This document shows, one piece after another, positions 1 through 64,000 of a stretch of 64,000 bases of DNA. Position 1 is the stretch's first letter; every line of letters begins with the position of its first letter. Under the pieces are notes generated by a model. The model ran no database searches. It saw only the letters and a list, made by a program, of their open reading frames with translations, and was not told where the DNA came from. The translations under genes and the position numbers were made by a program. Source of the DNA: Xanthomarina sp. F1114 (GTDB taxonomy: Bacteria > Bacteroidota > Bacteroidia > Flavobacteriales > Flavobacteriaceae); contig NZ_JAPMLL010000006.1 in the NCBI RefSeq assembly GCF_026410255.1, positions 124,001-188,000 on the forward strand, given 5' to 3'.

Positions 1-440
1 ATCCGGATTTGGTAACCGAATTATTAGCTCTAGCAAAAGAAGAGTTAGAACATTTTGAGATGGTACATGATATTATAAAACAAAGAGGGTATACCCTTGG
101 AAGAGAACGCAAAGACAGCTACGTAAATGAGCTTTATAAATTTATGAATAAAGGTGGAAGCCGGGTTCAAGCTATGGTAGACAGGCTCTTATTTTCTGCC
201 ATGATTGAAGCTAGAAGCTGCGAACGTTTTAAACTTTTATCTCAAAACATTAAAGATCCTGAATTAGCTAAGTTTTATCATGAATTAATGATTAGCGAGG
301 CTGGACATTATACACTCTTTATTGGTTTTGCCAGAAAGTACGGAAAAGAAGTAGATGTAGATAAACGTTGGAAAGAACTTATTGACTTTGAAGCTGAAGT
401 GATTCAACGATATGGAAAACAAGAAACCATACATGGGTAA
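1..440 (+). CDS. miaE: tRNA-(ms2io6A) hydroxylase MiaE, 5' end missing
   Basis: The reading frame is open from the left edge (codons from base 3), so the gene begins outside the window; about 145 C-terminal residues remain of a family usually near 190-200. MiaE is a ferritin-like di-iron monooxygenase that hydroxylates the isopentenyl group of 2-methylthio-N6-isopentenyladenosine at tRNA position 37. Visible ligand motifs are EELEHF, EARSCERF and SEAGHY, the spaced E/ExxH pattern of the helical di-iron core. The TTG at base 9 is an internal leucine codon (context PDLVTELL), not a start. A strong hairpin terminator follows the stop, so this is the end of a transcription unit. The family call is secure; activity is inferred. 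Confidence 0.88.
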   Translation, partial: PDLVTELLALAKEELEHFEMVHDIIKQRGYTLGRERKDSYVNELYKFMNKGGSRVQAMVDRLLFSAMIEARSCERFKLLSQNIKDPELAKFYHELMISEAGHYTLFIGFARKYGKEVDVDKRWKELIDFEAEVIQRYGKQETIHG

Positions 441-448
441 TAAATAAT

Positions 449-492
449 AGATGCTTTTGAGGGGCAAAAAACCTCAAAAGCATCTACTTTTT
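449..492 (+). terminator. Rho-independent terminator after miaE
   Basis: A perfect 14-bp stem (449-462 with 472-485) has a 9-base loop and is followed by a T-rich run. It lies between miaE and mgtE, both on the plus strand, so mgtE is probably transcribed separately. Confidence 0.85.
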
Positions 493-549
493 TTAAGCTG
501 TTTTTTCCCGAAGATTTAATTATTCTATAGACAACACTAAAAAACGTTT

Positions 550-1890
550 ATGTCAGTAATCAAAACAGATTTTCTTGAACTTGTTAAAAACAGAAAATGG
601 CGTGCTTTAAAGCGTTCCTTGAATAATTTAGATGCCTTAGATACTGCACATCTAATTGAAATTGTATCTAAAAATGATAAAATAATATTTTTTAGATTAT
701 TATCTAGAAGTCAAACTAAGGCTGTTTTTAAACTGCTTCCTCACTCCGAGCAAGAGGCCATTATCGATGGGTTAACAGAGAATTTTCAAAAACTATCTCG
801 GGTACTTAACGATATTAACCCAGATGATAGAACGGCATTTTTTGAAGAATTGCCAGGAGATATTGCACAACGTCTTATTGAAAGGTTATCTCCCGAAGAA
901 CAAAAAATTACCGTTCAGCTTTTAAGTTATCCTAAAGATAGTATTGGACGACTAATGACTCCAGAATTTGTTGCAATAAAAGAAGGGTTTACAGTAGCTC
1001 AAGCTTTTGAGCATATTAGAAAACACGGAAAAGATTCTGAAACATTAAATGTTATATATATTATAGATAATGATTGGAAATTAATTGACGATATATCTAT
1101 AAAAGAATTAATCTTAGCATCTCCAGATCAACTTATAGAAGAGTTAATTGATCATAAATTCACCTTTTTAAATGCCATGGACGACCAAGAAATGGCGATT
1201 CCAGTTTTTAAGGATTACGATCGCGTAGCATTACCGGTTTTAAGCCAAGAAGGTGTGCTTTTAGGGATTGTCACTTTCGACGATATTATGGATGTTGTTG
1301 AAGAAGAATCTACAGAAGACTTTCATAAATTTGGTTCTATTCAAAATGCGGGTATTAATCCTCTAAAAGAACGTATTTTCAATTTATACAAAAACCGAAT
1401 CATGTGGTTAGTGCTTTTGGTTTTTATGAATATTTTCTCGGGAGCTGCCCTGTCTAATTTTGAAGATGTTATTCAATCTACGGTCTCTCTAGTATTCTTT
1501 TTACCCTTATTAATTGATAGTGGTGGTAACGCAGGTTCTCAATCGGCAACCCTTATGATTAGATATCTAGCTTTAGGCAAAGTGCAAATAAGCGATTGGT
1601 ATAAATTAATTGGAAGAGAAGTTTTGGTTTCCTTTCTATTAGGAGTTACTATGGCTGCCAGTATTGCTGCTGTTGCAAGTTTTAGAGCCCCAGACATTAT
1701 AGCTGTAGTTTCTATTGCAATGGTTTTAAATGTCATGTTAGGAAGTTTAATTGGACTATTATTACCTTTTATCTTTACAAAATTAAAAGTTGACCCAGCT
1801 ACAGCTAGTGCGCCTTTAGTAACCTCTCTTTCGGATATTTGTGGTGTACTGATTTATTTTTCTATTGCCTCAAAGTATTTTGGGTTTTAA
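550..1890 (+). CDS. mgtE: Magnesium transporter MgtE
   Basis: A 446-residue Mg2+ channel/transporter of the inner membrane. An MgtE N domain (about residues 35-135) comes first, then two CBS domains (about 140-260) that sense cytosolic Mg2+, then five predicted membrane helices (about 285-446). The family signature is seen as GGNAGSQSAT followed by RYLALG in the second half of the membrane domain. Length and domain order match the family. The ATG start is preceded by an A/T-rich leader without a Shine-Dalgarno sequence. It converges on rimO with a 56-bp gap in which I see no strong hairpin. Confident call. Confidence 0.95.
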   Translation: MSVIKTDFLELVKNRKWRALKRSLNNLDALDTAHLIEIVSKNDKIIFFRLLSRSQTKAVFKLLPHSEQEAIIDGLTENFQKLSRVLNDINPDDRTAFFEELPGDIAQRLIERLSPEEQKITVQLLSYPKDSIGRLMTPEFVAIKEGFTVAQAFEHIRKHGKDSETLNVIYIIDNDWKLIDDISIKELILASPDQLIEELIDHKFTFLNAMDDQEMAIPVFKDYDRVALPVLSQEGVLLGIVTFDDIMDVVEEESTEDFHKFGSIQNAGINPLKERIFNLYKNRIMWLVLLVFMNIFSGAALSNFEDVIQSTVSLVFFLPLLIDSGGNAGSQSATLMIRYLALGKVQISDWYKLIGREVLVSFLLGVTMAASIAAVASFRAPDIIAVVSIAMVLNVMLGSLIGLLLPFIFTKLKVDPATASAPLVTSLSDICGVLIYFSIASKYFGF

Positions 1891-1946
1891 TAAAAAACAA
1901 ACATGAGTAATAAATCAAATACAATTAACTGATATGAATGAGATAA

Positions 1947-3254
1947 TTATGAAGTTACAACCTCAGCATACAAATCAAAATCGGCTGCCTCTGTGACTTT
2001 TACTGTTGCAAACTCACCCGTTTTTAAATACGTTTTAGTAGCATCAATAAGCACCTCGTTATCTACATCTGGAGAATCAAATTCTGTACGTCCAATAAAA
2101 TACTCGCCTTCTTTTCTATCGATAACCACTTTAAAGGTTTGTCCAATTTTAGCTTGATTGAGTTCCCAGGAAATCTGAGATTGAATTTCCATAATCTGGT
2201 TGGCTCGATCTTGTTTAACATCTTCTGGTACATCGTCTTCCAAATTATATGCATGTGTGTTTTCTTCATGGCTATAAGTAAAACAACCCAAACGCTCAAA
2301 ACGCATGTCTGAAACCCATTGCTTCAATTCTTCAAAGTCTGCTTCTGTTTCTCCTGGATACCCAACAATTAACGTGGTTCTTATAGTCATTTCTGGAACT
2401 ACTTGTCTAAACTCCTTCAGCAACTTGGTAGTTTTTTCCTTGGTGGTTCCACGACGCATACTTTTTAAAATATGATCTGAAATATGTTGTAAAGGAATAT
2501 CTAAATAGTTACAAACTTTAGGTTCACGATTCATTACATCCAAAACATCCATTGGGAATCCTGTAGGGAAGGCATAGTGCAAACGAATCCACTCTACACC
2601 GTCTACTTTTACTAAAGCTTCAAGTAATTCAGCGAGGTTTCGTTTTTTGTATAAATCAAGTCCGTAATAGGTTAAATCCTGGGCAATAAGAATTAATTCC
2701 TTTACTCCGTTAGCGGCTAGTTTTTCAGCTTCAATTACAATCTCTTCAATTGGTGTCGATCTGTGTTTACCACGCATAATTGGAATGGCACAGAAACTAC
2801 AAGGTCTGTCGCAACCTTCAGCAATTTTTAAATACGCATAGTTTTTAGGCGTTGTTGTTAAACGTTCGCCTATTAATTCATGTTTATAATCTGCACCAAG
2901 AGCTTTTAATAAACCTGGCAATTCTGTAGTACCAAAGTATTGATCTACATTCGGGATTTCTTTCTGTAAATCTGGTTTGTAACGCTCGCTTAAACAGCCA
3001 GTAACAAAAACTTTATCGACATCACCATCTTCCTTTTTCTGCATAAAATTAAGAATGGTATTAATACTCTCTTCCTTGGCGTTATTAATAAAACCACAAG
3101 TATTAATTACAACAATATTTCCTTCCTCTTCATGTACAACCTCTTTCCCACTGGCTTTTAGCTGTCCCATTAACACCTCACTATCGTAAACATTTTTACT
3201 ACAGCCTAGTGTTACTACATTGATTTTGTTCTTTTTAAGCGACTTCGTTCTCAT
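1947..3254 (-). CDS. rimO: Ribosomal protein S12 methylthiotransferase RimO
   Basis: A radical SAM enzyme that adds a methylthio group to an aspartate of ribosomal protein S12. The N-terminal UPF0004 domain shows the three cysteines for one 4Fe-4S cluster (LGCSKN at C18, NTCGF, TGCLSERY). The radical SAM motif CDRPCSFC gives CxxxCxxC near residue 150. A TRAM domain ends the protein (about 370-435). RimO rather than MiaB is suggested by the LGCSKNVYDSE start and the ending. Length of 435 is normal. It is monocistronic, with a TAnnTTTG box 18 bp upstream of the start. Confidence 0.95.
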   Translation of the reverse strand: MRTKSLKKNKINVVTLGCSKNVYDSEVLMGQLKASGKEVVHEEEGNIVVINTCGFINNAKEESINTILNFMQKKEDGDVDKVFVTGCLSERYKPDLQKEIPNVDQYFGTTELPGLLKALGADYKHELIGERLTTTPKNYAYLKIAEGCDRPCSFCAIPIMRGKHRSTPIEEIVIEAEKLAANGVKELILIAQDLTYYGLDLYKKRNLAELLEALVKVDGVEWIRLHYAFPTGFPMDVLDVMNREPKVCNYLDIPLQHISDHILKSMRRGTTKEKTTKLLKEFRQVVPEMTIRTTLIVGYPGETEADFEELKQWVSDMRFERLGCFTYSHEENTHAYNLEDDVPEDVKQDRANQIMEIQSQISWELNQAKIGQTFKVVIDRKEGEYFIGRTEFDSPDVDNEVLIDATKTYLKTGEFATVKVTEAADFDLYAEVVTS

Positions 3255-3271
3255 CTTATTATTTTGGACTG

Positions 3272-3279
3272 CAAATATA
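3272..3279 (-). promoter_or_regulatory. Bacteroidota -7 box for rimO
   Basis: The minus strand reads TATATTTG, an exact TAnnTTTG match, followed by CAG, 18 bp upstream of the rimO ATG. No clear -33 TTG is seen at the usual distance. Confidence 0.55.
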
Positions 3280-3393
3280 AGCTTCTTTTTAGAGTTAAAG
3301 AGTTAATAACACATTTTAAAAATTGAAGTTTAATCTTCCATTATTAGCGAGTAATTTCTATATTAGCTAGCCTTAATTCTAATTAAACCTACT

Positions 3394-4368
3394 TTGAAAC
3401 ATACACTCTTTTTCCTTTCCATATTTTTATTTGTATTTAGCTGTTCTAAAGATAGTACAGACGATTCTAACGATTCAATTACATGTCATTTTCCAATAAA
3501 TATTTCAGTCGGTACAATTACTACAAATTCAGCTATAATAAATTGGATAGGAAATAACTCTAATTCTTATGAAATTGAATATGGAATTTCAGGTTTTACT
3601 CGAGGACAAGGAACAACCATTTCTACTTCAGGATTAGGTTACGAATTTACTGATCTTTCACAAGCCACATCATATGATGTTTATCTGACAACAAAATGTA
3701 GTGACACAAATTTTAGCGATGTTATAGGTCCTGTCGTATTTGTTACAGAAACAGCATGCCAGAAACCAACTTCCCTTAATCTGGATACAATTGATTTATG
3801 TAGTATTTCTTTATATTGGGATTCAAATGGAGAATCGGATTTCAAAGTTGAATATGGAGTAACAGGTTTTAACTTGGGGACTGGTAGAGTAATAAATACA
3901 ACAGATAATTTTACAACCATTGACACATATCTTCAAGCAGGAACTACCTATGATATATATGTTAGAGCTAATTGTGGATCAGATGGTTTTAGTGCGTATT
4001 CTGACCCTTTAGTTGTAACTACAGTTTCTCAAGATTTAACTGGGTCTTATCATGTTATAGTCACAAGAGATAATGGAATTGTGACTGATCAAGGTATTGA
4101 AACCATTACATTAATTTCTCCTAATTATTACAAGACCCAAACAACTGGACATTGGCCCATTGGATACTATAACACCGACCAAGGTTTTAATTTTGAAAAT
4201 TCATGTGGAGAAATTATAATTCCTGATCAACAATTATTTCAAGGTGCTTCTACAGATACGGTTTATAGCTTATATGGGTATGTTATGGCAAATGGCGATT
4301 TTGTGGTAGAGTATGAAATAGACACCTACGACTACTTAGTATATTCTGCATATTATGAAAAGCAGTAA
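3394..4368 (+). CDS. Lipoprotein with two fibronectin type III-like repeats
   Basis: A 324-residue envelope lipoprotein of unknown job. It starts at TTG, the only start that keeps the signal peptide; the lipobox is FVFSC with Cys17, followed by an acidic stretch (SKDSTDDSND) of the kind that can direct lipoproteins to the flavobacterial cell surface. Residues about 30-115 and 118-205 are two Fn3-like repeats, sharing YEIEYG/FKVEYG, GF..G.G and a YDVY/YDIY strand. The C-terminal 110 residues have no domain I recognise. It stands alone, divergent from rimO and convergent with ftsY (4 bp between stops). Surface exposure is inferred. Confidence 0.75.
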   Translation: MKHTLFFLSIFLFVFSCSKDSTDDSNDSITCHFPINISVGTITTNSAIINWIGNNSNSYEIEYGISGFTRGQGTTISTSGLGYEFTDLSQATSYDVYLTTKCSDTNFSDVIGPVVFVTETACQKPTSLNLDTIDLCSISLYWDSNGESDFKVEYGVTGFNLGTGRVINTTDNFTTIDTYLQAGTTYDIYVRANCGSDGFSAYSDPLVVTTVSQDLTGSYHVIVTRDNGIVTDQGIETITLISPNYYKTQTTGHWPIGYYNTDQGFNFENSCGEIIIPDQQLFQGASTDTVYSLYGYVMANGDFVVEYEIDTYDYLVYSAYYEKQ

Positions 4369-4372
4369 TTTA

Positions 4373-5347
4373 TTACTTAAAGAAAGAATCTACAAATTCA
4401 TATTTATTAAATACCTGAAGATCTTCAATACCTTCTCCTACTCCAATATATTTTACAGGAATTTGAAACTGATCTGAAATACCAATTACTACACCTCCTT
4501 TAGCAGTTCCGTCTAATTTAGTTACAGCAAGTGAGGTTACTTCGGTTGCAGCCGTAAATTGTTTTGCTTGTTCAAATGCATTTTGTCCGGTAGAACCATC
4601 CAAAACTAATAGTACATCGTGAGGCGCATTTGGAATTACTTTTTGCATAACGCGTTTTACCTTTGTTAGCTCGTTCATTAGGTTCACCTTATTGTGTAAA
4701 CGTCCAGCTGTATCGATAATAATAACATCTGCATTTTGCTTAACACCAGATTGAACAGCATCGAAAGCTACAGAGGCTGGATCGCTTCCCATAGCTTGTT
4801 TTATCATAGGAACTTCAACACGATCTGCCCAAACTTGAAGTTGATCGATTGCTGCTGCTCTAAAAGTATCTGCAGCTCCAAGAACCACATTTAAGCCTTG
4901 TTTTTTAAACTGATAAGCCAACTTTCCAATAGTAGTTGTTTTTCCCACTCCATTGACTCCAACCACCATTAAAACGTAAGGTGTTTTGTTACCTTCGGCA
5001 TTAGTTGGCATTTCTGGAATAGTATATTCGGTAGCTTCTCCAGAATTGGTTTCGCTTAATAAACCAGCAATTTCTTCGCGAAGAATTTTATTTAATTCGT
5101 CTGTACCCAGATATTTGTCTTCTTGTACACGAGCTTCAATACGTTTAATGACTTTTAAGGTAGTATTTACACCAACATCACTAGTAACTAGGATTTCTTC
5201 AAGATTATCTAAAACCTCATCATCGACTTTAGACTTTCCAGCAACTGCTTTACTTAACTTATTAAAGAAATTGGTTTTAGATTTTTCTAAACCTTTATCT
5301 AGCGTTTCCTTTTTTTCGGAAGAAAATATTTTTTTAAAAAAACTCAT
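4373..5347 (-). CDS. ftsY: Signal recognition particle receptor FtsY
   Basis: The GTPase that docks SRP-ribosome complexes at the membrane for co-translational insertion. The SRP54-type NG domain is complete: the helical N domain about residues 25-100, the P-loop VNGVGKTTTIGKL, the DTFRAAAIDQL insertion-box motif, DTAGRLH (G3) and TKLDGTAKGG (G4). The acidic A domain of the E. coli protein is absent; instead a short N-terminus rich in Phe and Lys is present, as usual in Bacteroidota. It is the last gene of the rpmB-rpmG-DUF4295-ftsY series, but a hairpin after the DUF4295 gene suggests partial uncoupling. Confidence 0.97.
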   Translation of the reverse strand: MSFFKKIFSSEKKETLDKGLEKSKTNFFNKLSKAVAGKSKVDDEVLDNLEEILVTSDVGVNTTLKVIKRIEARVQEDKYLGTDELNKILREEIAGLLSETNSGEATEYTIPEMPTNAEGNKTPYVLMVVGVNGVGKTTTIGKLAYQFKKQGLNVVLGAADTFRAAAIDQLQVWADRVEVPMIKQAMGSDPASVAFDAVQSGVKQNADVIIIDTAGRLHNKVNLMNELTKVKRVMQKVIPNAPHDVLLVLDGSTGQNAFEQAKQFTAATEVTSLAVTKLDGTAKGGVVIGISDQFQIPVKYIGVGEGIEDLQVFNKYEFVDSFFK

Positions 5348-5436
5348 TTTATTTCAGTTCAATAATATTAGATGAAACAAAAGCCTTGCCTAACTAGTTT
5401 AGCTGAACATTTGTCATTTTTATAGCTGTAAATATA

Positions 5437-5471
5437 AAACAAAAGCTGCTCTCTAAAATAGAAAGCAGCTT
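5437..5471 (-). terminator. Hairpin between the DUF4295 gene and ftsY
   Basis: Read on the minus strand, AAGCTGCT and AGCAGCTT form an 8-bp stem with a 13-base loop, followed by TTGTTTT. It begins 24 bases after the DUF4295 stop and about 90 bases before ftsY, so it may separate ftsY from the ribosomal protein mRNA or attenuate it. Confidence 0.6.
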
Positions 5472-5494
5472 AAATATTGTACAACAAGTTTGAG

Positions 5495-5647
5495 TTAGTG
5501 TTTAGATAACCACTCGTTTACTTGTTCTGGTGCCATAATTGATTCAACAAACATGTAAGCTCCTGTTTTAGGAGATTTCACCATTTTAATAGCTTTTGTT
5601 AATCTTTTAGACCCTGTTTGTAACGATGCAACTGATTTCTTTGCCAT
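5495..5647 (-). CDS. DUF4295 family small protein
   Basis: A 50-residue basic protein beginning MAKKSVASLQTGSKR and ending NEWLSKH. I recognise it as DUF4295, a family tied to the Bacteroidota ribosomal L28/L33 locus and probably ribosome-linked. It lies downstream of rpmG on the same strand, separated by 187 bases that contain a 37-bp tandem repeat. The ATG start matches the conserved MAKK N-terminus. Function is unknown; the locus suggests co-expression with ribosomal proteins. Confidence 0.85.
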   Translation of the reverse strand: MAKKSVASLQTGSKRLTKAIKMVKSPKTGAYMFVESIMAPEQVNEWLSKH

Positions 5648-5717
5648 GTTTAATGCTTTTTAAAACTTATAAATAAGTTTTTAATTTATACTATTTGACG
5701 TTTTTAATTTTAAAAAC

Positions 5718-5836
5718 CTCTAATTTGAACGATTTGAGTTTTACTAGCGTAAATCTCTAATTTGAATGATTTGAGTTTTACTAGCGTAAATCTCTAATTT
5801 GAACGATTTGAGTTTTACTAGCGTAAATCTCTAATT
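5718..5836. repeat. 37-bp tandem repeat, three copies plus a stub
   Basis: Three consecutive units of 37 bp start at 5718, 5755 and 5792, and a partial unit starts at 5829. Copies 1 and 3 look identical; copy 2 has one substitution (aatg for aacg). Each unit contains TTTGA twice, four bases apart. The array fills most of the transcribed spacer between rpmG and the DUF4295 gene and touches the rpmG stop codon. Units are contiguous, so this is not a CRISPR. Confidence 0.92.
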
Positions 5837-6017
5837 ATTTAATTTCTTTATGAACAGTCATTTTCTTCAAGATAGGATTGAATTTTTTAATTTCCATTCT
5901 ATCCGGAGTGTTCTTTTTATTCTTAGTAGTAATGTATCTAGAAGTTCCTGGTTGTCCAGATTCTTTATGCTCTGTGCACTCTAAAATTACTTGTATTCTG
6001 TTACCTTTCTTTGCCAT
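5835..6017 (-). CDS. rpmG: 50S ribosomal protein L33
   Basis: A 60-residue basic protein, start [18 protein letters not shown] and end MTVHKEIK, the usual L33 pattern. The zinc-binding CxxC pairs of the cysteine-containing form are not present (a single Cys in LECTEH), so it is the zinc-independent type. It is second in the ribosomal operon, 59 bases after rpmB. The stop codon abuts the 37-bp tandem repeat. Confidence 0.96.
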
Positions 6018-6076
6018 TGTAAAAATATATTAATTTTTAATCTCCTCGAAGGAAGAGATCTCAACCTTATAGGCTA

Positions 6077-6313
6077 TTATTTATAAAACCCTTTAGATTT
6101 AGCTTCTTTAAGTGCAGCTGCGATACCAATTTTATTGATAGTCTTTAACGCTGAAGTAGAAACTTTTAAAGTTACCCATTTATCTTCTTCTGGAAGATAA
6201 AAACGTTTTTTAATAAGATTTGCATCAAATTTACGCTTTGTTTTATTCATTGCGTGAGACACGTTGTTTCCAACCATCGCTTTCTTTCCAGTAAGTTCAC
6301 AAACTCTTGACAT
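6077..6313 (-). CDS. rpmB: 50S ribosomal protein L28
   Basis: 78 residues beginning MSRVCELTGKKAMVGNNVSH, with the L28 sequence NKTKRKFDANL and a C-terminal ALKTINKIG segment. It is a large-subunit protein and the first gene of the rpmB-rpmG-DUF4295 operon. A well-formed promoter lies 75-102 bases upstream. Confidence 0.97.
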   Translation of the reverse strand: MSRVCELTGKKAMVGNNVSHAMNKTKRKFDANLIKKRFYLPEEDKWVTLKVSTSALKTINKIGIAAALKEAKSKGFYK

Positions 6314-6387
6314 TTCTTCTAACTTTAAATATTGTTATTTTATTCTGTTTACAAAAAAATCATTAATTGATTATTTTAAACAGGCTG

Positions 6388-6415
6388 CAAATTTAGTAAA
6401 ACTTTATAATATCAA
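6388..6415 (-). promoter_or_regulatory. Promoter of the rpmB-rpmG operon
   Basis: Minus strand: -33 TTG (complement of 6413-6415), a 17-bp spacer, then TAAATTTG (6388-6395), an exact Bacteroidota -7 box followed by CAG. It implies an rpmB leader of roughly 65-70 bases. Confidence 0.75.
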
Positions 6416-6428
6416 CAAACTAAAATTG

Positions 6429-7676
6429 TTACTTTTTTAAAATTTCTTTTTCAAGCATTTCAAAAGCTTTGTTTACCGCTTTCCTAATTACTTTAGTTCG
6501 ATGGTTTCCTAAATTAAATTCTTCCGAAAAAACTCTATCCTTTGTAGCAATAGCAATGAATACAGTTCCAACCTCAGCATCTGAATCTCCTTTATCCGGT
6601 CCCGCATTCCCCGTAGTTGCAATGGCATAATCCGTTTGAAAAATTTCTAAAACATTTTTAGCCATAGCTTCTGCAACGGGAGCACTTATCACAGAATGCT
6701 CATTAATAAGTTCTTCTGAAACTTTTAAAACATTAATTTTAGATTGTGTAGCATAACTTACAATACTTCCTTTAAAATAATTAGAAGCTCCAGGAATTTT
6801 TGTGAGCGATTCTGCAATTTTCCCTCCAGTGCAACTTTCGGCTGTAGCAACAGTTAATCCTAAACGAGTTAATTGATTACTAATAACAGCTTCGATAGAA
6901 TCTTCTGATTCAAAACTTACAAAGATATCCTCTAATTGAGGTAATAACTTATTTATTTGGTTTTGCATTTCGGTTTCTACCAAATTTCTGTCAGTATTCT
7001 TAGCCGATAAACGCAAACGCACTCTTCCCAATCCAGGTAAATATGCTAATTTTATAAAACTTGGCAAGTTATCTTCCCAAGTTTCAATTCTTTCGGCTAA
7101 AGAACTTTCGCCTAAACCATAAGTTAAAATAGTAGTATGCTTAATATATGGGAATTTATAGGTTTCCCTTAATTTAGGAATTACCAGGTTTTCCATTAAA
7201 GCTTTCATTTCGAAAGGAACTCCTGGTAATGAAATAAATATTTTGCCGTTTTGTTCCAACCACATACCTGGAGCGCTACCATTAACATTCATTAAAACCT
7301 GAGCCTTAGAAGGCACCAAAGCCTGATCTATGTTTACTTGAGACAAGGGTTGTTTGATGTGGTTTTCCCAAAGATATTGGATGTTTTTTAAAACAGCATC
7401 GCTCTGTACTAAAGTATCCTGAAAGTACTCGGCAATGGTTTTTTTAGTAATATCATCCTTTGTAGGCCCTAATCCTCCAGTAATAATAATTATTTCAGCA
7501 TTATTCTCAGCCTCTTTTAAAGCTTTTAGAATATGTGCTCTATCGTCTTGAATGGATTCAATTTGATATACTGAAACTCCAATATTATTAAGGGCTTTAC
7601 TAATAAAAGCTGAATTGGTATCTACAATCTGACCGATTAGGATTTCGTCTCCTATAGTAATTATTTCTGCTTGCAT
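6429..7676 (-). CDS. cinA: CinA family protein (nicotinamide-nucleotide amidase type)
   Basis: 415 residues in two domains. The MoaB/MogA-like N-terminal domain (about 1-170) has ITIGDEILIGQIVDTNS and TGGLGPTKDD, linked to ADP-ribose pyrophosphatase activity. The CinA C-terminal domain (about 255-412) has ATAESCTGGK and GNAGPDKGDSDAEVG, linked to NMN deamidase activity in pyridine-nucleotide salvage. Length is normal for the fused form. It is the last gene of an operon with the Hpt, FAH-family and exonuclease genes; its ATG overlaps the Hpt stop by one base. The link to competence implied by the name is not supported here. Confidence 0.93.
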   Translation of the reverse strand: MQAEIITIGDEILIGQIVDTNSAFISKALNNIGVSVYQIESIQDDRAHILKALKEAENNAEIIIITGGLGPTKDDITKKTIAEYFQDTLVQSDAVLKNIQYLWENHIKQPLSQVNIDQALVPSKAQVLMNVNGSAPGMWLEQNGKIFISLPGVPFEMKALMENLVIPKLRETYKFPYIKHTTILTYGLGESSLAERIETWEDNLPSFIKLAYLPGLGRVRLRLSAKNTDRNLVETEMQNQINKLLPQLEDIFVSFESEDSIEAVISNQLTRLGLTVATAESCTGGKIAESLTKIPGASNYFKGSIVSYATQSKINVLKVSEELINEHSVISAPVAEAMAKNVLEIFQTDYAIATTGNAGPDKGDSDAEVGTVFIAIATKDRVFSEEFNLGNHRTKVIRKAVNKAFEMLEKEILKK

Positions 7677-8017
7677 TACAGATTAAAGTCTGCTTTTAAT
7701 TCTTGAGAGGCATTATCTACAGCTGTTAATACTATGTTTAACTTTTCTGAAATATCTAAGCCTGTTTTTTCAAATTTTCCCCAATCCTGAACTTCTATTA
7801 AGTCTTGAAGCACTCCAAGCTCGAATAAATCTACAGTTGGTTTCATTTTATGTGCTGCTTGATAAGCTGTGTAATAGTCTTTGTTTGCAACCGCATTTTT
7901 TAAGTTTTCCGCATCTTCTGGAACTTCTCCTAAAAATGCTTCGGCCAATGCTTTTACAAAATCTTCATCCCCATCGGCTAATTCGCGTACACGGTATAAT
8001 TTATAATGTATTTCCAT
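7676..8017 (-). CDS. Stand-alone histidine phosphotransfer (Hpt) protein
   Basis: A 113-residue all-helical protein. The phosphorylation-site motif of Hpt domains is seen as AAHKMKPTVDLF, with His56 as the expected phospho-acceptor; the usual AHxLKG is here AHKMKP. No kinase or receiver gene lies nearby, so it would accept phosphate from a hybrid kinase elsewhere. It sits inside an operon of metabolic and DNA-processing genes, one base from the FAH-family gene and overlapping cinA by one base. The family call is good; partners are unknown. Confidence 0.8.
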   Translation of the reverse strand: MEIHYKLYRVRELADGDEDFVKALAEAFLGEVPEDAENLKNAVANKDYYTAYQAAHKMKPTVDLFELGVLQDLIEVQDWGKFEKTGLDISEKLNIVLTAVDNASQELKADFNL

Positions 8018-8629
8018 TTATTTTACTGTTATTGAAAACATTTGTTTGTTTTCTATAAATCCCCCCAATTTATCATCAGTATTTACTCTTCCAACTCCTG
8101 CTGGCGTTCCCGTAAAGATAATGTCTCCAATCTTTAAAGTGAAATATTTTGACACATATTCTATCAACTCATCTATTTTCCAGAGCATGTGACTTGTATT
8201 TCCTGTTTGAACAACTTTTCCATTTTTTTCTAATGAAAAATTAATATCATCTAGATTTCCTAACTCAGATTTTGGCAACCAATCTCCAATTACAGCAGCT
8301 CCATCAAAAGCTTTGGCCTTTTCCCAAGGCAATCCTTTTTCTTTCAGCTTTGCTTGCAAATCTCTTGCTGTAAAATCTATTCCTAGGCCTATTTCGTCGT
8401 AATATTTATGGGCAAATTTTTTATCGATATACTTCCCTACTTTTGTGATTTTTACCAAAATCTCGACTTCATGATGAACATCTTTAGAAAAATCTGGTAT
8501 AAAAAAAGGTTGTTTCTTTAACAGGATGGCCGTATCTGGTTTTAAAAATACCACGGGATCTGTTGGTTTTTCGTTTTCCAACTCCTTTATATGATCCGTA
8601 TAATTTCTACCTATACAAATAAGCTTCAT
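8018..8629 (-). CDS. Fumarylacetoacetate hydrolase family protein
   Basis: 203 residues forming essentially only the FAH catalytic fold. Motifs in order are ICIGRNYTDHIKEL, VFLKPDTA, HHEVEILV (metal-binding acidic residues), GIDFTARDLQ, KAFDGAAVIG and FTGTPAGVG. Short members of this family include acylpyruvases and oxaloacetate decarboxylases (FAHD1-like); the size and motifs suit that group better than tyrosine-pathway FAH, but the substrate cannot be read from sequence. It is the second gene of the exonuclease-FAH-Hpt-cinA operon, one base after the exonuclease stop. Confidence 0.9.
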   Translation of the reverse strand: MKLICIGRNYTDHIKELENEKPTDPVVFLKPDTAILLKKQPFFIPDFSKDVHHEVEILVKITKVGKYIDKKFAHKYYDEIGLGIDFTARDLQAKLKEKGLPWEKAKAFDGAAVIGDWLPKSELGNLDDINFSLEKNGKVVQTGNTSHMLWKIDELIEYVSKYFTLKIGDIIFTGTPAGVGRVNTDDKLGGFIENKQMFSITVK

Positions 8630-8630
8630 T

Positions 8631-9407
8631 CTAATCTAGTTTATTATTGAAAGATCTTAGCTTAATAGATGTCAGCACTTTTTTTGTATACAAAGGAAAG
8701 TCGGCATTTAACAACCATCCAAAATAGCCTGGCTCTGTTTCTAAAACATCTACTACACGTTTCCCTTTATGCTTTCCGAAAGAAAAACATTCTTCTCCTT
8801 CTTTATTATAAACAAGGAAGCCCGCAAAATCGGCAAACTTTTTACGAGAACTAAATTCTGCTAAAAACTTTGTGTCGTTTTCTAAATCGTCATATTTAGC
8901 TATTTGAGCTTTCAATACTTCATAAGTAGCAAAGGTATCGGCTTCTGCACTATGGGCATCATCCAGATTTTTATCGCAATAAAATTTATAAGCAGCCACA
9001 AGCGTTCTTTGTTCCATTTTATGAAAAATAGTCTGAACATCTACAGACATCCTGTTTTTCATATCAAAATCAATATCAGCACGAAGCATTTCTTCTGCCA
9101 ATACAGGAATATCAAATCTATTTGAATTAAATCCACCCAAATCTGAATCTTTAATCATATTATAGATCTCTTTGGCCAAATCTTTAAACGTGGGTTTATC
9201 TGCCACATCTGCATCTGTAATTCCGTGAATTTTTGTAACCTCTGCAGGAATAGGAATTGTAGGGTTTACTATACGAGTATAGCGTTCTTCTTTGCCATCT
9301 GGATATACTTTTAGAATGGATATTTCTACAATTCGGTCTTTAGAAATATTAATTCCAGTAGTTTCCAAATCGAAAAAACAGATGGGTTTTGTAAGATTAA
9401 GTTGCAT
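8631..9407 (-). CDS. DEDDh 3'-5' exonuclease, DNA polymerase III epsilon-like
   Basis: 258 residues. The exonuclease domain (about 8-170) shows ExoI FFDLETTG (D13, E15), ExoII with Asp in GFNSNRFDIP, and ExoIII with the HxxxxD pattern in AHSAEADT, so all catalytic residues are present. The C-terminal 70 residues, from FSFGKHKGKRVVDVL to GYFGWLL, form a small extra domain of the DUF3820 type often joined to such exonucleases. It could proofread or process RNA/DNA. It is first in the operon and has a TAnnTTTG box 17 bp upstream. Confidence 0.9.
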   Translation of the reverse strand: MQLNLTKPICFFDLETTGINISKDRIVEISILKVYPDGKEERYTRIVNPTIPIPAEVTKIHGITDADVADKPTFKDLAKEIYNMIKDSDLGGFNSNRFDIPVLAEEMLRADIDFDMKNRMSVDVQTIFHKMEQRTLVAAYKFYCDKNLDDAHSAEADTFATYEVLKAQIAKYDDLENDTKFLAEFSSRKKFADFAGFLVYNKEGEECFSFGKHKGKRVVDVLETEPGYFGWLLNADFPLYTKKVLTSIKLRSFNNKLD

Positions 9408-9423
9408 GTAAATTAATTTTGGA

Positions 9424-9431
9424 CAAAGGTA
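9424..9431 (-). promoter_or_regulatory. -7 box of the exonuclease-FAH-Hpt-cinA operon
   Basis: The minus strand reads TACCTTTG, an exact TAnnTTTG match, 17 bp upstream of the exonuclease ATG. It is the only such box before these four tightly packed genes. Confidence 0.55.
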
Positions 9432-9521
9432 GTTAGAAATACTAAAACTATAAACCTATTCTTAAAATTTGAATTGTTGTTGGAATATCCGAAATTTACA
9501 TAACAAAAATTGCTAAGTTTT

Positions 9522-10604
9522 ATGAAAAAAAAGCCTTCAGATTCTATCGAATTTTCCTGTGGAATAAAAATGAAAAACCGGTTTATGCTGGCACCACTTA
9601 CCAATCAGCAAAGTCATGAAAACGGTCAGTTATCTGATGATGAATATAATTGGCTCACTATGCGCGCTCAAGGTGGTTTTGGTTTAGTTATGACCTGCGC
9701 TTCGCATGTTCAAGAAATTGGAAAAGGCTTTCCTGGACAGTTAGGCATCTTCGCTGATGACTTAATAGACGGGCATAAAAAACTAGTTTCAAAAATAAAA
9801 TCTCAAAATAGTGTAGCTGTGATACAGTTGCACCATGCGGGTATGCGCTCGCCTTTTGAGGTGATTAAACAAAAAGCGGTGTGTGCATCTGATAACGAAA
9901 AGCATCATGCCAGGGCTTTAACATTAGAAGAAGTGAAACAACTTAAAGAGGATTTTATCCAAGCCGCTATTCGCGCTCAAAAATGTGGATATGATGGTGT
10001 TGAAGTTCATGGTGCCCATGGTTATATTTTAACTCAGTTTTTAAGTAGCGATATCAATAAACGTACCGATGAATATGGTGGTTCTTTGAAAAACCGATCA
10101 CGTTTACTTTTTGAAATTGTTGAAGGCATTAGTAAGGCTTGTGGCAAAACATTCTTACTTGGAGTACGCCTTTCTCCAGAACGCTTTGGAATGAAGCTCT
10201 CGGAAATAAAAACAGTTAGTCAACAACTGATTGATGAGAACCATATTGATTTTTTAGATCTATCTCTTTGGGATTGTTTTAAACCGGCTGAAGATTATTC
10301 GGATAGTAAAAAAACATTATTAGAACAGGTAACCGATTTAAATTTTAAAAACGTAAAACTTACTGTTGCAGGAAAAATTAGAACTGGAGAAGATGTACAA
10401 AAAGTATTAGACGCTGGAGTTGACTTTGTATCTATTGGACGCTCCGGAATTTTACATCACGACTTTCCGAAACGTGTAATTGATAACCCAAACTTTATAC
10501 CTATTGAGAACCCTGTTTCCGTTGCTTATCTAAAAAATGAAGGTTTAAGTGATATTTTTATTGATTATATGCGACGCTGGGAAGGCTTTGTAGCTGATAA
10601 TTAA
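9522..10604 (+). CDS. NADH:flavin oxidoreductase, old yellow enzyme family
   Basis: A 360-residue FMN-dependent TIM-barrel ene-reductase. Motifs: MLAPLTNQQSHENG (FMN binding), the catalytic-region VIQLHHAGMRS, EVHGAHGYILTQFLS, the family sequence NKRTDEYGGSLKNRSRL, and VSIGRSG near the phosphate-binding end. The physiological substrate is unknown, as for most of the family. The ATG at 9522 (MKKKPSD) is preferred; a TTG four codons upstream is also in frame. It is a single gene, diverging from the exonuclease operon and ending at a bidirectional terminator shared with the E2 gene. Confidence 0.92.
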   Translation: MKKKPSDSIEFSCGIKMKNRFMLAPLTNQQSHENGQLSDDEYNWLTMRAQGGFGLVMTCASHVQEIGKGFPGQLGIFADDLIDGHKKLVSKIKSQNSVAVIQLHHAGMRSPFEVIKQKAVCASDNEKHHARALTLEEVKQLKEDFIQAAIRAQKCGYDGVEVHGAHGYILTQFLSSDINKRTDEYGGSLKNRSRLLFEIVEGISKACGKTFLLGVRLSPERFGMKLSEIKTVSQQLIDENHIDFLDLSLWDCFKPAEDYSDSKKTLLEQVTDLNFKNVKLTVAGKIRTGEDVQKVLDAGVDFVSIGRSGILHHDFPKRVIDNPNFIPIENPVSVAYLKNEGLSDIFIDYMRRWEGFVADN

Positions 10605-10649
10605 AATATAATTGACAGGCATTAAGATTCTTTCCTCTCTCAAAATAAA

Positions 10650-10677
10650 AAAAGCACAATCCTAAAATTGTGCTTTT
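10650..10677. terminator. Bidirectional terminator between converging genes
   Basis: A perfect 11-bp stem (10650-10660 with 10667-10677) has a 6-base loop and A and T runs on the two sides. It can serve both the old yellow enzyme gene and the E2 gene. Confidence 0.85.
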
Positions 10678-10740
10678 GCTTTATATTAATGAGATTAGCT
10701 ACGCTAAGTCTTCTAGATCTCTTTTTTAAAAAGTATTTGT

Positions 10741-12045
10741 TTAGATTTCTCTATTCGAATCCCAAGCCTCTAGATAATCTTTCACGGCTTTTACAAATTG
10801 TCCACCTAAAGCACCGTTTACAACACGGTGATCGTAAGAATGTGATAGGAACATTTTATAACGGATGCCAATAAAATCGCCTTCAGGAGTTTCAACAACA
10901 GCAGGAACTTTTCTAATAGCTCCAAGTGCTAAAATACCTACTTGTGGTTGATTTATAATTGGGGTTCCCATAATACTGCCAAAAGTTCCCACGTTGGTAA
11001 CTGTATAAGTACCTCCTTGAATATCGTCTGGTTTTAATTGGTTTAATCTGGCTCTGTTAGCTAAATCGTTAACCTTTTTGGTCATTCCAACTAAATTAAG
11101 TTGGTCGGCATCTTTAATTACAGGAACAATTAAGTTTCCATCTCCTAAAGCTGCAGCCATACCTAAGTTGATATGTTTTTTCTTTACAATAGTATCTCCT
11201 TGAAGGGAAATATTCATCATTGGGAAGTCGCGTAAGGCTTTTGCAATGGCTTCCATAAAGATTGGCGTAAAGGTTAAGTTTTCTCCTTCACGTTTTGCAA
11301 AGCCATCTTTAACTTTCTTTCTCCAATTCCAGATTTTTGTTACATCTGCTTCAATAAAACTCTGTACGTGTGCTGAAGTTTGAACAGATTCTACCATGTG
11401 ATGTGCAATAATTTTGCCCATTCTGGTCATTTCTATAATTTCGTCTTCTCCACTAGCCACAACAGGTGTTGCTGCAGGTTTTTCAGGAGCAGCTTTTGGT
11501 GCTTCTGTCGCTTTCGAAGGCTGTTGCTTTGCAGCAGATCCTCTAGACTCTAAATGAGCCAGAATATCGTTTTTAGTAACACGACCATCTTTTCCTGAAC
11601 CAGAAAGAGTATCTAATTCTTCTTGAGAAATACCTTCTTTCTTAGCTATATTTTTAACTAAAGGCGAATAGAATCTATCTTCTGTAGAGCTAACAGCTGC
11701 CACCGTTTCTTTTGCAGTTTCTACTGTTTGTGCTACTTGAGATACAGCTTCTGGTTTAGCCGCTTCTTCTTTTGGAGCAGCAGTAACATCACCAGATTCT
11801 TGACCTTCGGTTTCGATAATTGCAATAACTTGTCCTACTTGGACCACGTCGTCTACATCGAATAATTTTTCAACTAAAACGCCATCGACCTCACTAGGTA
11901 CTTCGCTATCAACTTTATCTGTTGCAATTTCAAGAACTGCTTCGTCTGCTTCAATCGTATCTCCTACTTCCTTTAACCAAGAAGTAATGGTTGCTTCTGC
12001 AACGCTTTCGCCCATTTTTGGGAGTTTCAATTCAAATTTTGCCAT
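10741..12045 (-). CDS. 2-oxoacid dehydrogenase complex E2 component
   Basis: 434 residues. One lipoyl domain (about 1-78) has its lipoyl-lysine in EIATDKVDSEV (Lys44). A linker rich in Ala, Pro and Glu follows, then a peripheral-subunit-binding domain (about 125-165, YSPLVKNIAKKEG). The catalytic acyltransferase domain (about 205-430) shows HSYDHRVVNGALGG, including the active-site His and Asp. The AxDKVDSEVPS lipoyl site is common in branched-chain 2-oxoacid and mixed E2 proteins of Bacteroidota; 2-oxoglutarate or pyruvate complexes are alternatives. E1 and E3 genes are not adjacent. A -7 box lies 38 bp upstream. Confidence 0.92.
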   Translation of the reverse strand: MAKFELKLPKMGESVAEATITSWLKEVGDTIEADEAVLEIATDKVDSEVPSEVDGVLVEKLFDVDDVVQVGQVIAIIETEGQESGDVTAAPKEEAAKPEAVSQVAQTVETAKETVAAVSSTEDRFYSPLVKNIAKKEGISQEELDTLSGSGKDGRVTKNDILAHLESRGSAAKQQPSKATEAPKAAPEKPAATPVVASGEDEIIEMTRMGKIIAHHMVESVQTSAHVQSFIEADVTKIWNWRKKVKDGFAKREGENLTFTPIFMEAIAKALRDFPMMNISLQGDTIVKKKHINLGMAAALGDGNLIVPVIKDADQLNLVGMTKKVNDLANRARLNQLKPDDIQGGTYTVTNVGTFGSIMGTPIINQPQVGILALGAIRKVPAVVETPEGDFIGIRYKMFLSHSYDHRVVNGALGGQFVKAVKDYLEAWDSNREI

Positions 12046-12082
12046 ATCTGTAATGGAAAGGTGTTTTTTTAAATTATGACTG

Positions 12083-12090
12083 CAAAATTA
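12083..12090 (-). promoter_or_regulatory. -7 box for the E2 gene
   Basis: The minus strand reads TAATTTTG followed by CAG, an exact TAnnTTTG match, 38 bp upstream of the E2 ATG. I see no clear -33 TTG. Confidence 0.5.
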
Positions 12091-12125
12091 ATGAAAATTC
12101 ATCTAATCTATTACAGTTTCTTTAA

Positions 12126-12263
12126 TTAATTATTTATCGCTAGTTGTTTAAGAGTAATTGCTTTTGACAACATGGGATTACAAAAGGCATCAAGATTTTT
12201 TCTTTCTCTTTTATAATTAAATACCTTTTCTAAGGTAAAAAGTGATTGTTTTGAAAATAACAT
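12126..12263 (-). CDS. Possible 45-residue ORF (uncertain)
   Basis: An ATG-started frame in the 256-bp gap between the glycosyltransferase and E2 genes, beginning MLFSKQSLFTLEKV and ending LKQLAINN. I recognise no family, and no promoter box or Shine-Dalgarno precedes it. In DNA this A/T-rich an ORF of this length can arise by chance. It is listed only because nothing else explains the gap. Confidence 0.2.
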   Translation of the reverse strand: MLFSKQSLFTLEKVFNYKRERKNLDAFCNPMLSKAITLKQLAINN

Positions 12264-12301
12264 CGTTTTAGAGAGACTCTACAACGACTTCTTACTCTCT
12301 A

Positions 12302-13405
12302 TTATTCTTTAAAGTGAATAACCTCTCCTCTACTTTTAGAGCTATTACTTCCTAGAATAACTTGAGATGTATTTAATAGAAATTTAAAGGAGCTAGGATG
12401 TTTTATTTCATTTTTAGACACAAGGCTAATAGCCTTCTTAAAGCCCAAATAATCTGTGTCTAAAATATACTCAACATTAGGAGTATAGCTTGATATAACA
12501 GGCTGCAACTCCATGTTTCTTTTTAATGTAGCTTGAAGTTGTGGATTATTTTTATTAGAAATTAAAACATAATCCTTAACTGTAAAAGAAGATTCCTCTC
12601 CTTTAGGATAAAAAACAGATACCACTTTAATACCAATCCATATTAAAATATTAAAGAGCCAATTAGGTTTAAAGTGCTTTTTAAAGAACAATTGCATAGC
12701 GCCATTAAATCTTTTGGCATAGGTTTTATCTTTTAGAGTACTTTCACCTTTAAAATGAATAACCGAAGTTTCTGGATTATAATAGTTTTCGTAACCCGCT
12801 TTTAACACTTTATAAGATAAATCGATGTCTTCACCATACATAAAATAGTTTTCATCTAATCCTCCTACTTCGTTGTAAATATCTTTTTTAATAATCATAA
12901 AAGCACCGACTAACATGGGTACTTTTCCCGTTTGATTAGGACTTAAATGATGAGCGTAATAGGGCTTTGAATAACCCAATAATTTCTTAATAGAGACCAT
13001 AGGGGTTGGTAAGTTTCTTTTACTCTCTGGCAAAAACTCTCCTTTGCCATCAATTAATTTACAACCTAAAATTCCTAAATCTGGAGTAACATCAGCAAAT
13101 TTTAGAAGAATCTCAAAGGTGTCTTCTGCAACAACCGTATCTGGATTTAAAATACATAGGTATTCTCCTTGAGCTTCTTTTATTCCCAAATTATTTCCTG
13201 TAGAAAACCCATCGTTAGAATTGTTTTCAATAAGTTTTATTTTCGGGAATAACTGTTTTACCATTTGACAACTATCATCAGGAGAGTCGTTATCAATCAC
13301 TATAATTTCAGCATCAATATTTGTTATTGCCGCTTCCACACTTCTTAGACAAAGTTCCAAAAAATTGCGCACATTATAGTTTAATATGATAACTGAAAGC
13401 TTCAA
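12302..13405 (-). CDS. Family 2 glycosyltransferase
   Basis: 367 residues. The GT-A fold begins SVIILNYNVRNFLELCL, with EIIVIDNDSPDDS and the metal-binding region in LCILNPDTVV. The FMYGEDIDLSYK segment is typical of rhamnosyltransferase-like GT2 enzymes that act on lipid-linked cell-surface glycans. A hydrophobic segment near residues 245-265 may associate with the membrane. The C-terminal 90 residues are family-specific. It follows recR on the same strand with a 10-bp gap, so the two are probably co-transcribed. The sugar and acceptor are unknown. Confidence 0.88.
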   Translation of the reverse strand: MKLSVIILNYNVRNFLELCLRSVEAAITNIDAEIIVIDNDSPDDSCQMVKQLFPKIKLIENNSNDGFSTGNNLGIKEAQGEYLCILNPDTVVAEDTFEILLKFADVTPDLGILGCKLIDGKGEFLPESKRNLPTPMVSIKKLLGYSKPYYAHHLSPNQTGKVPMLVGAFMIIKKDIYNEVGGLDENYFMYGEDIDLSYKVLKAGYENYYNPETSVIHFKGESTLKDKTYAKRFNGAMQLFFKKHFKPNWLFNILIWIGIKVVSVFYPKGEESSFTVKDYVLISNKNNPQLQATLKRNMELQPVISSYTPNVEYILDTDYLGFKKAISLVSKNEIKHPSSFKFLLNTSQVILGSNSSKSRGEVIHFKE

Positions 13406-13415
13406 AAGTAAGTAA

Positions 13416-14033
13416 TCAAGATTTTAATGACGCCTCAAAAGGAATGCGGTTAATAATGCTTCGTCCAAGGGTAATTTCATCTGTATATTCTAATTCGTTT
13501 CCAACCGATATCCCTCGAGCAATGGTTGAAGTAGTTATATTATAATCTTGAATTTGTTTATAAATATAGAAGTTTGTAGTATCTCCTTCCATAGTGGAAC
13601 CTAATGCGAAAATAAGTTCATTAACTATTCCTTGTTTTACTTTTTCTACCAAAGGCTGAATGTTCAAGTCGTTAGGACCAATGCCGTCCATAGGCGAAAT
13701 CTTCCCTCCTAAAACGTGATATAATCCCTTAAAAGAACTGGTGTTTTCTATGGCCATAACATCGCGGATATCTTCTACCACACATATAACCTCGTTAGTT
13801 CTATGTGGATTGGCGCAAATTTCACAAATCTCGTTATCACTTATATTATTGCAGCTTTTACAGAACTTTATATCTACTCTCATAGATTCCAAGGCTTTAG
13901 CCAACTGAAGTGTTTGATCTTCAGGTTGTCTTAGCAAATGCAATACTAAACGCAAAGCTGTACGCTTACCTATTCCGGGTAGCTGCGACATCTCATTGAC
14001 TGCCTTTTCTAAAAGTTTTGATGAAAATTCCAT
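13416..14033 (-). CDS. recR: Recombination mediator RecR
   Basis: 205-206 residues; acts with RecF/RecO to load RecA at gaps and double-strand ends. A helix-hairpin-helix region sits at the N-terminus ([15 protein letters not shown]). Next come the four-cysteine zinc finger (CKSC and CEIC) and the Toprim domain ([13 protein letters not shown] and the [12 protein letters not shown] loop). The start [16 protein letters not shown] is chosen because it fits the family; an upstream in-frame start would add nine residues. It is first in a pair with a glycosyltransferase gene. Confidence 0.96.
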
Positions 14034-14168
14034 GGCTGCGAATTTACTACTTAGAGTCAAATTACACTAATTTTACATGATTCTTTTTAAAACAAAAAGC
14101 TTCTTAAATAAAAAATTGGAATTTGGCGCATAATACGCGTAATTTGACCCCTTGAAACAGATATTCTT

Positions 14169-15608
14169 ATGACTCCAACTCAAATAATCCTACTCATCAT
14201 TTCTTATTTTGGTGTATTGGTTTTAATCTCCTATTTCACAGGAAAAAAATCTGGAAATGATGCTTTTTTTAAAGGGAATAAGCAATCGCCATGGTATTTA
14301 GTAGCTTTTGGGATGATTGGCGCATCGCTTTCTGGGGTAACTTTTATTTCTGTTCCTGGATGGGTTGAAGCCTCCCAGTTTAGTTATATGCAAGTGGTTC
14401 TAGGATACGTTGTTGGATATTTGGTTATAGGAACTATCCTACTTCCTTTATACTACAAACTAAACTTAACTTCAATTTACACCTATCTAGAAGAACGCTT
14501 TGGAGACTACTCTTATAAAACCGGAGCTTTATTTTTTATAATTTCAAGAGTTGTTGGAGCTAGCTTTAGATTGTTTTTGGTTGCAAATGTTTTACAAGTT
14601 ATCCTTTTTGATGAAATTGGTATTGCTTTTTGGCAAACAGTTATTATTACTGTTTTACTTATTTGGCTATACACCTTTAAATCTGGAATAAAAACCATTG
14701 TTTGGACAGATACACTACAAACACTCTTTATGCTTATTGCTGTTGGAGTTACCATCTATTTTGTAAGTGATGAATTAGGTCTAACAAGTGGAAATGTCTT
14801 AAGTTATGTGTTGGATAGCGATTTATCGAAAACCTTCTTTTTCGACGATTTTAAATCTAGTGATTACTTTTGGAAACAGTTTATTTCTGGTGCTTTTATT
14901 GCTATTGTTATGACAGGTTTAGACCAAGATATGATGCAAAAAAACTTAACCTGTAAAACCTTAAAAGATGCTCAAAAAAACATGTTTTGGTTTACTATAG
15001 TTCTAACAATTGTAAATTTTATCTTTTTAAGTTTAGGCTTATTACTAACAGTTTATGCAGAGCAAAACGGTATAGATGCTCATAAAGACGAATTATTTCC
15101 ATTATTAGCTAAAAACTATTTAGGAACCGGGGTTTTTATATTTTTCTTGCTGGGGTTAATAGCTGCTGCATATAGTAGCGCCGATAGTGCTTTAACTGCA
15201 CTAACAACATCTTTTAGCATAGATATTTTAAATATTGAAAAGAAACTAGACGAAAAAGCACAAGTTGCCAAAAGAAAACAAATTCACGTGCTTTTCTCCA
15301 TTATTTTAATTCTCGTGATTGTTTCGTTTAAGTATGTTATTAAAGACGAAAGTGTTATTGCAAAACTCTTTGTTTTTGCAGGCTATACTTATGGTCCTTT
15401 ATTAGGTTTATATGCTTTTGGACTATTTACTAAATGGCAAGTTAAGGATAAAATTGTTCCTATAATTGCAATCCTTTCACCTATACTATCTTATGTGATA
15501 AGCGTATTAAGTGCAAAATACCTTAATTTTGAATTTGGATTCTTTATCTTAATCTTAAACGGGTTATTGACTTTCTTAGGATTATTAATGATTAAGAAAA
15601 AAGCTTAA
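14169..15608 (+). CDS. Sodium:solute symporter (SSS family)
   Basis: 479 residues with about 13 predicted membrane helices, the length and layout of the SSS family (LeuT fold). Recognisable points are the N-terminal GMIGASLSGVTFISVPGW, the central GLDQDMMQKNLTCKTLKDAQ and AAAYSSADSALTALTTS, which holds sodium-site Ser/Thr residues. Substrates in this family include sugars, amino acids, nucleosides and sialic acid; none can be assigned. It is a single gene diverging from recR. Confidence 0.92.
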   Translation: MTPTQIILLIISYFGVLVLISYFTGKKSGNDAFFKGNKQSPWYLVAFGMIGASLSGVTFISVPGWVEASQFSYMQVVLGYVVGYLVIGTILLPLYYKLNLTSIYTYLEERFGDYSYKTGALFFIISRVVGASFRLFLVANVLQVILFDEIGIAFWQTVIITVLLIWLYTFKSGIKTIVWTDTLQTLFMLIAVGVTIYFVSDELGLTSGNVLSYVLDSDLSKTFFFDDFKSSDYFWKQFISGAFIAIVMTGLDQDMMQKNLTCKTLKDAQKNMFWFTIVLTIVNFIFLSLGLLLTVYAEQNGIDAHKDELFPLLAKNYLGTGVFIFFLLGLIAAAYSSADSALTALTTSFSIDILNIEKKLDEKAQVAKRKQIHVLFSIILILVIVSFKYVIKDESVIAKLFVFAGYTYGPLLGLYAFGLFTKWQVKDKIVPIIAILSPILSYVISVLSAKYLNFEFGFFILILNGLLTFLGLLMIKKKA

Positions 15609-15687
15609 GTATTAGGTTGCCTATTACCCAACCAATAAAAGGAGCTCAAAGAGCTATCCCTTGTACTTCTTAAACTTCAGCTTATAT

Positions 15688-16050
15688 TTAATACTGGTTT
15701 GTAGACAGTAAGACTAAGGTGCAAGCTACTTCAAAATCAATATTATTCATTTTTAAAATATTATAGAATTCTGAATTTTCTGTTCCCGGATTAAAAATAA
15801 CACGTTTAGGCTTTAAGGACAAAATATAATCATAATAAGTCACTTGGTTTTTAGGGTTTAAATAAAGCGTAACTGTATGTATATTTTTATATGGCATTAA
15901 GTCTGTATCAATTGCTACGCCCTCAATAGATCCTTGTTTTAAGCCAATAGCAACAACCTGATAACCGGATTGCTTTAATCTGCTAACTGCTATATTGGAA
16001 TATCTCTCTGCTTTTAAAGAAGCTCCAAGCACTAATGTTTTCTTATTCAT
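15688..16050 (-). CDS. CoA-binding domain protein
   Basis: A 120-residue single Rossmann domain of the CoA_binding_2 family. It starts KKTLVLGASLKAERYSNIAV (nucleotide-binding loop) and has IDTDLMPYKNIHTVTLYLNP and RVIFNPGTENSEF further on. These small proteins are widespread and resemble the CoA-binding half of succinyl-CoA ligase alpha, but their role is not established. A very good promoter lies just upstream. Confidence 0.87.
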   Translation of the reverse strand: MNKKTLVLGASLKAERYSNIAVSRLKQSGYQVVAIGLKQGSIEGVAIDTDLMPYKNIHTVTLYLNPKNQVTYYDYILSLKPKRVIFNPGTENSEFYNILKMNNIDFEVACTLVLLSTNQY

Positions 16051-16093
16051 CTGTTAAACTGTGTTAAGTACTGTTAAAAAAAGTAACAATACT

Positions 16094-16124
16094 CAAAAAT
16101 AGACGTCTATTAGGTAAATACAAA
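16094..16124 (-). promoter_or_regulatory. Promoter of the CoA-binding protein gene
   Basis: Minus strand: TTTG (complement of 16121-16124), a 19-bp spacer, then TATTTTTG (16094-16101). Both elements and the spacing fit the Bacteroidota consensus. The -7 box is 43 bp upstream of the ATG. Confidence 0.75.
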
Positions 16125-16211
16125 ATTTGAATTCTTAAAATCATCTTTTTATATATTTAATAGCCTACATAATAGTTGATGGTTAGTGTTAAGTTTGGCT
16201 ATTAAATTAAG

Positions 16212-16240
16212 AAAACCCAAAGTTTAAAACTTTGGGTTTT
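16212..16240. terminator. Long palindromic hairpin, module A of a tandem pair
   Basis: The arms 16212-16225 and 16227-16240 form a 14-bp stem ending in T runs on both strands. Upstream on the plus strand is TAAGTTTG (16189-16196), an exact -7 box only about 16 bp before the stem. No gene ends here on the plus strand: the nearest ends 600 bp away. It may end a very short RNA or terminate minus-strand transcripts. Confidence 0.7.
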
Positions 16241-16327
16241 TGACTTTTGATCTGTTAAATGATAGTTAAATACAGGTTTAAATAAAATAAAACCAACTTT
16301 TCTACGTCTTTAATATAAGTGATAAGT

Positions 16328-16408
16328 AACTATAAACATTTTTATAGTTAGTGTTAGTTAAAATTGGTTAGTTAAAAAGCCCGAAACAAATTTGTTTCGG
16401 GCTTTTTT
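16328..16408. ncRNA. Two-hairpin element, module B; possible small RNA or 3' end
   Basis: A 9-bp stem-loop (16328-16336 with 16341-16349) is followed by the box TTGGTTAGTTAA (16364-16375). A perfect palindromic terminator hairpin comes next (16374-16390 with 16391-16408). The segment GTTAGTGTTA before it also precedes module A about 165 bp upstream, so the two look like a diverged tandem duplication. The 500-bp gap 16051-16550 holds no credible protein gene. Alternatively the hairpin is just the terminator of the DUF1801 gene, which would leave a 3' UTR of about 145 bases. Confidence 0.4.
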
Positions 16409-16550
16409 GTTTTTATTAGTTATCTTAGGTACAGTTCTTATTCTCTAATTAAACAAGTAATTTGGTAAACAGAACAAAATTTAAAACAATTACTTAAAAC
16501 ACTTATTATAAATATTTTAATTTTTACGCGTTATAACTTTATTCAATTAT

Positions 16551-16985
16551 TTAAATTCCTAATGTTATTAAGCCCTTTACTTTATGATAAGTCAAAGAAG
16601 CTTTGATACATTCTTTTAATTCTGCTTCTGGAAGTTTTTGGTTTAATTGAAAAATAATTGCTCGTTTTCCTTCATATTGAAATTTGTGATTAAAAACCAA
16701 TCTAAAGGTATCTACTAATTTACTTGAGCAGTGAAAATACATAGCATATTGGTCTGGCGTTTTTTCTTTCCAATCTATTCGAAAGGTGCTACCATTTTTA
16801 GTAACAAAACTTGGTTCTCCCCATTTTAAGGTTTCTTCCAGTTTGGTAATTCCTTCAGTTTCTTCTGCTGTTTCAATAATAAATTCTCGTAGAAACTGCA
16901 TTTTATCTCGAACATTGTCGGGATAATTTGAAAAAACTTCTTCTACTCTAGAGTCTGTTATTACTTCAAACTTTTTTAGCTGCAT
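16551..16985 (-). CDS. DUF1801 domain protein
   Basis: A 144-residue soluble protein of the DUF1801 (YdhG/YobT-like) family, recognised by the LKWGEPSFV segment, a hydrophobic FHCSS strand and a C-terminal LKECIKASLTYHKVKG helix. The biochemical function is not established. It follows the FabH-like gene on the same strand after 93 bases. Confidence 0.82.
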   Translation of the reverse strand: MQLKKFEVITDSRVEEVFSNYPDNVRDKMQFLREFIIETAEETEGITKLEETLKWGEPSFVTKNGSTFRIDWKEKTPDQYAMYFHCSSKLVDTFRLVFNHKFQYEGKRAIIFQLNQKLPEAELKECIKASLTYHKVKGLITLGI

Positions 16986-17078
16986 CTTATTTCTGAATCA
17001 ATCTTTAATAACAACAGGTTTATCAAAGTTTCAGTTCCTATTACCCTATTTATTAATTCCTTTTAAATAGGATTTTTT

Positions 17079-18089
17079 TTACCATTTTATTATTACAGAC
17101 CCCCAAGTAAACCCACTACCAAAAGCAGCAAGTACTACTGTATCGCCTTCTTTTATTTTGCCTTCTTCCCAAGCTTCTGTTAAAGCAATTGGAATGGAAG
17201 CAGCAGTTGTATTTCCGTATTTTTGAATATTATTAAACACTTGATCGTTTGTCAATTTAAATTTACTTTGAATAAATTGAGCAATTCGTAAATTGGCTTG
17301 ATGGGGAATCAACATGTCAATATCCTCAACTTTAAGTTCGTTTTTCTTTAAACCTTCATTAATAACTTCACTAAAACGAACGACCGCATTTTTAAACACA
17401 AACTGTCCATTCATATAAGGGAAGTAACTTTCGTCTTCCGGATTATTATCAGCAATAATATCTGTTACCCAGCGCGTTCCCATTCCTGGCGCTTTTACTA
17501 CCAATTCTTCGGCATATTCACCTTGAGAATGTAAATGAGTAGATAGAATTCCCTTAGAATTATCTTCTTCTCTGGTTAAAATTGCCGCTCCTGCTCCATC
17601 TCCAAATATAACCGAAACACCTCTACCTCTATCTGTTTTATCCAATCCATGGGAATGCAATTCACTACCAATAACAAGTATCGTTTTATACATTCCTGTT
17701 TTTATAAAATTATCGGCTACAGATAAAGCATATACAAACCCAGAGCACTGATTACGAACATCGAGAGCTCCAACCGTTTTTATATCTAATTCTTTTTGGA
17801 TAAAAACACCTGGACCAGGAAAGTAATAATCTGGACTTAAAGTGGCAAAAACAATAAAATCAATTTCATCTTTATCTATTCCCGCACGTTCTATAGCAAC
17901 TTTGGCTGCTTTTAAACCCATAACAGACGTTGTATCTTCCGATCCTGGTTTTACCCAACGTCTTTCTTTTATCCCAGTACGTTCCTGAATCCAAGCATCG
18001 TTAGTATCCATCATTTTAGACAAGTCGTCGTTGGTTACCACATTATCAGGAACATATTTTCCTAAACCAATAATTTTAGAATTATACAT
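17079..18089 (-). CDS. FabH-like 3-oxoacyl-ACP synthase III
   Basis: A 336-residue thiolase-fold enzyme. The catalytic triad is visible: Cys115 in VRNQCSGF, His in LIPHQANLRI and Asn in GNTTAASIPIAL. GSGFTWGSVIIKW ends the protein as in FabH. The family condenses acyl-CoA with malonyl-ACP to start fatty-acid synthesis. Bacteroidota often hold several copies, some acting in branched-chain fatty acid, flexirubin or lipid pathways; this lone copy, away from plsX and rpmF, may be an accessory one. It diverges little from canonical length. The neighbouring GMC oxidoreductase is on the same strand. Confidence 0.88.
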   Translation of the reverse strand: MYNSKIIGLGKYVPDNVVTNDDLSKMMDTNDAWIQERTGIKERRWVKPGSEDTTSVMGLKAAKVAIERAGIDKDEIDFIVFATLSPDYYFPGPGVFIQKELDIKTVGALDVRNQCSGFVYALSVADNFIKTGMYKTILVIGSELHSHGLDKTDRGRGVSVIFGDGAGAAILTREEDNSKGILSTHLHSQGEYAEELVVKAPGMGTRWVTDIIADNNPEDESYFPYMNGQFVFKNAVVRFSEVINEGLKKNELKVEDIDMLIPHQANLRIAQFIQSKFKLTNDQVFNNIQKYGNTTAASIPIALTEAWEEGKIKEGDTVVLAAFGSGFTWGSVIIKW

Positions 18090-18225
18090 AAATCAGTATT
18101 TTTAGTCGTTTAATCAGACTCGCAATTTAATCATTAAAAATAGCATTCTAATAATTTTTATTTCTTTAAATATGAATTTGCTTTGGTGTAATCATATTTT
18201 TCAGCAAGGTCTCAATAAATTTAGC

Positions 18226-19791
18226 TTAAGATTTAACTGGTATTTTACTCATAGCGTATTCTGAAATAGCAGTTATAGATAAAGATGGATTAACTCCGGG
18301 ATTAGCCGAAATCATCGAGCCATCGCAGACCAACATGTTTTTATAACCAAACACCTTACCGTTTTTATCAATTACTCCTTTTGAATCATCTTCAGCCATA
18401 ACGGCTCCACCCAAAATATGAGCTGTTGTGGGTGTTCCTAATAAAGCATCGGTAAAATTAGCATACGGAATCCCATTCACTTTTTTTGCTACTTTTTTCC
18501 CTAATTCCATAGCTTCAGGAATAAAAGCGCTTGGTTTTGGCCCAGATTCTTTTACAGTTTTCATTTTGGTAAACTTGCCTAATTTAATTTGTAGCGTACT
18601 ATCCAAAGTTTGCATAAACAAAAGAATGGTTGTTCTCTGCGCATATTTTCTTGAAAAAATGGTTTTAAAAAATCGTATTGGCTGTTTAAAAAAGAGACCA
18701 ATAATTCCAAATAGTCTAAAGATCGCGAATTTATTATGAATTGTTGGCATGGTTAAAGCTTTAGAAAAACTCGAACCTTCACCATATCTAACGGGTTCCA
18801 AATGACTGTTTTTATCTGTATGTAAAATAGAACCAATGGCAATCCCTTTGGAGTAATCTTTCGGGTTTTTATCTGTAGAAGTTACCAATAACAAGGATTC
18901 ATTATTGGTACGGATGTTTTTTCCAACAGCAGCAGACAAGTTAGGCAAAGTAGTTTCTTTTAACTTCAATAATAAAGGGACCGTTCCCATTACGCCTCCA
19001 GAAAAAATAATACCTTTGGTTGTAATACTTGTTTTATTCTTTTTACCAATACTGGATTTATAATCTATTTTATAACCTTCTGAACCATCTTTACTTTTTA
19101 AAACAGAGACATTAAAAACTTCTTTTTCGGCAATTATTTCAGCACCTAATTGTTGTGCTAAATACAAATAGTTCTTGTCTAAGGTATTTTTAGCATTATA
19201 TTTACACCCCGTCATACAAGCACCACAAAATACGCAGCCTGTTCTATCCGGACCTTTTCCATTAAAATAAGGATCTGCCACTTTCTTACCAGCTTCTCCA
19301 AAATATACGGCCACTTTAGTTGCTTCAAAATGAGCTTCTTTTCCAATATCTTTAGCTAAATCTTTTATCAGTAAATCAGATTCATATAATTTCGGATTTG
19401 TGGCTGCTCCCAGCATTTTATATGCCGTATTGTAAAAAGGCTTTAATTCGTTTTCCCAATCATTTAGATTAGCCCAACTTCCAGTGTTAAAAAAATCCTT
19501 TTTAGGAACTGGCAAAGTATTGGCATAAGTCAAAGAGCCTCCTCCAACACCAACACCAGAGAGTACCGTAACGTGATTTAAAAAGGTCATTTTAAAAAAC
19601 CCATGTAGATGTACTTTTGGCTCCCAAAGCCATTTTTTCAGGTTCCAATTTGTTTTCGGAAAATCTTTGTCTTGAAACCATTTTCCCTTTTCAATAACTA
19701 GGACTTTATAACCTTTTTCAGAAAGTCTTAAAGCAGATACAGACCCTCCAAAACCACTTCCTATAATAACATAATCGTAATCTAATTTCAC
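18226..19791 (-). CDS. GMC-family FAD oxidoreductase with a cysteine-rich insert
   Basis: 521 residues, cholesterol-oxidase/choline-dehydrogenase type. The FAD-binding Rossmann motif is DYVIIGSGFGGSVSALRL and the GMC box is VLSGVGVGGGSLTYAN. The C-terminal GMC_oxred_C region contains LGTPTTAHILGG and VCDGSMISANPGVNPS. Near residues 195-210, TGCVFCGACMTGCKYNAK has four cysteines in a ferredoxin-like CxxCxxCxxxC spacing. Such a site could hold an iron-sulfur cluster, unusual for classic GMC oxidases but seen in a subfamily. The start is GTG; an overlapping ATG is out of frame and hits a stop at once. The substrate, perhaps a sterol or other lipid alcohol, is inferred. Confidence 0.85.
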   Translation of the reverse strand: MKLDYDYVIIGSGFGGSVSALRLSEKGYKVLVIEKGKWFQDKDFPKTNWNLKKWLWEPKVHLHGFFKMTFLNHVTVLSGVGVGGGSLTYANTLPVPKKDFFNTGSWANLNDWENELKPFYNTAYKMLGAATNPKLYESDLLIKDLAKDIGKEAHFEATKVAVYFGEAGKKVADPYFNGKGPDRTGCVFCGACMTGCKYNAKNTLDKNYLYLAQQLGAEIIAEKEVFNVSVLKSKDGSEGYKIDYKSSIGKKNKTSITTKGIIFSGGVMGTVPLLLKLKETTLPNLSAAVGKNIRTNNESLLLVTSTDKNPKDYSKGIAIGSILHTDKNSHLEPVRYGEGSSFSKALTMPTIHNKFAIFRLFGIIGLFFKQPIRFFKTIFSRKYAQRTTILLFMQTLDSTLQIKLGKFTKMKTVKESGPKPSAFIPEAMELGKKVAKKVNGIPYANFTDALLGTPTTAHILGGAVMAEDDSKGVIDKNGKVFGYKNMLVCDGSMISANPGVNPSLSITAISEYAMSKIPVKS

Positions 19792-19979
19792 ATTGGAATA
19801 TTTTAAAAACTAAATATACAATAATACCTCTACCTCTTTTAGATGTGAGAATAAGAAATCGAAAAATTAACAATCTAAAATTGCCAATCGTTAATCATCG
19901 TGTCAGTTTGTCACTTTTTAACACTTGGCATTTTTGTTGACTTAGTAAAATCATTAGAAATAAACATATTATTAATAAG

Positions 19980-19999
19980 ATTCCTTTCTTGGAAGGAAT
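19980..19999. repeat. Short palindrome in the htpG leader
   Basis: ATTCCTT and AAGGAAT form a 7-bp stem with a 6-base loop, ending 17 bp before the htpG ATG. The preceding AG and the position resemble palindromes before yaaA and ddl. It could be a dispersed repeat, an operator, or a heat-sensitive RNA hairpin; sequence alone does not decide. Confidence 0.55.
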
Positions 20000-20016
20000 G
20001 ATAAATAAATTAAATT

Positions 20017-21927
20017 ATGACAAAAGGAAATATTAATGTTTCGGTAGAAAATATCTTCCCATTAATTAAAAAATTCCTGTATAGCGATCACGAAATCTTT
20101 TTACGTGAGTTAATTAGTAACGCTACAGATGCCACTTTAAAGCTGAAACATTTAACAAGTATTGGCGAAGCTTCGGTTGAATATGGTAATCCGAAAATTG
20201 AAATTAAAATCGATAAAGAAGGTAAAAAACTTCATATAATCGATCAAGGTTTAGGAATGACAGCTGATGAAGTTGAAAAATACATCAACCAGATTGCATT
20301 TTCTGGCGCAGAAGAATTTCTAGACAAATATAAAGATTCTGGAAAAGACTCTGGAATTATCGGTCATTTTGGTCTTGGTTTTTACTCAGCTTTTATGGTT
20401 GCAGAAAAAGTAGAAATTATAACCAAATCTTTTAAAGATGAACCGGCAGCGCATTGGACATGCGACGGAAGTCCTGAGTTTACTTTAGAAGCTCATGATA
20501 AAACGGATAGAGGAACAGAAATAATTCTTCATATAGCTGAAGATTCTACAGAGTTTTTAGAAGAAGCAAGAATTAACGAATTGCTTATTAAGTATAACAA
20601 ATTTATGCCTATTCCAATTAAATTTGGAACTAAAGAAGTAAACGATCCAGATTTTACACCTAAAACAACTAAAGACAAAGACGGCAAGGAAACTACAGAG
20701 CCGCATAAACAAATAATGGTTGATAATATTATTAATAATCCAAATCCAGCTTGGACCAAACAGCCAACAGAATTAAAAGAGGAGGATTATAATGGTTTCT
20801 ATAGAGAATTGTACCCAATGCAATTTGAAGAACCTTTATTTCATATTCATTTAAATGTTGATTATCCGTTTAATTTAACAGGAATCTTGTATTTCCCGAA
20901 GATGACAAACGATTTGAATCTTCAGAAGGACAAAATTCAGTTATACCAAAATCAGGTTTATGTAACCGATAATGTAGAAGGTATTGTTCCAGAATTTTTA
21001 ACCATGTTACGTGGTGTTATTGATTCGCCAGACATTCCACTAAACGTATCTCGTTCTTATTTACAAGCTGATGGTGCTGTTAAAAAGATTTCATCTTATA
21101 TCACCAGAAAAGTTGCAGATAAATTAAAATCTTTATTCAATGAAAACAGAGAAGATTTTGAAGCAAAATGGAACGATATTAAAATAGTAATTGAGTATGG
21201 AATGCTTTCAGAAGATAAATTCTTTGAAAAAGCAGATGCTTTTGCTTTATATCCAACAGTTGATGGAACCTATTATACCTATGAGGAGCTTTTTAATAAA
21301 ATAAAAGCTAATCAGACAGATAAAGACGGAAAATTAGTAATTCTTTATGCTTCAAATGAAGATTCTCAACACAGTTATATAGAAGCTGCTAAAGCTAAAG
21401 GTTACGAGGTTTTATTATTAGACTCTCCAATTATAAGCCATTTAATGCAGAAATTAGAGTCTACTAAAGAGAATATTACGTTTGCCAGAGTTGATGCAGA
21501 TCATGTAGATAATTTAATTAAGAAAGAAGACACTAAGATTTCTAAATTAACTGAAGAACAACAAACAGAATTGGAAACACTTTTAAAAGAAGTAATTCCT
21601 GCTGAAAAGTTCTCTGTACAATTAGAAACTATGGATAGTTCTTCTACTCCGTTTATGATTACCCAACCAGAGTTTATGCGTAGAATGAAAGAAATGCAAC
21701 AAACTGGTGGTGGAGGTATGTTTGGAATGGGTAATATGCCAGACATGTATAACTTGGTCGTAAATACAAATTCAGATTTAGTTAGTGAAATTTTAGCTAC
21801 TAAAACCAAGAAAAAACAAGAACGTTTAATTACGCAGAGTTTAGATTTAGCCAGATTGTCTCAAGGACTTCTAAAAGGTGAAGAACTAACTAATTTTATT
21901 AAACGTAGTTACGAAATGATAAAGTAA
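20017..21927 (+). CDS. htpG: Molecular chaperone HtpG (Hsp90)
   Basis: 636 residues. The GHKL ATPase N domain (about 1-215) shows ELISNATDATLKL, DQGLGMTADEVEKYINQIA and GHFGLGFYSAFMVA, the nucleotide lid and glycine motifs. The middle domain (about 230-480) has NVSRSYLQADGAVKK with the conserved Arg. A C-terminal dimerisation domain follows, with a Met/Gly-rich stretch near residues 555-575. It refolds and holds client proteins under stress. A small palindrome sits in the leader, but no TAnnTTTG box is seen, which would fit alternative regulation. A hairpin terminator follows. Confidence 0.97.
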   Translation: MTKGNINVSVENIFPLIKKFLYSDHEIFLRELISNATDATLKLKHLTSIGEASVEYGNPKIEIKIDKEGKKLHIIDQGLGMTADEVEKYINQIAFSGAEEFLDKYKDSGKDSGIIGHFGLGFYSAFMVAEKVEIITKSFKDEPAAHWTCDGSPEFTLEAHDKTDRGTEIILHIAEDSTEFLEEARINELLIKYNKFMPIPIKFGTKEVNDPDFTPKTTKDKDGKETTEPHKQIMVDNIINNPNPAWTKQPTELKEEDYNGFYRELYPMQFEEPLFHIHLNVDYPFNLTGILYFPKMTNDLNLQKDKIQLYQNQVYVTDNVEGIVPEFLTMLRGVIDSPDIPLNVSRSYLQADGAVKKISSYITRKVADKLKSLFNENREDFEAKWNDIKIVIEYGMLSEDKFFEKADAFALYPTVDGTYYTYEELFNKIKANQTDKDGKLVILYASNEDSQHSYIEAAKAKGYEVLLLDSPIISHLMQKLESTKENITFARVDADHVDNLIKKEDTKISKLTEEQQTELETLLKEVIPAEKFSVQLETMDSSSTPFMITQPEFMRRMKEMQQTGGGGMFGMGNMPDMYNLVVNTNSDLVSEILATKTKKKQERLITQSLDLARLSQGLLKGEELTNFIKRSYEMIK

Positions 21928-21984
21928 AAACCACCTCTATTTCTTTTTAAAGAAAAAATAGAGATTATTACTAGTCTATACCAT

Positions 21985-22016
21985 AAAAACCACTTCTTAA
22001 TTGAAGTGGTTTTTTT
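21985..22016 (+). terminator. Terminator of htpG
   Basis: A 12-bp stem (21985-21996 with 22003-22014) with a 6-base loop and T run. A weaker A/T stem (CTCTATTT with AAATAGAG, 21933-21963) precedes it immediately after the htpG stop. It also faces yitT from the other strand. Confidence 0.82.
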
Positions 22017-22143
22017 ATTACTATTAAGAAGCTATTTTTCTAAAACTCTAATATCATTATTCATTAAAATACAAAAAAACAGCTGTCGCAGAAAAAGCCA
22101 TTGCTCTACAAACGAAAACAATGACTTTTGTAACTAATAGAAA

Positions 22144-23001
22144 CTAGTTTAAATCGCTATTAGATTCTAAAACAGAAATAGTAGCCTTTGGATCTATTCG
22201 ATAAATCATTTCACGTACAGTTTCTAATTTCTTAGTGTTTTTTGTTAATAATATTAGCTTACCATTAGTATCATAATGTATTAGTTTTAAAACATGGTCC
22301 GTGCATTTTTTATTTTCTAAAATAGACTCTTGAATTAATAAACTTTTAGACGAAAACACTAATAGTGTCATATTTTTCATTGCTTTATTAATAAAGTATT
22401 CTATGGTTTTACTAATAGCCACAATGGCAATTACACTATAAGCTGCCATAGTAAAATCTTCAAAAACAAAAACTCCCAAAAAGATAACAATTCCATCTAT
22501 AACTAATATTAACTGGCTATAAGGTAATTTTATTTTTGTTGCCAAAATTCTAACTAAAATATCATTCCCTCCTGTGGTAGCACCAGCTTTCATAACAATA
22601 AAAACCGACAAGCCAATAATTACTCCCCCAAATACGGAGGACACAAGAACATCTTCAATAAAAATCTTATTTCGTAATAAAGTTGAAAACACATCAATAT
22701 AAAAAGACACCAAAATCATAGAAAATGCTGTTTTTAAACCTGTTTTCACCCCTAAAACTTTAGTTCCCCATAAAAGCAAAGGAATATTTATCATTAGTGC
22801 TAAAAGACCAATAGATAGTCCTGTCAATTTATTAAGAACAATACTTAAACCAAGAATTCCTCCAGGCACAATATTATGTGGAATAATAAAAATAACATAT
22901 GTAATAGCTAATAAAGCAGAGCCTGCAAAAACCCAGGTATAGCTTTTAAGTTCTTTAAGTAGGATGTCTTTTTTTAATATGATGGTGAATCTGTTTTTCA
23001 T
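22144..23001 (-). CDS. YitT family membrane protein
   Basis: 285 residues: five to six membrane helices (about 20-205; DUF161/YitT_membrane) and a C-terminal cytoplasmic DUF2179 domain (about 210-280). The motifs GGILGLSIVLNKLTG and KAGATTGGNDILVRIL are characteristic. The function is not established; a transport role is commonly supposed. The ATG start (MKNRFTIIL) is preferred over a TTG four codons upstream. A perfect intrinsic terminator with an 8-base T run ends only 10 bp before this start, and two micro-ORFs lie further up, which suggests leader regulation. Confidence 0.88.
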   Translation of the reverse strand: MKNRFTIILKKDILLKELKSYTWVFAGSALLAITYVIFIIPHNIVPGGILGLSIVLNKLTGLSIGLLALMINIPLLLWGTKVLGVKTGLKTAFSMILVSFYIDVFSTLLRNKIFIEDVLVSSVFGGVIIGLSVFIVMKAGATTGGNDILVRILATKIKLPYSQLILVIDGIVIFLGVFVFEDFTMAAYSVIAIVAISKTIEYFINKAMKNMTLLVFSSKSLLIQESILENKKCTDHVLKLIHYDTNGKLILLTKNTKKLETVREMIYRIDPKATISVLESNSDLN

Positions 23002-23011
23002 GATATAAGGC

Positions 23012-23051
23012 AAAAAAAATCCCTTTGATTAAATAGGAATCAAAGGGATTT
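23012..23051 (-). terminator. Terminator immediately upstream of yitT
   Basis: Minus strand: a perfect 14-bp stem (23038-23051 with 23017-23030) with a 7-base loop and eight T residues, ending 10 bp before the yitT ATG. It would block read-through into yitT unless it is overcome. Confidence 0.85.
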
Positions 23052-23073
23052 AAAATTATAATATAAACTTATT

Positions 23074-23166
23074 TTACTCTCTTTGATATATAGGATTCCA
23101 CTTACACATATGTTTATGCGTTAAGTTTAAAATATTACGGACATTCATTATCTTAAATAGATTCAT
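23074..23166 (-). CDS. Micro-ORF 2 in the yitT leader (30 residues)
   Basis: ATG-started, beginning MNLFKIMNVRNILNL and ending HMCKWNPIYQRE. It is basic and contains H-x-x-C-K close to a Trp, a pattern also present in micro-ORF 1. It lies between two terminator hairpins, starting 18 bp after the first and stopping 23 bp before the second. No known family is recognised. A new internal Met gives a 24-residue alternative. Translation is unproven. Confidence 0.4.
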   Translation of the reverse strand: MNLFKIMNVRNILNLTHKHMCKWNPIYQRE

Positions 23167-23183
23167 TCTTTAATGTATTAAAT

Positions 23184-23219
23184 AAAAAAAGCGTTCTAAC
23201 TTTATAGTAGAACGCTTTT
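23184..23219 (-). terminator. Terminator between the two micro-ORFs
   Basis: Minus strand: a perfect 12-bp stem (23208-23219 with 23187-23198), a 9-base loop and seven T residues. It follows micro-ORF 1 by 27 bp and precedes micro-ORF 2. Confidence 0.85.
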
Positions 23220-23246
23220 AAATTTTGTTTAAATATATGGTACGTT

Positions 23247-23306
23247 CTAGCCTTTGGAAAATTTCCAATTCATCTTACAAATACTATGTACGCGGTTTTT
23301 TCTCAT
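23247..23306 (-). CDS. Micro-ORF 1 in the yitT leader (19 residues)
   Basis: Reads MRKNRVHSICKMNWKFSKG: 19 residues, strongly basic, ending at TAG. A promoter with both elements lies just upstream and a terminator just downstream, so a transcript of about 120-130 bases could carry only this ORF. The H-S-I-C-K-M-N-W segment resembles H-K-H-M-C-K-W-N of micro-ORF 2. I know no described family. It could be a leader peptide, a free micro-protein, or a chance ORF in a small RNA. Confidence 0.45.
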   Translation of the reverse strand: MRKNRVHSICKMNWKFSKG

Positions 23307-23316
23307 ATTGAAGGTA

Positions 23317-23351
23317 CAAAACTATAATTATTTTTTAAGCTGCATCACAAA
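23317..23351 (-). promoter_or_regulatory. Promoter for the micro-ORF/yitT leader
   Basis: Minus strand: TTTG (complement of 23348-23351), a 23-bp spacer, then TAGTTTTG (23317-23324), an exact TAnnTTTG box. The -7 box is 10 bp from the micro-ORF 1 ATG, so the RNA would have almost no leader before it. Confidence 0.65.
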
Positions 23352-23455
23352 TCTGTCATTTTTTTTAAAATTCTTTTTGAAGTACTTTTTTTAATAAACA
23401 TATATTTTTAAACTGAAAATAATCTTTCGAGAAATTAATTCATTTAAAATTCGTC

Positions 23456-23463
23456 TATCTTTG
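23456..23463 (+). promoter_or_regulatory. -7 box for the DEAD-box helicase gene
   Basis: TATCTTTG, an exact TAnnTTTG match, 16 bp upstream of the ATG. No clear -33 TTG. Confidence 0.55.
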
Positions 23464-23479
23464 TTGGAAATATATCAGC

Positions 23480-24721
23480 ATGTCATTTAAAGACTTACAA
23501 CTAATCGATCCTCTATTAAAAGCTATTGAAGAGCAAGGTTATAATACGCCTACTCAAGTTCAGCAAAAAACCATACCTTTTGTATTAGCAAAAAAAGATG
23601 TTATTACCTCAGCTCAAACTGGAACTGGAAAAACAGCTGCTTTTGCTTTGCCAATTTTGCAAATGCTTTCTAAAAACCAAGATTCCGTAAAACGAGGAAA
23701 AACTATAAAAGCATTAGTAGTAAGTCCTACCAGAGAATTAGCCTTGCAAATAGGAAATAACTTTAAAGCTTATGGACGACATACTAATTTACGTACAACG
23801 GTTGTTTTTGGAGGAGCTCCTGTAGAACCGCAAATAGACGTTTTAACCAAAGGTGTAGATATTTTAGTTGCTACTCCTGGGCGTTTAATCGATTTACAAA
23901 AACAAGAAGTTATTAATCTTGATCAGGTAGAAATATTGGTTTTAGACGAAGCAGATTTAATGCTAGACATGGGGTTTATAGACAATGTTAAACATATAGT
24001 TAGCTTATGTCCTGAAAAAAAACAAATTTTATTGTTTTCTGCCACCATGCCTTTTAAGGTAGAACAATTGGCTAATACTATATTAAAAAGTCCAGAACGC
24101 ATAGAAGTTTCTGCAGCTTTATCTGATTCTAATAACATAGGGCAAGTTTTATATTATGTACCAAAACGCAATAAAATTGAACTGTGTTTACATCTATTAA
24201 GAAACGAAATAAAAGGGAGTATTCTAATTTTTAGACGCACTAAATTTGGAGTTGATAAATTAGAAAAAACTTTAATAAAGAATGGTTATCAGGTGGAAAC
24301 GCTTCATGGCGACAAATCTCAAACCGATAGACAAACTGCTTTAAAAAAGTTTAAAAGCGGACAAGTAAATATTCTTATTGCTACAGACGTTGCTGCTCGA
24401 GGCATTGATATTAACGAATTAGATGCTGTAATTAATTTCGATTTACCAAACATTCCGGAAACCTATGTTCATAGAATTGGTAGAACTGGGCGTGCTGGAA
24501 ATTCAGGGATGTCTTACTCTTTTTGTAGCGCAGATGAGAAAGCCTATGTGCAAAGCATTCAACAGTTGCTACAAATTCAGATTCCTGTAGAAGAAAACCA
24601 CCCATATCCTTTAGATCCTGCAGCAAAAGCAATTATTCATAAATCTAAACAAACAGGAAGCAAACATAAAAAAGGAAGGAAGAGTGCAGCTTCCAAAAAG
24701 AAGAAAAAACGTTGGTATTAA
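23480..24721 (+). CDS. DEAD-box RNA helicase, RhlE type
   Basis: 413 residues with the complete helicase core: Q motif, motif I AQTGTGKTAAFALPI, Ia PTRELALQIG, Ib TPGRLI, motif II DEAD, motif III SAT, motif V TDVAARGIDI and motif VI HRIGRTGRAG. The last 25 residues are a lysine-rich tail (KHKKGRKSAASKKKKKR) typical of RhlE-like enzymes that remodel ribosomal RNA or act in the cold. A -7 box sits close to the start. A small palindrome overlaps the stop codon but lacks a T run. Confidence 0.94.
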   Translation: MSFKDLQLIDPLLKAIEEQGYNTPTQVQQKTIPFVLAKKDVITSAQTGTGKTAAFALPILQMLSKNQDSVKRGKTIKALVVSPTRELALQIGNNFKAYGRHTNLRTTVVFGGAPVEPQIDVLTKGVDILVATPGRLIDLQKQEVINLDQVEILVLDEADLMLDMGFIDNVKHIVSLCPEKKQILLFSATMPFKVEQLANTILKSPERIEVSAALSDSNNIGQVLYYVPKRNKIELCLHLLRNEIKGSILIFRRTKFGVDKLEKTLIKNGYQVETLHGDKSQTDRQTALKKFKSGQVNILIATDVAARGIDINELDAVINFDLPNIPETYVHRIGRTGRAGNSGMSYSFCSADEKAYVQSIQQLLQIQIPVEENHPYPLDPAAKAIIHKSKQTGSKHKKGRKSAASKKKKKRWY

Positions 24722-24886
24722 TTTATACCAAACTATCAAGTCATTTTATTTAGAACCATTTATTTCAATAAGAAATAAATCTCTTAACACAGACATTCAA
24801 TTTTAGAGTATTTTAATCTTTTAAACAATTCATTTTGTGTTAGAATCTGTATCTTTAAAGTATAATTTATACCACCACTTTAATTT

Positions 24887-25867
24887 ATGTGTAGACAAGC
24901 TGTCTTACTTTTATTTTTATTTTCGTCGGTTATAGGTTTTTCTCAAACCAGAATCATCGATTCTCAAACCAAATATCCTGTTTCTTACGCTACAATTTCA
25001 TTTGGTAATGGTCAAGGTTTTTTTGCAGACGATGAAGGTGTCTTTGTCTTCACCAAAAAAATATACCCAGATATAGACTCCTTATTTATATCTGCTTTAG
25101 GCTTTAAAGATTTAAATATTTCTTCTAAAAACTTACCAAAAACGCTTGAATTAACTCCTTTTATAGACGAGTTGGATGAAGTAGTTGTACGTGCTAAATT
25201 AGATAGAAAATATAAAGAAGAAAGTATCGAACCTTATTTGGATGACGATTATTATAAGTGTTGGCTTCCAACTATAGAATCTGAAATAGCTGTATATTTT
25301 AAAAATTCAGATCCAAAATTGAAAAAACTTTCTGAAATTCATTTTCCCATTGCATTAGAATCTGTAGATTGGAAGAAAAGGCATAAATCGAATGCTGATA
25401 AGAAACCTTTTTCAACATTATTTAAAGTGAATATCTATCAAAATGAAAATGGCTTTCCGGGAAAACCTTTACTCTACCAAAACATTGTATTTAATGCTAC
25501 AGAAAAAGATGGAGACGAATATACTCTAGATGTATCTGCTTATGATATTTTAATTCCAAAGTCTGGCTTATTTGTGTCACTTCAAGTCTTAGGTTATGCA
25601 GATGACGCAGGAAAATTATTGCCAAATAAAAAGTACAAAGAGATTAAAAGCAGAGGACAAACAGTAAAGATTCCAACCAATTTTAGACCTTTACTTCCTT
25701 TTACTGACGAAATATCAGAAAGTAAAACTTTTATTAAACGTGTGTTTTTACACAGAAACCAATGGATTCAATTTAAAAAAGGCAATATTAACGATTCTAG
25801 TTTATTAAAAGCTGGATTAAACAATTACGGAATGGGAATAACATTTAAAGTATATAAAGATGAATAA
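24887..25867 (+). CDS. Secreted protein with a carboxypeptidase-like regulatory domain
   Basis: 326 residues. A signal peptide (about 1-19, ending GFSQ) is followed by a CarboxypepD_reg-like beta-sandwich (about 20-105: RIIDSQTKYPVSYATI, ADDEGVFVF, LFISALGFKDL, DELDEVVVRA), a domain that often precedes TonB-dependent receptors. No receptor barrel follows, and the remaining 220 residues are not recognised. It probably acts in the periplasm or outer membrane. The next gene overlaps its end by 8 bp, so the pair is translationally coupled. Confidence 0.78.
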   Translation: MCRQAVLLLFLFSSVIGFSQTRIIDSQTKYPVSYATISFGNGQGFFADDEGVFVFTKKIYPDIDSLFISALGFKDLNISSKNLPKTLELTPFIDELDEVVVRAKLDRKYKEESIEPYLDDDYYKCWLPTIESEIAVYFKNSDPKLKKLSEIHFPIALESVDWKKRHKSNADKKPFSTLFKVNIYQNENGFPGKPLLYQNIVFNATEKDGDEYTLDVSAYDILIPKSGLFVSLQVLGYADDAGKLLPNKKYKEIKSRGQTVKIPTNFRPLLPFTDEISESKTFIKRVFLHRNQWIQFKKGNINDSSLLKAGLNNYGMGITFKVYKDE

Positions 25868-26213
25868 TCCGTGGCATTTATACCTCATGGCAGCCATTTA
25901 TATATTCGCTGGAATCATGCATTTTATTAAACCTAAAATGTATATGCGTATCATGCCAAAATATTTACCAAACCATAAGTTATTGGTTTTGTTGAGTGGA
26001 GTTGCTGAAATTGTTTTAGGTTTCGGATTACTTTTTAATCAAACTAGAAATCTTGCTATTTATGGAATTATAGCCATGTTAATTGTGTTCTTATTAGTTC
26101 ATTTTTATATGCTTTCAAGTAAAAAAGCAGGTGCTGGTATTCCTAAATGGGTTTTACTTATGCGACTTCCTCTTCAATTTGTACTTATGGCTTGGGCCTA
26201 TTATTATTTGTAG
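25860..26213 (+). CDS. DoxX-like small membrane protein
   Basis: 117 residues with four predicted membrane helices. AGIMHFIKPKMYMRIMPKYL and the LLSGVAEIVLGFGLL helix are typical of DoxX/DoxD-like proteins of unknown role. It overlaps the preceding secreted-protein gene by 8 bp, and an S15 hydrolase gene follows 58 bp later on the same strand. Confidence 0.8.
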   Translation: MNNPWHLYLMAAIYIFAGIMHFIKPKMYMRIMPKYLPNHKLLVLLSGVAEIVLGFGLLFNQTRNLAIYGIIAMLIVFLLVHFYMLSSKKAGAGIPKWVLLMRLPLQFVLMAWAYYYL

Positions 26214-26271
26214 TTTGTTTTTAATTCTAAAAAAAACGAACTTCGTAAACATCAAAAAACAACACATACTC

Positions 26272-28101
26272 ATGAAAACTTCTTTTAAATATTTACTCAC
26301 TTTTCTTTTTCTTTTAAGCGCATCAATTTCTTTTTCGCAGGAAAAAGCCATTCCTGTTTTCGAGAATGGTGAAGCTCAAATAGTACCAGAATTTAGCGAA
26401 CCTAAAGCGTGGATAAGACACGATTTATGGGTTGAAACAGAATTCGATACAGATGGAGATAATAAGTTAGACCGGATGCATGTTTCAGTAACCAGACCTC
26501 CACAAACAGATTCTGAAAATTTAAAACTTCCTGTTATTTATGTAACCAGTCCTTATTTTGCTGGCGTAGCTGAAAATGTAGACGGTTTATTTTGGGATGT
26601 CAAGCATGAGCTTGGAGAAGCGGCTAAAGAGCGTACTCATGTTGAAGTTAAACGTAGAGGAGTAAGACCTGTCATTTCAAATTCACACATTTTAAAATGG
26701 GTGCCCCGAGGCTATATCGTGGTTCACTCCTCATCTCCAGGAACAGGACTTTCAGATGGTTCACCTACGGTTGGAGGCGATAACGAGTCTCTAGCCCCTA
26801 AAGCTGTAGTCGACTGGTTATGCGGTCGAGCAAAAGGTTATACTGAAAGAGAGGGTAACGAAGAAGTAAAAGCCTATTGGTCTACTGGAAAAGTAGGAAT
26901 GACAGGAACTTCATACAACGGAACACTACCCCTTGCTGCTGCTACAACAGGAGTTGAAGGTTTGGAAGCCATTATTCCTATTGCTCCAAACACCTCTTAT
27001 TATCATTATTATAGATCGAATGGTTTAGTTAGATCGCCAGGAGGATATTTAGGTGAAGATATTGATGTATTATACGATTTTATCCATAGTGGAGACGAAT
27101 CCAAACGCGCATACAGCAATCGTGTTGTAAGAGATACTGAAATGAAAAATAGTTTGGATAGAATTACTGGAGATTATAACGATTTCTGGGCTGGCCGGGA
27201 TTATTTAAATGATATGGAACCAATGAAAGCCGCACTATTAATGGCTCATGGTTTTAACGATTGGAATGTAATGCCCGAACACAGTTATAGAATTTACGAA
27301 GCTGCCAAAAAACAAGGTATTCCGTCGCAAATTTATTATCATCAAAACGGACATGGTGGTCCACCTCCAATAACTATGATGAATAGATGGTTTACGCATT
27401 ATTTGCATGGTATTGATAATGGTGTAGAGAATGATGCTAAGGCTTGGATTGTAAGAGAAAATGATAGTCCACAAGAACCTACAGCGTATAAAGAATATCC
27501 AAATCCGGACGCCTCACCAGTTACTTTCCATCTTCAAAAAGAGGGTTTAAAAACCGGAGTACTAATTAATGAGAAATCTAAAAAACAAGGCAAAGAAACT
27601 TTGGTGGACGACCATAATATTTCTGGAGAGGGTTTAGCTCAAGCCGAAAGCTCTAAAAACCGTTTGCTGTATGTAACACCAACTCTATCTGAAGATGTTC
27701 ATATTTCTGGATTGGCAAATATAACAGTAAATATTGCAAGTAGTAAACCGGCAGCAAACTTATCGGTTTGGTTGGTGTCTTTACCATGGAATGGGGAAAA
27801 AGATGCAAAAATTACAGATAATATTATTACACGTGGTTGGGCAGATCCTCAAAACTATAAATCCTTGACTGAAAGCGAACCTTTAAAACCAGGAAAATTC
27901 TATAGTATGACTTTCGATTTACAACCAGACGATCAAATAATCCCTAAAGGACAACAAATAGGTTTGATGATTTTTTCCAGTGACAATCAATACACGATAC
28001 TTCCAAAACCAGGAACAGAGTTAACCATAGACTTAGATAAAACATCTTTAAGTTTACCGATTGTTGGTGGCGAGAAAGCTATAGAAAAGGCCTTTAAATA
28101 G
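26272..28101 (+). CDS. Secreted CocE/NonD-family X-Pro dipeptidyl-peptidase-like hydrolase (S15)
   Basis: 609 residues. The start at 26272 gives a clean signal peptide (MKTSFKYLLTFLFLLSAS, cleavage near SFSQ); an upstream in-frame start would add 47 residues that overlap doxX. The alpha/beta hydrolase domain has nucleophile Ser in GMTGTSYNGTLPLA, acid Asp in LMAHGFNDWNVMPEHS and His in NGHGGPPP. A C-terminal jelly-roll (about 430-605) matches the X-Pro dipeptidyl-peptidase C domain. It likely releases X-Pro dipeptides or hydrolyses related esters or amides in the periplasm or outside. It converges on the glycosylase gene with a 2-bp gap. Confidence 0.9.
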   Translation: MKTSFKYLLTFLFLLSASISFSQEKAIPVFENGEAQIVPEFSEPKAWIRHDLWVETEFDTDGDNKLDRMHVSVTRPPQTDSENLKLPVIYVTSPYFAGVAENVDGLFWDVKHELGEAAKERTHVEVKRRGVRPVISNSHILKWVPRGYIVVHSSSPGTGLSDGSPTVGGDNESLAPKAVVDWLCGRAKGYTEREGNEEVKAYWSTGKVGMTGTSYNGTLPLAAATTGVEGLEAIIPIAPNTSYYHYYRSNGLVRSPGGYLGEDIDVLYDFIHSGDESKRAYSNRVVRDTEMKNSLDRITGDYNDFWAGRDYLNDMEPMKAALLMAHGFNDWNVMPEHSYRIYEAAKKQGIPSQIYYHQNGHGGPPPITMMNRWFTHYLHGIDNGVENDAKAWIVRENDSPQEPTAYKEYPNPDASPVTFHLQKEGLKTGVLINEKSKKQGKETLVDDHNISGEGLAQAESSKNRLLYVTPTLSEDVHISGLANITVNIASSKPAANLSVWLVSLPWNGEKDAKITDNIITRGWADPQNYKSLTESEPLKPGKFYSMTFDLQPDDQIIPKGQQIGLMIFSSDNQYTILPKPGTELTIDLDKTSLSLPIVGGEKAIEKAFK

Positions 28102-28103
28102 AA

Positions 28104-28862
28104 TTAAAAAAACTCACGATATTGCATCACTCTAAAATCCAAGGTATTAAACTTTGGATTTTTTTGTTTGAGTTGTTTGTATAAAGGCATACTTCCAACC
28201 GCTCTGTTGGCAGCACCCGAAGGGGCAGTTAGGGATACGGTTTTTATGATTCTTTTGTCATCCCGACATGAGTTTTGCGATTGAGGATTCTCATCATTAC
28301 AATTACTTGTCTTAGATTCTTCTCTTTGCCTGTCTTGAGCTAAGTCGAAAGGCTCAGAATAATACAACTCAAATTGATGAATTCTTGGAACCTCATTAGA
28401 AACCAATTCCAATTTTAAATGATATTCTTTGAGATGTCTTCTGAAAAAATATTCAGGTCCATTTTTACTATTTCCACCTGTAAACAATAAGGTATCTATA
28501 TTTGTAAATTCTTTTAAGTACCCAATTAAATCTCTATAAACAACATTCTGCATTCCTAAATCTGAAGCATCCATTTTCTCACGTTCAGCACTTTCAACCA
28601 TATCGCAAATGCCAATACCTCTCTCAATTAGGAATTGTTTTCGTTGTTGAATAGCTTCCTCTGTGGTTTCATACTTTAAATTCAGATCAAACAATTCATC
28701 TAGAATTTTCCATAATTGTCCGTCGCTACTTCCATAACAAAAATCGACATCTACAGGTTTTAAATTGCCTGTAGTGAATCTTGGAGGTGGTAACGTACCA
28801 ACAATTAATTTTGTAGCATGCTCAGGAATAAAGGGTTTGTATGGATGGTAATGTTTGAACAT
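28104..28862 (-). CDS. Uracil-DNA glycosylase family protein with an in-frame insertion
   Basis: 252 residues. The glycosylase fold begins KLIVGTLPPPRFTTG (nucleotide-binding loop) and continues with VDFCYGSSDGQLWKIL, IGICDMVESAERE and TLLFTGGNSKNGPEYF. It ends with VSLTAPSGAANRAVGS, the region with the DNA-intercalating loop. The family removes uracil or mismatched bases; the exact substrate is uncertain. About 35 residues (around 170-205, from EPFDLAQD to CRDDKRI) are polar, low in hydrophobics and unlike the rest. They interrupt the core just before the last conserved strand and look like a translated repeat. The frame is intact, so the protein may still work. Confidence 0.75.
   Translation of the reverse strand: MFKHYHPYKPFIPEHATKLIVGTLPPPRFTTGNLKPVDVDFCYGSSDGQLWKILDELFDLNLKYETTEEAIQQRKQFLIERGIGICDMVESAEREKMDASDLGMQNVVYRDLIGYLKEFTNIDTLLFTGGNSKNGPEYFFRRHLKEYHLKLELVSNEVPRIHQFELYYSEPFDLAQDRQREESKTSNCNDENPQSQNSCRDDKRIIKTVSLTAPSGAANRAVGSMPLYKQLKQKNPKFNTLDFRVMQYREFF
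28252..28358. repeat. Repeat-like insertion within the glycosylase gene
   Basis: A segment of about 105 bp, boundaries approximate, that keeps the reading frame. It encodes a polar stretch (EPFDLAQDRQ, then ESKTSNCNDENPQSQ) that does not fit the fold. The DNA strings CTGAGCCTTTCGAC and TCATCCCGACATG resemble short repeats I recall being scattered in Bacteroidota intergenic regions. The repeat identity is from memory and unverified. Confidence 0.45.
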
Positions 28863-28881
28863 ATATCTATTGATTTATAAG

Positions 28882-28918
28882 CTTAATTTTTGTATTTTAA
28901 TCCAACATAAAAATTAAG
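28882..28918. repeat. Inverted repeat between the divergent glycosylase and thx genes
   Basis: CTTAATTTTT (28882-28891) and AAAAATTAAG (28909-28918) are exact inverted repeats 17 bp apart, centred between the two divergent genes. It may be an operator or an A/T-rich cruciform; low information content. Confidence 0.35.
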
Positions 28919-28942
28919 TTTAATTTATAAAAAAACCACTTT

Positions 28943-28958
28943 CCTGTCTACCGACAGG
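28943..28958. repeat. CCTGTC-type palindrome in the thx leader
   Basis: CCTGTC, TACC loop, GACAGG (6-bp stem), followed by CAGGC, 20 bp before the thx ATG. A related element with the same flank CACTTTCCTGT and core CCGACA lies before coaD at 36762. Confidence 0.6.
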
Positions 28959-28977
28959 CAGGCGTGGGAAGTAAAAC

Positions 28978-29115
28978 ATGGGAAAAGGAGATAAAAAAAC
29001 CAAAAAAGGAAAAATTCAAAGAGGTTCTTATGGGGTTAGACGTCCACGAATAAAAAAACGACCACGTCTTGAGGATAAATTAGATCCTAATAAAAAAGTG
29101 AAACCTAAATCTTAA
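28978..29115 (+). CDS. 30S ribosomal protein THX
   Basis: 45 residues starting MGKGDKKTKKGKIQRGSYG and continuing RRPRIKKRPR: very basic, with the MGKGDKK(T/S)KKGKI...GSYG start that I associate with the THX (bTHX) family of Bacteroidota and Thermus 30S subunits. Compared with the short Thermus form it has an extended, charged C-terminus. It is too short for ordinary ORF filters. Its last 11 bp overlap the 3' end of the convergent membrane-protein gene. A palindromic repeat lies directly upstream. Confidence 0.88.
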   Translation: MGKGDKKTKKGKIQRGSYGVRRPRIKKRPRLEDKLDPNKKVKPKS

Positions 29116-29443
29116 ATTCTCTAGCCATTTTTCTACCAAAGGCATAAGCGCCAACAACAGCTAAAACTACAATACAAATATTTGCAAAAACATAGAGGGT
29201 GTACAAAAAGACATCCTCTTTAGAATTGATACAAAATGTATCTGTAATACAGGTTTCTAAAGGGTCTTGATACATTTGAAGCAATAAAAAACTCACCACA
29301 AATAGCACTAAAATTGACACCAAAATATACTGAGGTGTTTTATTTCTTGGCTTTTTACCTGTTGGTTTAAAAGCATTTCTTTGGTCTTCTGTACGTTTAT
29401 TATCTTGTAAAGACCAAAGTGTTTTCTTTGGAGAGTTGTCCAT
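29105..29443 (-). CDS. Small two-helix membrane protein, unknown
   Basis: 112 residues: a polar N-terminus (about 1-38) rich in Lys and Asn, one membrane helix (about 39-60), a loop with two cysteines (ETCITDTFCIN), a second helix (about 80-102) and a short basic tail. No family is recognised. The paired cysteines would face the periplasm and could form a disulfide. It starts inside the 3' end of yaaA (44-bp overlap), which suggests translational coupling, and overlaps thx tail-to-tail by 11 bp. Confidence 0.7.
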   Translation of the reverse strand: MDNSPKKTLWSLQDNKRTEDQRNAFKPTGKKPRNKTPQYILVSILVLFVVSFLLLQMYQDPLETCITDTFCINSKEDVFLYTLYVFANICIVVLAVVGAYAFGRKMAREFKI

Positions 29444-30158
29444 GAAATCTATAATTTTCTAAATTAAAACCTTTAATATCGTCTAATGTTTTGGCATTGG
29501 TATCAATAATATAACGAGTCATTAATCCTCTTGCCAATTTAGCGTAAATACCAATGGTTTTATATTCGCCATTTTTAAGCTCTTTAAAATCGATGTCAAT
29601 AACTGGAACTTTTAAAGTTTTAGTATCTATGGCTTTAAAATATTCGTTACTAGCTAAGTTTAAAAAAAACTCGTTGTCTTCCAATTCGTCGTTTAAGGCT
29701 TTGGTAACTTTCTTTTTCCAGAATTCATAAAGGTTTTTATTTTTCCCAACAGGAAGTTTTGTTCCCATTTCTAATCTGTAAGCTTGCATTAAATCTAAGG
29801 GCTTTAAAACACCATAAAGTCCTGAAAGAATTCTAACTGTATCTTGAAGTTTATCTAATTTCTTAACATCTAAAGAGTAGACATCTAAGCCTCTGTAAAC
29901 ATCTCCATTAAAAGTGTAAATGGCTGGCCGGGCATTCTCTTTTGTAAAAGGTAGTTGCCAATCTTGATTGCGTTCGTAATTTAAATGGGCTAAATTATCT
30001 GAAATATTCATGAGTTTCGATAAACTCTTGGCCGATTTCTTTTTTAGCACTTTTTGGATGCGTTCAGAATCTGATAAAAACTGAGATTCAGAAGATTTTG
30101 TGGTTGGCAATTTAGATTCAAAATCGAGGGATTTTGCAGGTGATAAAACAAGCTTCAT
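29400..30158 (-). CDS. yaaA: Peroxide stress protein YaaA (DUF328)
   Basis: 252 residues starting MKLVLSPAKSLDFESKLP, the hallmark of the family; also RPAIYTFNGDVYRGLD and LSGLYGVLKPLDLMQAYRLEMG. In E. coli YaaA binds DNA and limits iron-driven oxidative damage. An in-frame ATG five codons upstream lies inside a palindromic repeat, so I place the start at the conserved MKLV. The downstream membrane-protein gene overlaps its end. Confidence 0.93.
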   Translation of the reverse strand: MKLVLSPAKSLDFESKLPTTKSSESQFLSDSERIQKVLKKKSAKSLSKLMNISDNLAHLNYERNQDWQLPFTKENARPAIYTFNGDVYRGLDVYSLDVKKLDKLQDTVRILSGLYGVLKPLDLMQAYRLEMGTKLPVGKNKNLYEFWKKKVTKALNDELEDNEFFLNLASNEYFKAIDTKTLKVPVIDIDFKELKNGEYKTIGIYAKLARGLMTRYIIDTNAKTLDDIKGFNLENYRFHGQLSKENTLVFTR

Positions 30159-30164
30159 AGGCAT

Positions 30165-30182
30165 TTCCTGCAAAAGCAGGAA
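30165..30182. repeat. Palindrome directly before the yaaA start
   Basis: TTCCTGC, AAAA loop, GCAGGAA: a perfect 7-bp stem, 6 bp from the yaaA ATG. On the minus strand it is embedded in AAAGAGATTCC...GGAAAT, the same frame of bases seen before ddl. The ATTCCTGC/GCAGGAAT type is familiar to me as a dispersed palindrome. Confidence 0.65.
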
Positions 30183-30344
30183 TCTCTTTAAAGATTAATA
30201 AATAACTTCAATTAAGGAAATAAAAATTAGCTTTTTAGTCCTTTAATACAGATTCAAAGTTACGGATAAAACCATAAAATAACGAATTCAAAATGTTATA
30301 ATGAAGCTAAAAATATATGGTTTATCAATAGTAAAAGAAACTAT

Positions 30345-30782
30345 TTATTCAAGCACTAAATTAGTATCTCCAGAGACTAAAGCTACATGACAACAATCTG
30401 CTGTCACTTTATAATCACTACTTATAACTTCAATGTCATTAATAAACCCTTTAAACTGAATGTCTATCACTTGATTTAATTGTACTTGTCCATCAGAAAT
30501 CATAGGATACTGACCTGACTCTTGATGATACACAAAGGCATCTGGGTGAATTTGCATGGTTAAATCCTCTCCATTTTCAATGTTAGTAACTTCAAAAGAA
30601 TCTAAAGCAACTGGTTCCTGATTTTGATCTTTTATTCTTACATCTATGGATACAATATTATGTGTGCAAATTGCTTCTTCGCATTCATCGGCTGGGTTAT
30701 CATCATCACTTTTACATGAAATAAAGAACATGGTTAAAATTGAAAGCGCAATGAATGCAAATGATTTGTTGGGAAATTTCAT
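30345..30782 (-). CDS. Lipoprotein, unknown function
   Basis: 145 residues. The lipoprotein signal ends FFISC (Cys23) and is followed by KSDDDNPADE, an acidic stretch like the surface-export signal of flavobacterial lipoproteins. The remainder is predicted beta-rich, with cysteines in DECEEAIC and DCCHVAL that could pair. No family is recognised. It lies 41 bp after another lipoprotein gene on the same strand, so the two are probably one operon. Confidence 0.7.
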   Translation of the reverse strand: MKFPNKSFAFIALSILTMFFISCKSDDDNPADECEEAICTHNIVSIDVRIKDQNQEPVALDSFEVTNIENGEDLTMQIHPDAFVYHQESGQYPMISDGQVQLNQVIDIQFKGFINDIEVISSDYKVTADCCHVALVSGDTNLVLE

Positions 30783-30823
30783 AAGATTTGGTTTTTAAAA
30801 AATGTAGATAATAAAATTTAGTT

Positions 30824-31732
30824 TTAATATTGATCATAAATCCATTCACCATTTTCATCGTATGCCAAATTCCAAGTTTGATAAGCTTCTTCTTGAGTAG
30901 GTTCTAAAATTGGGGTTGCATAATAATCATCATTTGGATAATCGTATCTATTAGAAGTTTTTCTATATTCTGTAAAGTTGTTTTTAGATAGAGATCTATT
31001 GAATGTTTCCTCAAACATTTGAAGTTTTCTAAATGGGTTTTCAGCAGTATCGTAACCACTGAAATATTGCGTTTCTTTCTTTGAAAAAATTGTATATGTA
31101 TCTAAAGTACCTTTTCCAGAATAAATGGTTACAATACTATCTAAATTATCATTGGTATAATACAGAGTTGATTCTTTAAAATAACGAACTGACCAATCTC
31201 CAATAGTTGAGACTCTATTTGAGGTTTTAACAAACGACATTAATTTCCCATTACTATACGTGTAGTTTGTGGTGTCTCTTTCAGGATAATCATATTCTTG
31301 AAACCTAATATTCCTGACCATTCTATTATTTGCATCAAACTCAATAATTCTTTCGTTTTCTCGAACTGAAAGTCCATTAAAGGGGACAGCTTTTTTTTCA
31401 AGATGTACTTTATTATTAGTATAGGTTAAATCTGTATAAAGAGAATCGTGCAAATAGCCACCACCTCCACTGCCAGAGCCAAGATATAGTATATCGCCAT
31501 TTCGTTTAGTAATTCTGTTAGAATCATCATACTCAAATGAAATTATATTACTATAATTCAAAAATGTAGACAAATGGGTGTTATATTGTGCATAAAATCC
31601 GTGATAACTCTCTATATAAAAATTATCATCAGGTTGTTCAATAACCTGTTCGCCTGAGTCATCATCATGACTACAACTAAAATTTGTTATTAAGGAGATG
31701 CATATAGCTAAGTAGAAAAGGGTGTTTTTCAT
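30824..31732 (-). CDS. Lipoprotein with YD-repeat-like strands, unknown function
   Basis: 302 residues. The signal ends TNFSC (Cys20), followed by SHDDDSGEQ, a likely surface-export signal. The body has repeated short beta strands such as FEYDDSNRITKRNG, DLTYTNNKVHLE, EFDANNRMVRNI and TNYTYSNGKLMSF. They resemble YD/RHS-type strands and the one-strand-per-20-residues pattern of many Bacteroidota surface lipoproteins. No enzyme motif is seen. It is first of two lipoprotein genes; a -7 box lies 38 bp upstream. Confidence 0.7.
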   Translation of the reverse strand: MKNTLFYLAICISLITNFSCSHDDDSGEQVIEQPDDNFYIESYHGFYAQYNTHLSTFLNYSNIISFEYDDSNRITKRNGDILYLGSGSGGGGYLHDSLYTDLTYTNNKVHLEKKAVPFNGLSVRENERIIEFDANNRMVRNIRFQEYDYPERDTTNYTYSNGKLMSFVKTSNRVSTIGDWSVRYFKESTLYYTNDNLDSIVTIYSGKGTLDTYTIFSKKETQYFSGYDTAENPFRKLQMFEETFNRSLSKNNFTEYRKTSNRYDYPNDDYYATPILEPTQEEAYQTWNLAYDENGEWIYDQY

Positions 31733-31769
31733 TATATTGTAGGTTTAAGTTATTGCAATATATATATAA

Positions 31770-31777
31770 CAAAATTA
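31770..31777 (-). promoter_or_regulatory. -7 box for the lipoprotein pair
   Basis: The minus strand reads TAATTTTG, an exact TAnnTTTG match, 38 bp before the ATG. No -33 TTG is evident. Confidence 0.45.
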
Positions 31778-31934
31778 TTCAGATTTTTTTTATCTTTTTG
31801 TTGAAAGAAATATTATCCATCCCTACGTAAAATAACTGTTTTTTTCATTTTCCCTAAAACAAATTCTGTATTATTTTATAGAACTTCCTCAAAATTTTCT
31901 AATTCTTTCCCTAACTGGCTTCCAACAATTTAAT

Positions 31935-33803
31935 CTATTCTGAATACTCTTTCAATAAAGCTCTATAATTCTTCAAAATTTCAGAACGGCTTACAAACCC
32001 TACAAAATGACCTTCTTTATCTATAACAGGAAGTTGCCATACATCTGCTTCATCAAACATTTTTATAACCTTCATTACAGAATCTGTAGGAAAGACAGTA
32101 AATGCTGGACTTATTGCTAATTGACCTATATTAATTCCTTCTGTAGGTTTTTTATTTAATAAAAACGGTCTTAGCTGGGCTCTGTTAATAATACCCCAGA
32201 ATTTATTTTCTTGATCTAGAACAGCCATACTGTTCTTATCGCTTTGTTTAAACTTATATAAAATTTCGTCTAAATTATCTGCGGTTTTAATAATAGATGA
32301 ATTTCTTTCCAGACAATCAAAAAGAGAAATATGAGATAATATGTTTTGATCTTGTCTAGTTGTAAAAATTTCACCCTTATTGGCCAAAGTGCTAAATGCA
32401 GGATTAATTGGAGAGAAAAATTTATTGATAATAAAAGAGATAACAGAAACAATCATTAAAGGTATAAATAGATCGTATCCACTACTACATTCTGCAATTA
32501 AAAAAATGGCTGTTAACGGTGCGTACATAGAACCAGACATTACCCCAGCCATACCAACTAACATTAAATTAGTTACCGGAACATTATCCATACCCATTAA
32601 AGTTAAAACGTAGCCAAACAAATACCCTAATAAACCACCGGCTACTAGAGATGGCGCAAAATTACCTCCTGTTCCTCCAGAATTTAAAGTAATACTTGTA
32701 GCAAATGCTTTTAACAAAACAGCTAGTGTTAAAAACGCAAGAACTATCCACTGAGACTGACCAAAATAAGAAAATAAGCTATTTTGAAATAGACTATTTA
32801 TTCCTCCCTGATCTAAAATTTTAATATTAAAATATCCTTCTCCAAAAAGTGGAGGAAAAATAACGCATAAAATAGATAATAATGTTCCTCCAACAATAGC
32901 TTTTAGTAAATATCTATTTTTAAATTTACTAAAAAACTGATGTGTTTTTTGACCAACTAAAATAAAATACCGAGCATATAATCCAGTTATTATTCCTAAA
33001 ACAATATAAAATAAAACATTAAAGTGATCAAAAACCTCTCTTGCCGGTAAGTTAAATAAAACGTGTTCATTTAAAATTATTTTTGACAATAAGCTTCCGC
33101 ATATTGCCGCAATAACCAAGGGAATAAAGTCTGTAAAAACTAACCCAGCAAGTATAATCTCAAATGCAAACATCACGGCTGCAATAGGTGCATTAAAAGC
33201 TGCTGCAATTCCTCCTGCTGCTCCTGCTGCCAATAGAAGTGTTCTTTCTTTAAAACCTAACCGATACCGTTGTGCGTAATTTGACCCTATGGCAGAACCT
33301 GTTACTGCTATGGGGGTTTCTAAGCCTGCAGAACCTCCAAATCCTACTGTAACGGCACTTTGAAGTACTAAAGAGTACATTTTACTAGGCTTAATTTTAC
33401 TCTCGTTTTTAGAAATTGTCTTTAACACAAAAGACATTTCCTTCTCTTCATCAGATTTAAAAAAGAATTTCACTATTAAGGCGGTAAACACAATTCCTAA
33501 TAACGGAAAAATAGCATAAATAACTAGTCGCTGATTAAAAGGAAGATCATGACTTATAAAACTTTGAATGTGGTGTACGCTTACTTTAAGAATAACTCCC
33601 GCCATTCCAGCACTTAAGCCAACTAAAATCCCTGAGAGAATAAGAAACTGAGATCTGCTTACTCTACTGCTTACCCACAACAGAAGAATTTCTATATAAT
33701 TAAATTTCCTGAATGGATAATTAATAAAATCTTTATTGAAGCGTAAAAAGTTACTGTAAAGCTTATTAATCTTATTGATTAATTCTGTAATCCCTTTTTT
33801 CAA
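31935..33803 (-). CDS. ClC-type chloride channel/transporter with CBS pair
   Basis: 622 residues. The membrane domain (about 45-455) shows the ClC filter regions: GFGGSAGLETPIAVTGSAIG, which carries the gating glutamate position, AAAFNAPIAAVMFAFE, and GGTGGNFAPSLVAGG. Two CBS domains occupy about 485-615 and could bind adenine nucleotides. Presence of the gating Glu fits either a Cl-/H+ exchanger or a channel; the second, proton glutamate was not checked. About 45 polar residues precede the first helix. It is a single gene. Confidence 0.9.
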   Translation of the reverse strand: MKKGITELINKINKLYSNFLRFNKDFINYPFRKFNYIEILLLWVSSRVSRSQFLILSGILVGLSAGMAGVILKVSVHHIQSFISHDLPFNQRLVIYAIFPLLGIVFTALIVKFFFKSDEEKEMSFVLKTISKNESKIKPSKMYSLVLQSAVTVGFGGSAGLETPIAVTGSAIGSNYAQRYRLGFKERTLLLAAGAAGGIAAAFNAPIAAVMFAFEIILAGLVFTDFIPLVIAAICGSLLSKIILNEHVLFNLPAREVFDHFNVLFYIVLGIITGLYARYFILVGQKTHQFFSKFKNRYLLKAIVGGTLLSILCVIFPPLFGEGYFNIKILDQGGINSLFQNSLFSYFGQSQWIVLAFLTLAVLLKAFATSITLNSGGTGGNFAPSLVAGGLLGYLFGYVLTLMGMDNVPVTNLMLVGMAGVMSGSMYAPLTAIFLIAECSSGYDLFIPLMIVSVISFIINKFFSPINPAFSTLANKGEIFTTRQDQNILSHISLFDCLERNSSIIKTADNLDEILYKFKQSDKNSMAVLDQENKFWGIINRAQLRPFLLNKKPTEGINIGQLAISPAFTVFPTDSVMKVIKMFDEADVWQLPVIDKEGHFVGFVSRSEILKNYRALLKEYSE

Positions 33804-33991
33804 AACTGAATAGATTTATTGATAGTTTTCATGCATCAATTAGTCTTAATTTAATAATAAAACCAATAATAGATTTTAATATGAAATATAATCTTTTAAA
33901 AAAACAAACATTCTATTGTCCTCAAAACATATTCCTAAAAAGTATTTAGAAAGACACCTAGAAAAGCGGTTCTCATTATTTTAGCAGTCAA

Positions 33992-35029
33992 TTAGCTCAA
34001 GTCTTGATGTTTCACATAATGCTGCCATTTCTCAATACATAACTGCATATCTTCTGGGATTTCAGAATCGAAACTCATAAATTCTCCGGTTCTTGGATGT
34101 GTAAACCCTAAAGTTTTTGCATGAAGCGCTTGTCTAGGTAAAACTTTAAAGCAATTATCTACAAACTGTTTGTATTTAGTAAAGGTAGTTCCCTTTAATA
34201 TTCTTTCGCCTCCATAACGTTCGTCGTTAAACAAAGTATGACCAATATGTTTCATATGAACACGTATTTGGTGTGTACGTCCAGTTTCTAATTTACAAGA
34301 CACTAAAGTAACATACCCCAGGCGCTCAAGCACTTTATAATGCGTTACTGCTGGCTTACCTTTATCCTCGTCATCACCAAAAAAGACCGTATTTTGTAAT
34401 CTGTTTTTTGGATGACGACCTATATTTCCTTCTATTGTTCCTTCTTCTTCCTCCATGTTTCCCCAAACAATTGCCACATACTCACGCTTGCTCGTTTTAT
34501 CGAAAAACTGTTTAGCTAAATGTGTCATGGCTTCCTCGTTTTTAGCAACTACTAAAAGACCACTCGTGTCTTTATCTATTCTGTGCACTAATCCTGGGCG
34601 GTTACTGGAGTTGTTTGGCAGATTATCAAAATGATAAATTAGAGCATTAATTAAGGTTCCTGAGTAATTTCCATGTCCTGGATGCACAACCATACCTGGT
34701 TCTTTATTAACAACTAATAAGTCGTCATCCTCATAGACAATATTTAAAGGAATATTCTCTGGAGTTAATAAATTTTCGTAAGGTGGGTGTTCGAAAAGCA
34801 CGCGAATCACATCAAAAGGTTTTACCTTATAATTAGATTTTACAGGCTCATCATTCACATGAATATTACCACTTTTTGCAGCTGCCTGAATTTTATTTCG
34901 TGTAGCATTTACAATAAAATTCATTAAATATTTGTCTATTCTAAGAGGCTGCTGACCTTTATCTGCAGTAAAGCTATAATGCTCATATAATTCATCGTCA
35001 CTTTCCTGCTCTGGCGTATAATCTGTCAT
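33992..35029 (-). CDS. rluD: RluA-family 23S rRNA pseudouridine synthase (RluD-like)
   Basis: 345 residues. An S4 RNA-binding domain (about 20-80) is followed by the PseudoU synthase domain, with catalytic Asp in GLVHRIDKDTSGLLVVAK, and GRTHQIRVHMKHIGHTL. The RluD assignment follows length and the S4 domain. The start is taken at MTDYTPEQE, one base after the PASTA gene stop; a nine-codon longer form would overlap that gene. Cotranscription with the PASTA-protein gene is likely. Confidence 0.92.
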   Translation of the reverse strand: MTDYTPEQESDDELYEHYSFTADKGQQPLRIDKYLMNFIVNATRNKIQAAAKSGNIHVNDEPVKSNYKVKPFDVIRVLFEHPPYENLLTPENIPLNIVYEDDDLLVVNKEPGMVVHPGHGNYSGTLINALIYHFDNLPNNSSNRPGLVHRIDKDTSGLLVVAKNEEAMTHLAKQFFDKTSKREYVAIVWGNMEEEEGTIEGNIGRHPKNRLQNTVFFGDDEDKGKPAVTHYKVLERLGYVTLVSCKLETGRTHQIRVHMKHIGHTLFNDERYGGERILKGTTFTKYKQFVDNCFKVLPRQALHAKTLGFTHPRTGEFMSFDSEIPEDMQLCIEKWQHYVKHQDLS

Positions 35030-35030
35030 T

Positions 35031-35594
35031 TTATTCTGAAGTTGGTCTAGTACCATTACCTAAAACCAAATCGATTTTAGACGTTTTTGGAAGCATATCT
35101 CCCGGTTGGATTTTTTCTCCCTGAAAGCTCATGTCTAAAACCATGTCTTTGGCAATATTGTCTTTATAGGTCAGTTTACCTACTTTAAAACCTAAGGCTT
35201 CCAAGGTTGGCTTTGCTTGTCTATACGTGCGTTCTTTTAAATCTGGAACTAATACATTTCTATATCCGGAAGGATTAAGTGTTAAATATATTTTTCGATT
35301 TTCCTTGACTTTTTCGCCAGCAATTGGATCTTGTTCAATAACCGAATACTTTGGATAATCTGGATTATAATTAGAAGAATCTAAAATTTCCATTACTAAA
35401 CGATTTTCATTTAGTTGCATTTCAGCTACTTCTATCGATTTCCCTTTTAATTCGGGAACCGTTTCAAATTCACCATGATTAGTAGACACCTTTAACCATT
35501 TTAACATTATAAACGTCAAAATGAAAATGGCTACAAAAGCCAAAACAATTTGCTTTAAAAATGTTTTACTTTTAAGAAATTTTATAAGACTCAT
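35031..35594 (-). CDS. PASTA-domain membrane protein
   Basis: 187 residues: a basic N-terminus, one membrane helix (about 13-31), then two clear PASTA domains (about 40-110 and 110-182) with VPELKGKSIEVAE and VPDLKERTYRQAK. PASTA domains bind muropeptides or beta-lactam-like ligands. There is no kinase or penicillin-binding domain. The gene precedes rluD by 1 bp, and ddl diverges from it, giving a small cell-wall-themed neighbourhood. Confidence 0.9.
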   Translation of the reverse strand: MSLIKFLKSKTFLKQIVLAFVAIFILTFIMLKWLKVSTNHGEFETVPELKGKSIEVAEMQLNENRLVMEILDSSNYNPDYPKYSVIEQDPIAGEKVKENRKIYLTLNPSGYRNVLVPDLKERTYRQAKPTLEALGFKVGKLTYKDNIAKDMVLDMSFQGEKIQPGDMLPKTSKIDLVLGNGTRPTSE

Positions 35595-35612
35595 TTAAAT
35601 TTATTTAAACAA

Positions 35613-35620
35613 CAAAGATA
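35613..35620 (-). promoter_or_regulatory. -7 box for the PASTA-rluD operon
   Basis: The minus strand reads TATCTTTG, an exact TAnnTTTG match, 19 bp upstream of the PASTA-gene ATG. Confidence 0.5.
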
Positions 35621-35719
35621 TAAAAACAGAACTGTTTTTTCTTTTGCTTTTATTGTGATATTTTAGCTTAACTAATAATCCTCTGGTTTTATTGTAAATT
35701 TAGTTAATAATTAAAGAGA

Positions 35720-35737
35720 TTCCCATTTTCATGGGAA
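35720..35737. repeat. Palindrome directly before the ddl start
   Basis: TTCCCAT, TTTC loop, ATGGGAA: a perfect 7-bp stem ending 6 bp before the ddl ATG. Its flanks AAAGAGATTCC and GGAAAT match those of the palindrome before yaaA although the inner arms differ, which suggests one family with compensatory changes. Confidence 0.6.
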
Positions 35738-35743
35738 ATACAT

Positions 35744-36718
35744 ATGAAAAAAAATATCGCCATTATTATGGGAGGTTTCTCTAGCGAATATGAAATCTCC
35801 ATAAAAAGCGGAAACGTTGTTTACCAAACACTTAACAAAGACAAATATGCCATTTATCGCATTCATATTTTTGAAAAAAAGTGGGTTTATGTAGATAACC
35901 AAGACAAAGAATTTCCTGTAGATAAAAACGATTTTTCTATATCTGCAAATAATAAAAAAATTAATTTTCATTGCGTTTTTAATGCCATTCACGGTACTCC
36001 GGGAGAAGATGGTTTTATGCAAGCTTACTTTAAGCTTTTAAATATTCCTCATACAAGTTGCGATATGTATCAAGCAGCACTCACTTTTAATAAACGCGAT
36101 TGTTTAAGTGTTTTAAAACCCTTTGGAATAAAAACTGCCGAAAGCTTTTATGTTAATTTAGGAGACGAAATAAACTCGCAAGCTATAGTTAAAAAGGTTG
36201 GGTTACCCTGTTTTGTTAAAGCAAATAAAGCTGGAAGTAGTTTCGGGATTACCAAAGTATATAAAATTGAAGAGATGCAAGATGCCATTGAGGTGGCATT
36301 TAAAGAAGATGATGAAATAATTATTGAATCTTATTTAGACGGCACAGAAGTTTCTGTGGGCGTAATAAAATATAAAGGTGAAACCAAAGTCTTACCAATA
36401 ACAGAAATTGTTAGTGACAACGATTTTTTTGATTATAAAGCGAAGTATTTAGGCGAGTCTAAAGAAATTACCCCAGCAAGAATTAGTGATGACATGGCTC
36501 ATAAAGTAAGTGAAATTGCGAAACAGGTTTATGATATTTTAAAAATGACAGGCTTTAGCCGAAGTGAATTTATTTTCAAAGATGGAGAACCTCATTTATT
36601 AGAAATGAATACAGTTCCTGGATTAACTAAAGCAAGCATTTTACCTCAACAGGCTGCTGCTGCTGGAATTAGCTTGGAAGAGTTGTTTGAGAATGCTATT
36701 GAAGAAAGTCTAAAATAA
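35744..36718 (+). CDS. ddl: D-alanine--D-alanine ligase
   Basis: A 324-residue ATP-grasp enzyme of peptidoglycan precursor synthesis. The N-terminal MGGFSSEYEISIKSG contains the Ddl Glu and Ser. FHCVFNAIHGTPGEDG follows, then CFVKANKAGSSFGITKV (ATP binding), and the C-terminal LLEMNTVPGLTKASILPQQ with metal-binding residues. Length is normal. coaD follows 79 bp downstream on the same strand. A hairpin sits close to the start codon and could affect translation. Confidence 0.95.
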   Translation: MKKNIAIIMGGFSSEYEISIKSGNVVYQTLNKDKYAIYRIHIFEKKWVYVDNQDKEFPVDKNDFSISANNKKINFHCVFNAIHGTPGEDGFMQAYFKLLNIPHTSCDMYQAALTFNKRDCLSVLKPFGIKTAESFYVNLGDEINSQAIVKKVGLPCFVKANKAGSSFGITKVYKIEEMQDAIEVAFKEDDEIIIESYLDGTEVSVGVIKYKGETKVLPITEIVSDNDFFDYKAKYLGESKEITPARISDDMAHKVSEIAKQVYDILKMTGFSRSEFIFKDGEPHLLEMNTVPGLTKASILPQQAAAAGISLEELFENAIEESLK

Positions 36719-36761
36719 TAATTGATTATATTTACTGTTAATTAAAAAAGACTCACACTTT

Positions 36762-36783
36762 CCTGTTTGCCGACACAGACAGG
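36762..36783. repeat. CCTGT-type palindrome in the coaD leader
   Basis: CCTGTTTG and CAGACAGG form an 8-bp stem with one G-T pair and loop CCGACA, 14 bp before the coaD ATG. It shares CACTTTCCTGT and CCGACA with the element before thx. Confidence 0.6.
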
Positions 36784-36797
36784 CTTAGAAAACAAAT

Positions 36798-37253
36798 ATG
36801 AAAAGAGCACTATTTCCAGGATCTTTCGATCCATTAACTCTAGGCCATTTCGACATTATTAGTCGTGGCGTACCACTTTTTGACGAAGTTGTAGTTGCCA
36901 TTGGTATTAATGCCGATAAAAATTACATGTTTACATTAGAAGAACGTAAAAAATTTATTGAAGAAGCTTTTAAAAACGAGCCAAAAGTAAAAGTAGTTAC
37001 CTATAAGGGAATGACTATAGACTTTTGTAAGGAAATAAAGGCCGACTTTATATTGCGAGGTTTAAGAAACCCCGCAGATTTCGAGTTTGAAAAAGCCATT
37101 GCTCACACCAATAGAAGACTATCTAAAATTGAAACCGTATTCTTGTTAACTGCTGCAAAAACTTCTTATATAAGCTCTAGTATTGTTCGCGATGTTATTA
37201 GAAACAAAGGAGATTATAAAGTTTTAGTTCCTGATAGCGTACGTATAAAATAA
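36798..37253 (+). CDS. coaD: Pantetheine-phosphate adenylyltransferase
   Basis: 151 residues; makes dephospho-CoA from 4'-phosphopantetheine and ATP. The nucleotidyltransferase signature is FPGSFDPLTLGHFDII, with ILRGLRNPADFEFE for pantetheine binding and SYISSSIVRDVIRNKGD near the end. Length is normal. It follows ddl in the same direction but has a palindromic repeat in its leader. Confidence 0.96.
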   Translation: MKRALFPGSFDPLTLGHFDIISRGVPLFDEVVVAIGINADKNYMFTLEERKKFIEEAFKNEPKVKVVTYKGMTIDFCKEIKADFILRGLRNPADFEFEKAIAHTNRRLSKIETVFLLTAAKTSYISSSIVRDVIRNKGDYKVLVPDSVRIK

Positions 37254-37359
37254 CAAACTTAATTTCTCGTGAATACGATTAGATAGTTTATTATTTTTTT
37301 AGGGTTGACCAGAATTATTATCTAAAAATAGATTATAATTCCTCTCACTGTAAAACTAA

Positions 37360-39021
37360 TTACAATTTATATTCAGAAAGTGGTTTCGGAAAATCTTCAG
37401 GATTTGCAGCTAAATGGTATCTTGGATCGTCAATATCTTCTACAATAACCTCTTTAAACTTAGGACTAGCTTTATACATCAAGATTTTACAATCTTCACT
37501 TAAGTGTTTAAGTTTTATGGTTTTTCCTTCAGCCTCATACTTTTCAACTATATTAAAAATAGCTTCTAAAGCAGAATGATCACTAACTCGTGATTCTACA
37601 AAATCTATAACTACGTGATCAGGATCGTTTTTAGGATCAAATTTTTCATTAAAAGCCGTAATACTTCCAAAGAATAAAGGTCCCCATATTTCATAAACTT
37701 TGGTACCATCTTCTTTTATACGTTTTCTAGCACGAATGCGTTTGGCGTTTTCCCAAGCAAATGCTAAAGCTGAAATAATTACACCAACAAAAACCGCAAT
37801 TGCTAAATCGAAAATAACTGTTACTGCCGAAACTATTATTAAAACAACAGCATCCGATTTAGGGATTTTTTTAATAATTCTAAAACTAGACCATGCAAAA
37901 GTTTCAATTACCATCATAAACATAACCCCCACTAGTGCTGCAATTGGCACTTGTTCTATTAGTTTATCTGTAAAAAGTATAAAGGTTAATAAAGTTAATG
38001 CCATAACTATTCCAGACAAACGACCACGCCCTCCTGCATTTATATTAATTACCGTTTGCCCAATCATACCACAACCTCCTGTTCCTCCAAAAAGTCCAGA
38101 CATAATGTTTCCAGCTCCCTGCGCAATACATTCACGGTCCCCATCTCCTCTAGTTTCTGTTAATTCATCCACTAAATTCATGGTCATTAGAGATTCTATT
38201 AATCCTACAGAAGCAGCTAAAAATGCATAAGGCAAAATAAATTTAAGAGTATCTAAATTAATAGGAAGATTTTGCCACAGCTCTAAATTAGGTGTAGGAA
38301 GTTCTCCTTTTAAGCCTGTTCCTCCTCCTTCAATAATATAAGATCCAACGGTAGAAACGTCCAAGTTAAACCAAATTGCAATAAATGTTGTTACTAAAAT
38401 AGCTGTTAAGGCAGCAGGAATTTTTTTAGTCAATTTTGGTAAAACAGTCATAATTGCCATAGTTAGAAACACCAATCCAAGCATCATAAAAAGTTCTGAG
38501 CCCTGCATGAATGTGCTTACATATTCTTTTACCCCATCGCTTGAAACGACTAAAGATTTATGTGAAAACATTTTTACCTGTGCCCAAAAAATCACAATAG
38601 CTAGACCGTTAACAAAACCAAGCATAACTGGATGAGGAATTAAGCGTACAAAGCGTCCCAGCTTAAAAACACCAGCTAAAACTTGAATAAGCCCCATTAA
38701 AATAACGCAGGCCATCAAGTAAAAGAACCCCATATTGTCAACTGGTTGATCAAATAACATCCCTTTGGTATGTCCATCTGCAATCATGGTAACAAAAATA
38801 ACGGCTACTGCTCCAGCTGCTCCAGAAATTAATCCAGGTCTTCCCCCAAAAATTGCAGCAATCAGTCCAACAATAAAAGCTCCAGAAAGTGCCATTAGTG
38901 GATCTATTTGCGCAACAAAAGCAAATGCAACCACTTCTGGAATCATTGCTAACGATACGGTAATACCACTTAAAATATCATTTTTAGGATTGTTAGTGAA
39001 TTTCTGAAAAAATTGAGTCAT
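37360..39021 (-). CDS. SulP-family anion transporter
   Basis: 553 residues with 12-14 predicted membrane helices and a C-terminal STAS domain (about 430-520). Sulfate-transporter regions visible are AMIPEVVAFAFVAQIDPLM near the start and GNIMSGLFGGTGGCGMIGQT. SulP proteins carry sulfate, bicarbonate or other anions; no carbonic anhydrase is adjacent, so the substrate is open. It has its own promoter box and converges on coaD. Confidence 0.92.
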   Translation of the reverse strand: MTQFFQKFTNNPKNDILSGITVSLAMIPEVVAFAFVAQIDPLMALSGAFIVGLIAAIFGGRPGLISGAAGAVAVIFVTMIADGHTKGMLFDQPVDNMGFFYLMACVILMGLIQVLAGVFKLGRFVRLIPHPVMLGFVNGLAIVIFWAQVKMFSHKSLVVSSDGVKEYVSTFMQGSELFMMLGLVFLTMAIMTVLPKLTKKIPAALTAILVTTFIAIWFNLDVSTVGSYIIEGGGTGLKGELPTPNLELWQNLPINLDTLKFILPYAFLAASVGLIESLMTMNLVDELTETRGDGDRECIAQGAGNIMSGLFGGTGGCGMIGQTVININAGGRGRLSGIVMALTLLTFILFTDKLIEQVPIAALVGVMFMMVIETFAWSSFRIIKKIPKSDAVVLIIVSAVTVIFDLAIAVFVGVIISALAFAWENAKRIRARKRIKEDGTKVYEIWGPLFFGSITAFNEKFDPKNDPDHVVIDFVESRVSDHSALEAIFNIVEKYEAEGKTIKLKHLSEDCKILMYKASPKFKEVIVEDIDDPRYHLAANPEDFPKPLSEYKL

Positions 39022-39040
39022 CGTTCTTTTTTTAAGGCTG

Positions 39041-39048
39041 CAAAAATA
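39041..39048 (-). promoter_or_regulatory. -7 box for the SulP gene
   Basis: The minus strand reads TATTTTTG followed by CAG, an exact TAnnTTTG match, 20 bp before the ATG. Confidence 0.5.
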
Positions 39049-39118
39049 GACTTAATATAGATAAACACAAGGCTATATTATTTTTAATTGATTAGTTTTA
39101 TACTTTAAACCTTTTATT

Positions 39119-40852
39119 ATGAATAAAACAACTGCTTTTTTCCTTATTTATTTGTCTTTCAATTTTTTAGTATCTCAGACTTCTCAAGAGTTTGTTACAA
39201 ATTTTGAAAAAAGTGGAGGAACTGAAACTGAAACCTATCAAGAAGTAATAAGTTATTTTGAAAATTTAAGTCATGTTTATCCTCAAATATCAATTCAAGA
39301 AATGGGAAAAACAGATTCTGGGAAACCTTTACATATAGTAACCTACAATCCGGATAAACAATTTGACTTTTCAGAAATAAGAAAAAATAAACGCATTTTA
39401 TTAATCAACAATGGTATTCATCCAGGTGAAACAGATGGTATTGATGCCACTATGCTACTTTACAGAGATTTAGTTCAAGGAAAAGTTAAAGCTCCTAAAA
39501 ATACGGTTTTAGTTACAATTCCTATTTATAATGTTGGCGGTAGCTTAAACAGAAATACGGGATCCAGAGCCAATCAAAATGGTCCAAAAGAATATGGATT
39601 TAGAGGAAATGCCAGGAATTACGATTTAAACAGAGATTTTATAAAATGCGACACCAAAAATGCTAAGAGTTTTACTGAAATTTTTCATTTGGTACAACCC
39701 GATGTGTTTATTGATAATCATGTTAGCAATGGGGCAGATTACCAATATACATTAACCCATCTATTTACGCAACACAATAAGCTAAACGGCAATTTAGGCT
39801 TGTTTTTAAACCAAGAAATGATGCCAGCTTTAGAAAATAAATTAGCTCAAAAAGATTGGGATATCACACCTTATGTCAATGTGTTTAATCAGGTGCCCGA
39901 GATTGGTTTTAGTCAGTTTATGGATTATCCAAGATACTCAACAGGTTACACGGCTTTATGGAGTGTGTTGGGTATGATGGTAGAAACTCACATGTTAAAA
40001 CCATATAAGCAACGTGTAGAAGGCACCTACGAACTTATGATAAGTATGATTGAAGTTATAGAAGATAATTACAACAGGATTGCTTTATTAAGAGAGGACT
40101 CCGCTTCTAATTTTAAAGTAGGCACAAAGTATCCTTTAGATTGGGTTATTGACGAATCGAAATCTACTACATTAAACTTTAAAGGTTTTGAAGGTGAAAT
40201 GATAACCAGTGATGTTACTGGCTCTCAACGTTTAAAATACAATAGAAATAAGCCCTTTACCAAAGAAGTTGAATATGAAAACTACTTTAAACCTAGTGTT
40301 GAAGTAACAGTTCCAAAAGCTTATATAATTCCCCAAGGTTGGCACGATGTCATTGATTTACTTAAACTAAATAAAGTAGAAATGACTCGTTTTGAAAAAG
40401 ATACAAGTGTTACTGTTTCTGCTTATAAAATAGCTACTTTTGAAACCAGAAAAAATCCTTACGAAGGTCATTACCAACATTATAGTACAAGCATTACATC
40501 TTCAACAGAAGCTGTCCGTTTTAGAAAAGGGGATTATTTTGTAACAACAAATCAACCTGCTAAACGCTATTTATTAGAAACCTTAGAACCTCAAGCTCCA
40601 GACTCCTTTTTTAACTGGAATTTTTTCGACATGATTTTACAACAAAAAGAAGGTTTTTCTCCTTATGTTTTCGAAGATACAGCTAAAAATATGTTGGACA
40701 GTAATGCTGAATTAAAGGCTGAATTTTTAAAGAAAAAAGAAAGCGATAAAGATTTTAATACCAATTGGTATGCTCAATTAAACTGGCTTTACCAACGTTC
40801 TAATCACGCTGAAAAAGCTTATATGCAATACCCTATTTATCGATTAAATTAA
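39119..40852 (+). CDS. Secreted M14-family zinc carboxypeptidase
   Basis: 577 residues. A signal peptide (about 1-20) is followed by the M14 domain: zinc motif His101-x-x-Glu104 in NNGIHPGETDG, the substrate-binding Arg region in RNYDLNRDFIK, and the third zinc ligand probably in FIDNHVSNGADYQY. The C-terminal 250 residues do not match a domain I recognise. It would trim C-terminal residues from peptides outside the cytoplasm. It is followed 65 bp later by the GNAT-nitrilase fusion and the ligase genes on the same strand; whether it belongs to that pathway is inference. Confidence 0.85.
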   Translation: MNKTTAFFLIYLSFNFLVSQTSQEFVTNFEKSGGTETETYQEVISYFENLSHVYPQISIQEMGKTDSGKPLHIVTYNPDKQFDFSEIRKNKRILLINNGIHPGETDGIDATMLLYRDLVQGKVKAPKNTVLVTIPIYNVGGSLNRNTGSRANQNGPKEYGFRGNARNYDLNRDFIKCDTKNAKSFTEIFHLVQPDVFIDNHVSNGADYQYTLTHLFTQHNKLNGNLGLFLNQEMMPALENKLAQKDWDITPYVNVFNQVPEIGFSQFMDYPRYSTGYTALWSVLGMMVETHMLKPYKQRVEGTYELMISMIEVIEDNYNRIALLREDSASNFKVGTKYPLDWVIDESKSTTLNFKGFEGEMITSDVTGSQRLKYNRNKPFTKEVEYENYFKPSVEVTVPKAYIIPQGWHDVIDLLKLNKVEMTRFEKDTSVTVSAYKIATFETRKNPYEGHYQHYSTSITSSTEAVRFRKGDYFVTTNQPAKRYLLETLEPQAPDSFFNWNFFDMILQQKEGFSPYVFEDTAKNMLDSNAELKAEFLKKKESDKDFNTNWYAQLNWLYQRSNHAEKAYMQYPIYRLN

Positions 40853-40917
40853 TTAGAAAAAAAATAATTTTTCAATTATAAATTCGATTACATTTACACA
40901 AAAATTATTCATATTGT

Positions 40918-42447
40918 ATGAAACCACAAGACATTGAAAATATTGAATTACAATATCTTACTTTAGACGATTATCAAGAATTAAAAGGCGCCATGCAACA
41001 AGCATACACGTCTATGCCTGATTTATTTTGGAGAGAAGATCAAATAAAAACTCTGATTGATAAATTTCCAGAAGGACAGGTAGTTATTAAAATTAATAAC
41101 CAAATTGCTGGTTGTGCACTTTCAATAATTGTGGATTACGATAGTATTGATGATATTCATACCTATGATGATATTACTGGAAATTACACCTTCAACACAC
41201 ATGATGCAGATAAAGGCGACGCCCTTTACGGAATAGATGTTTTTATAAAACCTGAATTTCGTGGTCTGCGCTTAGGAAGACGTTTATATGATTATAGAAA
41301 AGAAGTTTGCGAAAAACTAAACTTAAGAGGCATTGCTTTTGGAGGAAGAATACCAAATTTCCATAAGTATTCTAAAGAAATGACTCCCAAAGAGTATATC
41401 GATAAGGTTAAAAGAAAAGAAATTCACGATCCTGTTTTAAATTTTCAGATTTCTAACGATTTTCATCCTGTGCGTATTTTAAAAGGATATTTAGAAGGTG
41501 ATAATGCTTCGGGAGAATACGCGGTTCTATTGGAATGGGATAATATATATTATGAAAAACCTTCAAAAAAAGCAGCTACTAAAAAGAAAGTTGTTCGTTT
41601 AGGTCTTATCCAATGGCAAATGCGTTTGTATAAAGATTTGGAAGAGTTGATGCAACAAGCAGAGTATTTTATTGATTCTGTTTCTGCGTATAGATCGGAC
41701 TTTGCCTTATTTCCAGAGTTTTTCAATGCGCCGTTAATGGCCGAAAACAATCATTTATCAGAATCTGAAGCTATTAGAGAATTAGCCAAACACACAGAAT
41801 CTATTGTTCAAAAATTTTCTGAATTGGCCATTTCGTACAACATCAATATTATTACTGGAAGTATGCCGGAAGTAAAAAATGATTTGCTGTATAACACCGG
41901 TTATTTATGTAAACGTGATGGTACTGTAGAGCGATATGAGAAACTTCACATAACTCCAGATGAAGCCAAAGTTTGGGGAATGCAAGGTGGTTCAGAATTA
42001 AAGACATTTGATACAGATTGTGGTAAAATTGGAGTTTTAATTTGTTACGATTCTGAATTTCCAGAATTAAGCCGGCTTTTAGCCGATGAAGGCATGGATA
42101 TTTTATTTGTTCCTTTTTTAACAGACACTCAAAACGGTTACTCTAGAGTGAGACATTGTGCGCAAGCCAGAGCTATAGAAAACGAATGTTATGTTGCCAT
42201 TGCCGGAAGTGTTGGTAATTTACCTAAAGTGAATAATATGGACATTCAATATGCGCAATCTATGGTTTTTACTCCTTGCGATTTTTCGTTTCCTGCAAAC
42301 GGAATTAAAGCCGAGGCCACTCCAAATACAGAAATGATTTTAATTGCAGATGTAGATATAGATCTACTTAGAGAGCTAAACCAACATGGAAGCGTTAAAA
42401 ACTTAAGAGATAGACGAACAGACCTTTTTGAATTGCGTAAAAAATAA
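40918..42447 (+). CDS. Fused GNAT acetyltransferase - carbon-nitrogen hydrolase
   Basis: 509 residues in two enzymes. Residues about 10-195 form a GNAT domain with the acetyl-CoA loop in FRGLRLGRRLYDYRK. Residues about 225-505 form a nitrilase-superfamily amidase with the triad Glu267 (FPEFF), Lys342 (YEKLH) and Cys376 (LICYDSEF) all present. Acetylation and amide hydrolysis in one chain suggest acyl transfer onto, and release from, an amine or peptide. The fusion is known in Bacteroidota, but its substrate is not. It heads the ligase cluster; a promoter in the next gap may transcribe the following genes separately. Confidence 0.9.
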   Translation: MKPQDIENIELQYLTLDDYQELKGAMQQAYTSMPDLFWREDQIKTLIDKFPEGQVVIKINNQIAGCALSIIVDYDSIDDIHTYDDITGNYTFNTHDADKGDALYGIDVFIKPEFRGLRLGRRLYDYRKEVCEKLNLRGIAFGGRIPNFHKYSKEMTPKEYIDKVKRKEIHDPVLNFQISNDFHPVRILKGYLEGDNASGEYAVLLEWDNIYYEKPSKKAATKKKVVRLGLIQWQMRLYKDLEELMQQAEYFIDSVSAYRSDFALFPEFFNAPLMAENNHLSESEAIRELAKHTESIVQKFSELAISYNINIITGSMPEVKNDLLYNTGYLCKRDGTVERYEKLHITPDEAKVWGMQGGSELKTFDTDCGKIGVLICYDSEFPELSRLLADEGMDILFVPFLTDTQNGYSRVRHCAQARAIENECYVAIAGSVGNLPKVNNMDIQYAQSMVFTPCDFSFPANGIKAEATPNTEMILIADVDIDLLRELNQHGSVKNLRDRRTDLFELRKK

Positions 42448-42456
42448 TTTCACCAC

Positions 42457-42489
42457 TTGTAAAAGCTATTAAAAAATAATCTAAATTTG
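42457..42489 (+). promoter_or_regulatory. Internal promoter before the RimK-like gene
   Basis: TTG (42457-42459), a 22-bp spacer, then TAAATTTG (42482-42489): both elements fit the Bacteroidota consensus. It is 31 bp before the ATG and could drive the RimK-like, GCS2-like and amidohydrolase genes on their own. Confidence 0.65.
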
Positions 42490-42519
42490 TTTAAAATATA
42501 TATCGCGATTTCGCAGTAA

Positions 42520-43965
42520 ATGAATAAATACATTGTTGTCAATCAACCTGAAAAATGGCATTTTTCGATTGAGAATATTACAGTAATTTCTTCCCAAGAA
42601 TATCTTACTAACCCACAATTTTCCTTATTAAAAAACGCACGTATTTTTAATCTTTGCAAAGATTACTCGTACCAATCTAAAGGTTATTATGTGTCGCTTT
42701 TAGCTGAAGCCAGAGGACATTTAGCCATCCCAACTGTAAAAAATATTGTAGATTTAAAGGCTTTAAAACTAGTTCGCATTGTTTCTGATGAGTTTGATGA
42801 TGTCATCCAACAGAGCTTAAAAAACATCAAATCTCAAGAGTTTACTTTGAGTATTTATTTTGGACAAAATGTGGCTCATAAATACAAGGAATTAAGCGCA
42901 CTGTTTTACAGACATTTTCAAGTGCCTTTTTTAAGAGTCAAATTCAACCATACAACCAAATGGAATGTACAAAACATTCGAGCTATTTCTGAGTCTGAAA
43001 TCCCAATAGAACACATGGAGAGTGTGCATGAATTTGCCAATCAGTACTTTTCAAAAAAACGTTATGATACACCTAAATTGACCAAATCGGATTTTGATTT
43101 AGCTATTTTAGTAAACCCTAACGACCCTGCTCCTCCAAGTAACCCAAAGGCTCTAAAAAAGTTTGTGGACATGGCTGAAAAAATGAATATTTATGCTGAA
43201 ATAATTGAGCCGAAAGACTTGTCTCGTCTGTCTTCGTTTGATGCCTTATTTATTCGTCAGAGTACCGAGGTTAACAACGAAGCCTATGCCTTCGCAAGAA
43301 AAGCACAACAAGACGGCATTGCAATTATAGATTATCCGGATGCCATTTTAAAATGCTGTAATAAGGTTTATATGGCCGAAGCTCTTAATAATGCCAATAT
43401 TGCAACCCCAAAAACGGTTATCGTTCATAAAAACAATAAAAATGATGTTCTAGAGCAAATTGGTTTACCATGTGTTTTAAAAGCTCCAGATTCTACCTTT
43501 TCTTTTGGTGTGAAAAAAGCCAAAAATAAAGAAGAATACCAAAGTTTGGTTTCTGGTATGTTAAAAGAATCTGATTTAATTATTGCACAGGAATTTTGCC
43601 CTTCAGATTACGATTGGCGTATTGGAATTATAGACGACAAACCATTCTTTGCCTGTAAGTATTATATGGCAAAAGGTCATTGGCAAATATATAATTGGAA
43701 CGCCAAGAAAAAAGACGATCAAGACGGAAATGCAGATTGCTTAGCTATAGAAGAGGTGCCAAAACCAATACTAGATATGGCCTTAAAATCTGCTAAATTA
43801 ATGGGAAAAGGACTTTATGGTATAGACATAAAAGTAGTGAACAACAAACCCTTGGTAATTGAGATTAACGATAACCCAAATATTGACTTTGGTGTAGAAG
43901 ATGCCTATTATGGAGATTTTGTCTATACCGAAATTCTAACAGCTCTAAAAAACAGACTGACGTAA
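42520..43965 (+). CDS. RimK-like ATP-grasp ligase with RLAN-type N-terminal domain
   Basis: 481 residues. The first about 190 residues resemble the N-terminal domain found before some RimK-like ligases. The ATP-grasp part (about 285-480) has ALNNANIATPKTVIVHK, LPCVLKAPDSTFSFGVKKA (ATP-binding lysine and loop), DWRIGIIDDKPFFACKYYM and VIEINDNPNIDFGVED, with the metal-binding Glu/Asn. Such enzymes join amino acids, often glutamate, to a carboxylate through an acyl phosphate. The product here is unknown. The stop is one base from the GCS2-like start, so the two are coupled. Confidence 0.88.
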   Translation: MNKYIVVNQPEKWHFSIENITVISSQEYLTNPQFSLLKNARIFNLCKDYSYQSKGYYVSLLAEARGHLAIPTVKNIVDLKALKLVRIVSDEFDDVIQQSLKNIKSQEFTLSIYFGQNVAHKYKELSALFYRHFQVPFLRVKFNHTTKWNVQNIRAISESEIPIEHMESVHEFANQYFSKKRYDTPKLTKSDFDLAILVNPNDPAPPSNPKALKKFVDMAEKMNIYAEIIEPKDLSRLSSFDALFIRQSTEVNNEAYAFARKAQQDGIAIIDYPDAILKCCNKVYMAEALNNANIATPKTVIVHKNNKNDVLEQIGLPCVLKAPDSTFSFGVKKAKNKEEYQSLVSGMLKESDLIIAQEFCPSDYDWRIGIIDDKPFFACKYYMAKGHWQIYNWNAKKKDDQDGNADCLAIEEVPKPILDMALKSAKLMGKGLYGIDIKVVNNKPLVIEINDNPNIDFGVEDAYYGDFVYTEILTALKNRLT

Positions 43966-43966
43966 C

Positions 43967-45193
43967 ATGAGTAAAAAATATCATTTATTTGAAGTTTATG
44001 GCATTGAGTTGGAATATATGCTGGTTTTTAAGAAAAACTTTAAAGCAGCTCCAATAGTTGACAAATTATTAAGCAAAAAGGCTGGAAAACTAACTTCTGA
44101 TGTTGAAAATGGAGACATTGCTTGGAGCAACGAATTGGTGGCTCATGTGGTAGAATTAAAAACCAATGGTCCAACTAATAATCTAGACTATTTATCGGAA
44201 CAGTTTCATAAAAACATTCTTGAAATAAATTCACTTTTAAACCCTTTAGAATCGTATTTATTACCAACTGCAGCGCATCCTTTATTAAATCCGTTAAAAG
44301 ACACCGAACTTTGGAAACACAGTTATAGTGATGTTTACGAGTTATATAATCGTATTTTTGATTGTCGTGGACATGGTTGGAGCAACGTACAAAGTACACA
44401 TATCAATCTGCCGTTTTTCGACGATAGAGAATTTGAAAAACTCCATGCGGCTATTAGAATTATTTTACCACTAATACCAGGATTATGTGCAGGCTCTCCC
44501 ATTCTGGAAGGAAAAAACACAGGCTTTAAAGATGCTCGTTTAGAATATTATAAAACAAATCAAAAAGAAATTCCTGAACTTACTGGCCTAGTAATTCCTG
44601 AGCGTGTTTTTAGTAAAGTTGATTATTATGCAACCATTTTCGAACCCATTAAAAAGGCCATTAGCCCTTTCGACACTAAAAATATATTAGATCATCATTT
44701 TTTAAATTCTAGGGGAGCCATTGCACGTTTTGACAGAAATGCTATTGAAATAAGATTGGTAGACATCCAAGAATGTCCAAAAGCAGATATAGCTATTTGC
44801 GTGCTTATTATAGAGGTCTTAAAGCTTTTAGTTTATAAAAAACTAGCGACACTTCCAGAACAAAAAAAATGGCCAAAAGAGGAACTTTACGAGATTTTTA
44901 ATCCCATTATTAAAGAGGCAGAAAATTATACTATTTCTAACGTGGAATATTTAAACTTGTTTCAAGTAGAAGAACCAATCTCTGTTAAAAACCTTTGGAA
45001 ACATCTCTATGCCTTGACTAAAGAAAATATTCATGAATCGCATCAAGAAACTCTTGAATCTATTTTAAACCAAGGCACTTTGTCTACAAGAATTTTAAAA
45101 GCCGTTGCAGAAAACTATTATGAAACTAACATTAAAAACATTTATAATCATTTAGCCGATTGTTTGCAGGAAAACAAGCTATTCTTGCCATGA
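43967..45193 (+). CDS. Glutamate-cysteine ligase family 2 (GCS2-like) amidoligase
   Basis: 408 residues of the glutamine-synthetase-like fold. Motifs: YGIELEYMLVFKKNF with the acidic metal ligands, NELVAHVVELKTNGPT, and STHINLPFFDDREFEKLHAA followed by IPGLCAGSPILEG. Family members join glutamate or another amino acid to an amine (glutathione-like or YbdK-like reactions). True glutathione synthesis is not implied: no gshB partner is present. It overlaps the amidohydrolase gene by 4 bp (ATGA), and with the ATP-grasp gene forms a two-ligase unit. Confidence 0.87.
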   Translation: MSKKYHLFEVYGIELEYMLVFKKNFKAAPIVDKLLSKKAGKLTSDVENGDIAWSNELVAHVVELKTNGPTNNLDYLSEQFHKNILEINSLLNPLESYLLPTAAHPLLNPLKDTELWKHSYSDVYELYNRIFDCRGHGWSNVQSTHINLPFFDDREFEKLHAAIRIILPLIPGLCAGSPILEGKNTGFKDARLEYYKTNQKEIPELTGLVIPERVFSKVDYYATIFEPIKKAISPFDTKNILDHHFLNSRGAIARFDRNAIEIRLVDIQECPKADIAICVLIIEVLKLLVYKKLATLPEQKKWPKEELYEIFNPIIKEAENYTISNVEYLNLFQVEEPISVKNLWKHLYALTKENIHESHQETLESILNQGTLSTRILKAVAENYYETNIKNIYNHLADCLQENKLFLP

Positions 45194-45885
45194 AACTTGT
45201 TCTAACTTGTGAACATGCTGGAAATAAAATCCCTAAAAATTATGTTTCGTATTTTAAAAATCAACAAGTCATTTTAGAAACTCACAGAGGTTTGGATTTG
45301 GGAGCTTTAGACATTTTTGAATCTCTAAAATCACTTTCAGATTATTCTCATTACAGCAAAACCAGTCGCTTATTAATAGAACTTAACAGATCGTTACATC
45401 ACAAAAACTTGTTTTCAGAATTTTCCAAAGAAATTTCAATAGAAGAAAAAGAAAAACTTATTCATACCTATTATTCTACTTATAGAACTAAGGTTGAAAA
45501 TAAAATCAAGGAATTCATTAATGCTGGAGAAACAGTTTTACATATTTCTATACATTCCTTTACTCCTCTATTAAATGGTGAAATTAGGAATTGTGATATG
45601 GGTTTACTTTTTGATTCCAGGAGAATTTCAGAAAAACATTTCAGTAAAAATTATAAAAAACTAATGTTGAAGATAAATCCAAATTATAACATTCGATATA
45701 ATTACCCATATCTTGGAAAGGCTGATGGTTTTACCACTTATTTAAGAAAGCAATTCCTTGAAAATTATATTGGAATCGAATTAGAGATTAATCAGAAGTT
45801 TTCGGAAAATAATCTGATGGACTCCCAATTAAAACAAGATGTCTTTACAGTTTTGGAATCTTATTCTACTGGAAAACTGAAATAA
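45190..45885 (+). CDS. N-formylglutamate amidohydrolase family protein
   Basis: 231 residues. Motifs in order: VLTCEHAGNKIPKNY, THRGLDLGALDI, SRLLIELNRSLHHKNLFS and HISIHSFTPLL. These supply the His, Glu and Asp metal ligands of the FGase (peptidase M14-like) fold. In histidine degradation the enzyme cleaves N-formylglutamate, but no hut genes are here. Beside two amidoligases it more likely hydrolyses an N-acyl-amino-acid product or precursor. The start is placed at the ATG overlapping the GCS2-like stop. Its 3' end overlaps the convergent dipeptidase gene by 25 bp. Confidence 0.87.
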   Translation: MKLVLTCEHAGNKIPKNYVSYFKNQQVILETHRGLDLGALDIFESLKSLSDYSHYSKTSRLLIELNRSLHHKNLFSEFSKEISIEEKEKLIHTYYSTYRTKVENKIKEFINAGETVLHISIHSFTPLLNGEIRNCDMGLLFDSRRISEKHFSKNYKKLMLKINPNYNIRYNYPYLGKADGFTTYLRKQFLENYIGIELEINQKFSENNLMDSQLKQDVFTVLESYSTGKLK

Positions 45886-46541
45886 GTTTTTGGAAAAGGT
45901 TCATTCCTTAAAGTAAAATGCCACCATTCTTTTGGGTAATTTCTAAATCCATGTTTGGCCATGATACGTTGTAAAAGTTGTCTGTTAGCTTTTTGTTCTT
46001 CGTTCAGGTTTTGATATGCAACCCAGGAAGATTCTCCAAAAAAATCGTACGGACTTCCCATATCCAAAGGGTCGTGAGTGTCGGCATCTATAATAGTTAA
46101 ATCTACCGTACTTCCTCTACTATGACCCGATTTTGAAGCAATATAACCTTCTTTAAATAAATGTCTTTTTTTAACATCCGGATAAAATTGCTGTTTCATT
46201 AAAGTGTCGTCTAGTTTCCTGGCCCATTTAATAAAATGGTTTACAGCTTCTTGCGGTCTGTAAGCATCATAAACTTTTAAACAGAGATTTTGAAGCAATA
46301 ATTCTTCTTGAACCTTCTTTAAACCTTCAGCTGTTGCTTTGGTAACAATTAATTTATTACTGTGATACCCAGCAATGGTATCTCCCACAAAATTATTTGT
46401 AGAATAATAGCGTAATTCTACTTCTAGATCAGGAATTAGAGTTTGCGCATAGACAAACCCATCAGGCAAGCTTTTTTTATCTTGTTTAAATGAAACGAGT
46501 ATAAAAAAAAGAGAAACGAATATAGTAGTTTTTATTTTCAT
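45861..46541 (-). CDS. D-alanyl-D-alanine dipeptidase (M15D, VanX/DdpX type)
   Basis: 226 residues with an N-terminal signal or anchor (MKIKTTIFVSLFFILVS). Zinc and catalytic motifs are complete: VYDAYRPQEAVNHF (Arg), SGHSRGSTVDLTIID (SxHxxGxxxD) and KEWWHFTL (ExxH). The family hydrolyses D-Ala-D-Ala and similar dipeptides in the periplasm for recycling; in glycopeptide resistance it is paired with VanA and VanH, which are absent. It converges on the ligase cluster with a 25-bp overlap and may act on the same product class. Confidence 0.9.
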   Translation of the reverse strand: MKIKTTIFVSLFFILVSFKQDKKSLPDGFVYAQTLIPDLEVELRYYSTNNFVGDTIAGYHSNKLIVTKATAEGLKKVQEELLLQNLCLKVYDAYRPQEAVNHFIKWARKLDDTLMKQQFYPDVKKRHLFKEGYIASKSGHSRGSTVDLTIIDADTHDPLDMGSPYDFFGESSWVAYQNLNEEQKANRQLLQRIMAKHGFRNYPKEWWHFTLRNEPFPKTYFSFPVE

Positions 46542-46570
46542 AGACTTTGGCTAATTTAGAGAAAAAATAA

Positions 46571-47173
46571 ATGATGGATTTGTTTTCTTCAGAAAAAAGC
46601 CATTTTAGGTTTCCCCAAGCAGAACTTATTTACTTTCCGCAGTTTTATAAACACAGGCATGCTAATGTATTATTTGAAAACTTATTAAAGCAAATTACCT
46701 GGCAACAAGATAGTATTAGCATTTTTGGAAAAACACATAAACAACCTAGACTTACAGCTCTATATGGCGAAACTGACACCCCTTACTCCTACTCTGGCAT
46801 AAAAATGAATCCACACCCATTTAATAATTTACTTTTAAATATAAAACAAGAGGTTGAACTAATTTCAAAACACAGTTTTAATTCTGTACTAGTAAATTTA
46901 TATAGAAATGGCAATGATAGTAACGGATGGCATGCAGATAATGAAAAAGAATTGGGTTTAAATCCTGTCATTGCATCGGTTAGTCTAGGAGCTACACGTA
47001 AATTTAAATTTAAACACAGAACGTTAAAAAGCGAAAAACATCAACTAGAATTAGAACATGGGAGCTTATTAATAATGACAGGTGAAATGCAACATTATTG
47101 GCTGCATCAAGTTCCAAAAACTAAGAAAGATATTGGAAAACGAATTAACTTAACTTTTCGATTTATTTCATAA
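46571..47173 (+). CDS. AlkB-family 2-oxoglutarate/Fe(II) dioxygenase
   Basis: A 200-residue DNA/RNA dealkylation enzyme. The iron ligands are in NGWHADNEKEL (HxD) and the later His in HYWLHQVPK. The 2-oxoglutarate-binding Arg is in GKRINLTFRF, and YGETDTPYSYSG is a typical substrate-loop segment. It is closest in outline to the AlkB homologues common in Bacteroidota. Two adjacent ATGs make the exact start uncertain by one codon. It is divergent from the dipeptidase and ends at a bidirectional terminator. Confidence 0.92.
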   Translation: MMDLFSSEKSHFRFPQAELIYFPQFYKHRHANVLFENLLKQITWQQDSISIFGKTHKQPRLTALYGETDTPYSYSGIKMNPHPFNNLLLNIKQEVELISKHSFNSVLVNLYRNGNDSNGWHADNEKELGLNPVIASVSLGATRKFKFKHRTLKSEKHQLELEHGSLLIMTGEMQHYWLHQVPKTKKDIGKRINLTFRFIS

Positions 47174-47176
47174 AAA

Positions 47177-47202
47177 AAACCGAGGTCCCTCAACCTCGGT
47201 TT
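47177..47202. terminator. Bidirectional terminator after alkB
   Basis: A perfect 10-bp stem (47177-47186 with 47193-47202), loop of 6, with A8 on the left. Minus-strand transcripts get eight T residues, so it is stronger for minus-strand RNA than for alkB. Confidence 0.85.
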
Positions 47203-47310
47203 AATTTTATTTGCATCTTTATTATGTAGTTAGATTTAGGGTCGCTAGTATCAACAACATAATGCAAACATTAATTAATTAATCCATCGAACTAAAAAGT
47301 AATATTTTAG
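47177..47310 (-). ncRNA. Candidate small RNA convergent with alkB
   Basis: A complete promoter (47317-47344) and a strong terminator (47177-47202), both on the minus strand, bracket about 130 bp with no gene. The only ORFs inside are tiny; the longest reads MLLILATLNLTT. This accounts for about a third of the 372-bp gap 47174-47545. No known RNA family is recognised. A non-coding RNA is inferred from signals alone. Confidence 0.45.
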
Positions 47311-47316
47311 TACACT

Positions 47317-47344
47317 CAAATGTAAAATTATAATTGAATATCAA
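47317..47344 (-). promoter_or_regulatory. Minus-strand promoter in the gap before the hydrolase
   Basis: Minus strand: TTG (complement of 47342-47344), a 17-bp spacer, then TACATTTG (47317-47324). The elements and spacing match the rpmB promoter. It points away from the hydrolase gene and toward the terminator at 47177. Confidence 0.6.
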
Positions 47345-47364
47345 CGTTTAAAAGTCAATAATTT

Positions 47365-47429
47365 CGATGAAATACATATAATTTTAACATTTACAGACAA
47401 AATACCACATTAATCCGACGAAATACGTA
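47365..47429. repeat. Pair of direct repeats upstream of the hydrolase gene
   Basis: CGATGAAATACATA (47365-47378) and CGACGAAATACGTA (47416-47429... shifted by about one base) are two 14-base near-identical sites about 51 bp apart, roughly five helical turns. They may be regulator-binding sites for the hydrolase at 47546 or for the minus-strand promoter beside them. Confidence 0.35.
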
Positions 47430-47545
47430 TGTTTTCTTACATTTTCATTTCTAAAAATTATGAGTTTATCAAGTAATTTTAAACTAATTTTACGTTATAG
47501 TAGTTTATATCTTTACAAATTGATTTTAACAAACAATAAGTATTC

Positions 47546-48472
47546 ATGAAATTGAAGTGTCTTTCTATTTTACTATTTTTTAGTTCTAATGTTATTATTT
47601 CTCAAGAAACTAATTTTATTTCAGAAGAGATATCTATTAATCAATATGTAGATGGCATCTTACTTAGCCCTAAGGAAAATAATGATAAATCTCTAATCAT
47701 AATTATTGGAGATTCTGGTCCTACAGATCGAAACGGAAATCAGAATTTTCAAAAAAATAATGTTTTAAAAAAATTAGCCGAAAATCTTTCAAATAAGGGT
47801 ATTGCCACTTATAGATACGATAAACGAATAGTAAAACAAATTAGAAAAGGACGTATCAGCAAAACTATCAGTTTCGACGATTTTATTAGCGATGCTGTTT
47901 CAGTTGTAGATTATTTTATTGAAAAAAACAGCTTCAAAAACATCTATATTCTTGGTCATGGTCAGGGAAGTCTAGTTGGTATCTTAGCTTCTAAAGAGCA
48001 TGTTACCGGATTTATTTCTATTGGAGGCTCGGCAAAACCTATAGATGAAGTTATTCTAGACCAAGTGAAGCAAACCGTTCCTGGACTTTTGGACGAATCT
48101 CAAGTTGCATTTCAAAAGCTTAAAGAAGGTAAAACAACCACAGCCTATCCTTCTGCCCTAGAGTCTATATTCAATGTTGATAATCAGTCATTTATGCGTA
48201 GCTGGATGCAATACAATCCGCAAGAGCAGATTGCTAAACTACCAATACCTACACTTATAATAAATGGTACTAAAGATTTACAAGTATCTACAGAAGAGGC
48301 TCAACTTTTAAAAGAAGCAACAAAACATGGCAGCTTATTAATAATAAAAAACATGAATCATGTTATGTTTCCTATTCTTGGAGACGATCTAGAAAATTCT
48401 AAATCTTATAACGAATCTTTTAGAACCATAAGCCCTAAGTTAATCCCTGCCATTATAGAGTTTGTAAAATAG
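47546..48472 (+). CDS. Secreted alpha/beta hydrolase, copy 1
   Basis: 308 residues with a signal peptide (about 1-19). The oxyanion region IIGDSGPTDRNGNQ precedes the nucleophile elbow GHGQGS. The acid is probably Asp in INGTKDLQV and the catalytic His is in NMNHVMF. It has the fold of BAAT/X-Pro-like esterases and peptidases; the substrate is unknown. It is a paralogue of the gene at 49782, sharing DRNGNQ, ATYRYDKR-like and INGTKD(L/I)QV segments. It ends at a hairpin shared with a candidate minus-strand RNA. Confidence 0.85.
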   Translation: MKLKCLSILLFFSSNVIISQETNFISEEISINQYVDGILLSPKENNDKSLIIIIGDSGPTDRNGNQNFQKNNVLKKLAENLSNKGIATYRYDKRIVKQIRKGRISKTISFDDFISDAVSVVDYFIEKNSFKNIYILGHGQGSLVGILASKEHVTGFISIGGSAKPIDEVILDQVKQTVPGLLDESQVAFQKLKEGKTTTAYPSALESIFNVDNQSFMRSWMQYNPQEQIAKLPIPTLIINGTKDLQVSTEEAQLLKEATKHGSLLIIKNMNHVMFPILGDDLENSKSYNESFRTISPKLIPAIIEFVK

Positions 48473-48496
48473 ATAATTTCCAAAATGAATAAAAAA

Positions 48497-48612
48497 AAGA
48501 AAAGCACCCTAGAGCGGATGCTTTTCTTAACTAACCAACCAAAAATATGAAATACTACCTTTTTTAAAAGTAACCACACTCTCTAAAAAGTTTATGTGTA
48601 GTATCAATTTAC
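48497..48612 (-). ncRNA. Candidate small RNA behind a sigma-54-like promoter
   Basis: On the minus strand a -24/-12 promoter (48622-48638) predicts a start near 48612. The stretch runs without a credible ORF to a terminator stem (48519-48528 with 48497-48506), loop 12, followed by nine T residues. Just before the stem is TTGGTTAGTTAA, the same box as in module B at 16364. The RNA would be about 115-120 bases. On the plus strand the hairpin could also terminate the hydrolase gene. No RNA family is recognised. Confidence 0.4.
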
Positions 48613-48621
48613 AATAGTTAG

Positions 48622-48638
48622 TTCAATCTCCGTGCCAA
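48622..48638 (-). promoter_or_regulatory. Sigma-54-like (-24/-12) promoter
   Basis: Minus strand TTGGCACG GAGA TTGAA: TGGCACG is an exact -24 element, the spacer is four bases and TTGAA matches four of five positions of the -12 TTGCW. The GG-to-G spacing is 12 bp as required. It faces away from the SPFH gene. Confidence 0.5.
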
Positions 48639-48678
48639 ACTCTATTTTGTGGTTAAATTATTTATACATATCTTTATA

Positions 48679-48711
48679 ATATCATTTTGATATCATTTTG
48701 ATATCATTTTG
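48679..48711. repeat. 11-bp tandem repeat, three copies, before the SPFH gene
   Basis: ATATCATTTTG is repeated exactly three times at 48679, 48690 and 48701. Each copy ends in TTTTG, a -33-like element; the middle copy lies 23 bp before TAAATTTA (48724-48731), a one-mismatch -7 box. The 11-bp period is about one helical turn. Confidence 0.85.
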
Positions 48712-48736
48712 AATTAATATAACTAAATTTATCCAC

Positions 48737-49597
48737 ATGAAAGAAGAAAAAATTATCATCCCAGCAAATGGTTACCTCATGCTCTTTGTATTTTTACTAT
48801 TATTTTTTGGAGGCATTACGGCAATAGTAATAACAAAGAATCCTTGGTTTACCTTTGCCATAGTAGCAGCCTTATTTATTTCCTTGGGCTTTATAATGGT
48901 GCAACCTAACAATTCCAGAGTTCTCTTGCTTTTTGGAAAATACGTAGGAAGCATAAAAAAGAACGGTTTGTATTGGACCAACCCCTTGTATACAAAAAAG
49001 AAAATCTCACTTCGTGCCAGTAATTTTGACAGCGAACGTTTAAAAGTAAACGACAAACTTGGAAACCCGGTTATGATTAGTACCATCTTAGTCTGGAGAG
49101 TTCAAAACACCTACAAAGCTGCTTTTGATGTAGATAACTATGAGAATTTTGTACGTGTACAAACAGATGCTGCCGTAAGAAAGCTTGCTAGTATGTATCC
49201 ATACGACAATTTTGCAGACGAAGGTCTTGCCGAAGACATTACACTTCGTTCCAGTGTAAATGAGGTAAGCGAAGCTTTAGAAAAAGAAATTGATGAGAGA
49301 CTATCCATTGCTGGTATTGAAGTTTTAGAAGCAAGAATTGGCTATTTAGCTTATGCTCAAGAAATTGCTAATGCCATGCTGAAAAGACAGCAAGCTACTG
49401 CCATTGTTGCAGCTAGACATAAAATTGTGGAAGGTGCTGTAAGTATGGTAGAAATGGCCCTTAGCGAACTAAGTAAAAAACAAATTATCGATTTGGACGA
49501 CGAACGTAAAGCTGCTATGGTTAGTAATCTAATGGTTATATTGTGTGGCGATAAAGATGCTTCGCCAATAGTTAATGCCGGAACTTTAAATCATTAA
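48737..49597 (+). CDS. SPFH/band 7 domain membrane protein
   Basis: 286 residues. A hydrophobic hairpin of two helices (about 14-32 and 36-53) is followed by an SPFH domain (about 55-215: NSRVLLLFGKYVGSIKKNG, STILVWRVQNTYKAAF, QTDAAVRKLASMYPYD). A helical C-terminus with EIANAMLKRQQATAIVAAR is like the self-assembly region of flotillins and slipins. It probably organises membrane microdomains or partners. It heads a four-gene run with DUF4177, an alpha/beta hydrolase and a ribbon-helix-helix protein. An 11-bp tandem repeat lies in its promoter region. Confidence 0.9.
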   Translation: MKEEKIIIPANGYLMLFVFLLLFFGGITAIVITKNPWFTFAIVAALFISLGFIMVQPNNSRVLLLFGKYVGSIKKNGLYWTNPLYTKKKISLRASNFDSERLKVNDKLGNPVMISTILVWRVQNTYKAAFDVDNYENFVRVQTDAAVRKLASMYPYDNFADEGLAEDITLRSSVNEVSEALEKEIDERLSIAGIEVLEARIGYLAYAQEIANAMLKRQQATAIVAARHKIVEGAVSMVEMALSELSKKQIIDLDDERKAAMVSNLMVILCGDKDASPIVNAGTLNH

Positions 49598-49608
49598 ATA
49601 ACTCTAAA

Positions 49609-49767
49609 ATGAAAGAATATAAAGTTATTTCCTGGAAAATGGGATTAAGCAAAAACGACGAACGCTTAGAAGATACACTCAATCAACACGCCATGTCTGG
49701 CTGGAAAGTGATTCATATAGCAGAAAACTCTGCAAGAATAGTATTTGAACGAGATAAAAACAGATAA
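49609..49767 (+). CDS. DUF4177 small protein
   Basis: 52 residues starting MKEYKVISWKMGLSKND, with a central NQHAMSGWKVIHI and ending IVFERDK. This is the YKV...LN.....GW.V......I.ER pattern of DUF4177, a tiny beta-alpha-beta fold of unknown role. It lies 11 bp after the SPFH gene and 14 bp before the hydrolase, so it is one operon. It may regulate or cap the SPFH protein; that is inference from position. Confidence 0.82.
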   Translation: MKEYKVISWKMGLSKNDERLEDTLNQHAMSGWKVIHIAENSARIVFERDKNR

Positions 49768-49781
49768 TTAAATTATAGATT

Positions 49782-50717
49782 ATGAAACAAATTTTAATAT
49801 TTCTAGCTCTATTTTTTGGTATGTTGGTAGTAGCACAAGATAACATTAGATCAGAAGAAGTTCTAATAATGAATGACAGTGTTAAGCTTCCAGGAACTTT
49901 ATCTTATAACAAAAATTTAAAAAGTCAACCTTTAGTAATCTTTGTCCATGGATCAGGAAATGTTGATAGAAATGGAAATCAAACTGGAGTAAACATCAAT
50001 GGGAATTATATTAAACAATTATCTGATAGTTTAAACAGCAAAGAAATCGCCTTTTACAGATACGATAAACGAACCTCTACCGAAGAAAACATGAAATTTG
50101 TAATGACAGATTTAAATTTTGATCGTTTTGTAGATGATGCCAAACTTGCAGTTGAAAAGTTTAAAGATGATGACCGTTTTAGTAGCATAACATTAATTGG
50201 TCATAGTCAAGGTTCTTTAGTGGCTATGTTAGCCGCACAAAAAAATGTAGACAAATATGTCTCCCTTGCAGGAATTAGTGAAGATATGGGTGAATTTATT
50301 ATAAACAGCTATAAATTGTATAGCGAAGAAATGGGCAATATGGCTAAAGAACAAATAAACGAACTTAAAGAAACTGGAACCATAGAAACAGTAAACCCTG
50401 CTCTAGCACATTTGTTTAGCAAACCGAATCAGCCTTTTTTTATAACATGGATGGCCTATAATCCATCAGAAGAAATTAAAAAACTAGATATTCCAATTCT
50501 TATTATTAATGGTACTAAAGATATTCAAGTGAAAGTTGACGAAGCCAAAAAGCTTCATAAAGCCAAGCCTGATTCAGAATTAGTTATTATTGATAATATG
50601 AATCATGTTTTAAAAGACATAGACATAGATGAAAATAACATGAAATCCTACTATTCTCCAGACTACCCATTATCTAAAGAATTAATAAATACACTTGAAG
50701 TTTTTATAAAAAAATAA
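49782..50717 (+). CDS. Secreted alpha/beta hydrolase, copy 2
   Basis: 311 residues with a signal peptide (about 1-18, ending VVAQ). The oxyanion region is VIFVHGSGNVDRNGNQ, the nucleophile elbow GHSQGS, the acid in INGTKDIQV and His in DNMNHVLKD. It is clearly a paralogue of the protein at 47546, here with the canonical GHSQG. It is third in the SPFH operon; the next gene starts one base after its stop. The substrate is unknown. The repeated pairing of this hydrolase type with the SPFH locus suggests a shared membrane or cell-wall role. Confidence 0.87.
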   Translation: MKQILIFLALFFGMLVVAQDNIRSEEVLIMNDSVKLPGTLSYNKNLKSQPLVIFVHGSGNVDRNGNQTGVNINGNYIKQLSDSLNSKEIAFYRYDKRTSTEENMKFVMTDLNFDRFVDDAKLAVEKFKDDDRFSSITLIGHSQGSLVAMLAAQKNVDKYVSLAGISEDMGEFIINSYKLYSEEMGNMAKEQINELKETGTIETVNPALAHLFSKPNQPFFITWMAYNPSEEIKKLDIPILIINGTKDIQVKVDEAKKLHKAKPDSELVIIDNMNHVLKDIDIDENNMKSYYSPDYPLSKELINTLEVFIKK

Positions 50718-50718
50718 T

Positions 50719-50886
50719 ATGTCGAAAAAGAAAGCCTTTGCATTACGAATTAATGAAGAGATGCTCAAAGCCATTGAAAAGTGGGCTTCAGACGAATTTA
50801 GGAGTACCAATGGACAAATTGAATGGATTTTAGCCCAGCAACTCAAAGAACACAAAAGAGAACCAAAAAAAAAGGATAAAAAGTGA
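50719..50886 (+). CDS. Arc-like ribbon-helix-helix DNA-binding protein
   Basis: 55 residues: KKKAFALRINEEMLKAIEKW gives the short beta strand and first helix, FRSTNGQIEWILAQQLKEHK the turn and second helix, then a lysine-rich tail. This is the Arc/MetJ/CopG fold, acting as a dimer. It starts one base after the hydrolase stop, so it is probably the operon's own regulator. A terminator overlaps its last codons. No toxin gene follows, so a toxin-antitoxin pair is not supported. Confidence 0.82.
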   Translation: MSKKKAFALRINEEMLKAIEKWASDEFRSTNGQIEWILAQQLKEHKREPKKKDKK

Positions 50887-50907
50887 CTTTAAGAAGGTCA
50901 CTTTTTT
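50877..50907 (+). terminator. Terminator of the SPFH operon
   Basis: AAAAAAGTGAC (50877-50887) pairs with GTCACTTTTTT (50897-50907): an 11-bp stem with a T tail. It overlaps the stop codon of the ribbon-helix-helix gene. Confidence 0.82.
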
Positions 50908-50915
50908 TTACCCAT

Positions 50916-50923
50916 TAATTTTG
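50916..50923 (+). promoter_or_regulatory. -7 box for the DUF819 gene
   Basis: TAATTTTG is an exact TAnnTTTG match 31 bp before the ATG. A second similar string, TATTTTGCA, lies 2 bp further on and could be used instead. Confidence 0.4.
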
Positions 50924-50954
50924 GTATTTTGCAACCACAAAAAACCAAACCTTA

Positions 50955-52220
50955 ATGGAAAACCAACCCATATTTACCAACGATGCTATTGTTTTTGGCT
51001 TACTTATGCTAGCCTTGGGTTTTGTATTTTATACAGAATCTAAAAAAACCGGATTTTGGTCTGTATTCTATAAATACATTCCAGGCTTACTAATGTGCTA
51101 TTTAATACCAGCCATTTTTAATTCTCTCAATCTCATATCTGCAGATGTTTCTCAAACTTATTTTATTGCAAGCCGATATCTATTACCTGCATCTTTAGTG
51201 CTATTAACCATAAGTATTGATTTAAAAGCTATTTTTAATTTAGGTTGGAAAGCTTTGGTCATGTTTTTTACAGGAACTATTGGAATTGTAATTGGAGGAC
51301 CAATAGCTATTCTAATTATTTCTAGCTTTTCACCCGAAACCGTTGGAGGTGCTGGATTCGATGCCACTTGGCGTGGACTTGCAACATTAGCAGGAAGCTG
51401 GATTGGTGGCGGAGCCAACCAAGCAGCTATGCTAGAAATTTACGAATTTAACCAAGAACTATATGGAGGTATGGTTTTAGTAGATATTGTAGTAGCAAAT
51501 ATTTGGATGGCTGTAATATTATTAGGAATTGGAAAACGTAAGAAAATTGATGCTTGGTTAAAAGCTGATAATACAGCCATAGACGAATTACAACAAAAAG
51601 TACAGAATTTTAGCGATAAAATTACACGTATTCCTTCCTTAACCGACTATATGATTATTTTAATGTTTGCTTTTACTGCAGTAGGAATAGCTCATTTTGG
51701 GTCGGAAATAATTTCAACATATTTAACCGAAAACTTTGACGCAGTTAGCAACCCAAAAAGTGCTTTATCTTCCTTTGGGAGTAGTTTTTTCTGGTTAATT
51801 TCTATAGCTACACTTATTGGTATTTTATTATCTTTTACAAAAGCCAAAAATTACGAAGGGGCTGGCGCGAGTAAAATTGGAAGCGTCTTTATTTACATTT
51901 TAGTTGCAACCATAGGAATGAAAATGGATTTAGGTAAAATTTTCGAAAACCCTGGTCTTATTTTAATTGGTTTAGTTTGGATGGCAATCCATGCTGGCTT
52001 ACTAATTCTTGTAGCTAAACTAATAAAAGCACCTTACTTTTTCCTTGCCGTTGGAAGTCAAGCCAATGTAGGTGGTGCTGCTTCAGCTCCCGTTGTAGCT
52101 GCTGCTTTTCACCCATCCCTTGCTACCGTAGGAGCTCTTTTAGCTGTCTTTGGTTATGTGGTTGGAACCTATGGCGCCATACTTTGTGCAGAGCTGATGA
52201 AAATAGCTGCTGGAGGTTAG
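50955..52220 (+). CDS. DUF819 family membrane protein
   Basis: 421 residues with about 12 predicted membrane helices. Two similar glycine-rich segments, LAGSWIGGGANQAAMLEI and VGSQANVGGAASAPVVAAAF, are typical of DUF819 and suggest an inverted-repeat transporter fold. The substrate is unknown. It has its own promoter region after the SPFH-operon terminator, and the DUF4369 lipoprotein gene follows 51 bp after its stop. Confidence 0.88.
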   Translation: MENQPIFTNDAIVFGLLMLALGFVFYTESKKTGFWSVFYKYIPGLLMCYLIPAIFNSLNLISADVSQTYFIASRYLLPASLVLLTISIDLKAIFNLGWKALVMFFTGTIGIVIGGPIAILIISSFSPETVGGAGFDATWRGLATLAGSWIGGGANQAAMLEIYEFNQELYGGMVLVDIVVANIWMAVILLGIGKRKKIDAWLKADNTAIDELQQKVQNFSDKITRIPSLTDYMIILMFAFTAVGIAHFGSEIISTYLTENFDAVSNPKSALSSFGSSFFWLISIATLIGILLSFTKAKNYEGAGASKIGSVFIYILVATIGMKMDLGKIFENPGLILIGLVWMAIHAGLLILVAKLIKAPYFFLAVGSQANVGGAASAPVVAAAFHPSLATVGALLAVFGYVVGTYGAILCAELMKIAAGG

Positions 52221-52271
52221 TATTTAAAAAATAATTATATGATATTTGCGCTCCAAAACTATAAAACCCCT

Positions 52272-52967
52272 ATGAAAAAATTATTTGTTTTATCTGCTTT
52301 ACTATTTATCGTTTCTTGTGCAAAAGACCCTGATTTAATAGTTAAAGGTCAGGTAAAAGGCTTGAAAAAAGGAACTGTATATCTTGAAAAAGAAAGAGAT
52401 TCTGCTTTAGTAATTGTCGATTCTATGCAGTTAAATAACTCTTCGGATTTTGAGTTAAAAAGTGAATTGGAGTCTCCTGAAGCTTTTTATTTACGTTTAG
52501 ACAAAAATAACAGTAATGACACAGACACAAGAATTATGTTTTTTGCGGATAAAGGCGTTACTCAAGTAAACACCACATTAAAACACTTTGTTTCCGATGC
52601 TGTAATTACTGGTTCTGAACAACAAAAACTTTACGAAGAATTCCTAAAAGTAAAAAACAGATATAATAATAAAAAGTTAGATTTAATTAAAGAGAGTCTT
52701 GAAGCTAAAATGGAAAAAGACTCCGCAAAAATTATCTCTACAGACAAAGCCTTTGTAAGTTTAGTTAAAAGCAGATATTTATATACTGTTAATTTTGCTG
52801 TTACAAATAAAGACAGTGAGATTGCTCCATACCTAGCTTTAACAGAAATCTCGGATGCTCAAACTAAATGGTTAGACACTATAAACAACTCTTTAACTCC
52901 AAAAGTTAAAGCTTCTAAATACGGAAAAGACTTAGATGTTTATCTTAAAGAAAGAAAATCATATTAG
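52272..52967 (+). CDS. DUF4369-domain lipoprotein
   Basis: 231 residues; the start at 52272 gives a lipoprotein signal ending FIVSC (Cys16), whereas an upstream in-frame start would bury it. The DUF4369 domain (about 22-125: LIVKGQVKGLKKGTVYLEK, FELKSELESPEAFYLRLD, ADKGVTQVNTTL) usually precedes a thioredoxin domain in Bacteroidota. Here that domain is absent and a helical, lysine-rich half follows instead. The function is unknown. It ends at a strong terminator. Confidence 0.83.
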   Translation: MKKLFVLSALLFIVSCAKDPDLIVKGQVKGLKKGTVYLEKERDSALVIVDSMQLNNSSDFELKSELESPEAFYLRLDKNNSNDTDTRIMFFADKGVTQVNTTLKHFVSDAVITGSEQQKLYEEFLKVKNRYNNKKLDLIKESLEAKMEKDSAKIISTDKAFVSLVKSRYLYTVNFAVTNKDSEIAPYLALTEISDAQTKWLDTINNSLTPKVKASKYGKDLDVYLKERKSY

Positions 52968-52987
52968 AACTTATCGAATTTTAATAT

Positions 52988-53026
52988 AAAAAACGGAATT
53001 AAATAAAAGTTAATTCCGTTTTTTTT
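52988..53026 (+). terminator. Terminator after the DUF4369 gene
   Basis: AAACGGAATTAA (52991-53002) pairs with TTAATTCCGTTT (53010-53021), extended by A/T pairs, with a 7-base loop and T run. Confidence 0.87.
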
Positions 53027-53077
53027 ATACGCTTCACTTCAGTAATTCGTTATTTTGTAAAGCTATATTTTGTATAA

Positions 53078-55390
53078 ATGATTTTAAAAAACCTCATCTT
53101 AAAAAAGTGGGCAAAGAGATTTGCCTATAGTCTTTTAATAATTATCGGTCTCTTGCTAGGCTTTTATGCCAGTATTTATTTTGGACTTTGGGGAGAAGTT
53201 CCTTCAGCTAAAAAATTAGCAAACCTTAAGCAAAGTCAAGCTACACAAGTATTAGACACTAATAAAGACCTGATAGGAAAATTTTATATTTACGACAGAC
53301 AGTCCATAACTTATACAGATTTTCCGCAACATTTAATTGATGCCTTAGTTGCCACAGAAGACACAAGGTTTTACGAACATAATGGCATAGACAACACAAG
53401 TTTATTAAGAGTTTTTTTTAAAACCATTTTATTATCCGATGCCTCTTCTGGTGGAGGAAGTACCATCACTTTACAATTAGCCAAAAATTTATACGGGAGA
53501 AAAGATTATGGCTTCTTGAGCATTGTTGTAAATAAATTGAGAGAAAGCATAGTTGCACGACGTATTGAAGATGTTTACTCAAAAAAAGAAATACTGACAT
53601 TATATTTAAATACGGTTCCATTTCCTGATAACACTTACGGTATTGAAAGTGCTTCGTTAAAATTCTTTAACACAAAAACCAGGCTTTTAAATCTATCGCA
53701 ATCTGCAACACTTGTTGGTTCACTAAAAGCTAATACCGGTTATAATCCAAGACTTTATCCTGAAAGATCTCAGCAACGTAGAGATCTTGTTATAAGTTTA
53801 ATGAAAAACCAAGGAGTCATTTCAGAACAAGAAGCTGAAGAAGTCATAAACAAAGATATTGAATTAGATTATCAACATTACGATCCAAATCAAGGTTTAG
53901 CTCCATATTTTAGAGCTAGAATAAAAATACAGTTGGATTCCATTCTTCAAGAAAAGAAATACAAAAACCCTGATGGCGATAGCTATAACGTATATCATGA
54001 TGGGCTGAAAGTATATACCACTTTAGACAACACCATACAACGCTATGCCGAAGAAGCTATGCAAAAACATATGGCTAGCTTGCAACAACAGTTTGAAAAA
54101 GCCTATGGACAAAATGCGCCTTGGTTAAAAAATAAACCAGCATTTATTGCAGCTAAAAAAAGATTGAAAAAATACAGAGATTTAAAAAAGCAAGGACTAT
54201 CTGAGCAAGCAATTGAAGACAGCCTAAAAAAAACACAGGAAACAAAATTATTCTCATGGGAAGAGTCTAATATAGAACAAATTTCAACTTTAGATAGTTT
54301 AGAGTATTATTCAAAATTTCTTAATGCGGGCTTGTTAGCTTTAGACCCAACTAATGGCGGGATAAAGGCTTATGTTGGAGGTATTGATTACAGGTATTTT
54401 CAATACGATCATGTATCTCAAAGCAAACGCCAGGTTGGCTCTACCTTTAAACCTATTGTGTATACAACTGCTTTGGAAAATGGAATGGACCCCTGCTCCT
54501 ACTTTTCTATAAAAGAAGTTACTTATACAGATGTAGATAACTGGACACCTAAAAATTCATCAGAAGTTGAAGATAAAGAATTAAATTATTCTTTGGAATA
54601 TGCCTTAAGTCGATCCGTAAATACCATCTCAGTTAAAATTATACAAGAAGCAGGAGTAGCTAAAGTAATTGAACTAGCTAAAGCTATGGGAATTAAGAGT
54701 GAAATTGAAAAAGTACCTTCTATTGCTTTAGGAACTTCCAACTTAACTTTAATAGAATTAACAACAGCTTACACGTCTTATATTAATAATAGCATACCCT
54801 CAAAACCTGTATTCATAACTAAAATTGAAGACAAAAACGGAAATACAATTGCCTCTTATGAAGATTTAAATCCGAAGAACCCAAAACAAAAGGCCGCTTT
54901 TAGTGATGACACGAGACAAATTATGCTAGAACTTCTAAAAGAAACTGTTAATAACGGAACGGCTAGCAGATTGCGCTCTACCTATAACTTAAAAAATGAA
55001 ATAGCAGGAAAAACAGGAACTACACAGGATAATAAAGATGGATGGTTTGTTGGTATTATGCCAAACCTTGTAACCGTTACCTGGGTTGGAAACGATAATC
55101 AGCAAATAGGTTTTAGCAATACCAGAATTGGCCAAGGTGCTAATTCTGCATTACCTATGTTTGCTAAATTTTTACAGAAACTCAATAAGGATTCGTCTTA
55201 TAATAACATAACTCAAGCCACCTTTGAAAAACCTTCAGATCAAGTATTAAACGCTCTAGATTGTGATCTTACCAAAAAAGACGGTTTCTTCAAGCAACTC
55301 TTTGGAAAAGATAAAACTGAAGAAAAATTTAAAAAGAAGAAAAAGAAAGGCTTTTTCTCATGGTTAAAAAAAGATAAGGATTCGATTTAA
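53078..55390 (+). CDS. Bifunctional class A penicillin-binding protein (PBP1A-like)
   Basis: 770 residues. One membrane helix (about 12-36) is followed by a GT51 glycosyltransferase domain (about 60-245), with catalytic Glu94 in VATEDTRFYEH and the second site in GGGSTITLQLAKN. The transpeptidase domain (about 405-690) has Ser455 in STFK, SVN in SRSVNTI and KTGT in AGKTGTTQDNK, all complete. A lysine-rich tail ends the protein. It polymerises and cross-links peptidoglycan. It is a single gene after a terminator; ddl, the PASTA protein and the dipeptidase are elsewhere in the window. Confidence 0.95.
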   Translation: MILKNLILKKWAKRFAYSLLIIIGLLLGFYASIYFGLWGEVPSAKKLANLKQSQATQVLDTNKDLIGKFYIYDRQSITYTDFPQHLIDALVATEDTRFYEHNGIDNTSLLRVFFKTILLSDASSGGGSTITLQLAKNLYGRKDYGFLSIVVNKLRESIVARRIEDVYSKKEILTLYLNTVPFPDNTYGIESASLKFFNTKTRLLNLSQSATLVGSLKANTGYNPRLYPERSQQRRDLVISLMKNQGVISEQEAEEVINKDIELDYQHYDPNQGLAPYFRARIKIQLDSILQEKKYKNPDGDSYNVYHDGLKVYTTLDNTIQRYAEEAMQKHMASLQQQFEKAYGQNAPWLKNKPAFIAAKKRLKKYRDLKKQGLSEQAIEDSLKKTQETKLFSWEESNIEQISTLDSLEYYSKFLNAGLLALDPTNGGIKAYVGGIDYRYFQYDHVSQSKRQVGSTFKPIVYTTALENGMDPCSYFSIKEVTYTDVDNWTPKNSSEVEDKELNYSLEYALSRSVNTISVKIIQEAGVAKVIELAKAMGIKSEIEKVPSIALGTSNLTLIELTTAYTSYINNSIPSKPVFITKIEDKNGNTIASYEDLNPKNPKQKAAFSDDTRQIMLELLKETVNNGTASRLRSTYNLKNEIAGKTGTTQDNKDGWFVGIMPNLVTVTWVGNDNQQIGFSNTRIGQGANSALPMFAKFLQKLNKDSSYNNITQATFEKPSDQVLNALDCDLTKKDGFFKQLFGKDKTEEKFKKKKKKGFFSWLKKDKDSI

Positions 55391-55400
55391 ATAAGTTCTA

Positions 55401-55485
55401 CGCTGTACGGACAGATTCCAAGAAAATGGTATTTATTATTGTACAGAAAATATTTATTATTGTGCGGACAGGTCGAGACCTGTCC
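55401..55485. repeat. Direct repeats and a 20-bp palindrome after the PBP gene
   Basis: GGACAGGTC, GA, GACCTGTCC (55466-55485) is a 9-bp palindrome. Before it, AGAAAAT..TATTTATTATTGT occurs twice (from 55421 and 55445), and TACGGACAG at 55406 echoes TGCGGACAG at 55463. The arrangement suggests a partly duplicated mobile repeat. The rest of 55391-55545 holds no gene. Confidence 0.7.
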
Positions 55486-55513
55486 CTAACCCAAATTAAC
55501 ATCTTTAAAACAA

Positions 55514-55541
55514 AAAAGTCCAGTATATCTACTGAACTTTT
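55514..55541 (-). terminator. Terminator of tRNA-Thr
   Basis: Minus strand: an 11-bp stem (55530-55540 with 55515-55525) with one mismatch, a 4-base loop and a T6 run, beginning 6 bases after the tRNA 3' end. Confidence 0.72.
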
Positions 55542-55545
55542 TTTG

Positions 55546-55619
55546 AGCCGATGGAGGGACTCGAACCCACGACCTGCTGATTACAAATCAGCTGCTCTAG
55601 CCAGCTGAGCTACATCGGC
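55546..55619 (-). tRNA. tRNA-Thr (anticodon UGU)
   Basis: 74 bases on the minus strand, starting GCCGATGTAGCTCAGCTGG. The acceptor stem GCCGATG/CATCGGC has seven pairs and the discriminator is U. The D-arm has AGCTCAGCTGGCTAGAGC, the anticodon loop is TTTGTAA with anticodon TGT, and the T-arm contains GGTTCGAGTCC. CCA is not encoded. A terminator follows. Confidence 0.97.
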
Positions 55620-55676
55620 GAAACAGGATGCAAATATAATCGGGAAAATATAATTTGCAAATGTTTTTTAATGTTT

Positions 55677-55946
55677 TTATCCTAGTTTATTAATTTTTTC
55701 AACTAAAGTTCTTCCTTTGTCTTCAAGTTCCTTGTTAATAGCTTTGAAATGTGCTTTTTTATCTTCCACACCTCTAGCATTTACCTTAGCTATTAATTCG
55801 TCAAAAGTAACAATAGCTTCATCAATAATAGCCTCACTCTTTTTATTGTCTTTACTTTTGTTTGCGTATTCCCAAACGTAAACCGCTTCAATAATATCTC
55901 CTAAAACGTAATTGATATCTTTTTTTAAATCCCTTTTATTAGCCAT
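55677..55946 (-). CDS. Small helical protein, unknown
   Basis: 89 residues, charged and predicted all-helical, starting MANKRDLKKDINYVLGDII, with a central DEAIVTFDELIAKVN and ending LVEKINKLG. It has no signal or membrane segment. I recall similar proteins in Flavobacteriaceae but know no function. A -7 box lies 24 bp upstream and tRNA-Thr lies downstream on the same strand. Confidence 0.72.
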   Translation of the reverse strand: MANKRDLKKDINYVLGDIIEAVYVWEYANKSKDNKKSEAIIDEAIVTFDELIAKVNARGVEDKKAHFKAINKELEDKGRTLVEKINKLG

Positions 55947-55969
55947 GATCTTGTTTTTAAAAATTTTGA

Positions 55970-55977
55970 CAAAAGTA
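55970..55977 (-). promoter_or_regulatory. -7 box for the 89-residue protein gene
   Basis: The minus strand reads TACTTTTG, an exact TAnnTTTG match, 24 bp before the ATG. Confidence 0.5.
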
Positions 55978-56030
55978 GTTAATTTAATTGTAATCTCTAC
56001 ACTTCATACTCATCTTAGTTAGAAAGAAAA

Positions 56031-57002
56031 TTATACATAAACCTCCAAGGCTTTGGTATTTTTAGAAGAAATTTCAAATTGTTCAATACTTGCCGGTATC
56101 AGCAAGGTTTCTCCTTGAACAATTACTTCGGTTATAGATTCTGTTTTAATACATAATTCTCCTTCTAAACACATATATATAATAAAGGAATCGTAGTTAT
56201 TTTCTTTTTTAAGAGTCTGATTAAGTTCTATATAATTAGTAGTAAAATAAGGACAACTAACCACTCTATTAGATGCGTTAGGTGTTTTATTATAATCAAT
56301 CCTAAAATCATTAGGTAGATTAAAATCGAAAGCATCCATAGCTAAATCAATATGTAATCCCCGTTTGTTTCCGTTAGAGTCTACACGATCCCAGTCGTAA
56401 ACACGATAAGTTATATCGCTTGTTTGTTGAATTTCAGCTAGCAAAACTCCAGCACCAATAGAATGTATTAGTCCACCTTCAATAAAGTAAGCATCTCCTG
56501 TTTTTACTTTATCAAAATTTAAAATCTCTGTTAGTGTATTGCTATTAAGATGCTTTAAGTACTTTTCTGAAGTCATTTTTTGATTAAACCCTACCATCAA
56601 ATTTGCTCCTGAATCAGCTTGCATCACATACCACATCTCAGTTTTTCCAAAAGAATTATGTCGTTTCGCAGCAATATCATCATTTGGATGCAATTGGATA
56701 GATAAATCTTCTTTGGCGTCTATAAACTTAATAAGTAAAGGAAAAGTGTTTCCAAACTTCTTAAAATTTTTCTTACCAATTAAGTCTTCCTTATAAGTAC
56801 TTAATAATTGCTTTAAAGATTTTCCTTCTAAGTTTCCATTGGCAACAATAGACGTATCCCCTTCTACATCACTAATTTCCCAGCTTTCACCCATATTTGG
56901 TAAATTACTGTTTTTATTAAGCACGGTTTTTAGTTTTTCTCCACCCCAGATTTTCTCTTTTAAGATGGGATGAAATTTAATAGGATACAAATTGATTTTC
57001 AT
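56031..57002 (-). CDS. manA: Mannose-6-phosphate isomerase, class I
   Basis: A 323-residue zinc cupin enzyme interconverting fructose-6-P and mannose-6-P for GDP-mannose and surface glycans. Zinc ligands are visible in SIQLHPNDD (Gln, His), KTEMWYVM (Glu) and GGLIHSIGAG (His). IWGGEKLKTVLNK at the N-terminus is typical. The ATG at 57002 is chosen; a GTG seven codons upstream is in frame. It follows queD on the same strand after 60 bp. Confidence 0.93.
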   Translation of the reverse strand: MKINLYPIKFHPILKEKIWGGEKLKTVLNKNSNLPNMGESWEISDVEGDTSIVANGNLEGKSLKQLLSTYKEDLIGKKNFKKFGNTFPLLIKFIDAKEDLSIQLHPNDDIAAKRHNSFGKTEMWYVMQADSGANLMVGFNQKMTSEKYLKHLNSNTLTEILNFDKVKTGDAYFIEGGLIHSIGAGVLLAEIQQTSDITYRVYDWDRVDSNGNKRGLHIDLAMDAFDFNLPNDFRIDYNKTPNASNRVVSCPYFTTNYIELNQTLKKENNYDSFIIYMCLEGELCIKTESITEVIVQGETLLIPASIEQFEISSKNTKALEVYV

Positions 57003-57062
57003 ATATTTTTTAAACAAACCCACAAGCTTAAACCAAACTTGGGGGTTGATGATTTGTTTATT

Positions 57063-57473
57063 TTAATCTCCAGAATAACTTACAAAGTTACGAGGTGTCT
57101 CGTAAAGTGTAATTTCTAATTCTAAATCTGATTTTAGACGTGGTTTTATTTTTTTATAAATAACCACAACAATATTTTCGGCTGTTGGATTAAGGTCTTT
57201 AAATTCTTCAACCTCAAGATTCAAGTTTTTATGATCGAAAGCATCTTCCACCTCTTCTTTTATTAGGTCTTTTAAAACTTTCATATCTATAACAAAACCT
57301 GTTTCTTTATCTATTTTGCCAGTAACACTAACTATAATTTCATAATTGTGGCCATGAAAATTAGGATTGTTACATTTTCCGAAAACAGCATGGTTCTTCT
57401 CGTCGCTCCAGTCTTTTCTATACAATCTATGAGCAGCGTTAAAGTGTCCTTTCCTATTAACAGTTACCTTCAT
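57063..57473 (-). CDS. queD: 6-carboxy-5,6,7,8-tetrahydropterin synthase QueD
   Basis: A 136-residue member of the PTPS family in queuosine/7-deazaguanine synthesis. Zinc histidines: FNAAHRL and FHGHNYE. Catalytic Cys is in FGKCNNPNFHGH, with Asp/His in DAFDHKNLN and Glu in EITLYETPRNF. The Cys spacing fits QueD rather than a pyruvoyl-tetrahydropterin synthase. Other queuosine genes are not in the window. Its start overlaps the idi stop by 4 bp. Confidence 0.92.
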   Translation of the reverse strand: MKVTVNRKGHFNAAHRLYRKDWSDEKNHAVFGKCNNPNFHGHNYEIIVSVTGKIDKETGFVIDMKVLKDLIKEEVEDAFDHKNLNLEVEEFKDLNPTAENIVVVIYKKIKPRLKSDLELEITLYETPRNFVSYSGD

Positions 57474-57997
57474 TTTTTAGTTATATTAATATGGTCGTAA
57501 AATTTATCGAATATAATTTTAAACCATTCTGTGTAAATTTCCGGTTGGACTTTCATGTCTTTTTTAACATCCTCTAAAGGCATCCATTTCCAGTTTGAAA
57601 CTTCGTCTGGATTAATATTTGGACTATCATTATAATATCCAATCATTATATGGTCGAATTCGTGTTCTGTCAAACCATTATCAAAAGGAGCTTTATATAT
57701 AAACGAGATGGATTCTTCTAAAGAGGTTACAAAGCCCATTTCTTCTTGTAATCTACGTTTTCCTGCCTGAATATTAGATTCTCCGTCTCTTTGATGACTG
57801 CAACAAGTGTTGGCCCATAAGTCTGGAGAATGGTATTTATGTGAAGCTCTTTGCTGTAACATCAATTCATTTTTGTCGTTAAAAACAAAAACCGAAAAAG
57901 CACGATGTAGCAAACCTTTTTCATGAGCTTCTAATTTTGGCATAAGCCCAATTGGCTTATCCTTTTCATTTACTAAAATTACTTGTTCTTCAATCAT
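57470..57997 (-). CDS. idi: Isopentenyl-diphosphate delta-isomerase, type 1
   Basis: A 175-residue Nudix-fold enzyme converting IPP to DMAPP in isoprenoid synthesis. The active-site Cys is in ANTCCSHQRDGES. The Nudix-like GKRRLQEEMGFV segment and the metal-binding Glu in LTEHEFDHIMIG are present. The substrate-binding start LVNEKDKPIG is typical. It is first of a run idi-queD-manA on the minus strand, coupled to queD by a 4-bp overlap, and diverges from prfC. Confidence 0.95.
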   Translation of the reverse strand: MIEEQVILVNEKDKPIGLMPKLEAHEKGLLHRAFSVFVFNDKNELMLQQRASHKYHSPDLWANTCCSHQRDGESNIQAGKRRLQEEMGFVTSLEESISFIYKAPFDNGLTEHEFDHIMIGYYNDSPNINPDEVSNWKWMPLEDVKKDMKVQPEIYTEWFKIIFDKFYDHINITKK

Positions 57998-58094
57998 ATT
58001 GTAAAAATAACATTCAAAAGTTTAAAAATACGCCAAACTTTTCACAAAATTAAAAACCCGCGTAAACTATCATTTATTTTGCGTTTAATAATAG

Positions 58095-58102
58095 TATCTT
58101 TG
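58095..58102 (+). promoter_or_regulatory. -7 box for prfC
   Basis: TATCTTTG followed by CA, an exact TAnnTTTG match, 21 bp before the ATG. Confidence 0.55.
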
Positions 58103-58123
58103 CAACCCATTTGCAAGAAATAT

Positions 58124-59710
58124 ATGAGTTTTATAACAGAGATTAACAGACGAAGAACTTTTGGAATTATTGCCCATCCCGATGCCGGTAAAACCACACT
58201 TACAGAAAAATTATTATTGTTTGGTGGCGCCATCCAAGAAGCTGGGGCTGTAAAAAGCAATAAAATAAAGAAAGGAGCTACTAGTGATTTTATGGAAATT
58301 GAGCGTCAACGTGGAATTTCGGTAGCTACTTCGGTATTAGCTTTCGAGTATGAAGGAATAAAAATAAATATTCTGGATACACCTGGGCACAAGGATTTTG
58401 CCGAAGACACTTTTAGAACGCTAACTGCTGTAGATAGTGTAATTGTTGTTGTAGACGTTGCAAAAGGGGTTGAGGAGCAAACGGAAAAGTTAGTTGAAGT
58501 TTGTAGAATGCGAAATATTCCTATGATTGTGTTTATTAATAAACTGGATCGTGAAGGAAAGGATGCTTTTGATTTACTGGATGAAGTAGAACAAAAACTT
58601 GGATTAAGTGTAGTACCCATGAGTTTCCCTATAGGAATGGGTTACGATTTTAAAGGTATTTATAATCTTTGGGAAAAAAACATCAACCTTTTTAGCGGAA
58701 GTAGTAGAAAGAATATAGAAGAAACTATAGAGATTTCAAATTTAGAATCTGAAGAAATAGATAATCTAATTGGAAAAGAAGCAGCAGAAACTCTCCGTGA
58801 AGAAGTAGAACTTGTAGAAGGTATATATCCTAAATTTGACAGAGACGATTATTTGAATGGAAAACAACAGCCAGTCTTTTTTGGGTCTGCTTTAAATAAT
58901 TTTGGGGTTAGAGAACTATTGGATTGCTTTATAGAAATAGCACCAAAACCAAGACCTAAACAAAGTGAAGAAAGGTTAGTAAAACCAGAAGAAAAAGACT
59001 TCACTGGATTTGTTTTTAAAATTCATGCTAATATGGATCCAAATCATCGCGACCGTTTAGCATTTATTAAAATTGTTTCAGGATTGTTTGAACGCAATAA
59101 ACCTTATTTACACGTTAGAAATAATAAAAAAATGAAGTTTTCTAGTCCCAATGCTTTCTTTGCTGAAAAGAAAGAAATTGTGGATATCTCTTATCCAGGA
59201 GATATTGTTGGAATACATGATACCGGAAACTTTAAAATTGGAGATACCTTAACACAAGGCGAAATTATAAATTATAAAGGGGTTCCAAGCTTTAGTCCAG
59301 AACACTTTAGATATATTAACAACGCAGATCCATTAAAATCTAAACAACTTTATAAAGGAATTGATCAATTAATGGACGAAGGAGTTGCACAGCTATTTAC
59401 TTTAGAACTAAATGGAAGAAAAGTAATTGGAACTGTTGGCGCTTTACAATATGAGGTTATCCAATACAGATTGGAACACGAGTATGGCGCAAAATGTACT
59501 TACGAGAACTTAAATGTCCATAAAGCTTGTTGGGTTGAGGCAAAAGATCCAAAAAGTGATGAGTACATCGAATTTTTAAGAGTAAAACAACGCTATTTGG
59601 CAAAAGACAAGCAAGATCAGTTAGTGTTTTTAGCAGATTCACCTTTTTCATTACAAATGACACAGCAGAAATATCCTAATATTATATTTCATTTTACTTC
59701 AGAATTCTAA
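58124..59710 (+). CDS. prfC: Peptide chain release factor 3
   Basis: A 528-residue GTPase that removes RF1/RF2 from the ribosome after termination. G1 is AHPDAGKTTLTEKL, switch I has ERQRGISVATSV, G3 is DTPGHKDFAEDT and G4 is FINKLDREG. The RF3 C-terminal domain follows (QVKQRY-like tail, here LRVKQRYLAKDKQ). The start MSFITEINRRRTFG matches the family; the frame is open 47 codons further up but overlaps idi. Length is normal. Confidence 0.96.
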   Translation: MSFITEINRRRTFGIIAHPDAGKTTLTEKLLLFGGAIQEAGAVKSNKIKKGATSDFMEIERQRGISVATSVLAFEYEGIKINILDTPGHKDFAEDTFRTLTAVDSVIVVVDVAKGVEEQTEKLVEVCRMRNIPMIVFINKLDREGKDAFDLLDEVEQKLGLSVVPMSFPIGMGYDFKGIYNLWEKNINLFSGSSRKNIEETIEISNLESEEIDNLIGKEAAETLREEVELVEGIYPKFDRDDYLNGKQQPVFFGSALNNFGVRELLDCFIEIAPKPRPKQSEERLVKPEEKDFTGFVFKIHANMDPNHRDRLAFIKIVSGLFERNKPYLHVRNNKKMKFSSPNAFFAEKKEIVDISYPGDIVGIHDTGNFKIGDTLTQGEIINYKGVPSFSPEHFRYINNADPLKSKQLYKGIDQLMDEGVAQLFTLELNGRKVIGTVGALQYEVIQYRLEHEYGAKCTYENLNVHKACWVEAKDPKSDEYIEFLRVKQRYLAKDKQDQLVFLADSPFSLQMTQQKYPNIIFHFTSEF

Positions 59711-59864
59711 AATTTATACCATAAATAGAATTTTTGTTGCTGTTTTACTAATAATGTTAATAACCTTTTAATAATTAGGCTTTAAGATCTCTTTCTTAAT
59801 TTAATTATTAGATATTTTTATAGTTTCAATATAAACATGTCTTTTTTAAAGTTGCTATATTTAA

Positions 59865-61703
59865 ATGAAGCACATTTGTAAAATATTTATTTTTTATTTT
59901 TTAGGAATTTTTTTGGGTTTTTCTCAAGACAACTTCAACTCCCATGTTGTAGTAAAAGGTGATAATGTATATAGAATTTCTCTCAAGTACAATGTAAGCA
60001 TGAATGCTATTTACGAGCATAACCCAGGGTCAGAAAATGTTATTACAATTGGTCAAACTTTAAAAATTCCAACTTCAACAACGTCCTCTCAAAACTCACA
60101 AATTAACAATAAAGATGAATATTTAGTAGTTAAAGGGGATACAAAATATGGTTTATCTAAGCGTTATAATATAACTATTAGGCAGTTAGAAACAGAAAAC
60201 CCTCAAATTATTAATGGTCTTCAAGCTGGTCATAGATTAAAGCTTCCACAACTAAGCGATAAACAACAATCCAATACTTATTTAGTAAAAAAAGGAGACA
60301 CAAAGTGGAGTTTATCTAAAAGGTTTGGAATGTCTATTGCAGAATTTGAAGAAATTAACCCTAATACTGTTCCTGTTTTAAAATCTGGAGATCTTATAAG
60401 TACTTCCAATAATAACTCTGCAACAGTTATTAATCAATCTGTAGCTACTACGGATAGTAAAAACCCAGAAGAGCCGCAAAGTATTCCACCTAGCAGCAAT
60501 GCAGAAAGTACAAGCGAGTTTATTGATTATACTATAAAACCAAAAGAAACCCTTTATGGTTTGTCAAAAAAAGCAGGGATGTCAATTAATGAATTTCTTA
60601 AATTAAACCCCCAACTTGAAGAATCTGTTTTAGTAGGTACTATTATTAAAATGCCTAATATTGATGGCATTAGCAGTCTTCCAAGTGAGAAAAAACCTAA
60701 ACTAGTTACCTCTTCTCCCAAACGAAATATTTCTACCCAAATAATTTGGAAAGATAACACAGACATAGCTAATAATAATTTCTCTTCTGTTGAGAGCTAC
60801 AAAATAGGTATGCAAATGGCTATTGATTCAATTAAAAAGCTAATTCCAAATATCAAACTTGATTTAACCGATTATTCTAACTCTTATACTTCTAACCAGT
60901 CTAGTAGCTCCAGTTTAAATTCGCATTTTATTATAACTCCTTTTAGTTTGAAAACAGAAGATAAAGAACAACTAGATTATTTAAGTATTTCAACATTTAA
61001 TAATGGAGAAGAAAAAACCATCAATTACAAAGGCTTAGTAGACGAGTCTGAAATGCAAAAGAGTATCATTAAATATTTAAATAAAGAAGAAGCTAATACC
61101 ATTCTTATTTACGATAAAGACAAGGACGACACAAAAGAATTTGTAGAAAGCCAAATTGCAAATTTAAAAACAACACGTGTCAATAGAAAAGGTGTATTTA
61201 AAAGTCAAGAATTAATAGACCATTTAAATTCCAACATCAAAAACTATGTTATTATTGAAAGCTCTAGAGATGGAGTTTTCTTAAGCGCTACAAATATTTT
61301 ACTAAAACAGTTAGCAAATTATAATATTGAACTTGTCGTATTAAATCCAAAATATATTCCTGAAGAAAATAAGGTTTCAAGTAAAAGATTCCGTATTCTT
61401 AAACTAATATATCCTTCTTGTTTTTCATCAGAATTTTACAGAGACAAGAAAAGTTTATTAAATAATTATTTTGAAAATACCAGTCAAAATGTTAGTAACG
61501 ATATTGCTTTCGGGTTTGGCATGATGTATAATGCACTGTTTCAAATTTATTATAGTGAAGATGATAGTTTTAGAAAAAACTCTTCAAATGTCTTTGGGAT
61601 TCCCCTTCATTTCGACGAGAAAAACGAACAATTTAGTAATAAAACCGTTTTTATTTATCGTTATGACGAAAAATCTGACACTTATCTACTTGAAACTTAC
61701 TGA
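59865..61703 (+). CDS. Secreted LysM-repeat protein
   Basis: 612 residues. A signal peptide (about 1-20) is followed by four LysM domains at about 26-69, 85-128, 138-178 and 223-267, each with VKGD/VKKGD or IKPKETLYGLSKK...G.. and ending in LKIP/LKLP-like strands. They bind peptidoglycan. The C-terminal part (about 310-610) has SYKIGMQMAIDSIKKL and ILIYDKDKDDTKEF, in the manner of a periplasmic binding-protein fold, and lacks peptidase motifs. It probably links the cell wall to a ligand or partner. It is a single gene. Confidence 0.87.
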   Translation: MKHICKIFIFYFLGIFLGFSQDNFNSHVVVKGDNVYRISLKYNVSMNAIYEHNPGSENVITIGQTLKIPTSTTSSQNSQINNKDEYLVVKGDTKYGLSKRYNITIRQLETENPQIINGLQAGHRLKLPQLSDKQQSNTYLVKKGDTKWSLSKRFGMSIAEFEEINPNTVPVLKSGDLISTSNNNSATVINQSVATTDSKNPEEPQSIPPSSNAESTSEFIDYTIKPKETLYGLSKKAGMSINEFLKLNPQLEESVLVGTIIKMPNIDGISSLPSEKKPKLVTSSPKRNISTQIIWKDNTDIANNNFSSVESYKIGMQMAIDSIKKLIPNIKLDLTDYSNSYTSNQSSSSSLNSHFIITPFSLKTEDKEQLDYLSISTFNNGEEKTINYKGLVDESEMQKSIIKYLNKEEANTILIYDKDKDDTKEFVESQIANLKTTRVNRKGVFKSQELIDHLNSNIKNYVIIESSRDGVFLSATNILLKQLANYNIELVVLNPKYIPEENKVSSKRFRILKLIYPSCFSSEFYRDKKSLLNNYFENTSQNVSNDIAFGFGMMYNALFQIYYSEDDSFRKNSSNVFGIPLHFDEKNEQFSNKTVFIYRYDEKSDTYLLETY

Positions 61704-61865
61704 TAATTAACAATTTAGTAGTTAAACCTACAAATAGTAGATTTTTTTTACCGTTTGTCTATAAAATTTAACTTTTTATCGTAAATTTAGTTTTTATATT
61801 ATCAATCAAAAATTGAATCATATCGTGAATATGCAAACATATCATGATGTTATACTCCGAAACCA

Positions 61866-64000
61866 ATGACCAACCCCAAAATATTTTTTGTTGTTTTCGT
61901 ATATGCTCTTTTAGGAAATATTTTATTTTCCTATGCTCAATGTCCAACTATTTCTGATTCTACCCAATCCTTTTGTGATTTAGATTCAATTTTAGTTTCA
62001 GATTTACAAGCCATCGATAATGGAGGTGGCATAGTTTGGTATGATACAGCTACTTCTGTTACTCCACTTAGTGGATCTACTTCTCTTATTAATAATGAAG
62101 ATTATTTTGCAGACGATAACTCCGGCAGCTGTGGTTCTAGGGAACGTGTTGTAGTTAATATTGTGGGACCACCAGCAGGTTTAAATTTTCAAGGTGTTTG
62201 TGTAGAGGATCCAAGCGACGCAACTATTTCAGATCTTATAGTTTTTGGTCATGATGTGCAGTGGTATTTAACACCAACAGGTGGAACTGTTTTAAACCCT
62301 TCTTCAATTCTAATAGACAATACAATTTATTATGCAGATCAATCTATTCTTGGATCAGGCTGTAGAACATCAAGGTTATCTGTTTATGTTAATGTGGGAA
62401 TTGTTCCTTCTCCTACGGGGAACGCTTTGCAACGTTTTTGTGTCATCACAGGCTCCATTCCTCCTACCGTAGCAGATTTGGATCCTAATGGAAATACTAT
62501 TCATTGGTATTCTTCTGCTTCATCGGCTACTCCATTAGATCCTGATATTCCTTTAATAAATGGACAAAGTTATTTTGCAACAACATTAGATCCGCCCTGT
62601 GAAAGTTCTAGTAGATTGGAGGTAACTGTTGAGCTGGTAAATCAAAGTTCCCCAGGTAGCGATTCTACACTTGACCTCTGTGAGGGAGACACCAACAGCT
62701 ATAATCTATTTAATAGTTTAGGTGGAACTCCTGAAGCTGGAGGTTTTTGGTCTCCAGCACTTAATAGTGGAACCGGAGTTTTCGACCCAACAGTCGACTC
62801 GCCAGGAACATATACTTATACAATTCCAAGTCCTGACCCTATATGTAGCGATGCTTCGGCTTCGGTAACAGTATCGTTTTTCGTTTCTCCCGACGCTGGT
62901 ACCAATGGCAGTCTTGAAATTTGTGAAGGTGATACAAATACATACGAACTTTTTAACAGTCTTGGTGGTACTCCTGAAACTGGTGGTTCTTGGTCGCCTG
63001 CTCTTAATAGTGGTACCGACCTTTTTGATCCAGCCATTGATCCACCAGGAATATATACATATACAATCCCAAGCTCTAATCCTGCTTGTAACGATGCGTC
63101 TGCCTCTGTAACAGTTTCTTTTATTCTTCTTCCTGATGCTGGTACTGATGGCAGTCTTGAAATTTGTGAAGATGATATAAATACCTTCGATCTTTTTAAT
63201 AGTCTAGGAGGAACCCCGGAAACTGGTGGCTCCTGGTCGCCCGCTCTTAATAGTGGAACCGGAGTTTTCGATCCAACTATCGACTCGCCAGGAACATATA
63301 CATATACAGTTTCTAGTCCAAATCCTGCTTGTAACGATGCCTCGGCTACGGTTACAGTTTCGTTAATTGTACCTCCAGATGCAGGAATTAATGGTAATCT
63401 AGAGATTTGTGAAGACGATACAAATACCTATGACTTGTTTGATAGTCTAGGTGGAACTCCTGAAGCAGGTGGCTCCTGGTCGCCCGCTCTTAATAGTGGT
63501 ACAGGAGTTTTCGATCCAGCAATCGATTCTCCTGGAACTTATACGTATACAATTTCAAGCTCTAATCCTGCTTGTAACGATGCATCTGCCTCTGTAATAG
63601 TCGATTTCATTCCAACTCCTGACGCAGGTACTAATGGTAATTTAGACATTTGCGAAAATGATACAAGTACTTACGACCTGTTTAATATTTTAGGAGGAAC
63701 TCCGGAAACTGGAGGCTCTTGGTCTCCTACTCTTAATAGCGGAACCGGAGTTTTTGATCCAACAGTAGATTCAGCTGGGACCTACACCTATACAATTCCA
63801 AGTATTGATCCGGCTTGTAATGATGCTTCAGCAACAGTAATTGTTTCCTTTATTATACCTCCCGATGCTGGTGCCAATGGAAATCTTGAGATTTGTGATA
63901 ATGATACAAACATCTTCGACTTGTTTGATAGTTTAGGAGGAACTCCTGAAACCGGTGGTTCCTGGACGCCTACACTTAATAGCGGAACAGGAATTTTCGA
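61866..64000 (+). CDS. Giant secreted adhesin-like repeat protein, 3' end missing
   Basis: 711 codons are visible and the frame runs off the right edge. A signal peptide (about 1-25, ending FSYAQ) is followed by three diverged Ig-like domains (about 26-260) with the spaced motifs GGIVWYDTATS, VQWYLTPTGG and IHWYSSASSATPL, as in SprB-like flavobacterial surface proteins. From residue 262 near-identical 81-residue repeats begin, each with LEICE.DT, LF.SLGGTPE.GG.WSP and LNSGTGVFDP. Such proteins usually end in a type IX secretion signal or a gliding-motility C-terminal domain, outside this window. A role in adhesion or gliding is inferred. The start ATG was chosen for the signal peptide. Confidence 0.83.
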   Translation, partial: MTNPKIFFVVFVYALLGNILFSYAQCPTISDSTQSFCDLDSILVSDLQAIDNGGGIVWYDTATSVTPLSGSTSLINNEDYFADDNSGSCGSRERVVVNIVGPPAGLNFQGVCVEDPSDATISDLIVFGHDVQWYLTPTGGTVLNPSSILIDNTIYYADQSILGSGCRTSRLSVYVNVGIVPSPTGNALQRFCVITGSIPPTVADLDPNGNTIHWYSSASSATPLDPDIPLINGQSYFATTLDPPCESSSRLEVTVELVNQSSPGSDSTLDLCEGDTNSYNLFNSLGGTPEAGGFWSPALNSGTGVFDPTVDSPGTYTYTIPSPDPICSDASASVTVSFFVSPDAGTNGSLEICEGDTNTYELFNSLGGTPETGGSWSPALNSGTDLFDPAIDPPGIYTYTIPSSNPACNDASASVTVSFILLPDAGTDGSLEICEDDINTFDLFNSLGGTPETGGSWSPALNSGTGVFDPTIDSPGTYTYTVSSPNPACNDASATVTVSLIVPPDAGINGNLEICEDDTNTYDLFDSLGGTPEAGGSWSPALNSGTGVFDPAIDSPGTYTYTISSSNPACNDASASVIVDFIPTPDAGTNGNLDICENDTSTYDLFNILGGTPETGGSWSPTLNSGTGVFDPTVDSAGTYTYTIPSIDPACNDASATVIVSFIIPPDAGANGNLEICDNDTNIFDLFDSLGGTPETGGSWTPTLNSGTGIF
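62649..64000 (+). repeat. 243-bp in-frame tandem repeats
   Basis: Units of exactly 243 bp (81 codons) start at 62649, 62892, 63135, 63378, 63621 and 63864; the last is cut by the window edge. The first unit is the most diverged at its start. Others share long nearly identical blocks such as CTTAATAGTGGAACCGGAGT. Synonymous differences between units suggest old duplications with later exchange. Confidence 0.95.

Follow-up and report, generated by a model that had tools for sequence, protein, structure and literature searches.

The gene at positions 22144-23001 of the minus strand of the window (the whole 64,000-nucleotide stretch of DNA that was analysed) codes for a 285-residue YitT_membrane protein (PF02588, E 5.9e-48), with its ATG at 23001. 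The product has a weak DUF2179 tail (E 0.018, under the cut-off). Matches to relatives of solved structure were marginal, the best being an organic-anion transporter (E 0.0029), and they were not used. The next gene downstream of yitT, in convergent orientation, is htpG, and a DEAD-box helicase gene lies upstream of the yitT leader, in divergent orientation. A strong terminator-like hairpin followed by a T run is found at 21985-22014 of the plus strand, between the convergent htpG and yitT genes.

The region in front of yitT harbours, in minus-strand order, a -7 box, a first short upstream ORF (uORF1, 19 residues), terminator 1, a second one (uORF2, 30 residues), terminator 2 and the yitT gene itself. 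All these elements had been listed in an earlier note on this DNA, and all are present. The box, TAGTTTTG (23317-23324), matches exactly the flavobacterial consensus TAnnTTTG, which occupies positions -12 to -5 (PMC9723704), and would place the transcription start near 23312, with a 5' UTR of approximately 6 nt. uORF1 (23247-23306) codes for the putative leader peptide MRKNRVHSICKMNWKFSKG, whose codon 10 is a Cys codon (TGT, 23277-23279). A small hairpin called P1, TTGGA-N5-TCCAA (23254-23268), is located between this codon and the stop codon. The latter begins the segment TAGAACGT (23242-23249), the 5' strand of a candidate antiterminator 1 whose partner, GCGTTCTA (23215-23208), is also the 5' arm of terminator 1 (23187-23219, a 12-bp core of -14.4 kcal/mol followed by a T run). 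The second unit is organized similarly, with uORF2 (23074-23166) coding for MNLFKIMNVRNILNLTHKHMCKWNPIYQRE, a TGT Cys codon at 23104-23106, the 5' strand of a candidate antiterminator 2, ATCAAAGAGA, in the last uORF2 codons (23078-23087, with its partner at 23048-23039), and terminator 2 (23017-23051, 14 bp, -15.8 kcal/mol), also followed by a T run.

A pattern scan of positions 20500-25500 returned eight terminator-like sites versus 1.9 (sd 1.6) expected; terminator 2 is listed among them, and terminator 1 is absent from the list. A scan for E. coli-type promoters was uninformative (21 sites versus 24.4 expected). Unlike that scan, the TAnnTTTG box is informative, because every one of the 19 distinct loci described below has it ahead of its first uORF. 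It is located 18 nt from the ATG of uORF1 in 17 of the 18 loci with two units, and 16 nt in locus L044. Between uORF1 and yitT, the exact box was found in none of these 18 loci, and the peptides are conserved, contrary to what the earlier note had named as refuting its reading (an independent yitT promoter and no conservation of either peptide).

The leader arrangement is more than a chance occurrence, as the yitT genes of five genera, 19 distinct loci in total, are preceded by it. The layout of promoter, short ORF, intrinsic terminator and gene was found in all of them, and 18 loci harbour both units, with 16 distinct unit-1 sequences. uORF1 homologues are 19 or 20 residues long (18 of the 19 loci), and those of uORF2, found in every locus, range from 26 to 32 residues. 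In the remaining locus, L078 (genome G330), only the second unit is present and the promoter box directly precedes uORF2, a natural one-gate version of the leader. Close yitT orthologues (82-86% identity) are present in the genome under study and in five more of the eight genomes of its genus. Across the family, orthologues at E 1e-40 or better were found in 8 of 397 genomes, representing 5 of 237 genera, and in five named records, three of which are from Ulvibacter. Three other genera were searched genus-wide, and yitT was identified in 1 of 4, 5 of 13 and 4 of 7 of their genomes, respectively.

The first set comprised 13 distinct leaders, after four copies (L043, L045, L046 and L047) had been set aside and their identity checked. 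The genus-wide searches added six leaders (L141-L146) from two genera already represented in the set. These six were fetched after the model described below had been formed; in all of them, the two units and their pairings are present and the box is at 18 nt. By eye, no consistent yitT neighbours were shared among eight loci; as the neighbours vary between lineages, the leader travels with yitT. A search for the exact core pattern with up to three mismatches in 249 genomes, which included one other member of the genus, devoid of yitT, yielded hits only in the genome under study. With a degenerate pattern of the Ile-Cys-Lys type, 20 places were retrieved from the 397 family genomes, corresponding to six yitT leaders, one ilv-type leader (L137) and 13 others. 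Examination of 12 of these 13 (all except L134) revealed none with such a leader.

A feature that comes in addition to the earlier description is the complementarity between the 3' end of each uORF and the 5' arm of its own terminator, which was found in all 37 units (25 of 25 in the first set and 12 of 12 in the second). The pairing core starts at the stop codon in unit 1 (UAGAACG with CGUUCUA), and it is mostly within the last uORF2 codons in unit 2 (AUCAAAG with CUUUGAU). The uORF1 stop codon is TAG in 18 of 18 loci and the uORF2 stop codons are mixed (13 TAA, 4 TAG and 2 TGA; n=19), as expected if RNA pairing were to fix the stop codon in unit 1 only. Duplex energies compared with those of shuffles that keep dinucleotides gave p values between 0.001 and 0.06 per unit for the first 25 units, which are not independent of one another. 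In the first set, 92.9% of the cells are paired for P1 together with antiterminator 1, versus 30-58% with the partner slid along the sequence, and 86.0% for antiterminator 2, versus 29-52%. Covariation shuffles were not significant for either antiterminator, as the changes are mostly one-sided, with the pair kept by wobble. Each terminator has two-sided changes in two pairs, a level that 13 and 6 shuffles out of 500 attained; in the first of these two tests, one slid control equals the number observed.

We built a covariance model from 12 yitT leaders and ran it on the 397 family genomes. In 78 of these it gave a total of 89 matches (E 0.01 or better), the seven best of which are yitT leaders from the training set. 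We read 28 of the 82 weaker matches, namely those with loci plus five hand-picked ones, and identified 11 leaders of ilvD or ilvE genes, together with 17 gene-end terminators or unrelated sequences. A twelfth ilv leader, L137, came from the pattern search. The ilvD and ilvE families are the best-scoring ones for the genes at L087 (a cut-off fragment, below threshold) and L088 (above threshold), one gene each, and the remaining ilv genes were named by their likeness to those two. The ilv leader peptides are rich in Ile and Val, the amino acids of their own pathway, e.g. MKKQILNIVSIIVIVIISQR, and the terminator is in the same place as in the yitT leaders. Tandem ilv leaders, with a second Ile/Val-rich uORF and a second terminator, were observed in 5 of 12 cases (L088, L094, L116, L119 and L137). 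The first 30 nt of uORF1 are identical to those of ilv leaders at up to 27 positions (L075, L145 and L146 with L119). Of 289 background gene starts, none matches the ilv starts as well as do nine of the uORF1 sequences, which come from two genera; for the other nine, one to four background starts are as good or better. These similarities support a common origin of the yitT and ilv leaders, short of proving it, because the covariance model itself selects for similarity. In the genome under study (G000, listed as 99.87% complete), no match to the ilvD signature PF00920 was found; this bacterium is perhaps devoid of branched-chain amino acid synthesis.

Because its parts recur in relatives, the competing pairings are present in every unit, the uORF1 stop codon is always TAG and the ilv leaders share the layout, we propose that the yitT leader very probably consists of two classical translation-dependent transcription attenuators in series. 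From these comparisons we infer that the leader is transcribed, its uORFs translated and its terminators conditionally read through. Transcription would start about 6 nt upstream of uORF1. Given the complementarity found in all units, a ribosome finishing a uORF would hide the antiterminator strand. Thus, on reaching the uORF1 stop codon it would cover this strand, letting terminator 1 form and transcription end. With a ribosome stalled further upstream, the antiterminator strand would be the first to capture the 5' arm of the terminator, and the polymerase would continue into uORF2, where the same decision would be repeated with terminator 2 before yitT. Conditional read-through of two serial terminators had been suggested in the earlier note, and the recurrence of both units, the pairings and the ilv layout support it well.

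The geometry of these events was explored by masked folding with a ribosome stalled at the last Cys codon and covering 12 nt from the A-site codon, an assumed value. In 24 of 24 Cys-bearing units, the antiterminator is already formed at a stage when the terminator still lacks its 3' arm, with the highest pair probability at 0.99-1.00. With the ribosome placed at the stop codon, the antiterminator cannot form, by construction of the mask. At equilibrium, the complete terminator prevails (0.87 to 1.00) whether the ribosome is stalled or not, so that read-through would have to be kinetic.

P1 is a possible pause hairpin, since together with the step downstream of it, it resembles the pause hairpins of classical attenuators. 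The step in question, C|G, is present 10 nt past P1 in 17 of 18 uORF1 sequences. In one fixed register, 76 of 90 P1 cells are paired; by eye, pairing in L075 and L144-L146 is better after a one-base shift of the register. Whole-arm shuffles reached the observed value in 49 of 10000 cases with all 18 rows and in 3879 of 20000 when just the seven different pairs of arms were used. The test is thus passed with all rows and failed with distinct arms, making the case for a real hairpin only suggestive.

The signal that would stall the ribosome was sought in the composition of the peptides. The reading frames are open from start to stop in all loci. Within the genus, pN/pS for uORF1 is 0.66 in frame versus 0.88 and 0.83 off frame, and the differences are distributed evenly among codon positions (45/50/47). 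For uORF2, compared among four members of the genus, they show a third-position excess (47/55/69). The coding signal therefore appears weak in uORF1 and better in uORF2. Among the uORF1 sequences, 17 of 18 have Cys at codon 10 (codon 11 in L044), and 18 of 19 uORF2 sequences encode a Cys somewhere, L006 having none, so that each of the 19 loci has Cys in at least one uORF. In L146, codon 10 of uORF1 codes for Ser (TCT), and three relatives of the same genus have TGT. Most Cys codons are 9 to 12 codons ahead of the uORF stop codons. When the first 13 loci are compared with the proteins of the window (0.73% Cys), no residue is as enriched as Cys in either peptide, 7.5-fold in uORF1 and 7.1-fold in uORF2. 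Speaking against a Cys signal, uORF1 has a single Cys codon rather than a run, the enrichment in the first set relative to base composition is only 2.3-fold (31 codons versus 13.2), and other residues, namely Met, His, Arg, Asn and Lys, are raised as well. Because Cys ranks first in both peptides, we favour cysteine limitation as the stall signal and give it about an even chance; scarcity of charged tRNA-Cys would then stall the ribosome at the Cys codons of both peptides.

Two other amino acid signals were considered and rejected. The earlier note had described a motif shared by both peptides, H-x(1,2)-[IM]-C-K with a nearby Trp. It holds in the genome under study and does not extend to the relatives; over all the loci, Trp is present in 13 of 18 uORF1 but in only 1 of 19 uORF2 sequences. 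The uORF1 Trp is in part accounted for by the UUGG arm of P1, and Trp was discarded as the signal. Ile and Val were discarded too, as the runs characteristic of ilv leaders are absent.

The tandem attenuators might instead report a general slowdown of translation, or the supply of another amino acid, rather than Cys in particular. Any ribosome held short of the stop codon would free the antiterminator, several other residues are raised, and two uORFs (uORF1 of L146 and uORF2 of L006) lack Cys. Nevertheless, no locus is devoid of Cys in both peptides, where this residue is top-ranked, and Trp is almost confined to uORF1. We regard this version as unlikely. Distinctly less probable is one in which stalling of the tandem attenuators is caused by the nascent peptide itself, sensing a small molecule or a ribosome-targeting drug, with Ile-Cys-Lys at codons 9 to 11 of uORF1 as the arrest motif. 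Cys10 is invariant and Ile9 and Lys11 are nearly so in 12 aligned uORF1 sequences, and uORF1 has a single Cys codon, with no Cys run. Mycoplasma YitT genes are also among those mutated in strains selected with macrolides or pristinamycin, although their role is unproven (PMC10240068, PMC13148045). Arguing against an arrest peptide, uORF2 has no fixed motif and shares little with uORF1 but Cys, and the relatives by layout are the amino acid attenuators of ilv genes.

Readings that dispense with the attenuators fare worse. A riboswitch, a T-box or a protein-binding leader that would work the terminators, the uORFs being incidental, could account for a long leader with terminators, but conservation is found in the uORFs and terminators without a separate domain. 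Moreover, a search for riboswitches, T-boxes and other cis-regulatory RNAs found no Rfam family at its gathering score within the leader, the best match at the E-value threshold being GibS (30.8 bits versus a gathering score of 115). We consider this explanation very improbable. Still less tenable is the suggestion of the earlier note that the micro-ORFs encode free-standing microproteins of a new family, whose location before yitT would then be fortuitous: start, frame and several residues are kept across five genera, so that both peptides are conserved, but in part through RNA constraint, as their conserved tails track the pairing, and, in addition, uORF1 is absent from L078, the lengths of uORF2 vary, the codon-position signal of uORF1 is flat and none of the searches made turned up the uORFs apart from yitT.

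With tandem attenuators as the preferred reading, the yitT leader would be a device of a familiar type employed in a new context, most likely to report on cysteine. Leader-peptide attenuation of amino acid operons has been described in general terms in Flavobacterium psychrophilum (PMC9723704), and leader-like short ORFs in Bacteroides thetaiotaomicron (PMC7366714). The ilvD/ilvE leaders have a uORF1 of similar length and start, the same terminator placement and, in the tandem cases, a second unit; they differ by their Ile/Val runs and the biosynthesis genes that follow, in contrast with single Cys codons and yitT here. In Salmonella, the mgtCBR leader also contains a pair of short ORFs and two serial attenuators, but their signals differ, ATP and proline (PMC3641672), whereas the two yitT units seem to carry the same codon, Cys. 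For mycobacterial short ORFs with Cys codons ahead of regulated genes, a response to cysteine supply has been proposed or reported (PMC1262725, PMC9031893); Cys-codon leaders of mycobacteria are also described in PMC13236596. The leaders of the first two accounts have Cys runs and precede cys genes, and in one of them no conserved terminator hairpins were found (PMC1262725); in contrast, the yitT leader has single Cys codons and two intrinsic terminators, with yitT downstream. In the literature searched, most subscription journals being outside its scope, neither the work on YitT nor that on Cys leaders or leader-peptide attenuators in Bacteroidetes or Flavobacterium included a report of this system. 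The same apparent signal placed twice in series raises the question of why one gene should be gated twice. The resemblance to ilv leaders, for its part, suggests that the specificity of attenuators can be rewritten through a few codons on a fixed chassis.

As for YitT, the literature searched gives no tested function for the 'YitT family'. A leader hinting at an amino acid is thus a rare clue to an unstudied family, and a direct and cheap route to YitT physiology. Tentatively, the YitT clade described here may serve cysteine or sulfur acquisition or uptake, a suggestion that comes from the leader. A more elaborate scenario starts from the duplication of an ilv-type attenuator, whose Ile/Val codons would have given way to Cys codons, so that a double-gated cysteine-limitation switch came to precede an uncharacterised membrane protein; the YitT clade would then transport cysteine, cystine or some other sulfur compound. 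We regard this scenario as doubtful; were it true, it would provide the first physiological assignment for a PF02588 protein. Taken as a whole, we consider our best explanation likely, with the tandem attenuators at its core, an even chance for the Cys signal and a more tentative role for YitT.

Finally, we read by eye the six PALP loci of the genome under study, and none harbours a uORF with a terminator. The two genes nearest to cysK/cysM are those of L109, which scores as a cysteate synthase, and L111, which is under all cut-offs. Because of the assignment of L109, the missing leader on genes resembling those for cysteine synthases is weak evidence either way, and the true cysteine synthase genes may perhaps be outside the six loci. 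L109 (G000:C52:92073-92969) is above the NCBIfam cut-off for cysteate synthase, an enzyme that consumes sulfur amino acids and might thereby bear on cysteine demand.
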